The position numbers and the translations under genes are program-made. From a virus: a stretch of DNA of 40,739 bases. The notes beneath the pieces are model-generated. The model ran no database searches. It was not told where the DNA came from and was given only the letters and a program-made list of their open reading frames with translations. This document shows positions 1 to 40,739 of this stretch, piece by piece (positions within the stretch are counted from its first letter, which is position 1; each line of letters opens with the position of its first letter). The stretch spans positions 1 through 40,739 of IMG/VR virus record IMGVR_UViG_3300037493_001560. One strand, written 5' to 3'.

Positions 1-2
1 TA

Positions 3-1274
3 ATCCAATTACCCGCAGCTGGACTGATGAACCTTGGGTCATTAGGACTTGAAAATGTCGTTAATATTGGTAATCGGTTAGTTAATGCGGTAACAGGTGA
101 GCCTGTACTACCAACAGATTATGAAGGACCAAGATTTAGTAACACGCCTTTCACTGATAAATTTTTAGGTGACGATGGACGAAGTGGTCCTTCACCGACA
201 GGCAGCGTAGCTAATGCATCCGCACAGACTGGAAATATACCTAATACTAATTATGCAGCACGACAAAAAGAATACTTTAAAAACTATAAGGGAAGCTATG
301 CATCACCCGATGCGGCTGTGGATACTCCAAAAGTAGACCCCGCAAAATCAGTTAACCCAATGAAAGAGCTACTAGCCGCACAAGCTAATTCAGCATCACC
401 CTACACAATTGAAAAAGCTGATATAGAAAAGATTAAATCCCCAGCCGCGTTTGATAGAACTAAATACAATGAAGAACGTAGACAAGCAATGATAGATGCT
501 GGTGTTGACCCCGAGTTCTATGACAAACAAGCTGCTAAAAACGAATCAGAACGTGAAGCACTTAAAGGTGAAAGAACCGATGCAGGTTGGACTGCGGCAT
601 TACGTGCAGGTTTAGGCATGATGGGTGGTAAATCTCAGAATCCTTGGGCAAATATCGCTGAAGGTGCAACGGCTGGATTAACTCAATATGGTACTGACAT
701 TAAAGACATCAAATCCGAAGAGAAATTACTTCGTGCCGCCGATGATAAACTTGCCGAAGCCCAATACCTACAAGGTCGTGGTGACGCTGAAGGCGCACTA
801 AAAGCAATGAAAGACCGTGAGACACTTATAGCTAGCGTAGACGCAATGAACGTGCAGGCTAGAAATGTTAACGAGACTGCATTTGCTGGTGATACGAATA
901 AAATGCGTAGTACTGTGTTTACAAACGAGCAAGAGAATAAAAGGGCTGCAATTGCACAAGCTGGTGAGACTGAGCGTTCACAAAACCAAATTGCTGCAAC
1001 TGAACGTGCAACAAAAGCTACGCAAGATTTAAATCTTACATATAAGCAACAAGAGTCGTATAATAAAGCTATTGATAATACTAATGCGGCGTTAACCCTT
1101 CAGTATGGCGCAGGGTTTGGTGCTACGCTACCTGCAGATGAATATAGTAAAATATATAATACTGAACTAAGAAATCAGCAAGCTCAGTTAGGGTTAAAAC
1201 CATTAGTGTCCAATGCATCTATTTCAGGATTACCAGAAGGAGCTGCATATAGAGGCTCGAGACCGGCTAAGTAA
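3..1274 (+). CDS. Virion-associated hypothetical protein, 5'-partial
   Basis: The reading frame is open to the left edge (no stop before position 3). The first ATG in the window, at 27, has no purine-rich ribosome binding site, so the true start probably lies outside the window. The visible part, about 415 residues from that ATG, is polar and rich in Ala, Lys, Glu and Gln. Residues 215-330 look like a long helix or coiled coil. A short Gly-rich segment (about residues 193-200, AGLGMMGG) follows a charged helix. It sits 16 bases upstream of the giant polyvalent gene on the same strand, which suggests a late structural or ejection role. I do not recognise a family. Linker, internal virion or tail-associated protein are all possible. 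Confidence 0.7.
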   Translation: MQLPAAGLMNLGSLGLENVVNIGNRLVNAVTGEPVLPTDYEGPRFSNTPFTDKFLGDDGRSGPSPTGSVANASAQTGNIPNTNYAARQKEYFKNYKGSYASPDAAVDTPKVDPAKSVNPMKELLAAQANSASPYTIEKADIEKIKSPAAFDRTKYNEERRQAMIDAGVDPEFYDKQAAKNESEREALKGERTDAGWTAALRAGLGMMGGKSQNPWANIAEGATAGLTQYGTDIKDIKSEEKLLRAADDKLAEAQYLQGRGDAEGALKAMKDRETLIASVDAMNVQARNVNETAFAGDTNKMRSTVFTNEQENKRAAIAQAGETERSQNQIAATERATKATQDLNLTYKQQESYNKAIDNTNAALTLQYGAGFGATLPADEYSKIYNTELRNQQAQLGLKPLVSNASISGLPEGAAYRGSRPAK

Positions 1275-1290
1275 CGTATAAAGGGTTTGT

Positions 1291-4200
1291 ATGGCAAAAA
1301 ACATGCTTTATGATTTTGAAGCTAATGGACGTATTTATACATTTGAAGGTCCAGAAGGGCTTGACCCAACTGCGTTTTCTTCAGCATTACAGCAACAAAT
1401 CGCAATTGATAACGCACCAAAAACAGGTGGTATGGGTGAAGCCTTTAAAGGTACGGCTAAACGCATGCTATCTTCTGGTAGAACCGCACTTGAGTCTGTA
1501 ATTGACCCTGATAAAGCGGCAGTTGCTGGGCTTGAACGTCAAAAAGCCATTACGGAATTACCCGGTGGTAGCTTAGCTGAAGTTCAACGTATCTACGAGG
1601 AACAAGGCATATTACCTGCTGCATGGGAAGGCATTAAACAAGCACCGGCGGTTATCTCTGGACAAATACCTCAACTAGGTGGAATGTGGGCCGCAGGAAC
1701 TGCCGCTGCCGCTGTAACCCCTCCAGTACTACCAGTTGTTGGACCATTCGCTAAGCCTATTGCAGGTGTATTAGGTGGTCTAGCATCATTAGCTATCCCA
1801 CAAACCGGTACGAATATCGAGCGTCAAGCTCAAGTACAACAAGAAGCTGGGCTACCAGTAGATGTTAATATGTCAAAAGCAGTCCCTGCAGCAATAGGTT
1901 CAGCGGCATTAGACCAAGTTGCATTGTTAGCGGGTGGGCTAGGTAAAGTATTGGGCATTGGTGTTAAAGAACTTGGCACTGCAGCGGCGGAGAGAATCGC
2001 TAAAGAATCATTGGGGTACGCGGCTGCTAAAGGCGTTGGTAAGACAGCCTTAGCCGAAATGCCGACCGAAGTATCTCAACAAATGCTTGAACGCGCACAA
2101 GCTGGCTTACCATTAACTACACCAGACGCAATACAAGAATACGCTGACGCGGCATTCCAAGCAGGGTTAATGTCACCACTAGGCGGGTTAGGTGGAGTAA
2201 GTTCACGCAGTCAAGCCAAAGGCCAAGTAGCAGCAGCACAAGCACTTAAAGACCAAGAAGCGGCTGATAAAGCCTATGCAATAGAACAAGCTAAAGGGTA
2301 TAGAGACCAAGCGCGTGAAGACCGTGCAGGCTCACGGGCCGTTCAAGAAGAGATTGCGAGACAAGCTACCGAGACTAAACAGCAGGCAGTGGATGTGCTA
2401 CAACAAGTAGCTGCTAAGAAACAAGCTGCAGCAGCTATCCCCCCGATTAATGACTTAATGCAAACAAAAGAAGGTGCATCGCAACTTCTATCAGACAAGG
2501 CATTGTTTGAACAGCACTTCCCCAAAACCCAATATACCGCAGACGATATCAAACAAATTAAAAACGATATCCGTGCTCGTCGCAACACATTACCATCACA
2601 AGAGGCTATTGCACGGGCTACCACACAGGCTGAGCTAGAGCAAACATTTGCAGTTGACCCGAACACAATTACCCCTGAACTAATAGACATGTGGGGTATA
2701 ACTAAGGGCAACAAAAAAATACGAAATCAATTGCTAGCTGTAAGTGACTTAACTGTTCCTGATAACAAAGTTAAAGCAACTGAGATACTGGAAGACTACA
2801 AACAAAAAGCATCAGAAAAACAATTTAGCGCCGCTGAAACGGCTACGCAACATATTGCGAACCTAGAACCAGTGTCTGTGGAGGCCCCAAATGTTGGACT
2901 TAACAAGCGAACAAATAGAGCAAGCGTTCCAGTTCTTGATGAACGGGGACAAGTATCCCCCGCTGGAATTGCAGGAGTTGAGCCAGCTACACTGGGCGAT
3001 GTTGGAGACAGCACTGGACTTCTTACTGATGGAACAGAGCAGCAGCCAGCTGCATTAGCGGAAGCGCCAGTAGTAGAAGCACCAGTAGTAGAAGAATCAC
3101 CTGCGGCAGTGCAGGCGCGTATCCAAGCCCGTATTCTTGAGAAACGTCAGGCAGAAGAAGCGGCACGTGCAGAAGAAAAAGCAGCTAACTTAGAAGCAGT
3201 GCGGGCAGAACAAAAAGTAGCTAGGGGTAAAATAATTGCCCCAACAGCCGCCCCAGAAATAGCGCCGGATATCCAACAAGATGTTGCCGAAACACAAGCT
3301 CGTGAGGCAGAGTTAAGCCCATTAGCTGACACTGAGTCAACACTAATTGAACCATACGCACCAACAGACGAGAATATCCTTGCGTCAGCGGCAGGCAAAA
3401 AGAAAGCGCGTAAACCAAAATACGCAATGCCAGAACTTATTGAGCCTAGTGATACTGCGGCATCTGTCGAAGCTATCCAAACGGAATTAAACACCCTATT
3501 TACTCCGCAACAACTCAAAGCGCGTCCACCTGTTGTCGTTAATACTGTTGAAGAGTTGCCTGCACATTTGCAATACGAAGCTGGGGAAGCCGATGCCGCT
3601 GCGTTTGTAGACCCAACTACTAAACAAGAATACTACGTTGCTAGTAAGATACCTAGCAATGACATTCGCGGTAAAATCCAGCATGAACGTGGTGCGCACG
3701 TTGGGCTAACCAAGCTAATCGGTAAAGACAGAGTTAATGCGCTTGCTAACCGTGTGCTTACATGGGCTACCGAAGTTGGTGGTAAAAAGATAGAGCATGT
3801 CATTGCTAGAGAGGCGCATGAGAAAGCCCTCATGTCAGAGGAAGAAGAAGGGTCTGAACGCTACAACCAAGAAGTGATTGCGTACTTTACAGAGATTGCA
3901 GTTAACCGCTATGGTATTGACCCACTTAAAGCGCAGCCTAAAGAGTTTGCAAAAGTTGCTGGTTGGTTGAAAGAACTATGGAACGGCATACTAGCTACGA
4001 TTAAAAAACTGCATTACGACCCAAGCAAACTAACTGCTAAAGAAATCGTAGACCTTGTGTACGGCGCAGCACGTATTGCAAACAAAGCAGAACCAAGCGC
4101 GGTAGGTGTGCAGGCTGAAGCGACACCAGCATTATCGGACAATGATTTAACAATACTAGTCGGGTTATTGCAATCTCCCACCCCACGTGAATCAAAAGAA

Positions 4201-7200
4201 TCTACGGGGCCTGAAACTAGCACTAAGATACAGTCATCATCAGCTTCTAGTATGTTGCATGACCTAGGGTTCAAAAATGACCCTGTTAAACGGGCGTTTA
4301 TAAATCAGTTTTACAATGAAATTAAACAATTCGGATATACCGCTAAAGCAGTTACAAGGTTTATTGATAGTGTTGGGACTATGGGATTTCTTGTACCTAC
4401 CGCAAACGTATCTGAAGAACGTATATTAAGTCAACTTCCAGAAAAAACATTAGTCAATGTAGTCAATGCAGATTATGCAACGCGTGATATTTGGGAAAAC
4501 CCTAAACAAGCAGCGGAGCAAGCATCAGCCAGAGTTAATAGCGTTCGTAACGACAATTACAGGCGTACAACTCGAAGTATGTACCATATGCAATTTGATT
4601 ACTATCATTTTAGCCAAGAAGAATTTCAAATGGCTGAATCATTAATCGCCTTTTTAACCAGTAAATATAGTATGGTTGGCGATGCAATAAAAGAAATGAC
4701 TGATAAGAATGAGTATCTACCTGTAAGTGAGTTATCTGAAGAGTTTGTTACTCATTTTATGCATCTACTAGAACTAGGAAACTCACCAAAGTATTCTTAT
4801 GCCGAAGCGTACAAACAAACAATTTTGGCACCAAGAGATGGGATTATTGAAGCTGCATTAGGGCCAAATAAAACTGGGTGGATGCATTTCTCAGGGGTAG
4901 ATGATGCCGATAGATTAACTATGGTTGCTTCAGATACCGGCACTACTGCACAATCCCCGTGGTGTATTGGGAACTCATCGCAGAGCTTTGCTAAATCCTA
5001 TTTAGAAAAAGGTGACTTTTACCTATATATTGACCGTGGAAATTCAATAGTTTCTGCGCGTTTTGAAAATGATAACCCTTACTACCTTGCAGAATGGTCG
5101 GGATTAGGGGTGGGGATTAATCAAAAGGTACCTAAAGAACATACAAAATACCTGTATGAACTAGACCGTGTTGTGGGGCGCCCAATTGATATTAGTAGAT
5201 ACGAACAAAAATCCGACGCATCAGTAACTACTGTAGAAGATGCAAAAATTAACGACGCTGGTGAAAAAATTAAAATGGGGATGTCTAACCCAAAAGATTT
5301 TAGGGCGTTGCTTGAGGAGTATGCTCAGGCTCCATACGATTCCGAAATACGTAAATTACTAGACAGTCGAAGTAGAGATATTATATTTGACGTATTAGGG
5401 GTTTCTAAAGCATTTAAACAAACTTTTGAAGTTTGGAAAACGGAATTAAAAACCGCTAATAGTGAGCCAACTATTTATGAAATAATCCCGCAAATAACTG
5501 ACAAGTACAAAAATGTTTCGGAGGCAGCTGGGCATGTGGTAGCCATACCAGTTGAAGTCAGGAACATTGTAGGGTTACCAAAAGAACTGTATCAAAAACT
5601 AACTAAATTAAAACAAGAAGTTCTTAATGCTCCGGACATATATACAGGTAAAGCCGATGAGGTAAATAGCCTTTCAGAAATAGTTTTCTTTGCAACAGTT
5701 GACTCTGTAGAATTTCGTGGTTCAAATTTAAATAAATTAATTTCAAGTCTTCATCGAGACTATGATGAAGAAGTGGTATTTAAAAAACCGTTTGAAGAAT
5801 GGTACAACAGTTTGCCAACGTCAAGTCAAATGGGGCTTGTTGATTTAGATGTTCCCGCACACAAAACGTCTGCGGAAGTTTTTGATAGTGGGACTGGAGG
5901 GGTATCGGTTAAAGTTAGTCCCTATAAACTTTTTGAAGAATTTTTGCCGGGTAAATTTTCTTTTTATGTTTACGAAGACCGTGTAAAAGAACTTAAAGCA
6001 AATAAAGTAAAATCCGTAGCAGATAAGGCAGCAGACGATGCAGAGATTAGGGGGGCATTTGTCAAACAAGGTATTCAGCCATCTGCTGCGCCAAAAACCG
6101 CGTTAAAACGCCCCGATGGGACTGAGATTAAATTCAAGCAGCAAGAGAAAGAAACCCTATGGGAAAACTTAGCGGATGTATTCAATGGCTCTAGCACTCC
6201 TTGGCGTTCACTCATGGATATGCTTGGCAATAAGATTGTTACTGGTCGATACACAGTAGAGCGTAAAGCTATTGATGCTGGGTTATCAGCAACTGATGCT
6301 AAAACACAAGGTAAGATTCGTGCTGACCTTATCGGGCTACAAGCCACAAACGCTATGTCACTTGCGCAAGCAGGGTTGTTCTACGGTAAATTAGTGCTAC
6401 GTAAGAGCGGGATTATTCGTGCTGAAAATGGTAAGGTCAACATGATTGACCTAGGCAACGAGTGGCACACGCTTTTGGAAAAGGCTACCAAAGATTTAGG
6501 CAGTGCCGACCGTGCATACGATATGCTTTCAGCCGGTTGGTATGGTCCGCGTTATGAAGACTTAGCTAAACACAATGCTAACACTGCGCCTAAAAACCGC
6601 GTTGATATTAGTGATTGGACTGATTCCGATAAACAAACAAGTGCAGAAGCATGGAGAAGGTACGGTCCGGAACTAACTAAACTGCGTGATATGCGTAACG
6701 AAATGCGGGGTTCAGTGCTTGATTTGATGGTGCAGAGTGGCTTATACACCCGTGACGTTGCTAAAGAATATTTAGACCGCATGGACTACGTGCCGTTGTA
6801 CCGCATACAGGAAAAAGACTTGTTGGATAAGCAAGGGCGTCCGCTACGCGTAAGCACAGGGTTGTTGGGTGTGGGTAGAGAGTTTCACCTTAAGGGGTCT
6901 AGTAAAACAGCGAATGACCCGCTACAAAACTACATTGCTAACATGTCATGGATGATGCAACGCGCCATTAAAAACAACGCTGCCATACATACTGCGGACA
7001 TGCTCGATGCACTTGGTCAGGGATACTGGTCTAAAAACAAAGTACCGTCAGGCAAAAAGCAATCTATGTATGTTGCGGGGATATTTAAAGATGGGGTTGA
7101 AAAAGACTTTGTGATGTACGACCCCAACGACATGGCGGCATTCTCTGCATCCCCAGTTATTTCGGGATTGGTATGGGATTTAATGCGCTATCCAGTTGCT

Positions 7201-8703
7201 GGGCTACGTCATGGTATTACTATGATGCCTCAGTTTGTATTCAATCAGGCTATGGAAGACCCAGTACGCGCGGCATTAGTGTCAGGTAATAAAGCAGGTA
7301 TTGCACGAAACGTAGCGGATACATGGAAATCTATTGCTGATAACCAGTTTAAATCAGAGCGTACACCTGATGCAGATATGCTTAACCGCTATGGGGTTAT
7401 CGGGCAAAAAGATATTCTTGATGCTAAAGACATTGAGGACATGTATCACGGTAATGATAAAAAAGGTTGGCGCAGTAAAATATATTTCTTTGAACGTATG
7501 GCACAAGGCAGTGATTTAGGTGCTCGTGAGTCTATCTATAAGAACGCAATGAAAGAACTTACCGCTGAAGGCTATGACAAAGACACGGCAGAAGACTTAG
7601 CATCTATTCGTTCACAGCAGTATATGCCTTACCAGCAAGTTGGTATGTCTAAATCTCTTGCTTACCTACGTCGTATGATGCCGTTCGTTAACCCACCTAT
7701 TCAAGGTCTAGCACGTGATATTGCGGCTATGCGTGGTCGGTTGACTGGGGTATCTAAAGCCGATGGTAAAAAGATGTTTGCATTTACACTTACTAAGTAT
7801 GCAGTATTTACCGCAATGTACGCGGCGTTTAGCAGTGGTGATGATGATTACGAGAATAAAACTGACGACCAAAAAGACAATAACTTCTATCTAGGTGGCG
7901 TACGTATCGCAGTACCTCAAGAATTACGTCCATTAAAAGTAGCTATTGAACGTGGTACTAGGTATTGGATAATGAATGAACCAAATGCTGATGTGAATAG
8001 CGCGGCAATCGCGGGTACTGTTATACGTAAGTCATGGGAAATAATCGCAGGATTAGCCGTACCTATCCCAACAGCAGCTCGCCCATTGCTTGAAAACCTG
8101 ACCAACTACGATTTTTATTCTGCACGTCCAGTAGTAGGTATCAGCCAGCAGGGTAAGGCCCCAATGTATCAGTTCACTGACACTACTTCTGAACTCGCTA
8201 AAGTAGTAGGCGAGACGCTTAATTTATCACCAATCCAAATTGACCACATACTTCGCGGATACTTTGGGTATATGGGGCAAACAGTATCGCAATTCATAAA
8301 CCTATTAGATAGTGATAGGCCGTCGTTACGTATGCAGGACTTACCTTTTGTTGGTGGGTTTGTTCAAGCGGAATATGGTACCGGCCCTAAAAATGAGCTA
8401 TACGAGTTAATTAACAAATCAGCTGAAGCCAAGACCACACTGAAAGCAATCCAACAAGAAGGTAATCGTGAGAAAGCGATGAAGTGGGCTAAAGACCATA
8501 GGGGGTCAATCGGACTGGCTCCGGCGGTAAATGCGTTGCATACTCAAGTAACCAATATTCGTAAGAATAAAGCTAAGATAATGGACTCAAAATTATCCCC
8601 CACCGAAAAGAGAGCTAGGCTGGATGCCCTCGAGAAAGCAGAACTACGTGCATTGACTGGGGTGCATAAGTTACATCAACGGATGGTTGAGTTGGATGCA
8701 TAA
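1291..8703 (+). CDS. Giant polyvalent virion protein (ejected internal protein candidate) with zincin motif
   Basis: 2470 residues; ATG 1291 follows AAGGG. The first 40 residues resemble the short beta module that often opens phage polyvalent or internal virion proteins. Residues about 110-240 are hydrophobic and Ala/Gly-rich, and 310-380 and 600-660 are Gln/Ala/Glu-rich helices. H798-E799-x3-H803 (HERGAH), followed by E861/E868 in an EVIAYFTE context, looks like a zincin-type metallopeptidase domain. Residues about 950-1590 are visibly more AT-rich and contain a W1224-CIG and GDFYLY segment. The C-terminal third (about 1620-2350) resembles large polyvalent protein-associated domains, most like LPD38, with a YLRRMMPFVNPP segment near 2124. 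Polyvalent proteins are thought to be packaged and delivered with DNA; that role here is inferred. No catalytic motif of N4-type virion RNA polymerase was convincing. It is the last late gene before the terminator. Confidence 0.8.
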   Translation: MAKNMLYDFEANGRIYTFEGPEGLDPTAFSSALQQQIAIDNAPKTGGMGEAFKGTAKRMLSSGRTALESVIDPDKAAVAGLERQKAITELPGGSLAEVQRIYEEQGILPAAWEGIKQAPAVISGQIPQLGGMWAAGTAAAAVTPPVLPVVGPFAKPIAGVLGGLASLAIPQTGTNIERQAQVQQEAGLPVDVNMSKAVPAAIGSAALDQVALLAGGLGKVLGIGVKELGTAAAERIAKESLGYAAAKGVGKTALAEMPTEVSQQMLERAQAGLPLTTPDAIQEYADAAFQAGLMSPLGGLGGVSSRSQAKGQVAAAQALKDQEAADKAYAIEQAKGYRDQAREDRAGSRAVQEEIARQATETKQQAVDVLQQVAAKKQAAAAIPPINDLMQTKEGASQLLSDKALFEQHFPKTQYTADDIKQIKNDIRARRNTLPSQEAIARATTQAELEQTFAVDPNTITPELIDMWGITKGNKKIRNQLLAVSDLTVPDNKVKATEILEDYKQKASEKQFSAAETATQHIANLEPVSVEAPNVGLNKRTNRASVPVLDERGQVSPAGIAGVEPATLGDVGDSTGLLTDGTEQQPAALAEAPVVEAPVVEESPAAVQARIQARILEKRQAEEAARAEEKAANLEAVRAEQKVARGKIIAPTAAPEIAPDIQQDVAETQAREAELSPLADTESTLIEPYAPTDENILASAAGKKKARKPKYAMPELIEPSDTAASVEAIQTELNTLFTPQQLKARPPVVVNTVEELPAHLQYEAGEADAAAFVDPTTKQEYYVASKIPSNDIRGKIQHERGAHVGLTKLIGKDRVNALANRVLTWATEVGGKKIEHVIAREAHEKALMSEEEEGSERYNQEVIAYFTEIAVNRYGIDPLKAQPKEFAKVAGWLKELWNGILATIKKLHYDPSKLTAKEIVDLVYGAARIANKAEPSAVGVQAEATPALSDNDLTILVGLLQSPTPRESKESTGPETSTKIQSSSASSMLHDLGFKNDPVKRAFINQFYNEIKQFGYTAKAVTRFIDSVGTMGFLVPTANVSEERILSQLPEKTLVNVVNADYATRDIWENPKQAAEQASARVNSVRNDNYRRTTRSMYHMQFDYYHFSQEEFQMAESLIAFLTSKYSMVGDAIKEMTDKNEYLPVSELSEEFVTHFMHLLELGNSPKYSYAEAYKQTILAPRDGIIEAALGPNKTGWMHFSGVDDADRLTMVASDTGTTAQSPWCIGNSSQSFAKSYLEKGDFYLYIDRGNSIVSARFENDNPYYLAEWSGLGVGINQKVPKEHTKYLYELDRVVGRPIDISRYEQKSDASVTTVEDAKINDAGEKIKMGMSNPKDFRALLEEYAQAPYDSEIRKLLDSRSRDIIFDVLGVSKAFKQTFEVWKTELKTANSEPTIYEIIPQITDKYKNVSEAAGHVVAIPVEVRNIVGLPKELYQKLTKLKQEVLNAPDIYTGKADEVNSLSEIVFFATVDSVEFRGSNLNKLISSLHRDYDEEVVFKKPFEEWYNSLPTSSQMGLVDLDVPAHKTSAEVFDSGTGGVSVKVSPYKLFEEFLPGKFSFYVYEDRVKELKANKVKSVADKAADDAEIRGAFVKQGIQPSAAPKTALKRPDGTEIKFKQQEKETLWENLADVFNGSSTPWRSLMDMLGNKIVTGRYTVERKAIDAGLSATDAKTQGKIRADLIGLQATNAMSLAQAGLFYGKLVLRKSGIIRAENGKVNMIDLGNEWHTLLEKATKDLGSADRAYDMLSAGWYGPRYEDLAKHNANTAPKNRVDISDWTDSDKQTSAEAWRRYGPELTKLRDMRNEMRGSVLDLMVQSGLYTRDVAKEYLDRMDYVPLYRIQEKDLLDKQGRPLRVSTGLLGVGREFHLKGSSKTANDPLQNYIANMSWMMQRAIKNNAAIHTADMLDALGQGYWSKNKVPSGKKQSMYVAGIFKDGVEKDFVMYDPNDMAAFSASPVISGLVWDLMRYPVAGLRHGITMMPQFVFNQAMEDPVRAALVSGNKAGIARNVADTWKSIADNQFKSERTPDADMLNRYGVIGQKDILDAKDIEDMYHGNDKKGWRSKIYFFERMAQGSDLGARESIYKNAMKELTAEGYDKDTAEDLASIRSQQYMPYQQVGMSKSLAYLRRMMPFVNPPIQGLARDIAAMRGRLTGVSKADGKKMFAFTLTKYAVFTAMYAAFSSGDDDYENKTDDQKDNNFYLGGVRIAVPQELRPLKVAIERGTRYWIMNEPNADVNSAAIAGTVIRKSWEIIAGLAVPIPTAARPLLENLTNYDFYSARPVVGISQQGKAPMYQFTDTTSELAKVVGETLNLSPIQIDHILRGYFGYMGQTVSQFINLLDSDRPSLRMQDLPFVGGFVQAEYGTGPKNELYELINKSAEAKTTLKAIQQEGNREKAMKWAKDHRGSIGLAPAVNALHTQVTNIRKNKAKIMDSKLSPTEKRARLDALEKAELRALTGVHKLHQRMVELDA

Positions 8704-8740
8704 AAAAGACCCCCGATTATGCGGTCGGGGGTTTAAGTTT
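8702..8740. terminator. Bidirectional Rho-independent terminator
   Basis: Perfect 8-bp stem: ACCCCCGA (8709-8716) pairs with TCGGGGGT (8725-8732) across an 8-base loop. Rightward transcripts meet TTTAAGTTT after the stem. Leftward transcripts meet six T (complement of 8702-8707). It lies exactly between the convergent late (+) and replication (-) gene blocks, so it should stop both. Confidence 0.88.
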
Positions 8741-8796
8741 ACTACGGAGAATGAGAATGGATTGCTCCACTCACAGCCGAAGTATACACGTATTTA

Positions 8797-8982
8797 TTAA
8801 ATGCGCCATATTCTTACACCATATAACCCGTTATACACAACTCTTTCTATCCGTAAATCGTAATTAAAGTCTTTTGACAGCCTAGTTGCCTCACGTCGGA
8901 CTTCATCATACTCGATGCAGGGGACAAAGAAACTATCCCCCTTATCCATGCTAGCTATCGGCAATTCAATCGGTTGTTTCAT
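8797..8982 (-). CDS. Small hypothetical protein
   Basis: 61 residues; start MKQPIELP at 8982, overlapping the end of the upstream gene by 17 bases. It is the last gene of the leftward replication operon, about 60 bases before the shared terminator. Charged, with a mixed alpha/beta pattern and no membrane segment or recognisable motif. Position and overlap support a real gene; function unknown. Confidence 0.65.
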   Translation of the reverse strand: MKQPIELPIASMDKGDSFFVPCIEYDEVRREATRLSKDFNYDLRIERVVYNGLYGVRIWRI

Positions 8983-9418
8983 ACATCACATCAAATGCTT
9001 GTGATTCAAAATCTTCAACCCCACCAAAACCAACAGCAATATGTTGTTCTTCATACCATGCGGACCAACCATCATGGATAGCTTCAAGTTGCGCCATATC
9101 GGGGCTACCACACCAGAATGAAGTTAATGCTCCTTTATGGTCATATAACCCCATCAGTGACCCACATCGAATATCAGTAATATCTAAATGTAATCGCCCC
9201 ATCATGTACCCCATCACTGAATGAAGTCTTTGGGTACTATCAGTACATTCATCATGACGTTTAACTATTGGGAATACTAGTGTGGTTTCTTCCGAATCCC
9301 CTACTAATTTATATACTGACCGTTGTAAAAATATCTCTTCAATTCCCGATATAAATTCTTTGTCGGCGTAGCCAAAATGGGTTGATGATTCTTGTAACTT
9401 AATTTTCGGGTTGTTCAT
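8966..9418 (-). CDS. Hypothetical protein downstream of primase-helicase
   Basis: 150 residues, beginning MNNPKIKLQESS at 9418. The ATG lies inside the last 20 bases of the primase-helicase gene, with AGAGG upstream, so the two are translationally coupled. Soluble and acidic, with several Trp and His residues in the second half (SAWYEEQH near residue 123). No catalytic motif or family was recognised. Its place in the replication operon suggests an accessory role in DNA metabolism or host takeover, but this is context only. Confidence 0.72.
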   Translation of the reverse strand: MNNPKIKLQESSTHFGYADKEFISGIEEIFLQRSVYKLVGDSEETTLVFPIVKRHDECTDSTQRLHSVMGYMMGRLHLDITDIRCGSLMGLYDHKGALTSFWCGSPDMAQLEAIHDGWSAWYEEQHIAVGFGGVEDFESQAFDVMYETTD

Positions 9419-12266
9419 GTTCTGCCTCTATCTCAAAATCGCCCTCGAAGGCGAGTAACCAAACTGGTGGAGCATCAATGCCAGTACCGCGCATGATACG
9501 AATCTTTTCGGGACCTTTATACTTAATGCCCTCAATCTCACTAGCTATTGATGCGCTGAATGGGATTTGACGTTTAACGCAATACTCTTTAAATACTGAC
9601 CGAACTATGTACAGCCGCTTGCAATCGGGCTCAAACCTACCTACGATACGAATGTTAGGGTTAAATATCGGGGCTTGCGGCAATCCACTACGCAGGTCCT
9701 TCGTGCCATTGATTTGCAATATGGCTCCTTTGTTCTCGCTGATGAATTCGCCCAAGACACTACCGAAGTCTAACAGTTCGTCTTTAGCCTCTTGGCGCTT
9801 ACCAAATGCAAGCTCGAGTAATATCTTAAATAACTTATCAATATCCCAGTCGATGATGCCTAATGACTTGGCAATGTAACCGCCAGTAATCATCGCGCTA
9901 AATGCCGCAACCCACATACGTTCTTTTGACTGGGTTTTCATCAGCTTGTTAATTTTCATCTTAACTTTTTTAAGCAACGCTTTCGTACCGGCTAGGTCAC
10001 TGACAAGTGCTTTTATATAGATGTCACCAGCATGTCCGTAGTTTTGGTCTAGTGTGGTCACTAATTCCTGTGCGTAGTCAGCATCCAGTTCTTCGGGCTT
10101 AAGGATATCAATCTCAAATATCCGCATTAATTCACCATCGGCAACCGCTTTGTTCACGGTCAACTTATCAGACAGTGAGGCGTTAGATGATGACAGCCCT
10201 ATCGTGGACCACCAAGTATTGTTGACACGGGCTTTATTCGCACCGCTCTCCATACGTTCCTTACCACGACCTTCTGAGAACCCGTAGGCTAGGTCAGAAA
10301 CTTCAGCCATTGATAAGTTAGTAAGCTCGTCCATACATGCAGGCAAGTTGCATAGTACCCCAACGCGATGCGTCCTTGAAGCCAGCGTGTCTGCCTTCCG
10401 CATCATGAGGCGTGTCGTGTTACCGTACACAGAGTTTACAAAGTGTTGGATAAGTGTTTTACCTGTACCCGAGTCTTTATTGATGCAGTTAAACAGCAAG
10501 CCGTGCTCACCAGTGAACGTCATTAACGGGGCTCCGAAAGCAATCAATGCAGCTAGCTGATGGCGTTCCCATCCTGGCCGTCCCAATGTTGCACCCACTG
10601 TTTTCCATTTCTCGTAGTCACCTTTTGGGTCCATATACGGTGCTAGTGATGATGTGGGAACGGAGGGTGGACTGTACCTGTCACCTGCCGCAGAAATCTC
10701 GCGCTTACCTAAAATAAATACATTATATTCGTCAGCCCAACCAAATTGTGGGCGAGATAGTTCTAACCGCGTATGCTTTTGTAGTGCATCATTTGCGGTA
10801 AGTATATATGCCATTATATCCTCCATTTTCTTCTTGTTCGCTGTCACCCCATAAAACGCTAACCCATCACGTAACTTATCAAATGAGGTTATATGCATCA
10901 ACGGAATAACAAATTCTTGTAGCCCATCCATAGGTAAGATTAAGTTAAACAGCAACACTTCGCCGTGGTCACCATCTTTAATACGCTTCATCACAAACAG
11001 GTCATTCACGTACACCATGATGTCTTCTTCTACACCATCAACACTGTCCGAAGGTTTACCCTTGCGGAATATCCCACCCTTGGCTCCACGGAAATACGGG
11101 AACGGTAGTTTAGGGATAGTAACTTTTATGGGGTCATCGATTGCTATGTTAGCTATCCCAGTCGGTACGGGTACCGCAGGTACTACAGGTACCACCACTT
11201 CTGTTGCCGTTGACTCGGGCACAAACTCCCCTAACTTAATCGGCGTTACAATTTGCCCTTTGTATTTACAATCTGTACAACCCTGTGGGTTATACCCAAT
11301 AAACCATTCACATGTACGCGCCCCATCAAACTCTGCGGCTTTGTCTATAGTTGCTTGTGGAGAATAGTTGTCGTAACCTTTAGATAGTTTATGTATGGCG
11401 GTTTCGCCATCTACGCACTTATTAGCAATGGATAACCCTGCGCACCACATATCGTAGTTCACGCCATTGGGCTTTTCTAGCATGGTTTTAATCTGCATGC
11501 AGCCATCACCCTTAATGCTTCGGATGGCTATAGTGGAAAACTTAGAGTCTTTGTACCCTAGTGCATTTTTAGTTGCGGTGTCGTATTCAATTTTAGCTTT
11601 TGGCTTACGCTCAACAATACCCATCGCGGCACAAGCATCGCGCAATGGTGATTCAAACTGGGTCAATGGGATAGGTGCAGGGATAGGCACACCATCTAAG
11701 AACTTGGCATTAATACCATAACGGGTGTTGTTCGTACCAACAACACGTAACACTCGCGCACAATCTGCGGGTACGGCGGGGTCGATATATAGGTCTGACT
11801 GGATACACAACTGTTTGAATAGGTTAGCTACAGGTTGCCATTGCTCGGGGGTCAATGCTGTATCTAATACCCAATATAAATGCCACCCACCACCAGAATC
11901 CACAACGGCAGGTAGGGGTAGTCCGTGCTTATCGATAAATCGACGAGCAATGTTTAGTGCTTCATCTTTGTCTGCGTAGGCTTTTTTTGACTCAAGTTTC
12001 TCGGGGTCATCACTAATGTCAATGTCTAGAAAGAACGACTTAATCTCTTGGACATTCGATTGCTTGCGTGATGTGTCATCCTTAAAAGAACTTAATGCGA
12101 AATAGGTGTTAGTAGTCTTTTGGTCAATAGACTCAATAAGTTTTTCCACACCATCTAAGCTCGTAGCAAAGCGTTGGGTCGGCACTTTTGTTGCGGGGTT
12201 TACCCCAATGATGCAGTATGTACCACCCCTAGGCACCACTGAATCTATAAATTCTATTGCTTTCAT
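9399..12266 (-). CDS. Primase-helicase: AEP-like primase domain fused to DUF927-type ATPase
   Basis: 955 residues. The N-terminal half has primase-polymerase hallmarks: D81-x-D83 in FFLDIDISDD (metal ligands), then SGGGWHLYW at 124-132 (nucleotide-binding His/Trp strand) and a CARVLRVVGTNN segment near 170. A Cys cluster (CEWFIGYNPQGCTDCKYKG, about 318-336) may bind zinc. The C-terminal half carries a Walker A motif, DSGTGKT (K603), and a Walker B-like PACMDE about 40 residues later, as in DUF927 superfamily 3-like helicases. The likely role is priming and unwinding at the phage fork. ATG 12266 follows GGGGA. The 111-base gap upstream (12267-12377) has a short inverted repeat ATTGC-GTAT-GCAAT (about 12321-12334) and may hold a weak promoter. 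DNA polymerase and the SSB-like protein lie in the same leftward block. Confidence 0.88.
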   Translation of the reverse strand: MKAIEFIDSVVPRGGTYCIIGVNPATKVPTQRFATSLDGVEKLIESIDQKTTNTYFALSSFKDDTSRKQSNVQEIKSFFLDIDISDDPEKLESKKAYADKDEALNIARRFIDKHGLPLPAVVDSGGGWHLYWVLDTALTPEQWQPVANLFKQLCIQSDLYIDPAVPADCARVLRVVGTNNTRYGINAKFLDGVPIPAPIPLTQFESPLRDACAAMGIVERKPKAKIEYDTATKNALGYKDSKFSTIAIRSIKGDGCMQIKTMLEKPNGVNYDMWCAGLSIANKCVDGETAIHKLSKGYDNYSPQATIDKAAEFDGARTCEWFIGYNPQGCTDCKYKGQIVTPIKLGEFVPESTATEVVVPVVPAVPVPTGIANIAIDDPIKVTIPKLPFPYFRGAKGGIFRKGKPSDSVDGVEEDIMVYVNDLFVMKRIKDGDHGEVLLFNLILPMDGLQEFVIPLMHITSFDKLRDGLAFYGVTANKKKMEDIMAYILTANDALQKHTRLELSRPQFGWADEYNVFILGKREISAAGDRYSPPSVPTSSLAPYMDPKGDYEKWKTVGATLGRPGWERHQLAALIAFGAPLMTFTGEHGLLFNCINKDSGTGKTLIQHFVNSVYGNTTRLMMRKADTLASRTHRVGVLCNLPACMDELTNLSMAEVSDLAYGFSEGRGKERMESGANKARVNNTWWSTIGLSSSNASLSDKLTVNKAVADGELMRIFEIDILKPEELDADYAQELVTTLDQNYGHAGDIYIKALVSDLAGTKALLKKVKMKINKLMKTQSKERMWVAAFSAMITGGYIAKSLGIIDWDIDKLFKILLELAFGKRQEAKDELLDFGSVLGEFISENKGAILQINGTKDLRSGLPQAPIFNPNIRIVGRFEPDCKRLYIVRSVFKEYCVKRQIPFSASIASEIEGIKYKGPEKIRIMRGTGIDAPPVWLLAFEGDFEIEAEHEQPEN

Positions 12267-12377
12267 TTGTATCCCCGAAGTTAAAGCAGGGAAAGTAGCG
12301 CCATCCTATTGCATACGCAATATAACTAAACACAACATCGATGGCACCACTTTTCCGACAGGTAGTTCTAAGTAAGA

Positions 12378-13331
12378 CTAGTCTTCCCACTCGTCAAGTA
12401 AATTGGTCAAACTTGCTTTAGGGGCAGGTTCAGACGCGGCTTTACTAACTTTAACTGGCTCACTCATTGCTACTTCTACCTCAACTTCAGAAACTTCAGA
12501 GATTTCCTCATCGGCTTCTTCTACTACGGGGGCTGGCTTTTCTTTTGGTGCGGCGATTGCTGCTTTAGGGGCTGGGGCAAACGCATTTTTGTTAGCTGTC
12601 GCACTGTCTGCTTGGAACACAGTCATTGTTACCGCACGGGTAGCATCAGCGCTTTCACCTTTTGCTTTACACAACTGAAACTCTTCCTCATTCAATGGAC
12701 GCACTGGGCTAAATATCAGCTTGGGGGTAGCTGACGCTGTGTCAAATCGCATTTCAGTTACTACTGCACCGACAGGAAGACGCATCTGTACGATTGATTG
12801 CACATATGCTTGTAGTGGTAGTTTAGAACCATCAACACCCTTACCAAAGATACTTGTGGCAGGAAGCGATAGCTGATAGACATCACCATTCAAGTCACCT
12901 TCTAATACAACTGCAACGCGTTGGTTAAAACGGCAAGCTCGGCTTTCACCTGTGCCCGAACCTGCGATATTCTGAGGACATGACATACATGTATTCGCTT
13001 GAGGACTAGTTACGTCTGCGGCAGGTTTAGTGTTATCGGGGGACCAGCATGATGGACCCTTGGCTTCACCACCTTCAACATAAGCACCTTCATAGTATGT
13101 GCGGCCTAATGGGGATGATGCAACGATAACTACATTCATTGCACGGTCTTCATTGACCATCAATTCTTCGCCATTAACAAGCATGCGGAATACACCGCCT
13201 TTGATTGAAATGCGTTTGCTACCACTACCACCACCGCCACTACCCGCTAGATTTTTGGTCGTAGCATCAAGCTCGATGTCTTTTAAATATGATGGAAGTT
13301 TTGCGCCTGTAAACAATGCTAAATTACTCAT
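12378..13331 (-). CDS. Single-stranded DNA-binding protein-like, acidic C-tail
   Basis: 317 residues. It has a Gly/Ser linker near 31-38, a beta-rich body at about 40-230, a Cys cluster (C..C-x2-C...C, about residues 92-135) that could bind zinc as in T4 gp32, and a low-complexity Ala/Pro/Glu region (245-305). It ends in an acidic tail (NLLDEWED), the usual partner-docking feature of phage SSBs. It lies between a small HTH gene and the primase-helicase in the replication block. ATG 13331 follows GGAGAATCAA and overlaps the upstream gene by 8 bases. SSB is inferred from architecture and context, not from a firm family match; a recombination-mediator protein is the main alternative. Confidence 0.7.
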   Translation of the reverse strand: MSNLALFTGAKLPSYLKDIELDATTKNLAGSGGGGSGSKRISIKGGVFRMLVNGEELMVNEDRAMNVVIVASSPLGRTYYEGAYVEGGEAKGPSCWSPDNTKPAADVTSPQANTCMSCPQNIAGSGTGESRACRFNQRVAVVLEGDLNGDVYQLSLPATSIFGKGVDGSKLPLQAYVQSIVQMRLPVGAVVTEMRFDTASATPKLIFSPVRPLNEEEFQLCKAKGESADATRAVTMTVFQADSATANKNAFAPAPKAAIAAPKEKPAPVVEEADEEISEVSEVEVEVAMSEPVKVSKAASEPAPKASLTNLLDEWED

Positions 13332-13527
13332 TTGATTCTCCTTTGTAAATGTATGCTACTAATGTATCTCTTGAAATGCGCCACGCTCTACCTACCCGTT
13401 TAGCACTAATCTCGCCAGTATCAATTAGCTTATATAATAATTTCTTTTCAATGCGTAGAAACTTCGCGGCTTCCGCAACGGTTAATATGTCAGCGGGGGC
13501 ATTCATGGTTGACGTTTCTTCGTTCAT
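13324..13527 (-). CDS. Excisionase/MerR-type helix-turn-helix protein
   Basis: 67 residues. Residues 15-60 match the excisionase-family winged helix: TVAEAAKFLRIEKKLLYKLIDTG, then an RVGRAWRI wing and a C-terminal helix. Family members bind DNA, either to steer recombination or as transcription or replication factors. No integrase is present here, so a regulatory or replication role is more likely than prophage excision. Start 13527 follows AAAGGAAA and overlaps the upstream gene by ATGA (13524-13527). Confidence 0.8.
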   Translation of the reverse strand: MNEETSTMNAPADILTVAEAAKFLRIEKKLLYKLIDTGEISAKRVGRAWRISRDTLVAYIYKGESNE

Positions 13528-13931
13528 TTAATTTCCTTTCTCGGTTTATATAGCCTTATATCGTAGGTGCGGTCACAATTTAAAGCTGGTGGTAAGTCAT
13601 CCGCGTGTTGTTCAATCCATTCACGCATAGCCGCAACGGTGATTCGTTGGTGTAACAAATGTAATGCATCGTGCTCTTTAACATACTGCAAAAATGGTTG
13701 CCAATCGCTACACCAGTATCTGTCATTAGTGACACGAGAAATCGTGCCGTAAGAAGTTCCAGTGGTAGAAATCCCTTGTTCTTTAAAGATGTTAAGGATT
13801 TCATCGGTTACCATTTTTTGTTTTGCTTCAAGCACTTTATCGTCAGCATCAAACTGCTTAGATAAATCGGAACGCTTAGCTTTTATCTTTTCAAGGACAC
13901 CTGCTAATCGGTCTATTGATATTTCACTCAT
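13524..13931 (-). CDS. Hypothetical protein with N-terminal coiled coil
   Basis: 135 residues, the first gene after the promoter at 13964-13992. Residues 1-55 are a charged helix (LEKIKAKRSDLSKQ); the rest is mixed, with a W-x-P segment (YWCSDWQPF, about 82-90) and a helical region around YVKEHDAL. It is coupled to the HTH gene by an ATGA overlap. The size, layout and C-terminal His/Leu pattern resemble phage proteins often placed beside SSB genes, but I assign no function. Confidence 0.68.
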   Translation of the reverse strand: MSEISIDRLAGVLEKIKAKRSDLSKQFDADDKVLEAKQKMVTDEILNIFKEQGISTTGTSYGTISRVTNDRYWCSDWQPFLQYVKEHDALHLLHQRITVAAMREWIEQHADDLPPALNCDRTYDIRLYKPRKEIK

Positions 13932-13963
13932 TTAATTCTCCGTTAAAAAGTAAACAGATAAGA

Positions 13964-13992
13964 ATCTTATACGTTCTTATTATCTCTGTCAA
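13964..13992 (-). promoter_or_regulatory. Sigma70-like promoter for the SSB/primase operon
   Basis: On the - strand a perfect -35 TTGACA (plus 13987-13992) is followed at 17 bp by TAAGAT (13964-13969), or at 15 bp by TATAAG (13966-13971). An inverted repeat ATAAGAA...TTCTTAT (13958-13964 / 13974-13980) overlaps the -10, a possible operator. It fills the 76-base gap between the SNF2 helicase gene and the next gene. Confidence 0.6.
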
Positions 13993-14007
13993 GTACTTTA
14001 ATGTACC

Positions 14008-15570
14008 TTAAATCTGTAGTATTTCTTTATACATACTAATCAAACTAATGTGACTGTCGACACGAGTTTCAAGCATATCATAAATATGTTTCTCTACGGG
14101 ACTGCCTTGAATCATAAACACAGTTACCTTTGTATCCTGCCCTTTTCGATGCGCCCGAGCATTTGCTTGTAAGTAAGTATCCACACTAGATGTCGGTCCA
14201 AACCATATAACCGAACTTGCGGCAGTTAGTGTAATTCCGTGCGAAGCTGCTTGTGGCTGGATGACAATTACTTTTACATCGGGGTCATTCTGAAACGCTT
14301 GAATAATATCGCCTCGTTTTGCAGGTGATACGTCACCGTGGATATACAAAGTTCCCACATTCCGTGCAGATAAATGGTCTTTAATCAGCTCAATCGTATG
14401 TCGAAACGGAGCAAATATGATAGTCTTTTTATCGGATTCGTCAATGATTTCATCCATAACAGTTAGCCTATTTGATGCATCGAATCGAACTACTTCTCCA
14501 GTATCCGAGTACACCGCGCCACATGATATCTGTAACAACTTATTCATATTAGCCGCCGCGTTGACGGCACTGATTTCCTCACCGGCCGCTTGAAGCATCA
14601 TGAAAGACTTCATGGCTTTGTAGTACTTCTCTTGTTGAGCAGTGAGTTCTACATCACGACGGGTATACATGATATCGGGAAGGTCTAGGCATTGTTCTTT
14701 AGTGAATCGAATCGCAGGCTGTAGTGCATTGAACACCATGTCTTTAGCTCGTGGGCGTGGTACCCATTTGAACATGGTTATCTTTTGCATCACTAAATCC
14801 CGCCATTGTGTATAGTACTTTGGCACACGGTCGGGACTGACTAACTTAGCCAACCCATATGCGTCCTCGGGGGATTGTGCCGCAGGGGTACCCGTCATCA
14901 TCCATAACTTACATTGCAGTGCCTCAAGGATTTTGCTAAACGCTTTCCACCTACGGGTAGTAACGGTCTTAAGGTTGTTTGCTTCATCGACAATAATAAG
15001 GTCAAACTTAGCCTCGATGATTTCGTCCATGACAATCTCAACACCGTCGTAGTTAATAATAACGAACTCTGCATCGGACTTAATTACTTTGCGTCGTTGT
15101 TCTTTCGTGCCGTGTGCAATCCCAATTCTACGGTGCATGACTGACCGAAACAAATCCTCTTTCCAAGCCGCATGCATGATGGATATGGGGCAGACTATCA
15201 GCACCCGTTTAACTTCGCCAAGGTTCATGAGGTAGTCAGCCGCCCATGCCGCCGCACAAGTTTTCCCAGTACCCATCTCGGATAGCAGGAAGCACTTGTC
15301 GTGGGTAGTGAGGAATTCGCTGGTGGTAACTTGATGGGACATGGGCGTGTATATCCCAGTCCATTTGTATTTGCGTAGTGGTGCAGGGGGGACAGTTTTA
15401 AACCCCATTGTGTATAAGGCTCGCACCTCATCACGCCCCCAGTGCACTATAACTTCTGCAATGTCACTGTTTGCGATGTTACCAATAAGTTTGCTCTTGG
15501 TAATACTCGTTAAAATTTTGTCAGCTAATCTAGTACGCAGTTTAAGCGCACGATTTTCTACTACTTCCAA
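14008..15570 (-). CDS. SNF2-family DNA helicase/translocase
   Basis: 520 residues. All main superfamily 2 motifs are visible: Walker A EMGTGKT (98-104), motif II DEAN (195-198), motif III MTGTP near 228, motif V in the AASHGITLTAAS segment and motif VI QANARAHRKGQ near 480. The SNF2 fold uses ATP to track along duplex DNA and remodel bound proteins. In phages such enzymes accompany replication and recombination genes. It sits downstream of HNH and Cas4-like nuclease genes and upstream of the SSB block. The first residue M at 15570 follows AGGAGAATGCA; its length is close to that of other phage SNF2 proteins. Confidence 0.92.
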   Translation of the reverse strand: MEVVENRALKLRTRLADKILTSITKSKLIGNIANSDIAEVIVHWGRDEVRALYTMGFKTVPPAPLRKYKWTGIYTPMSHQVTTSEFLTTHDKCFLLSEMGTGKTCAAAWAADYLMNLGEVKRVLIVCPISIMHAAWKEDLFRSVMHRRIGIAHGTKEQRRKVIKSDAEFVIINYDGVEIVMDEIIEAKFDLIIVDEANNLKTVTTRRWKAFSKILEALQCKLWMMTGTPAAQSPEDAYGLAKLVSPDRVPKYYTQWRDLVMQKITMFKWVPRPRAKDMVFNALQPAIRFTKEQCLDLPDIMYTRRDVELTAQQEKYYKAMKSFMMLQAAGEEISAVNAAANMNKLLQISCGAVYSDTGEVVRFDASNRLTVMDEIIDESDKKTIIFAPFRHTIELIKDHLSARNVGTLYIHGDVSPAKRGDIIQAFQNDPDVKVIVIQPQAASHGITLTAASSVIWFGPTSSVDTYLQANARAHRKGQDTKVTVFMIQGSPVEKHIYDMLETRVDSHISLISMYKEILQI

Positions 15571-15592
15571 ATTGCATTCTCCTAGCTAACTT

Positions 15593-15862
15593 TTATTTTT
15601 TCTTTTTGCCAGTGCCGTGGTAATTATCTGCTTGATTTGCGCTTGGGTTACGTAATCGTAAGTTACCTGCTGATGTCTTGCCACCTGCTCGTATCGGTTT
15701 GATATGGTCAATATCCTTGCCTGCCCTATCAATACCTTTTTTATCATACTCACGTCGTGCTTGCTGACGTTCTAATTGGTCTTTCGTTTCACCACGCGCC
15801 TTTTGTTTTTGGTACTGCAGTTTCCAATACTCGGGTGGGTGTGGTCCTTTAGCTCTCGGCAT
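15593..15862 (-). CDS. HNH endonuclease
   Basis: 89 residues from MPRAKGPH. I chose ATG 15862 because GGAGATAGCA precedes it and it lies immediately after the stop of the upstream gene; a start 8 codons earlier has no clear ribosome binding site. The HNH core is DIDHIKPI (about 54-61) followed by GGKTSAGNLRLRNPSANQ, giving the D-H, N and N residues of the metal-binding fold. The N- and C-termini are very basic (DNA binding). Lying inside the replication/recombination block, it is more likely a phage nicking or resolving enzyme than a mobile homing enzyme, but homing cannot be excluded. Confidence 0.85.
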   Translation of the reverse strand: MPRAKGPHPPEYWKLQYQKQKARGETKDQLERQQARREYDKKGIDRAGKDIDHIKPIRAGGKTSAGNLRLRNPSANQADNYHGTGKKKK

Positions 15863-15864
15863 TG

Positions 15865-16518
15865 CTATCTCCTTTTTGGTTTCCAATGTTCACATGCAGT
15901 ATGTGGGCACCATCCACATAGCCCCGAAGGACTAGGGTTCCATACGCCTAATTCCGCACAAGACATTATATTAACACGCTTATCTAGCCAATACTTAAAC
16001 AAATAGTCAAAATCTTTGCGGTGGTATTCGCGCTTTACCATTACGTCGTGTAGTAGAAATAGTAACGCCCCCTTTACACTTGTAACCTCGGGAAACTTAG
16101 TAAACACCATAAGTGCCATCAGCTCTAACTGCTTGGGGTCGGGGTACTTGGCACTGCCTGTTTTATAGTCAATTACTCGCGCCTTGTCACCATCAACAAT
16201 GATTAAGTCGGCAATCCCACGGAACCCTTCAAACTCGTCGTTAAAGTCTTTTACCTCACCGCCCGTGCTTAAGCCCATTTCAATTTCGGTATACTTATCA
16301 CCTTTGTAAGACTTTAACTTATCCAGTATGGGTTTGAAGCGCATGTGGCCGCCTAACGGAATGTCGTCCTTGATGTAATCCTCACATGCTTTATGCACTG
16401 TCTTGCCATACATAGTTGCCGTGGTTTCTTCAAACGGGTATGCATTAAGTATCTTTACTTGATAGTATCTACGAGCACACCCATCAAAATCTTTCATAGC
16501 ACTATACGACAATCTCAT
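15865..16518 (-). CDS. PD-(D/E)XK nuclease, Cas4/RecB-like with probable Fe-S cysteines
   Basis: 217 residues. The start, MRLSYSAMKDFDGCARRYY, is the typical opening of PDDEXK_1 (Cas4/AddB/RecB C-terminal) nucleases. The catalytic core is ADLIIVDGD (about 102-110) and IDYKTGS (D-x-K, about 116). C14 together with C-x2-C-x4-C near residues 200-208 matches the four-cysteine iron-sulfur arrangement of Cas4 and AddB. The expected activity is a 5'-3' exonuclease on single-stranded ends. The ATG shares one base with the upstream stop (TAATG), so it is coupled to the 16518-17228 gene. There are no CRISPR repeats in the window, so a recombination role is likelier than spacer acquisition. Confidence 0.88.
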   Translation of the reverse strand: MRLSYSAMKDFDGCARRYYQVKILNAYPFEETTATMYGKTVHKACEDYIKDDIPLGGHMRFKPILDKLKSYKGDKYTEIEMGLSTGGEVKDFNDEFEGFRGIADLIIVDGDKARVIDYKTGSAKYPDPKQLELMALMVFTKFPEVTSVKGALLFLLHDVMVKREYHRKDFDYLFKYWLDKRVNIMSCAELGVWNPSPSGLCGWCPHTACEHWKPKRR

Positions 16519-17228
16519 TAAGTAACCTCTACTAAGTTAAGGTGTTTATACACGTCTGTCCATGTAATCCGTTTTGACCTACTAATGTATGGGGTACCTT
16601 TAAATGAATACCGAATATCATCTAATAGCAACCCAATAAGGCCTTCACGACTAATTCTTATTTTGTACATTGCTTCAATTTGTTGTAGGCATAGCTCGAT
16701 GTCAGCTTTGTCTTCCTGCACGGTATATAAATGTGTGGCAGGTTTTGCCACAACAACTACTGGTTTCGGTTTTGCCTGTGGGATAACCGTGGGTTTTCTT
16801 TTTGCAAACTTCTCACGTAGGTTGGCTTTTAATGTAATTTCAGCAAACTCATCCATGCTCAATATCTTAGGTTCAGTCCTAAATACATTTATTTTTTCTT
16901 TCTTGGGTGGGCGCGATTCGTCGGGGTCGTTTAACCAATTCTCATCGTACATTACCGCCATCCACTTATCATGAACTTCTTGGCTCACAGGTTGTTCCCC
17001 AGTGCTTCGAGTTATCCCTAATGAAACATTATAAAAGTCACCGTGCCCTTGGTCTATCTCATGCTTAAGCATATCAACTACACTAGATATACCCTCAAGG
17101 TCATACCCATCATCCTCAAAACATGCGCCGTCTAGTTGCGAATACGTTACGATGGGTATTCTTTTACCCGCGTTTGATTTACGGTATAGCTTAAACCCTT
17201 GTTCATCGTATTTACTTGGCGTCGCCAT
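16518..17228 (-). CDS. Hypothetical protein between polymerase and Cas4-like nuclease
   Basis: 236 residues. ATG 17228 (MATPSKYDEQGF) is preferred over an upstream GTG because AGGTGA lies just before it. Residues about 1-90 are acidic, the middle (125-160) is Lys/Pro/Val-rich (a linker), and the C-terminal 75 residues form a compact charged helical domain (LCLQQIEAMYKIRISREGL). It overlaps the start of the upstream DNA polymerase gene's end by 17 bases. No family recognised; position between polymerase and nuclease genes suggests replication-associated function. Confidence 0.68.
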   Translation of the reverse strand: MATPSKYDEQGFKLYRKSNAGKRIPIVTYSQLDGACFEDDGYDLEGISSVVDMLKHEIDQGHGDFYNVSLGITRSTGEQPVSQEVHDKWMAVMYDENWLNDPDESRPPKKEKINVFRTEPKILSMDEFAEITLKANLREKFAKRKPTVIPQAKPKPVVVVAKPATHLYTVQEDKADIELCLQQIEAMYKIRISREGLIGLLLDDIRYSFKGTPYISRSKRITWTDVYKHLNLVEVT

Positions 17229-19107
17229 AACTATCACCTATCCCACCTTCTGCATCTAACGGTAAATCGGGTGCCCATGCAGGGGGTGTTCGCATAATCT
17301 CAATCACATCAACTAACGCTTGCTCGGCATGTTCCTCGGGAACTAATAACAACAACTCATCGTGCACAGTCCCAACGACATGATACTTCTTACTCGCAGT
17401 CAGTATATTTTCTGCCATGATATCACGCGCTAATGATTGTGTCACACGCTGAAAAACTTTACTGCCATACACTTTATCGCGCCCATGCCGTTGCGCATAA
17501 GTTATCTCGGGCTTCTTGGTATCTTTATTGACAGTGCGTTTTAATTCGGGATAGGTAAGCACTAAACCATTAGGTTTAATTAACCCCATGCCACCATTAG
17601 CCAATTCAACCGTACTGATAATGCCGTTGCGACAAAAGGTTTTGGATTGCTTTTTCATTAGCGCGTCCAAGACACTGGTTCCATCGTTCCAAGTATTTAC
17701 TACGGATGAGTAGCCTGTTCGGTATAGGGTGGTTAGTGATAGGGCTTCGGAATCGCTTACTGTTTGTGCGCCCTTACTTTGAATTCGGATTGTCCCTTGC
17801 AACTTAACAGCACCTGTGCCATAGATAAGTGATAGTGATGCGCACTTACCCACAAATCGTTTTGGGTCTTTCTTACTAATGGATTCATACGGTATTTGGT
17901 ACGCTTGTGATGCAAAGTCACGGTACAAGTCAATGCCTTCACGAATTAGGTCTAGCTTGTCATCTTGCCCCGCAAGCCACAGCCCTAGGCGTAGCTCGAT
18001 GTTACTTAAGTCGGCAACAACCAGCTTATAGCCCTTGGGGGCGTGTAACGCGTAACGAAGTGCATCTGAAGGCTTGGGTCTGTCAGGTTCAATTCTTGAT
18101 AAGTTCTGCGGGTTAACGTCGAACCCCGACCACCGATGGGTAACACAAGCCCCACTATACTTGAGCGGGAACGGAAAGGTCCCTCTTTCAGCAATACCCA
18201 AGAACGCCTCCGACCGAGTGATAGCGATAGTAGATTTGAACCCCATACGAGCTGCGAAAAGAGCCTGTATAATTGGATTCGGGTGGTCCTCAAGCATCGT
18301 AAATTCCTCGTCCGTTTTTGCAAAGGCGTAGGTTTCCTTACCCGTGGTCGGGCTAATTTTCCGTGGTGGCTCAACTCCGTTCTCCTTTAATAGTTTGGCA
18401 AACTGGTCATTACTCATAAGCTGTTTCTGTAAAGTATCCTCGGACTTAACCCCAAGCTCGTTCATTAGTTTAAGCATGAGGCTACGGCGCTCTACCCCTA
18501 TCTCATACAGGGCTTTCTCTAACATCTTTTTATCTAGCTTAAGTTTCGGTTCTGTAAACATGCGGACAGTAAGGTCAATCAGCCTAAGTTCTGTTTTTGG
18601 GAATTGTGGCATCATGTGAGTGAGCAGTGTGTATGTAAGCTCGACGTCGTTAATACAGTATTCGCCATACCTAGCAAGTTCCTCACGGTCAAAATCTAGC
18701 CTGCGTTTGCCTAGCGCGTTGAGGACTTCTGTACCTTTCTCGCCGATACCATATAGCTTAGCTAAGTTCTTGAGTGATACCGATTCATTGATGCCATGTA
18801 GCACGTTAGCCATAGACAGCGTATCTAGTATCTTTGCGGGTCGTATGCCGTATATCCAGTTAAGGATAGCCATATCAAAGTGCGCGTTCTGTGCGCATAC
18901 TGCATGTTTTGGGATATTGTATTTATCTAGGAAAGATTTGATTGTTTTGTAGTCGCCAGTGCACCACTCGGTTGCACCATCGTTTACCTTTACGGCTACC
19001 CCAATCGTTTCAAACTGGGGGCTGCGGATATACGCTTCGGTAGTAATTTTAGATAGACTGAATGCCCTGTCGTAATAGGTTTCAAAGTCTAATGTGATGA
19101 TGTCCAT
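17212..19107 (-). CDS. Family A DNA polymerase with 3'-5' exonuclease
   Basis: 631 residues; no 5'-nuclease domain, as in T7-type replicative enzymes. Exo I is D7-x-E9, Exo II N74-x2-F77-D78 and Exo III Y150-x3-D154, so proofreading should be active. Polymerase motif A is D366-LSNIELRLG, motif B is the GKCASLSLIYGTG helix, and motif C is H582-D-E584. It should copy the phage genome together with the primase-helicase and SSB-like protein. Its ATG shares the last base of the upstream VRR-NUC gene. All catalytic carboxylates are present. Confidence 0.96.
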   Translation of the reverse strand: MDIITLDFETYYDRAFSLSKITTEAYIRSPQFETIGVAVKVNDGATEWCTGDYKTIKSFLDKYNIPKHAVCAQNAHFDMAILNWIYGIRPAKILDTLSMANVLHGINESVSLKNLAKLYGIGEKGTEVLNALGKRRLDFDREELARYGEYCINDVELTYTLLTHMMPQFPKTELRLIDLTVRMFTEPKLKLDKKMLEKALYEIGVERRSLMLKLMNELGVKSEDTLQKQLMSNDQFAKLLKENGVEPPRKISPTTGKETYAFAKTDEEFTMLEDHPNPIIQALFAARMGFKSTIAITRSEAFLGIAERGTFPFPLKYSGACVTHRWSGFDVNPQNLSRIEPDRPKPSDALRYALHAPKGYKLVVADLSNIELRLGLWLAGQDDKLDLIREGIDLYRDFASQAYQIPYESISKKDPKRFVGKCASLSLIYGTGAVKLQGTIRIQSKGAQTVSDSEALSLTTLYRTGYSSVVNTWNDGTSVLDALMKKQSKTFCRNGIISTVELANGGMGLIKPNGLVLTYPELKRTVNKDTKKPEITYAQRHGRDKVYGSKVFQRVTQSLARDIMAENILTASKKYHVVGTVHDELLLLVPEEHAEQALVDVIEIMRTPPAWAPDLPLDAEGGIGDSYGDAK

Positions 19108-19412
19108 TACGCATTATCTCCTGTCAAATGGGTAATTAGAAATCTAAGGTCGTCAAGGTTGGTTTCGTTCACCACCATTGCATGCCCACCTGCTTGTTGT
19201 ATCCGTAGAATCTCACGGTCTTGTAGTGGGGTAGGTCTATTTGCCGCTGCCTTTGCCTCGATTGCTATGAAGTGCCCTTTAAAACAGGCGATGATATCGG
19301 GGATACCTGCCCTACCCATTCCCGACATGTAAGGCGAGAAGTGATACACCCCTGCCTCATTCAGTATCGTTGTGATTTGTTTCTTGACTTTCTTCTCGGG
19401 TGTCATCGCCAT
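19107..19412 (-). CDS. VRR-NUC domain nuclease
   Basis: 101 residues from MAMTPEKK at 19412, chosen because GGAG lies 8 bases upstream; starts at 19433 and 19418 are poorer. The VRR-NUC core is visible: GIPDIIACFKG, then IAIEAKA (D...E-x-K of the PD-(D/E)XK fold), then a helix with LQDREILRIQQAGG and an AMVV strand. Stand-alone phage VRR-NUC proteins cut branched DNA such as Holliday junctions. It overlaps the upstream gene by 56 bases, unusually long, and abuts the polymerase gene. Confidence 0.88.
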   Translation of the reverse strand: MAMTPEKKVKKQITTILNEAGVYHFSPYMSGMGRAGIPDIIACFKGHFIAIEAKAAANRPTPLQDREILRIQQAGGHAMVVNETNLDDLRFLITHLTGDNA

Positions 19413-19851
19413 ACTCATTTCTCCATATTTCATTTATAGTTAGTGGGGTTTCACCACGCATCACGGTCTGAATCTGTCCTTGATACATCGCTTCCACTAA
19501 CGTTTGTTTTGCTAACCGACGGTTGAGTGCATTGGTAGTGCGGATGTCAACTGGGTTGCTATTGTTTGCTTTGTTCTGTAACTGCTTAATCTTATCTCGG
19601 TTAATCAGAGTAAACCTTTTGTATTCACTGCGCAAGTTTTTTAGTTTAATTTCTAGCCTGCGAGCCTGCCGCGCTTTGATGGCTTCGGATGCCCCTTGCT
19701 TAAGTGCTTGTAGTTCACGGTATTTGTGCTTGGCTTTAGCTTGGGATTTGCGTTTCCTACATATGATGCATCGGGTACTCCATCCCGTTATGTTGTTAGC
19801 ATGAAACTCGGAGTCTTCCTTTGCCTCATTACATACTTTACATGTTCGCAT
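19357..19851 (-). CDS. Zinc-ribbon coiled-coil protein
   Basis: 164 residues from MRTCKVCNEAKED; ATG 19851 has GGAG 6 bases upstream, better than the ATG 17 codons earlier. The N-terminus has C-x2-C...C-x2-C (C4, C7, then CIIC near 30-33), like the zinc ribbon that opens many phage HNH nucleases. No HNH core follows: residues 40-130 are a long basic helix. It may be a DNA-binding remnant or accessory factor. Its end overlaps the VRR-NUC gene by 56 bases. Confidence 0.66.
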   Translation of the reverse strand: MRTCKVCNEAKEDSEFHANNITGWSTRCIICRKRKSQAKAKHKYRELQALKQGASEAIKARQARRLEIKLKNLRSEYKRFTLINRDKIKQLQNKANNSNPVDIRTTNALNRRLAKQTLVEAMYQGQIQTVMRGETPLTINEIWRNEYGDDTREESQETNHNDTE

Positions 19852-20038
19852 TTTTTCTCCTTGTCCAATCCTCTTGGCAATCTTGACTGCACCACCGCAC
19901 ATGTTTTGGTAATGCCTCGGAACAATTTAAGCAGAAGCCAATAGCCTGCACTTCAGCTATTGGGCTAGGTTTGTACCGTTTACGGATTTCTTCTTCACGT
20001 TCCATTTGCGACTGTGCTAAGTCTGCGTCATCACTCAT
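19838..20038 (-). CDS. TraR/DksA-like small zinc-finger protein
   Basis: 66 residues. The opening MSDDADLAQSQMEREEEIRKR is like TraR/DksA-type phage proteins; it is followed by a four-cysteine finger, CLNCSEALP...WCSQDC (C-x2-C-x10-C-x3-C). TraR-like proteins bind the RNA polymerase secondary channel and alter promoter use; here that is inferred. The coiled-coil hairpin of full DksA is too short to form, and the second Cys pair is C-x3-C rather than C-x2-C. Its ATG shares one base with the preceding stop. Confidence 0.68.
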   Translation of the reverse strand: MSDDADLAQSQMEREEEIRKRYKPSPIAEVQAIGFCLNCSEALPKHVRWCSQDCQEDWTRRKNANM

Positions 20039-20274
20039 TACGTTTCTTCCTCATATCCAATGTTACCGTTCTGTCCTATAATATCGGCTCTACCCTCGTC
20101 CCAGTTAAGTGGGCAACTTGTCCATGCGCATTCTTTCGTGGCACTCAATGTCTTGCCACACACGTCACATAGGGGGTCTTTCTTTCTAAAGATGTTATCG
20201 AAGTTATCCTCGAATTCTTTACTGTTTACTCGACTCTTGATTAAGTCGCCCGTCACATCATTTCGTGATGCCAT
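20038..20274 (-). CDS. Small zinc-binding phage protein
   Basis: 78 residues. It begins MASRNDVTGDLIKSR, a start found in a family of small phage proteins of unknown role, and has Cys residues CDVCGKTL...ECAWTSCPLNW (about 36-57) that could bind one zinc. The ATG lies inside the last 17 bases of the 57-residue gene upstream. Function unknown. Confidence 0.66.
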   Translation of the reverse strand: MASRNDVTGDLIKSRVNSKEFEDNFDNIFRKKDPLCDVCGKTLSATKECAWTSCPLNWDEGRADIIGQNGNIGYEEET

Positions 20275-20431
20275 TTTCTTTCTCCCTCTTAGCGGCTTCG
20301 ATACCCTTTAGTATTAGATACTCGAAGCCTTGTTGCATTAGATACATCTTGCCTTCCTCGTCCACGTCCAGTTGGGCTATCGCACTGCCGTCGGGTTGGT
20401 CAATCAAGTCGCCTATCAATTCTATTTTCAT
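20258..20431 (-). CDS. Small acidic protein (57 aa), first gene of operon
   Basis: Translates as 57 residues starting MKIELIGDLIDQPDGSA and ending KREKENGITK. AAGGAA lies 7 bases before ATG 20431. It is the first gene after the control region 20432-20665 and overlaps the next gene by 17 bases. The alpha/beta composition, good ribosome binding site and tight overlap argue that it is real. No function known. Confidence 0.62.
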   Translation of the reverse strand: MKIELIGDLIDQPDGSAIAQLDVDEEGKMYLMQQGFEYLILKGIEAAKREKENGITK

Positions 20432-20665
20432 GTTAATTCCTTAAAATTGTAAACCATGGTTTACATTTTGGTCTGTTTGTACACTATGTGAACGCTTTTA
20501 GTTCAAAACTAAACTAATAGTGTAGACTTGCGTGTAATTTTAAACCGTTTATTCAACACAAACTTTTTTGTCTGTCACGAATTAAACGCAAAAAAGTGAT
20601 ATATCCACAAACAATGCTCACGCAATGTACTTCAAACCCAGTTGCACCAACGGTTTCCAGCATAG
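20432..20665 (-). promoter_or_regulatory. Intergenic control region with nested inverted repeats
   Basis: 234 bases without a gene on either strand. It contains a weak candidate promoter on the - strand (GTGACA at 20573-20578, 16 bp, TTGAAT at 20551-20556). It also contains inverted repeats TACACTAT/ATAGTGTA (20480-20487 / 20517-20524) enclosing TTTAGTT/AACTAAA (20497-20503 / 20507-20513), and a perfect palindrome at 20448-20465. It precedes the DNA polymerase and nuclease operon. Confidence 0.5.
20448..20465. promoter_or_regulatory. 18-bp perfect palindrome, operator candidate
   Basis: TGTAAACCATGGTTTACA is identical to its own reverse complement over 18 bases. It ends 17 bases before the ATG of the 57-residue gene, in the leader of the polymerase operon. 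A dimeric repressor or activator site is the simplest reading; no second copy was seen. Confidence 0.55.
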
Positions 20666-20812
20666 TTACTTATCCGCCAAATATTCCGCGTCTATTAGCT
20701 TTCCACTGTCATCAAAAGTAAGCTTAATATTACTGTGCGGCATTTTTTCTGTATGGATAGACGATATAAATCCTACATACGTGTCGTATATTACTTCGGT
20801 GTATACAATCAT
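20666..20812 (-). CDS. Small hypothetical protein (48 aa)
   Basis: 48 residues starting MIVYTEVIYDTYVGF and ending AEYLADK; the sequence looks like a small beta-rich domain. It overlaps the upstream gene by ATGA (20809-20812), with a GGAGAA ribosome binding site inside that gene. It is the last gene of the small-gene run before the control region. Function unknown. Confidence 0.58.
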   Translation of the reverse strand: MIVYTEVIYDTYVGFISSIHTEKMPHSNIKLTFDDSGKLIDAEYLADK

Positions 20813-21063
20813 GCGTTCTTCTCCTTAAATGCTTTAATCCAAGCCGCATACAACTCAGAAGGAAAATCTTTTACGCAATTATCTTGCACGTCACAATAAA
20901 TTCTATCTATCTCATCATCACTTAATCCTTGCCATTTACGGTTAATCGTTCTTTCCCATTGCTCGTCTTGTTCTATACGCATCTTTAACTCTTCGTCTTT
21001 AGTCATATTATTGTCTGCCCATTTAGCTATCTGTTTACCACGCTCAAAAAACTCTTTAGTCAT
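20809..21063 (-). CDS. Small charged helical protein
   Basis: 84 residues, mostly helical and strongly charged (MTKEFFERGKQIAKW, WERTINRKWQGLSDDEIDRIY). It shares ATGA overlaps with the genes on both sides (21060-21063 and 20809-20812). No motif recognised; possibly a host-takeover protein by position. Confidence 0.66.
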   Translation of the reverse strand: MTKEFFERGKQIAKWADNNMTKDEELKMRIEQDEQWERTINRKWQGLSDDEIDRIYCDVQDNCVKDFPSELYAAWIKAFKEKNA

Positions 21064-21281
21064 ACAGTCCTACCAATGTAAGTTGCCTTACTATCTTTAA
21101 ACTGCAAAGTCACAGCGCAGTCCTGTCCTGCGTTTCCATTTAAAAGCTTCCATACCCCAAATCCCATAGAAACAATACAAATAAGTAGTAATGTTGCTAC
21201 AACTACGGTGGCTCGGTCTACGCTTGTATCACGTCCGCATTGGCAGTTACGCCCTTGATTGCAATTATTAGTGCACGGCAT
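21060..21281 (-). CDS. Small single-pass membrane protein, Cys-rich N-terminus
   Basis: 73 residues. A Cys-rich N-terminus (MPCTNNCNQGRNCQCGRD) is followed by one clear transmembrane helix (about 25-45: VVVATLLLICIVSMGFGVW) and a short soluble tail with one Cys. A strong AAGGAG precedes ATG 21281. The four N-terminal Cys might bind metal. Phage early regions often hold such inner-membrane proteins; function unknown. Confidence 0.66.
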   Translation of the reverse strand: MPCTNNCNQGRNCQCGRDTSVDRATVVVATLLLICIVSMGFGVWKLLNGNAGQDCAVTLQFKDSKATYIGRTV

Positions 21282-21378
21282 TATGCTTCTCCTTTATATA
21301 CTGTACTGATACGGCAAACATCACACCTAACCCAAACGCTTGCCAGTAGCACTGAATGTATTCGATTAAGACTTGCAT
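21268..21378 (-). CDS. Membrane micropeptide (36 aa)
   Basis: 36 residues, MQVLIEYIQCYWQAFGLGVM followed by a short tail ending HNAVH. One hydrophobic helix (about 8-26). ATG 21378 directly follows the previous stop (TAAATG) with GAGGG upstream, and the end overlaps the next membrane-protein gene by 14 bases. Real translation is plausible but unproved. Confidence 0.5.
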   Translation of the reverse strand: MQVLIEYIQCYWQAFGLGVMFAVSVQYIKEKHNAVH

Positions 21379-21579
21379 TTATCCCTCACTTGCTACCGAT
21401 AAGTATCCAATCAGCACGTCGATTGCGGCTATGATGTTTGCGTCATAATCTGCGTCCGCTTGTATCAGTGGGTCGGATTCCTGTATTGATTTTTTAGTGC
21501 TTTTCAAATGCGTTAGCACGATTGAGTCCATCAATTCGTACACTGCACCTTCATCATCAAACTCTAGTGTTAGTTTCAT
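21379..21579 (-). CDS. Small acidic hypothetical protein
   Basis: 66 residues; an N-terminal beta strand (MKLTLEFDDEGAV) and then helices. GGAG lies 7 bases before ATG 21579, which overlaps the preceding stop by ATGA. Acidic overall, no motif; conceivably a DNA-mimic or inhibitor, but this is only composition. Confidence 0.63.
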   Translation of the reverse strand: MKLTLEFDDEGAVYELMDSIVLTHLKSTKKSIQESDPLIQADADYDANIIAAIDVLIGYLSVASEG

Positions 21580-21752
21580 AGTTCTACTCCCTCGTTGTGT
21601 AGGTCAAGCTCGTCAATGTCTATCTCTGTTTCTTTGCCAGTAGGCAGTTTACCAATGATGGATGTCGGGTAGTGCCCTGTTCTAATTACCTCAACCACAC
21701 ACTCCCCCGTTTTCCACCATACCCACCTTGGCATTGTCCGTTTAACTTTCAT
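21576..21752 (-). CDS. Small hypothetical protein, Trp-rich N-terminus
   Basis: 58 residues from MKVKRTMPRWVWW; ATG 21752 is preferred because AAAGGACA precedes it and it lies two bases after the previous stop, whereas the longer frame lacks a site. It looks like a small beta barrel (EVIRTGHYPTSIIGKLPTG) with an acidic end. Function unknown. Confidence 0.62.
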   Translation of the reverse strand: MKVKRTMPRWVWWKTGECVVEVIRTGHYPTSIIGKLPTGKETEIDIDELDLHNEGVEL

Positions 21753-21753
21753 G

Positions 21754-21951
21754 TTAGTGTCCTTTCTTTGGTTGTCTAAATCCATTTGGTACTTGCCCTG
21801 CAGTCATGTTCTGCATTACCAACATCAACTGCTCTATTACTTTTTGGTGGTCGTCAAGCCTAGCCTGCATACCTAGCAACCCCTCATGCATTGCCGTTAG
21901 TGTGCCGCGTAGCTCTGCGTCTGTTATTGGTACTCCTGCGCCTTGTGTCAT
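21754..21951 (-). CDS. Small coiled-coil protein
   Basis: 65 residues from MTQGAGVPITDAELRG at 21951 (ATGA overlap with the nuclease-like gene; GGAG 9 bases upstream). Residues 12-45 have a heptad-like Leu/Met pattern (LDDHQKVIEQLMLVMQNM), suggesting an oligomeric coiled coil. Function unknown. Confidence 0.6.
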   Translation of the reverse strand: MTQGAGVPITDAELRGTLTAMHEGLLGMQARLDDHQKVIEQLMLVMQNMTAGQVPNGFRQPKKGH

Positions 21952-22307
21952 AATTTCTCTACTCCATTTTTCCAATGTACTAAAAACTTTTTAAACTTCT
22001 CAACGGTATCACCTAAAGCGCGGATTATTCCATCATTGCCCATTCGCCAAAACTTGTCAATGACCATGACTCCCTCGTCCGTATGCCCTTGAATGATAAG
22101 CACCACGAACTTGTCATCAATCTTAGCAAGTTGCTTAAGTAAAATACTCTGCCCTATGCTAAGGTCTTCACCCGCTCGCTTCCACTCACCTACCAAAAAA
22201 TACCCATTGCGCTCTACTATCATGTCCACGTTTGATGGTAGTATCTTACCCATAACTCCAATCAAGTCCCGAAAGTCTACATGCAAAGCCTTTGGGTTGC
22301 GCATCAT
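21948..22307 (-). CDS. Putative PD-(D/E)XK-type nuclease
   Basis: 119 residues. VDMIVERNGYFLVGEWKRAG (about 27-46) gives D-x(n)-E-x-K in two strands, followed by a Gln/Leu helix (GQSILLKQL), the usual core of PD-(D/E)XK enzymes such as Holliday-junction resolvases and VRR-NUC relatives. The family is inferred from this pattern alone. It would be the fourth nuclease in the early region. The gene is coupled by ATGA overlaps on both sides. Confidence 0.62.
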   Translation of the reverse strand: MMRNPKALHVDFRDLIGVMGKILPSNVDMIVERNGYFLVGEWKRAGEDLSIGQSILLKQLAKIDDKFVVLIIQGHTDEGVMVIDKFWRMGNDGIIRALGDTVEKFKKFLVHWKNGVEKL

Positions 22308-22522
22308 ATTTTGTTTCTCCCTTTCGCACGAAGTCGCCTAATTGTTTCCTCATCGTCACTAACGAACAGGTGTGGGTGGGTGCTTTTAGCTTGAGTTACT
22401 ATGGCATCAATCATTTCAATGCGGGTTGGTGATGACCCTGCGGTTTCCCTCGCAGTTGCAGGAATATGGCTGTCTGTTTTTTGTACTTCTTTTAATGCCT
22501 GTGCATAATATGCAGGTATCAT
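22304..22522 (-). CDS. Small hypothetical protein
   Basis: 72 residues, beginning MIPAYYAQALKEV; AGGAGAATGAA precedes ATG 22522. The N-terminal helix is followed by a Ser/Thr/Ala linker and a basic end (RRLRAKGRNKI). It overlaps the nuclease-like gene by ATGA and may form a functional pair with it. No family recognised. Confidence 0.62.
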   Translation of the reverse strand: MIPAYYAQALKEVQKTDSHIPATARETAGSSPTRIEMIDAIVTQAKSTHPHLFVSDDEETIRRLRAKGRNKI

Positions 22523-22548
22523 TTCATTCTCCTAATATGTAATTATGC

Positions 22549-22965
22549 TTACCAAGATTTGGTTCGTCTTGCAAGTTCTTTAACAAACCGAACCGAGGTA
22601 AGCACTCGTTTATCTGCAACAATGTCTTTAGTGGGGGGCGCAATGTCGGTGTATCCCATGCGTAACGCAAGCGCAGGGTTTTCTTTGAATGACACTGGTA
22701 CCTCGACGAGGGCAGGTTTCCTTGCGTATGGTGTATCGTCCCCCTCACGCTCGGTTACTGTAAAGTAAGTATTACTACCTACCCCGTACTTAAATACCAA
22801 TCCCTGCTCAACTAGCACTTTCATGCAAGCCTTGATGTTATCTTTAGAAAACCCCTGTTCCACCAGACTTCTGCCAGTACGGTCGCCTTGCAATACTTCG
22901 GTATATAACTCCATCCGTATTTTATCAAGGTCGACCGTTGGTACGAATACCGCTACGTTGTCCAT
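22549..22965 (-). CDS. Winged-helix-like protein
   Basis: 138 residues. Residues about 15-75 look like a winged helix: a helix (KIRMELYTEVLQG), a turn, a second helix (NIKACMKVLVEQGLV) and a beta wing (FKYGVGSNTYFTV). The remainder is a linker and a second small domain. This suggests DNA binding or a protein-docking module. ATG 22965 lies within the end of the preceding membrane-protein gene. Confidence 0.6.
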   Translation of the reverse strand: MDNVAVFVPTVDLDKIRMELYTEVLQGDRTGRSLVEQGFSKDNIKACMKVLVEQGLVFKYGVGSNTYFTVTEREGDDTPYARKPALVEVPVSFKENPALALRMGYTDIAPPTKDIVADKRVLTSVRFVKELARRTKSW

Positions 22966-23114
22966 ACTAGCCCCAGTAGAACCGCAATGAATAGGGCAAT
23001 CATCACCCCACCCTTATTGGTATGTTGTGGCTCATCGGCAAACTCTGCACCTGTCCATGCATCGGTGCGCCTAAAGCGATAGTTATCCTCATGGTAGTTC
23101 GGTCTATATCTCAT
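22953..23114 (-). CDS. Small membrane protein
   Basis: 53 residues from MRYRPNYHEDN; GGAGG lies 6 bases before ATG 23114. The first 37 residues are polar and basic and the end is a short hydrophobic helix (VMIALFIAVLLGLVW), so it is probably tail-anchored in the inner membrane. The last codons overlap the next start by 13 bases. Confidence 0.6.
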   Translation of the reverse strand: MRYRPNYHEDNYRFRRTDAWTGAEFADEPQHTNKGGVMIALFIAVLLGLVWTT

Positions 23115-23280
23115 CGTCGTCCTCCAGTTCCTCAATCGAGTCTTGTATTAGGGTGTCCGCCAACGATAGATTGTCGGCGATTGATTTGTGTTCTGAGCAA
23201 TAGCTTGAGTTGTATGCGGTAGATATCAATAACTTCGCATTGATAAGCCTGTCCATCATTGCTTGTTTCTCAGTAACCAT
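23104..23280 (-). CDS. Small helical acidic protein (58 aa)
   Basis: 58 residues starting MVTEKQAMMDRLINAK and ending ELEDDDEI. GGGAG precedes ATG 23280; it lies one base after the preceding stop and overlaps the next gene by 11 bases. Helical, with a strongly acidic C-terminal tail. Function unknown. Confidence 0.58.
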   Translation of the reverse strand: MVTEKQAMMDRLINAKLLISTAYNSSYCSEHKSIADNLSLADTLIQDSIEELEDDDEI

Positions 23281-23281
23281 A

Positions 23282-23743
23282 TCACACTCCCTCTAGTTTA
23301 TTGGCATACCACGCCAACTTGCCTGCGTCTACTGACCCGAGTTTATGACCTAGTCTGCTTGAGTATTTGATGCAGTTACCCATAAGATAACCACGATACT
23401 CGTCTGCTGATAGCTTGGCTTTGATAAAGTCAATCGTTTCAATACCCCCTACGGTGTAGTGCGGTGGGCTGTTTACCATGTCTATGGGGTGCATCATGCG
23501 GATAGGTAGCTTAGGTTTCTGCGTAGGTAGGCTATCCATTAACTGCGCTAACTTGCTACGTCCTTTAGATACGTTGTACGCAAGGTCGGTTAAGGTGCTT
23601 GCTTTTTTCATTGCTGACTTGACTGTATACACCAGTCCAATATCACACTTAGCCTTTTCTGCAATTTCCTTAGCCCGCAGGTTAGGGTTTTTGTATAAGA
23701 TGTTTCTTACTCGTGCTGACCTACTTAATTTAATTGTTTTCAT
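23282..23743 (-). CDS. DUF3310-domain protein with N-terminal HTH
   Basis: 153 residues. Residues 5-50 look like a helix-turn-helix (RVRNILYKNPNLRAKEIAEK). Residues about 90-150 match DUF3310: VNSPPHYTVGGIETIDFIK, then YLMGNCIKYSSRLGHK and a C-terminal WYANKLE. DUF3310 is also found in T7 gp1.7, a nucleotide kinase, so a role in nucleotide metabolism or its control is possible. The HTH addition suggests regulation. ATG 23743 follows GGAGAATCAAAA. Confidence 0.8.
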   Translation of the reverse strand: MKTIKLSRSARVRNILYKNPNLRAKEIAEKAKCDIGLVYTVKSAMKKASTLTDLAYNVSKGRSKLAQLMDSLPTQKPKLPIRMMHPIDMVNSPPHYTVGGIETIDFIKAKLSADEYRGYLMGNCIKYSSRLGHKLGSVDAGKLAWYANKLEGV

Positions 23744-23763
23744 TTTTGATTCTCCGTTATTGA

Positions 23764-23991
23764 TTAGTCATAAATCCAAAATACTATGTCATTGACCCGT
23801 TGCCCTATCTTGTCGATGTCATCGGGCGGGGTCACTAGTTTTAATGCTGATAGCTTCACATGTATATCCTCGGGCAAATTGTCCTCGGTTGCATACTCGG
23901 TTGTTGATGCTACCTGTCCTTCTTTATACTCAATTACTTTGATGAGCTTAAGTCGCTCATCCTCTCGGGATAATAAATGAATTTCTAGCAC
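23764..23991 (-). CDS. Small hypothetical protein, GTG start
   Basis: 75 residues from a GTG at 23991 preceded by AAGGAG. Beta-rich N-terminus (LEIHLLSREDERLKLIKVIEY), then acidic; ends in VFWIYD. It is the first gene after the promoter at 24036-24064. Function unknown. Confidence 0.62.
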   Translation of the reverse strand: MLEIHLLSREDERLKLIKVIEYKEGQVASTTEYATEDNLPEDIHVKLSALKLVTPPDDIDKIGQRVNDIVFWIYD

Positions 23992-24009
23992 ACGATACTC
24001 TCCTTTATA

Positions 24010-24064
24010 GACAGCTACTCTGTCATTGGTCTTAAATGGTATGCCGTTAATTTATGCATGTCAA
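24010..24064 (-). promoter_or_regulatory. Internal early promoter with small inverted repeat
   Basis: On the - strand a perfect TTGACA (plus 24059-24064) is followed at 17 bp by TACCAT (24036-24041). Just downstream, GACAG-CTACT-CTGTC (24010-24024) could be an operator or short hairpin in the leader. The site is in the 79-base gap before the GTG-started gene. Confidence 0.52.
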
Positions 24065-24070
24065 ATTTAT

Positions 24071-24250
24071 TTATTCATCGTCGTTAGATTTCATATCCCA
24101 CCCCCCATTCTCATAGTCCTGTAACTCTTGAGTGTATGCCTCAAGTTCTACTGTTACGCAGTCGGGCAAATCCCCACCATATAATTGCTCAATGGTGTTA
24201 TCGTCCCATTCAACCTGCACATACCACTTAACTATTTTGCGTTCACTCAT
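24071..24250 (-). CDS. Small acidic protein (59 aa)
   Basis: 59 residues starting MSERKIVKWYVQVEW and ending MKSNDDE; AAGGAG precedes ATG 24250. A beta-strand start and acidic tail; no motif. It lies 11 bases after the membrane micropeptide gene. Confidence 0.58.
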   Translation of the reverse strand: MSERKIVKWYVQVEWDDNTIEQLYGGDLPDCVTVELEAYTQELQDYENGGWDMKSNDDE

Positions 24251-24261
24251 CGTCGTTCTCC

Positions 24262-24348
24262 TTATAAACTAAATACTAATACTACAAATAGCCAAAGCCA
24301 TAACAGCCCAAGCCCCGACATTGCTACTATCATTAGATACTCTTTCAT
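24262..24348 (-). CDS. Membrane micropeptide (28 aa)
   Basis: 28 residues: MKEYLMIVAMSG and then an almost purely hydrophobic helix. AGGAG lies 8 bases before ATG 24348, which overlaps the preceding stop by ATGA. It would be an inner-membrane peptide of the holin-modulator or host-takeover size class; I assign no function. Confidence 0.5.
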   Translation of the reverse strand: MKEYLMIVAMSGLGLLWLWLFVVLVFSL

Positions 24349-25073
24349 GATATCTCTCCTATTGGTAATTCTATTGAACGATATACAGTCCCTGCCTTAT
24401 ATAGCATGGCCTTAATTTGACTGTATGATTTTGGGGGGCGGCTTACATACCATCTGTCGTATGCCATAGCACCTAACACATCGATGTAATCATCCTCGGT
24501 ATACTCCTCGGGATTGGATAGAAACTTATTGTTACGCCATATCGGCGCATCTCTATCGGGCTTAGGTATATCCATACCCAATGTATCTATAAACACACGG
24601 GCAAAATCCATGAACGCCTTATACTGCCCACGTTTTATTTTAGTAAGGGGTTTATCCACAAGTTTTTTATAGTTATGCACTGCGCCTGTAACTACCCCAT
24701 CTTTAATGGTCATCGGGGAACTGCCCAAACGGTATTGTTTCAAAGGGTCGCCTGTTACGATATGAATTGCACTATGCACCATCCACACGTTACACCAATT
24801 GGGTAGGCATGCTTGGATAAAGTCTTTTGTTGTTTGTGTATGCCAATTATCACAATCAACTTCAATCGTGCCGTCCCTATAATAAGTTACACAGTCTGTC
24901 CGATATAAACGGCATGAGTATTTGTCATCGCTGTGTTTAATCAACTCCATGTGCTTGTTGCGTCGGTTGTCTATCGGTCGGCATGTCTGCCCTCTAATAG
25001 GCTTGACCTCTGCATATCGTTTCTCTATATCATCAAAGCTACTGATGTGTGAATTTAATCTGTATCCATACAT
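24345..25073 (-). CDS. Hypothetical protein, 242 aa
   Basis: 242 residues; AAGGAG precedes ATG 25073. Several Cys and Trp residues in the first half (CRLYRTDCVTYYRDG, CLPNWCNVW) and a basic middle region (NYKKLVDKPLTKIKRGQYK, about 135-153). The C-terminus is helical with DRWYVSRPPKSY. No signal peptide or membrane segment. The basic region suggests nucleic acid contact; no family recognised. Confidence 0.68.
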   Translation of the reverse strand: MYGYRLNSHISSFDDIEKRYAEVKPIRGQTCRPIDNRRNKHMELIKHSDDKYSCRLYRTDCVTYYRDGTIEVDCDNWHTQTTKDFIQACLPNWCNVWMVHSAIHIVTGDPLKQYRLGSSPMTIKDGVVTGAVHNYKKLVDKPLTKIKRGQYKAFMDFARVFIDTLGMDIPKPDRDAPIWRNNKFLSNPEEYTEDDYIDVLGAMAYDRWYVSRPPKSYSQIKAMLYKAGTVYRSIELPIGEIS

Positions 25074-25085
25074 AATAATTCTCCT

Positions 25086-25475
25086 TTAGTTATACCATTC
25101 GATGGTGCGTGATACATACGGCGAGTCTATATAATCGTTACCGAAATACTCCTCCTCAATATCCCCAACGTCCTCGCCTATCCTTACGAACTTACCGCAA
25201 AGGTTTGACATTGGGTCGTCTGTTGATAAAGCCTCGTTATACATCTCCTCAATTTCTTTATACCATTTGTCCAGCTTATCTACGTCCTCATAACCGTCAT
25301 ACCACTTGACGTCATGAACTGCGAACTTAATGCAATCGTCCCCAAACGTAAATGCCTCTGCCCAGTAGTCAGTAGCAAATATCTCGGGCATTGTTAGTTT
25401 CATTTTGGCTACAATCGAAGCAATAATTGCTTCATCACCTGTTATCATCATTGCCACACTACTTCTATATCCCAT
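25086..25475 (-). CDS. Acidic hypothetical protein, 129 aa
   Basis: 129 residues starting MGYRSSVAMMITGD, a start I associate with a small family of phage proteins of unknown role. Strongly acidic and aromatic (VKWYDGYEDVDKLDKWYKE). AAGGAG precedes ATG 25475, which lies inside the upstream gene (11-base overlap). Net acidity would suit a protein inhibitor or DNA mimic, but there is no direct evidence. Confidence 0.66.
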   Translation of the reverse strand: MGYRSSVAMMITGDEAIIASIVAKMKLTMPEIFATDYWAEAFTFGDDCIKFAVHDVKWYDGYEDVDKLDKWYKEIEEMYNEALSTDDPMSNLCGKFVRIGEDVGDIEEEYFGNDYIDSPYVSRTIEWYN

Positions 25476-25689
25476 ATCGTTCTCCTTTATTTAATTCCTC
25501 AATTACCCAATCCCACCCACGTTCCATTGCGCTGTCCTCGGTCATTGCTGATGACGATATAATTATCATCGCATGCTGTCCCTCATACTTTATATATGTT
25601 GTCCAAGTGCCTCGCTCAAATGGATTTGGCTTTGCTACTACGTTGTATCCAAGTAGTTTGCCTACTGCTAATAGTTCGCGCGTATCCAT
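25465..25689 (-). CDS. Small hypothetical protein
   Basis: 74 residues starting MDTRELLAVGKLLGYNVV. The ATG lies inside the last 22 bases of the upstream gene with GAGGA before it. A mixed alpha/beta pattern (TWTTYIKYEGQHAMIIIS), no motif. Confidence 0.63.
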   Translation of the reverse strand: MDTRELLAVGKLLGYNVVAKPNPFERGTWTTYIKYEGQHAMIIISSSAMTEDSAMERGWDWVIEELNKGERYGI

Positions 25690-26249
25690 TCCTCATACTC
25701 CTCTGTTGATTTACGGTATTCGTCCTCACACTCAAGGGCTTTGATTATGTCGTAGTGCGCGTCGTTGAGTATGCCCTCAACTGTTTTTATCCAATGGCTA
25801 ACATTGTTTGCGCCCTCGGCTTCTATTAGCTCGTTGATAGGTAACCCCACAAATAGTCCAGACGCAAACACATAATCATGCCCATACGCTTCATCGTCAA
25901 AGCGATATTCATTCCCATTCTCATTGCGTAAGGCGTCCCATGTAACTATATACAGTCGTTCGCGTAGCACCTCGGTCATCACTGCTGATGCGTTCATAAG
26001 CACATCGTGGTGTTCTGTAAAGAACTTTGCATTAGGTCGCAATGTCCCCTTACTCGCGCAGGTTCTGCGATACAGGTCGAAACATACATCTTTCTTTTCA
26101 ATGTCAATCCCATACTCATTGTCGAGGTAAGTGCATTGGTCATCTAATATCCAATCCCACCAATCGTAGTCGTCATCTTGCATAGCGCAAAATTCCTCGT
26201 AACTTGGTACAGACACTGGTTCTGCGTTACTTGTAGATGCGTCGCTCAT
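25668..26249 (-). CDS. Acidic hypothetical protein, 193 aa
   Basis: 193 residues, very acidic and Trp/Tyr-rich, with DDDYDWWDWILDD (about 25-37). AGGAG lies 9 bases before ATG 26249. The rest is alternating helix and strand with no catalytic motif seen. The start overlaps the 47-residue HTH-like gene by 23 bases. Function unknown. Confidence 0.65.
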   Translation of the reverse strand: MSDASTSNAEPVSVPSYEEFCAMQDDDYDWWDWILDDQCTYLDNEYGIDIEKKDVCFDLYRRTCASKGTLRPNAKFFTEHHDVLMNASAVMTEVLRERLYIVTWDALRNENGNEYRFDDEAYGHDYVFASGLFVGLPINELIEAEGANNVSHWIKTVEGILNDAHYDIIKALECEDEYRKSTEEYEEWIRANY

Positions 26250-26370
26250 AATGTGTTACTCCTAACCATGATTTAACGGTATGTGTCCGCTTGTGTATAA
26301 GTCTTGCTATGTTCTTATACGGAACACCCTCGCACTTTAATTTCAAAAACCTACTCGGGTCGATAGTCAT
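26227..26370 (-). CDS. Small HTH-like protein (47 aa)
   Basis: 47 residues starting MTIDPSRFLKLKCEG. The segment VPYKNIARLIHKRTHTVKSW reads like a helix-turn-helix of the kind that chooses a recognition helix after an 'IA..I' helix. It is basic. The ATG overlaps the preceding stop by ATGA (26367-26370), with GGGAGGC upstream. DNA-binding is inferred. Confidence 0.58.
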   Translation of the reverse strand: MTIDPSRFLKLKCEGVPYKNIARLIHKRTHTVKSWLGVTHYERRIYK

Positions 26371-26591
26371 ACTGCCTCCCTAATTGCTTGTAGTGCCTTA
26401 TCAGTTAAGCGATAGGTAGTTCGTGCATATGTTGCAGTCCCTTGTTGTAAATACTTATCATCTGTGTATTTACTTAACACAAAGAACTGAAGCATGTCGG
26501 CATCGTCTAGTTCACCGAACGTTACATACTCTTGCCCAAACATCAATGCCCACATGCTTAGCCCATCAAGGGCTTTTTTAGGTATCGTCAT
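26367..26591 (-). CDS. Small winged-helix-like protein
   Basis: 74 residues. A Leu-rich helix (MWALMFGQ), then a segment ending TTYRLTDKALQAIREAV that resembles the wing and last helix of small winged-helix proteins. Its ATG shares one base with the stop of the VWA-metallopeptidase gene, so it belongs to that cistron and may serve it. Function inferred weakly. Confidence 0.6.
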   Translation of the reverse strand: MTIPKKALDGLSMWALMFGQEYVTFGELDDADMLQFFVLSKYTDDKYLQQGTATYARTTYRLTDKALQAIREAV

Positions 26592-27814
26592 TAGAAGTCC
26601 CCCTCCACATCAATACGCACTGTCCTGCCGTGCGGTGCTACTACGTCCGTAGTCATTATCCATAGTGATGGGATATCGAACACAGGGAAACTATCCACAT
26701 AGCCATCGCTAATCATAAGCAAGCACTCGTGGTTCATAGTCTTGTTAGCGGTTAGCCAGTCGGCAACACACTGTGGGCTAGTGCCACCCCCACCCTTAGC
26801 GCGTAGCACATTGTCGATATTGTCATACTGACCTTGCTCGAAAGACTGCACACTACACACCTCGTTATCCCACCAAATCACATCAAGCCCTGCAGGGTTA
26901 ATCTCTACGCATAACTTCTTAACCTCACCCATGCTACGCGCTATGATGTCGCCACCGATACTACCCGAGGCGTCAATCCCCACTGCAAGTCGTCCGCATG
27001 TTGTTGATACTGCGCTAGGGAAGTAACCGACATGGAACATGCGTCTGTTAATCTTAGACCAACTGCTCTCGTCGCGCCCTGCCATGACTTGCTTGAGGAA
27101 CTCTGCCATCTCTTTCTTGTAGTCCACCTTGCCGTCGAGCATGCCGTCGAATAGTCGTGATTGATTGCCGTCCATCTTGCCTGCCAATGACTTACCTTGA
27201 CGGATAGCAATCTCGATATCTTTCTCTAGGCTAGCTTTCTCGTCATCGGATAGGTCGCCACCCTCCCAGTCATGCTCGTCAGTGCCACCCGATTTAGGGT
27301 AGCCCTCGGTAATCTCGTTACCGTTATTATCTTTAGGCTTATCACCTTGACCACCGCCACCATCACCGCCATCGCCACCCTCATCGTCGCCTTGTTCCTT
27401 ACCCTCGAGGTCTTTGAATATCGCGGTAACTGTCCAACCATAATACTTAGGATTGTATAGCCCACCCTTAATCATCTTGATAAAACCCTTACGCGCATCT
27501 TGCTTGATAAGCTCACCGTTAATCCAGTAATCACACGCGGCATTAGCGCGTTGCCCATCTAAGGTATGCATAGCTTTGTATACATACATGTGCCGTGCCA
27601 TCTTGTGCATGTTCTCATGCAAGATAAGAAAGCGTAGCTCGGGGTCGGGCAAGTCATTGCAGAACTCTGCGCCATACCACACATTCTTACCATCAGTGCA
27701 TGCTGTCGGGGTGGCATCAACTTTCCATGTGCCGAAGCACAGAACACCACTCATTGCTACCCAGTCGGGGTTACCCATTATGGATATGTATTGCTTTTTG
27801 ATTTTCTTAACCAT
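26591..27814 (-). CDS. VWA-like metallopeptidase-type protein (DUF2201 type)
   Basis: 407 residues. An N-terminal zincin-like domain contains H66-E-N-M-H70 (HExxH) and a downstream ANAACDYWING helix. A Gly/Asp-rich linker (about 145-185) leads to a C-terminal VWA domain with a complete MIDAS start, D281-A-S283-G-S285. This architecture is known from proteins encoded beside MoxR AAA+ ATPases, and a MoxR gene lies 1 kb upstream here. MoxR/VWA pairs act as chaperone-like machines that remodel or activate target complexes; the phage target is unknown. AAGGAG precedes ATG 27814, and a copy of the dispersed palindrome lies 18 bases further upstream. Confidence 0.87.
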   Translation of the reverse strand: MVKKIKKQYISIMGNPDWVAMSGVLCFGTWKVDATPTACTDGKNVWYGAEFCNDLPDPELRFLILHENMHKMARHMYVYKAMHTLDGQRANAACDYWINGELIKQDARKGFIKMIKGGLYNPKYYGWTVTAIFKDLEGKEQGDDEGGDGGDGGGGQGDKPKDNNGNEITEGYPKSGGTDEHDWEGGDLSDDEKASLEKDIEIAIRQGKSLAGKMDGNQSRLFDGMLDGKVDYKKEMAEFLKQVMAGRDESSWSKINRRMFHVGYFPSAVSTTCGRLAVGIDASGSIGGDIIARSMGEVKKLCVEINPAGLDVIWWDNEVCSVQSFEQGQYDNIDNVLRAKGGGGTSPQCVADWLTANKTMNHECLLMISDGYVDSFPVFDIPSLWIMTTDVVAPHGRTVRIDVEGDF

Positions 27815-27832
27815 GATATATCTCCTTAGTAA

Positions 27833-27850
27833 TCCTCTTATATAAGAGGA
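27833..27850. repeat. Dispersed palindrome, copy 1
   Basis: TCCTCTTATATAAGAGGA, a perfect 18-bp palindrome in the 55-base gap before the VWA-metallopeptidase gene. It shares the 14-bp core CTCTTATATAAGAG with four other exact copies. Confidence 0.85.
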
Positions 27851-27869
27851 AGTTTATATTAACTACTTA

Positions 27870-28730
27870 CTACCAACCCAACTTGTCGTGCAATGTATCA
27901 ACGCTAGCCTTTACCTTATTACGCAGACCATCAGAACTCTTGAGGTCGTCAGTCGTAACACCCATCAGTGCCTCCTCTAGTTTCTGTCTAGCCCAGTCAA
28001 GGTCGGGGTCGTTGGTTACATTCATTACCTTGAGCATTTCGCATAGCTCTACTGCGTTATCTAAGACGCTGTCGTATATCTTTTTCTTACCGCCATCGTC
28101 ATTGTCCGCATAGCGTTCGCTGATATGCTTAGTAACTTTATACAATCTATCCCATAGGTCGCCCATTGCCTGTGCTGTGCGTTCCTCATACACTCGCGCA
28201 TACTCTTTGCTTAGCTCATCTGCAATGTCATGACCTACATCTACTCGGAAATCACCGCGTTCAGGTAACGGCACGAAACAGAACTTGAAGTTGAACCTGT
28301 CCAAGATAGTGTGGGCATCGGGATACTCACTGCGGTCGAACATAGTCCCCATGCGAAACGCTTGCGCTGATACCAAGCTCGGATAGATTACCGCGAAGTC
28401 ATTGGCTAACTGGCTCATCTCTCCAGCCTTGGTGTTTAGCCAGTCCTTTACTGGTATGAAGTTACGGATATCACACAGACGCTGACCGCCATCATTCCAC
28501 GGCAATGTCTTAGCGTAGAACTCCACGCGAGTGTTGGCTACCCACTTCTGTATCTTTTCCAACTGCTCGACGCCTGCGAACAATGACTTGTTGAAACGCC
28601 CTGCTTGGTCGTCCGCACCTTTGGCTGTCGTTACTTCTTTAGAAACTTTCTTATCTAGTTTGCGAAAGCTAGGCACACTGATGTTTAGCTCGCATAGTAT
28701 TGCTTGATTGCTTAAGTTGATTTTGTCCAT
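27870..28730 (-). CDS. MoxR/VWA-module partner protein (DUF3150-like)
   Basis: 286 residues, mostly helical and soluble. AGGAG lies 8 bases before ATG 28730. An N-terminal helical part (MDKINLSNQAILCELNISVP) is followed by a middle domain with FNFKFCFVPLPERGDF (near 145-160) and long C-terminal helices. Length, helical content and location between a MoxR ATPase and a VWA protein resemble DUF3150 proteins of such clusters; I recall this as an association and could not test it. Likely an adaptor or substrate of the ATPase. It is bracketed by palindrome copies on both sides. Confidence 0.72.
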   Translation of the reverse strand: MDKINLSNQAILCELNISVPSFRKLDKKVSKEVTTAKGADDQAGRFNKSLFAGVEQLEKIQKWVANTRVEFYAKTLPWNDGGQRLCDIRNFIPVKDWLNTKAGEMSQLANDFAVIYPSLVSAQAFRMGTMFDRSEYPDAHTILDRFNFKFCFVPLPERGDFRVDVGHDIADELSKEYARVYEERTAQAMGDLWDRLYKVTKHISERYADNDDGGKKKIYDSVLDNAVELCEMLKVMNVTNDPDLDWARQKLEEALMGVTTDDLKSSDGLRNKVKASVDTLHDKLGW

Positions 28731-28769
28731 CTCGTTCTCCTGTTATTTGATTGACACTGGGTCTTGAAA

Positions 28770-28787
28770 TCCTCTTATATAAGAGGA
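28770..28787. repeat. Dispersed palindrome, copy 2
   Basis: TCCTCTTATATAAGAGGA, identical to copy 1 over 18 bases. It lies between the MoxR stop and the start of the 286-residue protein gene. Confidence 0.85.
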
Positions 28788-28795
28788 AATCCCCA

Positions 28796-29866
28796 TTAGA
28801 TAAACTCTTTAGTGAATGATGTAACCCAGTCGCGCATTGCTTGACTACGCATAGCGATGGTCGGCTTGCTCTTGAATATCATGCGTCCTGTTACGGCTTG
28901 TATCTCCGCCTCAAGCCTGCACATGTAAGTAGTCGTAGCATCTGCGTTGTCATTGTCTAGTCCCGAAGCTAGGCGAGTAGCTAACAACAACTGACTAGCT
29001 AGGCTGTCTGGTACACGCGCTTGGTCGGGTGTCTTATATATAGATGACCGCGTAGGTAGGCTGTCTGCTAGCTCTACTGTTGCCCATAATTCACCAGTAG
29101 CAGGTGCGCCTATCGCACCACATATATGCGCCATTGCTTGCGGTCTAGTTAGCTTGCCTGCCTCCATCATGTTGAGTGTGTTACTGGCAAACCAAAAGCT
29201 ACGATTAGAACAAAACGCGCCTGTGTTGCTGTTAGGATTGAACACATACTTATTGGTCTTGCGTTCCTCCTCCGTCATGTCCACATAGCTAGCGCACACC
29301 TCGGGGTTCTCACCAATGAAATACAGTAGCGTTCCGTTCATACCTCGCGCAGTCCCGAACTCAACCACATCAGTAGCAGGGGGCTTGCTCACATGATTGA
29401 CATGCACACGATTATTCAAGAGTGCTTGGAATGTATCGCCCACACCATCGGTCGTTAGGTTACTGGTAGCAAATACTATAGAACCCTTTGGAATTGGTTT
29501 GTCTGACACCGTGCGTTCTAGCAAGAACCTAGTAATCATCGGCTTGGTAACGCCCGACATTTTGCCTATCTCGTCCACCATGTATAACTGTGGCTTGTCG
29601 CTGTCCAAGTGCCAACGCTGATGGTATGCGTTATGTGTTACACCATCTACCACGCTAGGCATATAGAAGTCGGGGAAGTCTAGCAAGGGTGCGTCTAGAT
29701 ACACGCACTGGTCATCACCCCAACCAAGTTTGGCTAGTATCTCGTGGCGGATTGAACTCTTACCAATGCCTGGCTCGCCCAGTAAAATTGTTGTCGTTAC
29801 ATCACCTGTTGCCGCAATGATTGAAGCCGCATCGGCTAGTGTTATTACATTATTGATACCATTCAT
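28796..29866 (-). CDS. MoxR-family AAA+ ATPase
   Basis: 356 residues. Walker A is GEPGIGKS (30-37), Walker B LYMVDE (94-99), and a sensor I VFATSN (131-136) follows; the core ends near residue 220, followed by a helical lid and a C-terminal extension. It belongs to the MoxR/CbbQ type that works with VWA-domain partners. The ATG overlaps the preceding small gene by ATGA (29863-29866), with AAAGGAG upstream. It should form a hexameric ring that remodels a target via the 286-residue and VWA proteins. Confidence 0.9.
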   Translation of the reverse strand: MNGINNVITLADAASIIAATGDVTTTILLGEPGIGKSSIRHEILAKLGWGDDQCVYLDAPLLDFPDFYMPSVVDGVTHNAYHQRWHLDSDKPQLYMVDEIGKMSGVTKPMITRFLLERTVSDKPIPKGSIVFATSNLTTDGVGDTFQALLNNRVHVNHVSKPPATDVVEFGTARGMNGTLLYFIGENPEVCASYVDMTEEERKTNKYVFNPNSNTGAFCSNRSFWFASNTLNMMEAGKLTRPQAMAHICGAIGAPATGELWATVELADSLPTRSSIYKTPDQARVPDSLASQLLLATRLASGLDNDNADATTTYMCRLEAEIQAVTGRMIFKSKPTIAMRSQAMRDWVTSFTKEFI

Positions 29867-30123
29867 TTTGTTTCTCCTTTGGTTGAATTAACTAATACTT
29901 GCTCTTCCTCTACTTCTACTGCATCAATTTCAAAGTTATTGCCATCGATTATGTCGTCAAGCCCATAAGAATGGTCGTGTGCAATTTCCCACGCCTCGTC
30001 ATCATCGTGCGCTTGGATTTTTACCCTGTAAGTTACTTCCTCTCGCGCATACACATAATAGGTTTTTAATCCTACTAACTTATCTACTGCTGATTGCACT
30101 ACTTCATCGGTTGTATCAGTCAT
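29863..30123 (-). CDS. Small paralogous protein B
   Basis: 86 residues. Residues 12-72 align with the upstream 73-residue protein: both have AVDKL-x-G, then a Y-x-V strand, a DD-x-x-x-A-x-x-I/IA segment, and an acidic end (DHSYGLDDI versus DHIYTWEDL). The pattern resembles small phage alpha/beta domains of the DpnD/PcfM-like kind. GGAG precedes ATG 30123. Coupled by ATGA to the MoxR gene, suggesting a joint role. Confidence 0.7.
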   Translation of the reverse strand: MTDTTDEVVQSAVDKLVGLKTYYVYAREEVTYRVKIQAHDDDEAWEIAHDHSYGLDDIIDGNNFEIDAVEVEEEQVLVNSTKGETK

Positions 30124-30337
30124 TCTCTATCTCCTCTATGTGGTCAATCTCTACATCACCTTGATAGCTCAAGTCCTCCCATGTGTATATGTGGTCTTGT
30201 GCTATCTGCTCGGCTCTTTCTCGGTCATCGGTCTTAACTACTATGTTGTAATAGCCTGTCATCCGCACCGCAACGGTATAGGCTCTGATACCCATAAGTT
30301 TGTCTACCGCCTGTTCTGTTTTGTCTGTATTTTCCAT
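30116..30337 (-). CDS. Small paralogous protein A, first gene of MoxR operon
   Basis: 73 residues, MENTDKTEQAVDKLMGIRAYTV at the start. Tandem paralogue of the next gene, which it overlaps by 8 bases. GAAAGGA lies 7 bases before ATG 30337. It is the first open frame after the long leader that starts near 30965. Function unknown. Confidence 0.68.
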   Translation of the reverse strand: MENTDKTEQAVDKLMGIRAYTVAVRMTGYYNIVVKTDDRERAEQIAQDHIYTWEDLSYQGDVEIDHIEEIEND

Positions 30338-30359
30338 TGCTATTCCTTTCGTTAAAAAG

Positions 30360-30373
30360 CTCTTATATAAGAG
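30360..30373. repeat. Dispersed palindrome, copy 3
   Basis: CTCTTATATAAGAG, 14-bp perfect core, 22 bases upstream of the first gene of the MoxR operon. In leftward transcripts it is followed by CTTTTTAA. Confidence 0.82.
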
Positions 30374-30384
30374 GATTGATTAAG

Positions 30385-30401
30385 ACGGTAGTCGCTACCG
30401 T
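30385..30401. promoter_or_regulatory. Short perfect hairpin in leader
   Basis: ACGGTAG (30385-30391), TCG loop, CTACCGT (30395-30401): a tight 7-bp stem in the untranslated leader just upstream of palindrome copy 3. It could pause or protect the transcript. Confidence 0.45.
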
Positions 30402-30787
30402 TTCGCCTATACAAGGCTCGTCAGTTAATCTTATTGTGTTTAGGCTCAAGCGTTATGAAGTGAGTTGGCTATTACACCTCGTCCACCTCTGCTCGTATTC
30501 ATGCCATGCACATTCCCATTTGGTATGCCACCCGTCAGTCGCACCACTTATCAGATACTTAATACTGGTCGTAACTTTTAACTCTTACTTGTTTTACCGC
30601 CTACACAGTAGCGGAACTTTATTATTACAAGATGTTGAACTACTATTCTCTGCGGAGTGCAGGGTTTCGTCGTAGCTTTTGCGTCATGCTTTGCTATCGT
30701 TGCTTGCTTACACAATTGCAACTTCGTGCACTTTTCTGTTTCTCGTATGTTCGTGCCAGTATGCGTATCTAACGCATGGATTAAAAA

Positions 30788-30803
30788 CCTCTTATATAAG
30801 AGG
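30788..30803. repeat. Dispersed palindrome, copy 4
   Basis: CCTCTTATATAAGAGG, a 16-bp perfect palindrome followed by TTTTTAA in the leftward transcript, 24 bases downstream of the boxA-like element. Could act as a weak terminator or operator. Confidence 0.82.
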
Positions 30804-30827
30804 AATTTGGGGGGCATACTCACCAAA

Positions 30828-30840
30828 TTATTAAAGAACA
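30828..30840 (-). promoter_or_regulatory. rRNA-type boxA-like antitermination element
   Basis: The - strand reads TGTTCTTTAATAA, followed by TTTGG, close to the E. coli rrn boxA (TGCTCTTTAACAA) and to the form common in betaproteobacterial rRNA spacers. It lies about 130 bases after the predicted start site, after a stem (30895-30904 with 30858-30867). Stem-then-boxA is the order in rrn leaders. NusB/NusE binding is inferred. Confidence 0.5.
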
Positions 30841-30857
30841 AGGTCGCCTAAGCGCAA

Positions 30858-30904
30858 CATGTGCATGACAGAATGAAGCCTGCCAATAAGACTGCATGCA
30901 CATG
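30858..30904. repeat. Inverted repeat upstream of boxA in leader
   Basis: CATGTGCATG (30858-30867) and CATGCACATG (30895-30904), a perfect 10-bp inverted repeat with a 27-base loop. In the leftward transcript it precedes the boxA-like element and could be the boxB-like stem. Confidence 0.6.
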
Positions 30905-30971
30905 ATGGGCAATGCCGTAGCACCACCACCACAACTACTAAACTACTTAACCACTTCTTTAAAACAACTCC

Positions 30972-31000
30972 ATTGTAGCACACTTTGAAGCGTTTGTCAA
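30972..31000 (-). promoter_or_regulatory. Strong sigma70 promoter of the main early operon
   Basis: Perfect TTGACA (plus 30995-31000), 17-bp spacer, TACAAT (plus 30972-30977, 5 of 6 to consensus). It points leftward to the MoxR operon. It shares TTGACAAAC at the -35 and GC before the -10 with the promoter at 32559-32587, suggesting a common early-promoter type. Confidence 0.82.
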
Positions 31001-31050
31001 TCCCCATCGACCAGCTTCCGCTTTAAAATCAATGACTTAGCGTGATGTGC

Positions 31051-31534
31051 GTTCCATGTTCCAAATGTTCCCATCTACGCGGTCTATTTTTGGTGTTTTG
31101 TTTTTAAACTTGTTATGGATATGTGTTGTTTATAAACTCGTTATGGAGAAGTAGGTATGGGGAGAACTCGTAGTAATGTTCCAAATGTTCCAACGATGTT
31201 CCAAAAAAACTTATGCGTAAGTGCTTGAATAATAAGTAATGTTCCAAATGTTCCAAATGTTCCATGTTTTTTGAGAGTGAAAAGTAGATTACTGGCAAAA
31301 CACACTCCTCGACCAAGTTCCAACACAAAAATGCGCTTATATATCTTTTATAAACTTAATAGTAATATATTGATGGAACATTGCACGCGCTTTTGTCCGT
31401 GCCACGCCAGTCCTTGCTTATAGCCATGTTCCAATGGACAAAATTGCTTGGAACATTACAAAAACTTGGAACATTGCTTAAAAAATAGGCAACTGTTCGA
31501 GAACGCGTAGAACTTTTCGCTTGACTTTTGGAAC
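31051..31534. repeat. GTTCC box array, candidate replication origin or regulator array
   Basis: Fifteen copies of GTTCC or its complement lie within 484 non-coding bases. Direct GTTCC boxes start at 31051, 31058, 31067, 31178, 31187, 31198, 31241, 31250, 31259, 31317 and 31428; GGAAC boxes start at 31375, 31450, 31468 and 31530. Many sit in ATGTTCCAA units repeated every 9 bases (31178-31195, 31241-31266). Such iterons usually bind a replication initiator or a cooperative regulator. Confidence 0.7.
31333..31375. other. AT-rich segment, possible unwinding element
   Basis: A stretch of almost pure A/T with few G or C (TTATATATCTTTTATAAAC...TAATATATTGA) lies inside the GTTCC array. AT-rich DNA beside iterons is typical of replication origins; the role is inferred. 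Confidence 0.42.
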
Positions 31535-31603
31535 ATTTTTCGTGTCGATTGGCTCTGCGCTTGCGTTATACAGCCTAGTAAGTATCCACTAACATCGAAA
31601 AAG

Positions 31604-31617
31604 CTCTTATATAAGAG
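31604..31617. repeat. Dispersed palindrome, copy 5
   Basis: CTCTTATATAAGAG perfect 14-bp core, flanked by AAAAAG on the left and GATTT on the right, between the GTTCC array and the long inverted repeat. Confidence 0.82.
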
Positions 31618-31660
31618 GATTTCGTGCGCCATACGCGCATGCTAAAAACCTAGCCCACAG

Positions 31661-31759
31661 GAACCAGTGTCGTCGCTCGCCTGCTCGCTCGTTCACTCGG
31701 TTAAAAAGCAAACCTCGTTCACTCGCTCGCAGGCTCGCTTGCCCCTTTGACACTGGTTC
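31661..31759. repeat. Long inverted repeat with CTCG-rich loop
   Basis: GAACCAGTGTC (31661-31671) is the exact complement of GACACTGGTTC (31749-31759). The 77-base loop contains CTCGTTCACTCG twice in direct orientation (31688-31699, 31714-31725) and many CTCG words. The function is unknown; a cruciform, protein site or attachment-like element is possible. Confidence 0.62.
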
Positions 31760-31762
31760 TCG

Positions 31763-31794
31763 AAAAAAAACCACACCAGAATTAACTGGTGTGG
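31763..31794 (-). terminator. Rho-independent terminator of the 231-residue protein gene
   Basis: A 9-bp stem CCACACCAG (31771-31779) / CTGGTGTGG (31786-31794), 6-base loop, followed in the leftward direction by eight T (complement of 31763-31770). It ends the monocistronic unit that starts at 32559-32587. Confidence 0.87.
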
Positions 31795-31799
31795 CTTAA

Positions 31800-31815
31800 C
31801 CTCTTATGTAAGAAC
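31800..31815. repeat. Dispersed palindrome, degenerate copy 6
   Basis: CCTCTTATGTAAGAAC matches the repeat family except for G at 31808 and AC at the right end. It abuts the stop codon of the 231-residue protein gene and precedes the terminator. Confidence 0.55.
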
Positions 31816-32510
31816 TATTCCGGCTTGTTTATTTCAATACCCATTGAGGACATAAGAGCCACAATTTTATTTAGGTTTTTGTCTTTCGTTTCAACCATTA
31901 AGGCATAAGCGGATTTGATATACTTATTTTTCAATTCCTCGGCGCTGGATTTTTTTGGTTTAATTACTAGGTCTTTCAAACCTTTCAAACTTGGTTGCAT
32001 AGTGCGAGTGATAGGTTTTAATGATGCGCCGTTTTTCTTAAGCATTACATTCGCCTTTGCATTTGCTTCGTTTACTTTTTGCTTTGTTTCTACTGAAGCA
32101 TTCCAAGCTGTAAGCAATTCACCAGTTTTTGCCTTGCGTATTGCTAGCGATAAATCAATTGCTTGGCATGTTGCGCTTACATCAGACCGAAGAAAGCGAT
32201 TAGGGTATTTAGTTTTATCGCGTGTTTCGTTTAGCGTATTTAAAAAGCCTTTCACGCTATCGAATTGCAATGGTAAGCCTGCTAGCAATAAATCAGTTAA
32301 GCCGCCATTCAATGCCATGCCGTCTTTAGCATTGGTGAAATAATTGTCTAATGTTAGCACTGACAATGCGCGAGTGTTAGAAACCAATTCGCCTTTGAAA
32401 ATACTTTCGATAGTGTATTGCATTGGTTTTTTGCTTTCTGCTTTCATGCTTTCAATAGCATTGTTGAATTCAGAAGGTGTTGCATTTGGTTTTAGTTTAG
32501 GTGTAGCCAT
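31815..32510 (-). CDS. Stand-alone early protein, 231 aa (regulator/initiator candidate)
   Basis: 231 residues, basic and mostly helical, with a Lys-rich C-terminal half (NVMLKKNGASLKPITR, VIKPKKSSAEELKNK). A segment near residues 105-150 (RSDVSATCQAIDLSLAIRKA) may hold a DNA- or protein-binding helix pair. No family recognised. It is the only gene in its transcription unit, with a sigma70 promoter at 32559-32587, a leader half-site of the dispersed palindrome that also serves as ribosome binding site, and its own terminator. The immediate neighbour is the GTTCC array, so a replication initiator, regulator or abundant nucleoid-like protein are candidates. Confidence 0.75.
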   Translation of the reverse strand: MATPKLKPNATPSEFNNAIESMKAESKKPMQYTIESIFKGELVSNTRALSVLTLDNYFTNAKDGMALNGGLTDLLLAGLPLQFDSVKGFLNTLNETRDKTKYPNRFLRSDVSATCQAIDLSLAIRKAKTGELLTAWNASVETKQKVNEANAKANVMLKKNGASLKPITRTMQPSLKGLKDLVIKPKKSSAEELKNKYIKSAYALMVETKDKNLNKIVALMSSMGIEINKPE

Positions 32511-32519
32511 GATATTAAA

Positions 32520-32527
32520 TCCTCTTA
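32520..32527. repeat. Half-site of the dispersed palindrome
   Basis: TCCTCTTA on the + strand, so TAAGAGGA on the - strand, 9 bases before ATG 32510. The half-site doubles as the ribosome binding site of the 231-residue protein gene. Confidence 0.42.
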
Positions 32528-32558
32528 GTTAAAACTCGTTGCCTTACCGAGTGATTAC

Positions 32559-32587
32559 ATTGTCGCATAATACAGTGAGTTTGTCAA
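32559..32587 (-). promoter_or_regulatory. Sigma70 promoter of the 231-residue protein gene
   Basis: Perfect TTGACA (plus 32582-32587), 17-bp spacer, GACAAT (plus 32559-32564, 4 of 6). The element shares TTGACAAAC and GC-before-the-minus-10 with the promoter at 30972-31000. The predicted leader is about 40 bases. Confidence 0.72.
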
Positions 32588-32880
32588 TCCTTTTCGCACC
32601 CTATAAGGCCTTTTAAAGCCCGCCACCGCCAACCCCACTATACCCCGACCCACCCGTTTTTTCTTGGGACTCCCGGTCTTCGCTTGCGCTAAGCCACAGC
32701 CAAACGATGCACAATTTTCATAATAATTAGGGGGTGGGGGGTATAAAAAGGTACTTGTCTATAACAAACTATCCATATAGAAACACCCCCCGTCACTTTT
32801 TAAAAGGGGTATAGTAAAAAATATATATACAAAAATTTTTAGCTATGATTTAATACGCGTGTAATCAACTTGGGCCTCCC
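32588..32880 (+). promoter_or_regulatory. Divergent region, late promoter expected
   Basis: 293 bases without a gene. It holds a C-rich stretch with four C-runs at 32633-32655 (a G-quadruplex motif on the - strand), a G-run pair (32730-32741), an inverted repeat GGGGGGT (32736-32742) / ACCCCCC (32785-32791), and an AT-rich end (TATATATAC, TATGAT at 32844-32849) just before the terminase gene. No clear sigma70 -35/-10 pair was found for the + strand, so the late promoter may need an activator. Confidence 0.45.
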
Positions 32881-33480
32881 ATGCAAACATTAAATGAACT
32901 GCTCCACTTCGATGATGCAGATGTCGAAGCATACATGCCTACTCTAGAACGGGTAGATGAAGTTGACGTGCACTTTGCGAGAGACATTTCGTACAGGGAA
33001 GAGGTCCGCGCACGGGCCAGAAGCACAATAGAGCTCATGCAACACGGCATGCAGGTCATCGATACGCCGGAAACTGACCGGTTAGCCACAAAAATATTCA
33101 ATGAGCAAGAACCGTTTACCCCACACAAAGAAAAGCCGGATGTAATTCTGCAGCTTGAGGCGTTACTGACCAAGTACGACCATGAGGTGGTGGCAGAATC
33201 CAAACAAGTTCGTCGGTACGTGATGAATAAGTTGTTGATAGAGTCCGAAGAGGCGGGGAAAGCCAGCGAGCGGCTCAAAGCGCTGGAGCTGTTAGGTAAG
33301 ATTGCTGAGGTGGGGATGTTTATTGAGCGTAGTGTGGTGACTATTGAGCACCGAACCACTAAGGAACTTGAGTCCGAGCTAGAACAAACGTTGAAACTCC
33401 TCCTGAATCCGGAAACCAACACCTACGAAATGCCTGAACCGGTAAAAGCCAACATAAAAGACATCGAGATAAACATTTAA
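32881..33480 (+). CDS. Terminase small subunit
   Basis: 199 residues. A helical, charged protein whose core (residues 90-165) has the KLLIESEEAGKASERLKALEL / LLGKIAEVGMF pattern seen in phage small terminase subunits. It lies one base (TAATG) before the large subunit. TerS recognises the packaging site and controls TerL. ATG 32881 has no Shine-Dalgarno-like sequence (the preceding bases are CTTGGGCCTCCC), an unusual start that hints at other translational control or a leaderless message; no alternative start lies in frame above it. Confidence 0.8.
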   Translation: MQTLNELLHFDDADVEAYMPTLERVDEVDVHFARDISYREEVRARARSTIELMQHGMQVIDTPETDRLATKIFNEQEPFTPHKEKPDVILQLEALLTKYDHEVVAESKQVRRYVMNKLLIESEEAGKASERLKALELLGKIAEVGMFIERSVVTIEHRTTKELESELEQTLKLLLNPETNTYEMPEPVKANIKDIEINI

Positions 33481-35003
33481 TGTTCTTGGATGCTGAAAAA
33501 GTTGACCAAATCATGGCGAACTTGCATAAGTTGCCACTGGAAAAGCGAGCACCGACCCTAAAAGTGGTTAAAGAGCTGCAAAAACGGCAGCGACGTGGGG
33601 TATCGCAGACGAGTTTCCTTGATTTTGTAAAACAGATGTGGCCAGCGTTCATTATGGGGCGACATCACAAGATTATGGCCGAGAAATTCGAGGCAGTTGC
33701 CCGTGGAGAGATAAAACGGCTAGCAATATCACTGCCGCCACGTCATACGAAGTCAGAATTTGCGTCATACCTGCTTCCGGCGTGGTTCCTTGGCAACTAC
33801 CCAGACAAAAAGATAATGCAGGCGTCACATACTGCGGAGTTAGCGGTAAACTTTGGTCGAAAAGTGCGAAACTTGGTCGACTCGGAGCTATATAAAGAGA
33901 CGTTCCCTGATGTAACCCTGCAAACGGATAGTAAGGCCGCTGGTCGGTGGGGCACAAACAAGGGGGGTGTATATAATGCGCTCGGTGTGGGTGCTGGTGC
34001 GGCCGGTATGGGTGCGGATATATTCATCATCGATGACCCCCACAATGAGCAGGATATCATTAGTGGGAACACAGACGTGTTCGATAAGGCATGGGAATGG
34101 TACATGTCCGGTCCACGGCAACGGCTCCAGCCGGGTGGCGGGATAATCGTCGTGCACACTAGGTGGTCGAAGAAAGACCTGATAGGGAAATTACTGGACT
34201 ACGCAGCAAAGAACCCAGACGCTGACCAGTGGGAGTACATCGAGTTTCCGGCAATAATGAACGAGGGGACTGAGCGGGAGGCATCCCTATGGCCTGAGTA
34301 CTGGCCACTGCCTGAGCTTAAAAAAATACAGAACACGATTGCGCCACACTTGTGGAATGCACAGTACATGCAGCAGCCCACCGGCCTTGAAGGTGCGTTA
34401 ATTAAAAAGGACTGGTGGCAGATATGGGAGAAGGAGCGACCACCGCAATGCGAGTTTGTCATCATGTCGTTGGACGCGGCGCAAGAATCGCATAACCGCT
34501 CGGACTTTAACGCGCTCACGACGTGGGGGGTGTTTCTCAACGAAGAGACGGATACGTATAACATCATACTGTTAAACTCGGTACAGAAACGGCTGGAGTT
34601 CCCAGAGCTCAAGAAGATGGTGCTGGAGGAGTATAAGGAGTGGGAGCCCGACGCCTTTATGGTGGAGAAGAAATCAAACGGAGCGGCACTATACCAAGAG
34701 CTGCGTAGGATGGGGGTTCCGGCAGGGGAGTTTACGCCAGGCAAGGGACAAGACAAGATTAGTCGGGTCAATGCGGTAACGGACTTATTCTCTTCTGGGT
34801 TTGTGTGGGCACCTGATAAGCGATGGGCATACGAGGTAATTGACCAGTGCAGTGACTTCCCAAACGGGGACCACGATGACTTAGTCGACTCGACAACCTT
34901 AGCGCTGATAAGATTCAGGCAGGGTGGGTTCATACAGTTGCCCAGTGATGAGCGGGAAGACCCTAGAGATTTTAGGCGTCCGAATACATTATATAATATA
35001 TGA
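33480..35003 (+). CDS. Terminase large subunit
   Basis: 507 residues. ATPase domain: Walker A-like SLPPRHTKS (84-92) and Walker B IFIIDD (181-186). RNase H-like nuclease: D332 in MSLDAAQE, then HDD (465-467) near the C-terminus, plus the acidic residue in the MVEKKSNG strand near 400. It packages DNA into the prohead. The base composition of both terminase genes looks higher in GC than the portal gene. It is coupled to TerS by TAATG and to the following HNH gene by ATGA. Confidence 0.94.
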   Translation: MFLDAEKVDQIMANLHKLPLEKRAPTLKVVKELQKRQRRGVSQTSFLDFVKQMWPAFIMGRHHKIMAEKFEAVARGEIKRLAISLPPRHTKSEFASYLLPAWFLGNYPDKKIMQASHTAELAVNFGRKVRNLVDSELYKETFPDVTLQTDSKAAGRWGTNKGGVYNALGVGAGAAGMGADIFIIDDPHNEQDIISGNTDVFDKAWEWYMSGPRQRLQPGGGIIVVHTRWSKKDLIGKLLDYAAKNPDADQWEYIEFPAIMNEGTEREASLWPEYWPLPELKKIQNTIAPHLWNAQYMQQPTGLEGALIKKDWWQIWEKERPPQCEFVIMSLDAAQESHNRSDFNALTTWGVFLNEETDTYNIILLNSVQKRLEFPELKKMVLEEYKEWEPDAFMVEKKSNGAALYQELRRMGVPAGEFTPGKGQDKISRVNAVTDLFSSGFVWAPDKRWAYEVIDQCSDFPNGDHDDLVDSTTLALIRFRQGGFIQLPSDEREDPRDFRRPNTLYNI

Positions 35004-35383
35004 CCGATAGAGCCGCTAGAAGACGCATCACTACTAAGGCTTGGACATTAAGAAATCCAAAACGGGTGTGGGCGGGAACTGCGGTAAAGAGCGCGAGGCA
35101 TAGAATTAAGGGTAAAGCAATCCCTTTTAATCTGACGATAGATTATGTTGAAAGTATTTTAACAGATAGATGCCCAGTATTTAACACAGAGTTTAAGTGG
35201 ATAGGCAACAAAAAAACATTATCCACAAGCCCGACGTTGGATAGAATTATTCCTTCAAAAGGTTACGTTATTGGAAATGTCGTGGTAATATCATGCAAAG
35301 CTAACAACATCAAAAGTGCTTATAAGTCAACTGAAATATTTAAAGTAGCGGAATGGCTACAAACTATTGAAACGCAAGGATAA
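35000..35383 (+). CDS. HNH endonuclease, probably homing, inserted after terL
   Basis: 127 residues. An N-terminal basic helix is followed by CPVFNTEF and a C-terminal PTLDRIIPSKGYVIGNVVVISCKANNIK segment (about 77-104), the signature of the phage HNH family with D-R-x-x-P-x-x-G-Y-x-x-G-N. Its reading frame begins inside the last codon of terL (ATGA overlap), and its codons are clearly more AT-rich than terL. Insertion between terminase and portal is a common place for homing endonucleases. Confidence 0.84.
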   Translation: MTDRAARRRITTKAWTLRNPKRVWAGTAVKSARHRIKGKAIPFNLTIDYVESILTDRCPVFNTEFKWIGNKKTLSTSPTLDRIIPSKGYVIGNVVVISCKANNIKSAYKSTEIFKVAEWLQTIETQG

Positions 35384-35386
35384 AAA

Positions 35387-37966
35387 ATGGCAAACAATGT
35401 AGACAAAAGCGTATATACCGCCCCGCAAGGATTAGAGTCATTGGATGATAATGAGCCGGATATTCAGATTGAAGTAGAAGACCCGGAAAGCATGGCAATT
35501 ACTGCGGGGGGCATGACCATTGTGCTACAACCAGAACCCGAAGGTCCAGATGATTTTGACGCTAACTTAGCTGAATTTATGGACGAAGGTGATTTAGCCG
35601 AGCTATCAGGCGATTTGCTAGGTGATTACGACGCAGACGAAGCGTCACGTAAAGAGTGGCTGGATACCTATGTTGACGGTATTGAGTTATTAGGTATGAA
35701 GATAGAAGACCGTACCGAGCCGTGGCCCGGTGCGTGTAGTGTGTTTCACCCATTGTTAAGTGAGGCATTAGTTAAGTTCCAAGCTGAGACCATGATGGAG
35801 ACATTTCCAGCAGCGGGGCCAGTTAAGACGCTTATCATTGGTAAAGAAACTAAAGAGAAAGCAGAAGCAGCGGTACGGGTTAAAGACGATATGAACTATC
35901 AATTAACCGAGGCAATGCCAGAGTATCGCCCAGAACAAGAACGCCTCCTATGGGGCCTAGGATTAAGCGGCAACGCCTTTAAAAAGGTGTACTATGACCC
36001 AAGTATTGAACGCCAAGTAGCTGTATATGTTCCAGCGGAAGACATTGTGGTTCCATATGGCGCATCAACTTTGCAGACTGCTGCACGAGTTACACATGTA
36101 ATGCGCAAGACTGAGAATGAGCTACGTAAACTGCAGGTAGCAGGATTCTATCGAGACATTGATTTAGGCGAGCCAACACACTCTATTGAAGAAGTAGAGA
36201 AGAAGATTGCCGAGAAGATGGGCTTTAACGCTACAATGGACGACCGATTCAGAGTGCTAGAAATGCATGTGGACTTAGACCTTCCGGGGTATGAGGATGA
36301 AGATAAAGAAGGTAACCCTACAGGTATTGCCCTTCCATATGTAGTGACATTAGAACGTGGTACAGGCGAGATATTAGCAGTGCGCCGTAACTGGAACCCC
36401 GAAGATAAAACTAAACAGAAGCGTCAACACTTCGTGCACTACGGTTACATACCGGCTTTTGGATTTTACTGTTTTGGGTTAATTCATCTGATTGGCGCTG
36501 CAGCTAAGTCAGGTACGATGTTGTTACGTCAGTTGGTGGACGCAGGTACACTATCTAACCTTCCGGGCGGGTTCAAATCACGTGGCTTACGTATTAAAGG
36601 CGACGACACACCGATTGCGCCAGCAGAGTTCCGTGACGTTGACGTTCCTAGTGGCACAATCCGTGACAACATACTACCGTTACCGTATAAAGAACCATCA
36701 CAAGTATTGATGGGGTTGATGAACCAAATCATTCAAGATGGTCGTTCATTTGCTAACGCAGCAGATATTCAAGTATCTGACATGTCAGGTAACTCACCAG
36801 TAGGCACAACCTTAGCTATTCTTGAGCGGACATTGAAAGTGATGAGCGCAGTTCAAGCGCGTATTCACTATGCGATGAAACAAGAGTTCAAGTTATTGGC
36901 CGGTATTATTCGTGACTATACGCCAGAAGAGTATAGCTACGAGCCAGAAGAAGGTGACCGCAAAGCTAAACAAGCCGATTACGATATGGTAGAGGTGATA
37001 CCTGTATCAGACCCTAACGCTGCTACGATGAGCCAAAAAGTGGTTCAGTACCAAGCAGTCATGCAAATGGCGCAAGCAAACCCACAAATATACGACTTAC
37101 CAGAACTTAACCGACAAATGCTTGAGGTATTAGGCATTAAGAACATTGGTAAGTTAATCCCAACAACTGACGACCAGAAACCACGTGACCCCGTTACAGA
37201 AAATATGGCCATCATTAATGGTAAACCAGTCAAAGCATTTGAGCACCAAGACCACGAGGCGCACATTAAAGTGCACTTAGCGTTCTCACAAGACCCAAAA
37301 CTAGCCGAACTTATTGGGCAAAACCCGCAAGCACAAAGCATTGTAGCCGCTGGGTATGCTCATTTAAACGAACATATTGCTTTTGCGTATAAACGTCAAT
37401 TAGAGGATGAGTTAGGTGTGGAGCTTCCAAAAGAAGATTTACCATTACCAGAAGAAGCTGAAGCCGAAATTGCCAGATTAACCGCAACTGCAGCACAACA
37501 ACTACTGCAAAAGAGCCAAGCCGAAGCACAACAAAAACAAGCAGAGCAACAAGCACAAGACCCATTGGTTCAAATGCAACAGCAAGAGCTTGCAATTAAG
37601 GATAAAGAAGTCAGTATTAAAGACAAGAAAACTGATGCAGATATTCAAGAAGGGATTGAGCGACTTAAAGTTGAACGTGAACGGATTGCATCTACAGAAC
37701 GTATCGCACAGATGAACGCTGATGACAAAAAGACTATACGTGGAGTTGAGTTAGGGTTTGATGCAGTTAAAGCTGAAAAAGAATTAAATGCTAAACAAAC
37801 CTTAGAAGGTGTGAAACTTGGGGCACAAGCGATAAAAGGGCGAGCAGAGCATGGGCATAAGCAAGACCAGCTATCACACCAGAAGGAATTAGCAGATAGA
37901 CAACACGAGTTAAATTTCCAACAAATGGTTATGAACAAAAACCAAGAAAAGGAACCTAAAAAATGA
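35387..37966 (+). CDS. Portal protein
   Basis: 859 residues. After an acidic N-terminus (1-90) it has the large portal fold, with WPGACSVFHPLLSEALVKFQAE near 115, a DIVVPYGA region near 219, and a stem region rich in helices around 400-560. Residues about 690-855 are a Gln/Glu/Lys-rich coiled coil, so the protein is longer than an average siphovirus portal. It should form the dodecameric head-tail connector ring. AAGGA precedes ATG 35387. Followed by an overlapping 64-residue gene. Confidence 0.86.
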   Translation: MANNVDKSVYTAPQGLESLDDNEPDIQIEVEDPESMAITAGGMTIVLQPEPEGPDDFDANLAEFMDEGDLAELSGDLLGDYDADEASRKEWLDTYVDGIELLGMKIEDRTEPWPGACSVFHPLLSEALVKFQAETMMETFPAAGPVKTLIIGKETKEKAEAAVRVKDDMNYQLTEAMPEYRPEQERLLWGLGLSGNAFKKVYYDPSIERQVAVYVPAEDIVVPYGASTLQTAARVTHVMRKTENELRKLQVAGFYRDIDLGEPTHSIEEVEKKIAEKMGFNATMDDRFRVLEMHVDLDLPGYEDEDKEGNPTGIALPYVVTLERGTGEILAVRRNWNPEDKTKQKRQHFVHYGYIPAFGFYCFGLIHLIGAAAKSGTMLLRQLVDAGTLSNLPGGFKSRGLRIKGDDTPIAPAEFRDVDVPSGTIRDNILPLPYKEPSQVLMGLMNQIIQDGRSFANAADIQVSDMSGNSPVGTTLAILERTLKVMSAVQARIHYAMKQEFKLLAGIIRDYTPEEYSYEPEEGDRKAKQADYDMVEVIPVSDPNAATMSQKVVQYQAVMQMAQANPQIYDLPELNRQMLEVLGIKNIGKLIPTTDDQKPRDPVTENMAIINGKPVKAFEHQDHEAHIKVHLAFSQDPKLAELIGQNPQAQSIVAAGYAHLNEHIAFAYKRQLEDELGVELPKEDLPLPEEAEAEIARLTATAAQQLLQKSQAEAQQKQAEQQAQDPLVQMQQQELAIKDKEVSIKDKKTDADIQEGIERLKVERERIASTERIAQMNADDKKTIRGVELGFDAVKAEKELNAKQTLEGVKLGAQAIKGRAEHGHKQDQLSHQKELADRQHELNFQQMVMNKNQEKEPKK

Positions 37967-38157
37967 TAGACGGTACGTTAGGCATTTTATTAAGCCAAAT
38001 CGAAGAACGTCGCAAAGCAGTTATTGAATCTCTTGGCGATGGTGCAGCCAAGGATTTTGGTGCCTATCAACAAGCTGTCGGTATGGTTCGAGGTCTACTT
38101 ACCGCACAGTCTTTAATATCAGACCTCGCAAAAAATCTGGAGATGGACGATGAGTAA
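37963..38157 (+). CDS. Small helical hypothetical protein
   Basis: 64 residues, all helix by composition (EERRKAVIESLGDGAAKD, GMVRGLLTAQSLISDLAKNL). Shares ATGA with the portal stop and overlaps the co-chaperonin gene by 8 bases. Probably a structural or assembly accessory protein by location. Confidence 0.72.
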   Translation: MIDGTLGILLSQIEERRKAVIESLGDGAAKDFGAYQQAVGMVRGLLTAQSLISDLAKNLEMDDE

Positions 38158-38557
38158 AGTAAATCTGGCGCAAGCAGTAGATTTATCGGCGGTGCTAAAT
38201 CAGCCCGAAGAACCTGCACAAGTAGTTACGCAACTACCAGAGCCAAAAGGATATCGCATTTTGTGTGCAGTCCCTGAAGCTGATGATAAGTACGAAAGTG
38301 GGATTATTAAAGACAGTTCTACTAAACGGATAGAAGAAAATGGTACCGTAGTATTGTTCGTGCTAAAAATGGGCGACCTATGCTACAAAGAAGAAGCGAA
38401 GTTCCCTACAGGTGCGTGGTGTAAAGAAGGCGACTTTGTCCTTACCCGTGCATATGCAGGCACTCGTTTTAAAATTCACGGAAGAGAGTTCAGGATGGTG
38501 AACGACGATACGATTGAAGGGGTAATAGACGACCCTCGTGGATATTCGAGGGCGTAA
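38150..38557 (+). CDS. GroES-like phage co-chaperonin
   Basis: 135 residues. After a 30-residue leader, PKGYRILCAVPEADDKYESGIIKD is the first barrel strand pair and mobile-loop region of a GroES-type fold; ENGTVVLFVLKMGDLCYKE and GDFVLTRAYAGTRFKIHGREFRMV complete the barrel. Phage co-chaperonins (T4 gp31 type) adapt host GroEL for coat protein folding. The position between portal and scaffold and just before the coat gene fits. The loop is short, and whether it binds GroEL is untested. Confidence 0.78.
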   Translation: MSKVNLAQAVDLSAVLNQPEEPAQVVTQLPEPKGYRILCAVPEADDKYESGIIKDSSTKRIEENGTVVLFVLKMGDLCYKEEAKFPTGAWCKEGDFVLTRAYAGTRFKIHGREFRMVNDDTIEGVIDDPRGYSRA

Positions 38558-38558
38558 T

Positions 38559-39065
38559 ATGGGCTGGATATCTAAAGAGGCTAGGAACGCTTATTTAGCT
38601 AAGTGGCGTGAGAAGAACAGAGACAAAACACGTGCGGCACAGCAACGGTACTACGCAGCTAATAAAGAAAAGTGTACTACTGCGGTAATGAAAACACGTG
38701 AAAATAATCCTGAATACTATAGCGCAGAATATTTTGCATTAGCGACGTTACGAAGTATAAACAAAGACAGAAAAGCTAACTTAGAATATCGTAGAGAATA
38801 TTACGCAAATAATTCGGCCAAGGAGATTGCCAGAGTACGGCGTAGACAAGGTCGCATACAACACGGTGATATGCTAATGAACTTAGGTGAACAGGTAGAA
38901 GTACAAGGAATGTATCAGTTTTGTCAGATATTTAAAGGGTTTGAGGTAGACCATATCATCCCATTAAATGGAAAACAAGTAAGTGGACTACATGTACTTA
39001 GTAATTTACAAATTTTACCAGTTAGCGAGAACCGTAGCAAAGCCAATAAATTTATTGGCGCATAG
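38559..39065 (+). CDS. HNH endonuclease inserted between co-chaperonin and scaffold
   Basis: 168 residues from MGWISKEARNAY; ATG 38559 lies one base after the co-chaperonin stop with GAGGG upstream, better than an upstream GTG. The N-terminal two thirds is a very basic helical region (NRDKTRAAQQRYYAANKEK). The C-terminus holds the HNH core: FEVDHIIPLNGKQVSGLHVLSNLQILPVSENRSKAN, with D-H, H and N residues. The A/T-rich codon use and a placement between head genes suggest a homing endonuclease. Confidence 0.84.
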   Translation: MGWISKEARNAYLAKWREKNRDKTRAAQQRYYAANKEKCTTAVMKTRENNPEYYSAEYFALATLRSINKDRKANLEYRREYYANNSAKEIARVRRRQGRIQHGDMLMNLGEQVEVQGMYQFCQIFKGFEVDHIIPLNGKQVSGLHVLSNLQILPVSENRSKANKFIGA

Positions 39066-39074
39066 GAGAAATAT

Positions 39075-40055
39075 ATGGCTGCACAACCAGAGTTTGATGA
39101 TGATTTTGAGTTTCCAGATGAAAAGGAAGTTCATATTGTTGGTAAAGACGATGTAAAAGTATCGACAGACACTGCCGATATTGAAATTGATGTCGTAGAT
39201 GACACCCCCGTAAAAGACCGTAATCGGGAACGACTACCAAAAGAAATAGTTGAAGAGTTAGAAAAAGACGACTTAACGGAATATTCTGATGGCGTTAAAA
39301 AACGAATGGCACAACTTACTAAAGTTTACCATGACGAACGGCGTGATAAAGAAGCGGCAGCAAGGGAACGTGAAGAAGCAGTTCGATTTGCCCAAGCAAT
39401 TGTAGAAGAAAATAAACGATTAAAATCATCGCTAACATCTGGTGAACAAGTTTATATAGAAGTAGCTAAGAAATCTGCATCTAATGAGTTGGACATGGCT
39501 AAACGAGATTACCGTGAAGCCTATGACTCAGGCGATACAGACAAGATTATTGATGCACAACAACGCATGAATGAGGCGCAATATAAACTCACACAAACAA
39601 ATAATTATCGACTACAGCATAATAATGCTTTACAAGACGAGGATTATCATGTAAATATACAACCTGAACGGCCCCAAGTGCCAAAACCCGACCGGAAAGC
39701 TCTTGCTTGGCAAGATAAGAACAGTTGGTTTGGTACAGATGAAGAAATGACTAGCCTCGCTTTGGGGTTGCATGAGAAGCTAGTTAGGGGTGGCGTAGAT
39801 GCCACTTCAACAGAGTATTACACCCGTATCGATAATACGATGCGCAAAAGATTCCCCGAATATTTTGAGGATGACCCGCTGGACGATGATGTACCCGCCC
39901 AACGCACTAGACCGTCGAACGTTGTAGCTTCGGCTTCGCGTAGTACCGCGCCAAAAAAAGTACATTTATCCAAAACTCAATTAGCCTTGGCTAAGAAGTT
40001 AGGATTAACGCCTGAACAATATGCACGTGAGACAATTAAATTGGAGAACAGATAA
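39075..40055 (+). CDS. Capsid scaffold protein candidate
   Basis: 326 residues. The acidic N-terminus (1-60) is followed by a long charged coiled coil (about 85-170: VYHDERRDKEAAAREREEAV). Then comes a flexible acidic part, and a short basic C-terminal domain (AQRTRPSNVVASASRSTAPKK and then a helix). This composition and location just ahead of the coat gene are those of scaffolding proteins, whose basic C-end contacts coat. GGAGAAAT precedes ATG 39075. Confidence 0.72.
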   Translation: MAAQPEFDDDFEFPDEKEVHIVGKDDVKVSTDTADIEIDVVDDTPVKDRNRERLPKEIVEELEKDDLTEYSDGVKKRMAQLTKVYHDERRDKEAAAREREEAVRFAQAIVEENKRLKSSLTSGEQVYIEVAKKSASNELDMAKRDYREAYDSGDTDKIIDAQQRMNEAQYKLTQTNNYRLQHNNALQDEDYHVNIQPERPQVPKPDRKALAWQDKNSWFGTDEEMTSLALGLHEKLVRGGVDATSTEYYTRIDNTMRKRFPEYFEDDPLDDDVPAQRTRPSNVVASASRSTAPKKVHLSKTQLALAKKLGLTPEQYARETIKLENR

Positions 40056-40507
40056 TGGTTGATACAAGACAAAACCGCGAAGTAGAAACTCGAGATGTAG
40101 CTTTTAAACGGAATGAAGAATGGGCACCGGCAGGATTATTGCCTGAGTTCACTAAACAACCGGGATGGGCATATCGTTGGGTTCGTACTAGTATGGCTGG
40201 TCAAGCAGATGCCATGAACGTTTCTTCAAAAATGCGAGAAGGTTGGGAGCCCGTCAAATTGGCAGACCATCCAGAAATGCAGTTATTAACAAATCCAGAT
40301 TCACGCTACAAAGATTCAGTAGAAGTGGGTGGATTATTGTTATGTAAAACCCCGGAGGAGTTCGTTGACCAACGCAGTGCTTATTATAATAAGCAAACTC
40401 AGGCTCAAACTGAGGCAGTGGACAACAGCTTCATGAAAGAGAACGATGCTCGTATGCCTTTATTTAAAGATAAACGCACGACAACATCGTTCGGTAAAGG
40501 TAAATAA
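40055..40507 (+). CDS. Head-associated hypothetical protein
   Basis: 150 residues, sharing one base with the scaffold stop (TAATG). It contains WAPAGLLPEF and GWAYRWVRTSMAGQADAMNVSSKM (about 25-60), a pattern I have seen in small phage proteins that lie between scaffold and coat genes. Role unknown: decoration or head-assembly factor are possible. Confidence 0.68.
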   Translation: MVDTRQNREVETRDVAFKRNEEWAPAGLLPEFTKQPGWAYRWVRTSMAGQADAMNVSSKMREGWEPVKLADHPEMQLLTNPDSRYKDSVEVGGLLLCKTPEEFVDQRSAYYNKQTQAQTEAVDNSFMKENDARMPLFKDKRTTTSFGKGK

Positions 40508-40522
40508 TTTAAGGAGATTTAT

Positions 40523-40739
40523 ATGGCTACTACAGCAGCCCCATACGGTCTTCGTCCTATCAATCTAATTGGTGGTCAGCAATTTGCTGGCTCAACACGT
40601 CAATTAAAAATTGCTAGCGGTTATGCTGCTAACATTTTTTACGGTGATGTTGTTGCAATTGGTGTAGACGGAACTATCGTAAAAGTAACAAACGTAGGTA
40701 CAAACGCGGATGCATTCCCAGCTGGTACAGTTGGTGTGT
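40523..40739 (+). CDS. Major capsid protein, 3'-partial
   Basis: The frame runs off the right edge; 72 residues are visible, MATTAAPYGLRPINLIGG and then a beta-rich segment (STRQLKIASGYAANIFYGDVVAIGVDG). The N-terminus matches the opening of a coat-protein family of tailed phages. AAGGAG lies 7 bases upstream, the strongest ribosome binding site in this block, as expected for an abundant coat protein. Confidence 0.76.
   Translation, partial: MATTAAPYGLRPINLIGGQQFAGSTRQLKIASGYAANIFYGDVVAIGVDGTIVKVTNVGTNADAFPAGTVGV

Follow-up and report, generated by a model that had tools for sequence, protein, structure and literature searches.

Among the closest described systems are CbbQO and NorQD, in which a MoxR-type motor is combined with an adaptor carrying a VWA domain with a MIDAS motif; both are described as two-component machines with known targets, and the available text of these papers makes no mention of DUF3150 (PMC4660213, PMC13036017). 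In group 2.2 jumbo phages, a MoxR AAA+/metallopeptidase-vWA pair has been reported and a role in virion assembly proposed for it; the motor adjoins a VWA protein whose N-terminal domain is a metallopeptidase, and only the pair, with no third gene, is named in the available part of that paper (Iyer et al. 2021, PMC7824862). N4 gp24 and gp25, which may or may not be of these two families, are named as middle genes in the available text of PMC4193335. On plasmids, ORF100-103 of pCAR1 encode AAA+, DUF3150 and VWA proteins in that order, lie inside one transcribed operon, are conserved in R478, Rts1, SXT and R391, and have been suggested to act in conjugative transfer (Miyakoshi et al. 2009, PMC2642839; its available text never uses the term ORF102). 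Both the pairing of MoxR with a metallopeptidase-vWA protein in phages and plasmid-borne MoxR/VWA genes have already been published.

The window analyzed here, the whole stretch of 40,739 nucleotides of a viral record, carries a similar set of genes on its minus strand, in the order AAA+ motor, DUF3150 relative and zincin-VWA protein. All three ORFs (356, 286 and 407 aa) are intact and stand in the order given by an earlier, sequence-only reading of this DNA. The features are as follows.

28796-29866, minus strand: AAA+ ATPase, MoxR-type by its orthologues, 356 aa (ORF, PHROG 1297, motifs)
27870-28730, minus strand: DUF3150-related middle subunit, 286 aa (homology to DUF3150 proteins, predicted structure)
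26591-27814, minus strand: zincin (HExxH) and VWA protein, DUF2201_N plus DUF2201, 407 aa (Pfam, motifs)
27833-27850, no strand: perfect palindrome of 18 bp between the DUF3150 and VWA genes (sequence)
28770-28787, no strand: perfect palindrome of 18 bp between the motor and DUF3150 genes, missing in relative L004 (sequence)
29863-30123, minus strand: accessory 86-aa protein, paralogue of the 73-aa protein (ORF, alignment)
30116-30337, minus strand: accessory 73-aa protein, paralogue of the 86-aa protein (ORF, alignment)
26367-26591, minus strand: 74-aa protein whose ORF overlaps the stop codon of the VWA gene (ORF, relatives in viral contigs)

The relatives of the window are contigs of 64-65 kb, in contrast to the jumbo phages of PMC7824862, and the cassette lies 7-11 kb away from genes for a polymerase, a nuclease and a helicase. 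The pCAR1 set differs in its motor, described as having a CbbQ domain (PMC2642839, available text), in its VWA protein, annotated as NorD-like, and in its longer DUF3150 protein.

The three cassette proteins and their flanking genes

The AAA+ hallmarks (Walker A, Walker B, sensor 1 and arginine finger) are found in the motor, the residue roles being assigned by the general AAA+ architecture. The Walker motifs are intact, as had been claimed (Walker A GEPGIGKS, Walker B DE), and P32, G35, K36, D98, N136, R153 and R222 are invariant in all 11 aligned proteins. The motor matches the PHROG 1297 ATPase family (1e-35) and misses the Pfam AAA_5 cut-off (12.6 bits vs 22), as does its close relative L013, whereas the orthologues L019, L017, L025 and L027 pass it. 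When its profile was compared with the PDB, the top match was the midasin AAA module (8e-21), and the names MoxR, RavA, CbbQ and NorQ were absent among the 58 PDB sequences matched. The MoxR label of the earlier reading can therefore be kept only indirectly: the protein is a divergent AAA+ ATPase, MoxR-type by way of its orthologues.

The 407-aa protein passes two Pfam models, DUF2201_N (74.1 bits vs a cut-off of 23.2) and DUF2201, the VWA part (49.2 bits vs 26.4), and the joining of an HExxH zincin motif (here HENMH) to a VWA MIDAS in one protein was thus correctly recognized from the letters. All 12 proteins compared keep the MIDAS residues D281, S283, S285, T345 and D370. In a larger set the DxSxS pattern is found in 67/67 and HExxH in 59/67, those lacking it including L027, L035, L056 and L061-L063 among the Burkholderiales cassettes; since the motif is lost in 8/67, peptidase activity is not needed in all homologues. 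Judging from this motif, the protein could be an end effector protease besides an adaptor.

Viral AAA/VWA pairs have been read as cobaltochelatase subunits (PMC8651126, available text), and a CobS/CobT-like metal chelatase boosting the supply of cobalamin, the role suggested for viral CobST, could account for the cassette as well, in keeping with one DUF3150 locus (L126) that pairs with a CobT-like VWA protein. However, the window motor gave no match to the CobS model (TIGR01650), nor the VWA protein to the CobT models. Moreover, a DUF3150 relative of 286 aa, and not the large subunit CobN, is the third subunit here, and a chelatase is very improbable.

The middle protein gave no match to Pfam DUF3150 (PF11348, gathering cut-off 24.9 bits) at E up to 1. 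Four of its five phage relatives score 17.4-22.1 bits, under the cut-off, and the fifth, from Pag-Yong1, has no DUF3150 match in Pfam; the middle proteins of L025, L027, L030 and L097 likewise had none at E 0.01. The homology is drawn from matches to proteins that pass the model or are annotated as DUF3150: the window protein shares 30% identity, across 262 aa (E 9e-37), with the protein of G661 (locus L100), which passes Pfam DUF3150 with 33.4 bits, and 24% with its Pag-Yong1 counterpart, which is itself identical to the annotated DUF3150 protein of MinM2. By sequence homology, the 286-aa partner is a divergent, full-length DUF3150 relative that falls under Pfam's own cut-off. A tblastn search of phages with the window protein, which found no match at E 1, taken alone suggested an orphan, a view refuted through the more central relative L016. 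The canonical DUF3150 protein of L126 matched one phage record, and the name DUF3150 was not found in the literature searched.

The model of the middle protein built from a 49-sequence alignment reached a pLDDT of 86.9 (37.9 from the single sequence) and has an alpha/beta part at its N-terminus, so the partner, which had been called helical, is predicted not to be purely so. Its top viral structure match is named DUF3150 (E 3.7e-18), but with a TM of 0.51 and an rmsd of 18, and a PDB fold search returned 0 chains at E 0.001. The VIA-align rows, with Z up to 9.7 and mostly over residues 178-286, were rejected as true relatives because they look like common helical-bundle matches. Against the PDB, the DUF3150 profile brought up only weak matches, led by a chain with the name Junction 34 (0.0033).

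In ten comparisons the cassette genes show a dN of 0.17-0.30 and a dS of 1.2-2.4, saturated in three of them, and look to be under purifying selection. The 86-aa and 73-aa proteins are indeed tandem paralogues (36% identical, E 2e-7 and 5e-8), and the 86-aa gene shares 4 bases with the motor gene; the 73-aa gene sits elsewhere in two of three contigs 97-99% identical to the window, so the pair is no constant component of the cassette and looks accessory. A relative of the 74-aa protein follows the VWA gene in five viral contigs, with no family found in Pfam or PHROGs; these databases also lend no support to the winged-helix/HTH proteins that had been placed behind the cassette.

The perfect palindrome TCCTCTTATATAAGAGGA occupies both intergenic gaps, as the earlier reading had it, with three near-copies besides, reaching 31619 (matches with up to 3 mismatches: 5 observed vs 0.01 expected). 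The motor-DUF3150 gap of L004, a relative 97-99% identical to the window, lacks it, so the palindrome is no constant component either. Promoter-like sites are fewer than expected (10 vs 19.0), and the suggested early placement of the genes found no support. Terminator-like sites are more numerous than expected (14 vs 5.9), two of the 14 being palindrome copies.

Distribution among phages, plasmids and chromosomes

The absence of conserved co-occurrence of the three genes had been named beforehand as what would speak against a single unit. Of 17 distinct viral contigs, 15 repeat the succession of motor, DUF3150 and zincin-VWA genes, all on one strand, and so do 48 of 51 genome loci, mostly from Burkholderiales; the genome set is biased, having been collected by means of DUF3150 patterns that came from three plasmid cassettes. 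The order is also found in four of the four Burkholderiales plasmids inspected, drawn from 43 records matched, and in three cyanophage records that are all one sequence. These counts include the broken copies L076 and L078, as well as L058, L059 and L098, where the presence of the motor was settled by inspection. L046, L079 and L010 have less than 200 bases upstream; five viral contigs end within one of the genes (VWA in L005, L009 and L012, MoxR in L014 and L096). In L034 the MoxR match lies 5 kb off, and in L016 the VWA gene precedes a DUF3150 gene with a frame break, with no MoxR anywhere in the 59.8-kb contig. Divergence runs in parallel across the three proteins (Mantel r 0.91-0.96, 0/2000 permutations), which together with the conserved order elsewhere supports the earlier view of one functional unit. 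In the DUF3150 tree, with its long branches, the phage copies fit 3 changes, 1 also being compatible, and may have one origin or several.

The phage terminase profile phrog_38 matched 7 of 12 viral records; the contigs of L010, L014, L096, L097 and L098 went unmatched, so their phage nature rests on the IMG/VR classing. The Planktothrix phage Pag-Yong1 and the Synechococcus phage MinM2 have a motor gene followed by a DUF3150 and then a VWA-like gene, at 23-25% identity to the window cassette and with additional small genes in between; their head genes are related to those of the window, and they have an Erf-type annealing protein and an exonuclease in the same genome. The Burkholderiales cassettes (L025-L028, L032-L078) have the same three families in the same order, the middle proteins of L025 and L028 being 28-29% identical to that of the window over nearly full length. 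In contrast to the phage window, their context is cellular or plasmid, often adjoining secretion or conjugation genes rather than recombination genes; on the L025 plasmid, small genes lie between the cassette genes, across 3.6 kb.

Matches to the DUF3150 family were found in 1172 of 72,556 plasmid records searched, 299 of them with 80% or more of the query matched at a single site, and 984 of the 1172 were typed as conjugative. Both pCAR1 and an IncC plasmid have AAA, DUF3150 and VWA genes, but with AAA+ and VWA proteins of other kinds; bet and exo lie within the IncC set, and ssb and recT about 10 kb beyond that of pCAR1. In sampled genomes the family is rare, as alignment surveys found it in 1/398 genomes of Pseudomonadota (the seed genome itself) and in 11/247, seed counted, of the phylum of a Desulfobacteraceae MAG.

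This distribution bears on a role as a virion assembly chaperone, which was proposed for the jumbo-phage MoxR/metallopeptidase-vWA pair (PMC7824862) and is the conclusion drawn for p618 and p892 of ATV in tail development, p618 interacting with virion proteins and with the VWA protein p892 (PMC4124505; both from the available text). The cassette is, however, carried by plasmids that have no virions. DSL-LC04, HTVC027P, 023Pt_psg01 and HTVC023P, which have terminase, portal and three adjacent proteins in common with the window, gave no match to the three cassette profiles at E up to 10, while contig G660 has the cassette and shares no other tested window gene. By these three observations the cassette would not generally serve virion assembly, which is improbable as an explanation, although Pag-Yong1, with related head genes and the cassette, would suit a phage-specific virion target.

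Anti-defence or host takeover, whereby the machine would pull apart or cleave a host defence or transcription complex and be needed on entry, is a likelier candidate, if still an unlikely one. Phages and plasmids face the same defences and have this cassette in common, and its distribution is accessory among phages having the same head genes. On the other hand, PADLOC matched 0/3 window proteins at E 0.01, its library being one of defence rather than anti-defence proteins, and the words MoxR, AAA, VWA, ATPase and DUF are absent from the available main text of a 2024 survey of anti-defence genes in leading regions (PMC11541004).

Proposed role of the cassette

The presence of relatives on conjugative plasmids also suggests that the cassette serves mobile DNA in general and not the building of phage particles. 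With about an even chance of being right, the three genes are best explained as one portable AAA+ remodelling machine of mobile elements, with the DUF3150 relative as its third subunit, acting on the DNA-handling complexes of the element or on host proteins on its DNA. Following the motor-adaptor mechanism of CbbQO (PMC4660213) and NorQD (PMC13036017), as given in the available text, the MoxR-type protein would form a ring-shaped ATP motor and work the zincin-VWA protein, a substrate adaptor whose MIDAS metal would grip an acidic side chain of the target. The DUF3150 relative may couple motor and adaptor, or add a choice of target, and the three proteins would form one complex. The target may be a complex of the element acting in recombination, replication, entry or transfer, rather than the virion, or alternatively a host protein on the element's DNA; the link to DNA transactions is one of guilt by association, and it is weakened by the 7-11 kb between the cassette and the polymerase, nuclease and helicase genes of the window and by the secretion or conjugation genes that often adjoin the Burkholderiales cassettes.

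DUF3150 appears to occur in at least three combinations: with a MoxR-type motor and a zincin-VWA protein (window, plasmids), with a CbbQ/CobS-type motor and a CobT-like VWA protein (L126), and with another AAA type, often next to DUF1257 and without VWA (L081-L095). In the last group the MoxR and zincin-VWA profiles found neither protein (0/15), and another AAA+ protein lies within the locus in 12/15. More tentatively, DUF3150 might be the mark of an unrecognized class of AAA+ machines of mobile DNA, a third subunit with at least three different motors that moves as one block between phages, chromosomes and conjugative plasmids (and SXT/R391, by the available text of PMC2642839) and remodels protein-DNA complexes at element entry, recombination or replication.

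Two points were absent from the earlier reading, namely the DUF3150 kinship of the partner and the sharing of the cassette with plasmids. An anonymous phage protein is now tied to a family found on plasmids, conjugative ones among them, and this helps to discriminate against virion assembly, the published proposal, as a general role. Additionally, pCAR1 in Pseudomonas putida KT2440, and MinM2 or Pag-Yong1 in their hosts, offer tractable systems in which the target may be found.

The cassette in the window and its middle protein

The 40.7-kb viral record, which has contigs of 64-65 kb among its closest relatives, carries the motor, the 286-residue partner and the zincin-VWA protein as minus-strand ORFs in the order given by the sequence-only reading; the Walker motifs of the motor are intact, as it had also claimed, and so are the MIDAS and HExxH motifs of the zincin-VWA protein:

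28796-29866, minus strand: AAA+ motor, first of the three cassette genes
27870-28730, minus strand: DUF3150-related protein, 286 aa, second
26591-27814, minus strand: zincin-VWA protein, third

Purifying selection is apparent on all three genes (ten comparisons, with relatives 64-73% identical in DNA). Other window genes encode a terminase, a portal, a family A polymerase, an SNF2-type helicase and a PD-(D/E)XK nuclease. A 2470-aa ORF (1291-8703) has as its sole PHROG a C-terminal one of unknown function, and stretches 22-30% identical to it occur in phage Pag-Yong1, G001 and G004; the Pag-Yong1 annotation includes a 'large polyvalent protein', a candidate for the same protein.

Neither Pfam nor a tblastn search of 50,697 phage records gave the 286-aa protein a match at E up to 1. 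Five of its phage relatives were scanned as well, and all but Pag-Yong1 match DUF3150 below the Pfam cut-off of 24.9 bits (L013, 22.1; L011, 19.6; L016, 19.3; L014, 17.4). The protein can be aligned almost end to end with plasmid proteins whose genes sit between those of motor and VWA protein (29%, E 5e-37; 28%, E 6e-30), with its Pag-Yong1 counterpart (24%, E 1.6e-19), which is identical to a phage MinM2 copy annotated as DUF3150, and with a protein of viral contig G661 that clears the Pfam DUF3150 cut-off (30%, E 9e-37). An AlphaFold2 model built on 49 relatives (pLDDT 86.9, pTM 0.73) begins at the N-terminus with strands and a helix, continues in a long helix and ends in a C-terminal bundle of helices, and its top viral structural match is annotated as DUF3150. 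Because of the sub-threshold matches and alignments, the protein is called a divergent DUF3150 relative, lying under the Pfam cut-off.

The 18-bp palindrome TCCTCTTATATAAGAGGA and its near-copies occupy five sites within 3.8 kb, between larger ORFs, the last two overlapping short unassigned ORFs:

27833-27850, 28770-28787, 30358-30375, 30787-30804 and 31602-31619: palindrome or near-copy sites in the window

That the palindrome separates the cassette genes holds for both window gaps, but one gap of L004 lacks it. The exact core was found in 9 of 130 loci, all of which belong to the window or to the three contigs nearest to it; in L002, L003 and L004, inserts of about 150-250 bases lie right beside the copies, as though these marked points of insertion or exchange. 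The tandem small paralogues had been read as part of the cassette but are not a fixed part of it, the 73-aa one being elsewhere in two of three contigs 97-99% identical to the window; relatives of both in L011-L013 are only 32-50% identical. The HTH identity of the proteins behind the cassette and its early timing found no support.

Conservation of gene order

Profiles from the first alignments were run over all loci collected by then. The three genes recur together elsewhere, as the sequence-only reading needed: among 17 distinct viral contigs (22 loci, five contigs being seen twice), 15 have them in order, in some with small genes between. As for the exceptions, L010 lacks the upstream sequence, and L016 has the VWA gene ahead of the DUF3150 gene and no motor match within its contig; at 1798-2683 its DUF3150 gene is broken into two overlapping frames, by a frameshift or an assembly error. 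In the 51 genome loci L030-L080, mostly from Burkholderiales but also from an Acidobacteriota, a WWE3 and an Acetobacteraceae MAG, a VWA gene lies at most 3 kb downstream in all, and a motor gene at most 3 kb upstream in 48 (46 by script, two by inspection). The profiles found neither motor nor VWA in the remaining 15 genome loci, which thus serve as an internal negative control. The distance matrices of the three proteins correlate (0.908, 0.946 and 0.957, each reached by none of 2000 permutations) over 27 non-redundant loci, chosen among the 66 in which no protein of the three is far from complete; the correlation is owed in part to common ancestry of the elements that carry the genes.

Plasmids, phages and the question of a virion role

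Related genes are already in print: MoxR/metallopeptidase-vWA in jumbo phages (PMC7824862), CobST in tailed viruses (PMC8651126), AAA/vWA in haloviruses (PMC7911831), and the MoxR/VWA of pCAR1, with R478, Rts1, SXT and R391 (PMC2642839). In a literature search with most subscription journals outside its scope, none of 5.39 million papers named 'DUF3150', and the terms MoxR, 'von Willebrand' and 'conjugative plasmid' came together in PMC2642839 alone. The zincin-VWA family is named 'HNH endonuclease' in PHROG 1314 and many listed phage annotations, a label contradicted by Pfam and motifs.

The cassette is not restricted to phages. Four Burkholderiales plasmids have the window's gene order, L025 with small genes in between; two of them, L025 and L026, are classed as conjugative and the other two, L027 and L028, as non-mobilizable. 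A search with L126's canonical DUF3150 matched 1172 of 72,556 plasmid records, of which 984 are typed conjugative. At L126 itself the DUF3150 is full (1.6e-101), and it is accompanied by a CbbQ-type AAA and by a CobT-like VWA protein with HExxH. On one IncC plasmid the genes run AAA, 301-aa protein, bet, exo, DUF3150 and VWA; on pCAR1 they run AAA, DUF3150 and VWA, ssb and recT following some 10 kb later; and on pGSUB1 they run AAA, WGR protein, DUF3150 and VWA. L081-L095 combine DUF3150 with another AAA protein in 12 of 15 loci and with a DUF1257-like protein in 8 of 15; L127, near an SSB and a PD-(D/E)XK nuclease, and L128, near a Rad52-like protein, resemble these loci, and a UvrD-like helicase was also read in this setting.

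Virion assembly, the role proposed in PMC7824862, was weighed against the gene content of related phages. The four complete phages nearest by terminase (49-53%) have the terminase, portal and three adjacent proteins in common with the window, and a profile search at E up to 10 found no cassette proteins in them. The next three (42%), Pag-Yong1, MinM2 and Pra-JY27, all have a DUF3150 gene, with one DUF3150 sequence among them, and the full cassette was seen in the first two. Pag-Yong1 has head genes and cassette in common with the window but lacks matches to the replication genes tested; G661 has replication genes and cassette, its terminase being distant; viral contig G660, in which the phrog_38 terminase was not found, has the cassette alone among the window genes tested. 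Since these genomes share genes in differing combinations, the cassette moves independently of both head and replication modules, which, together with its presence on plasmids, argues against virion assembly as its general role, though in phages the cassette may have a virion target of its own.

A putative motor-adaptor machine

In CbbQO, the VWA protein uses its MIDAS site to contact the target, with the AAA+ ring serving as motor (PMC4660213); the VWA protein of NorQD has a finger that inserts into the ring (PMC13036017). Among zincin-VWA proteins of 330 aa or more, 67 of them distinct, pattern searches found DxSxS in all 67 and HExxH in 59; judged by these motifs, MIDAS adaptor function is therefore likely the constant of the family, whereas the zinc site appears dispensable in some lineages. 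The DUF3150 protein would couple motor and adaptor, or select the target.
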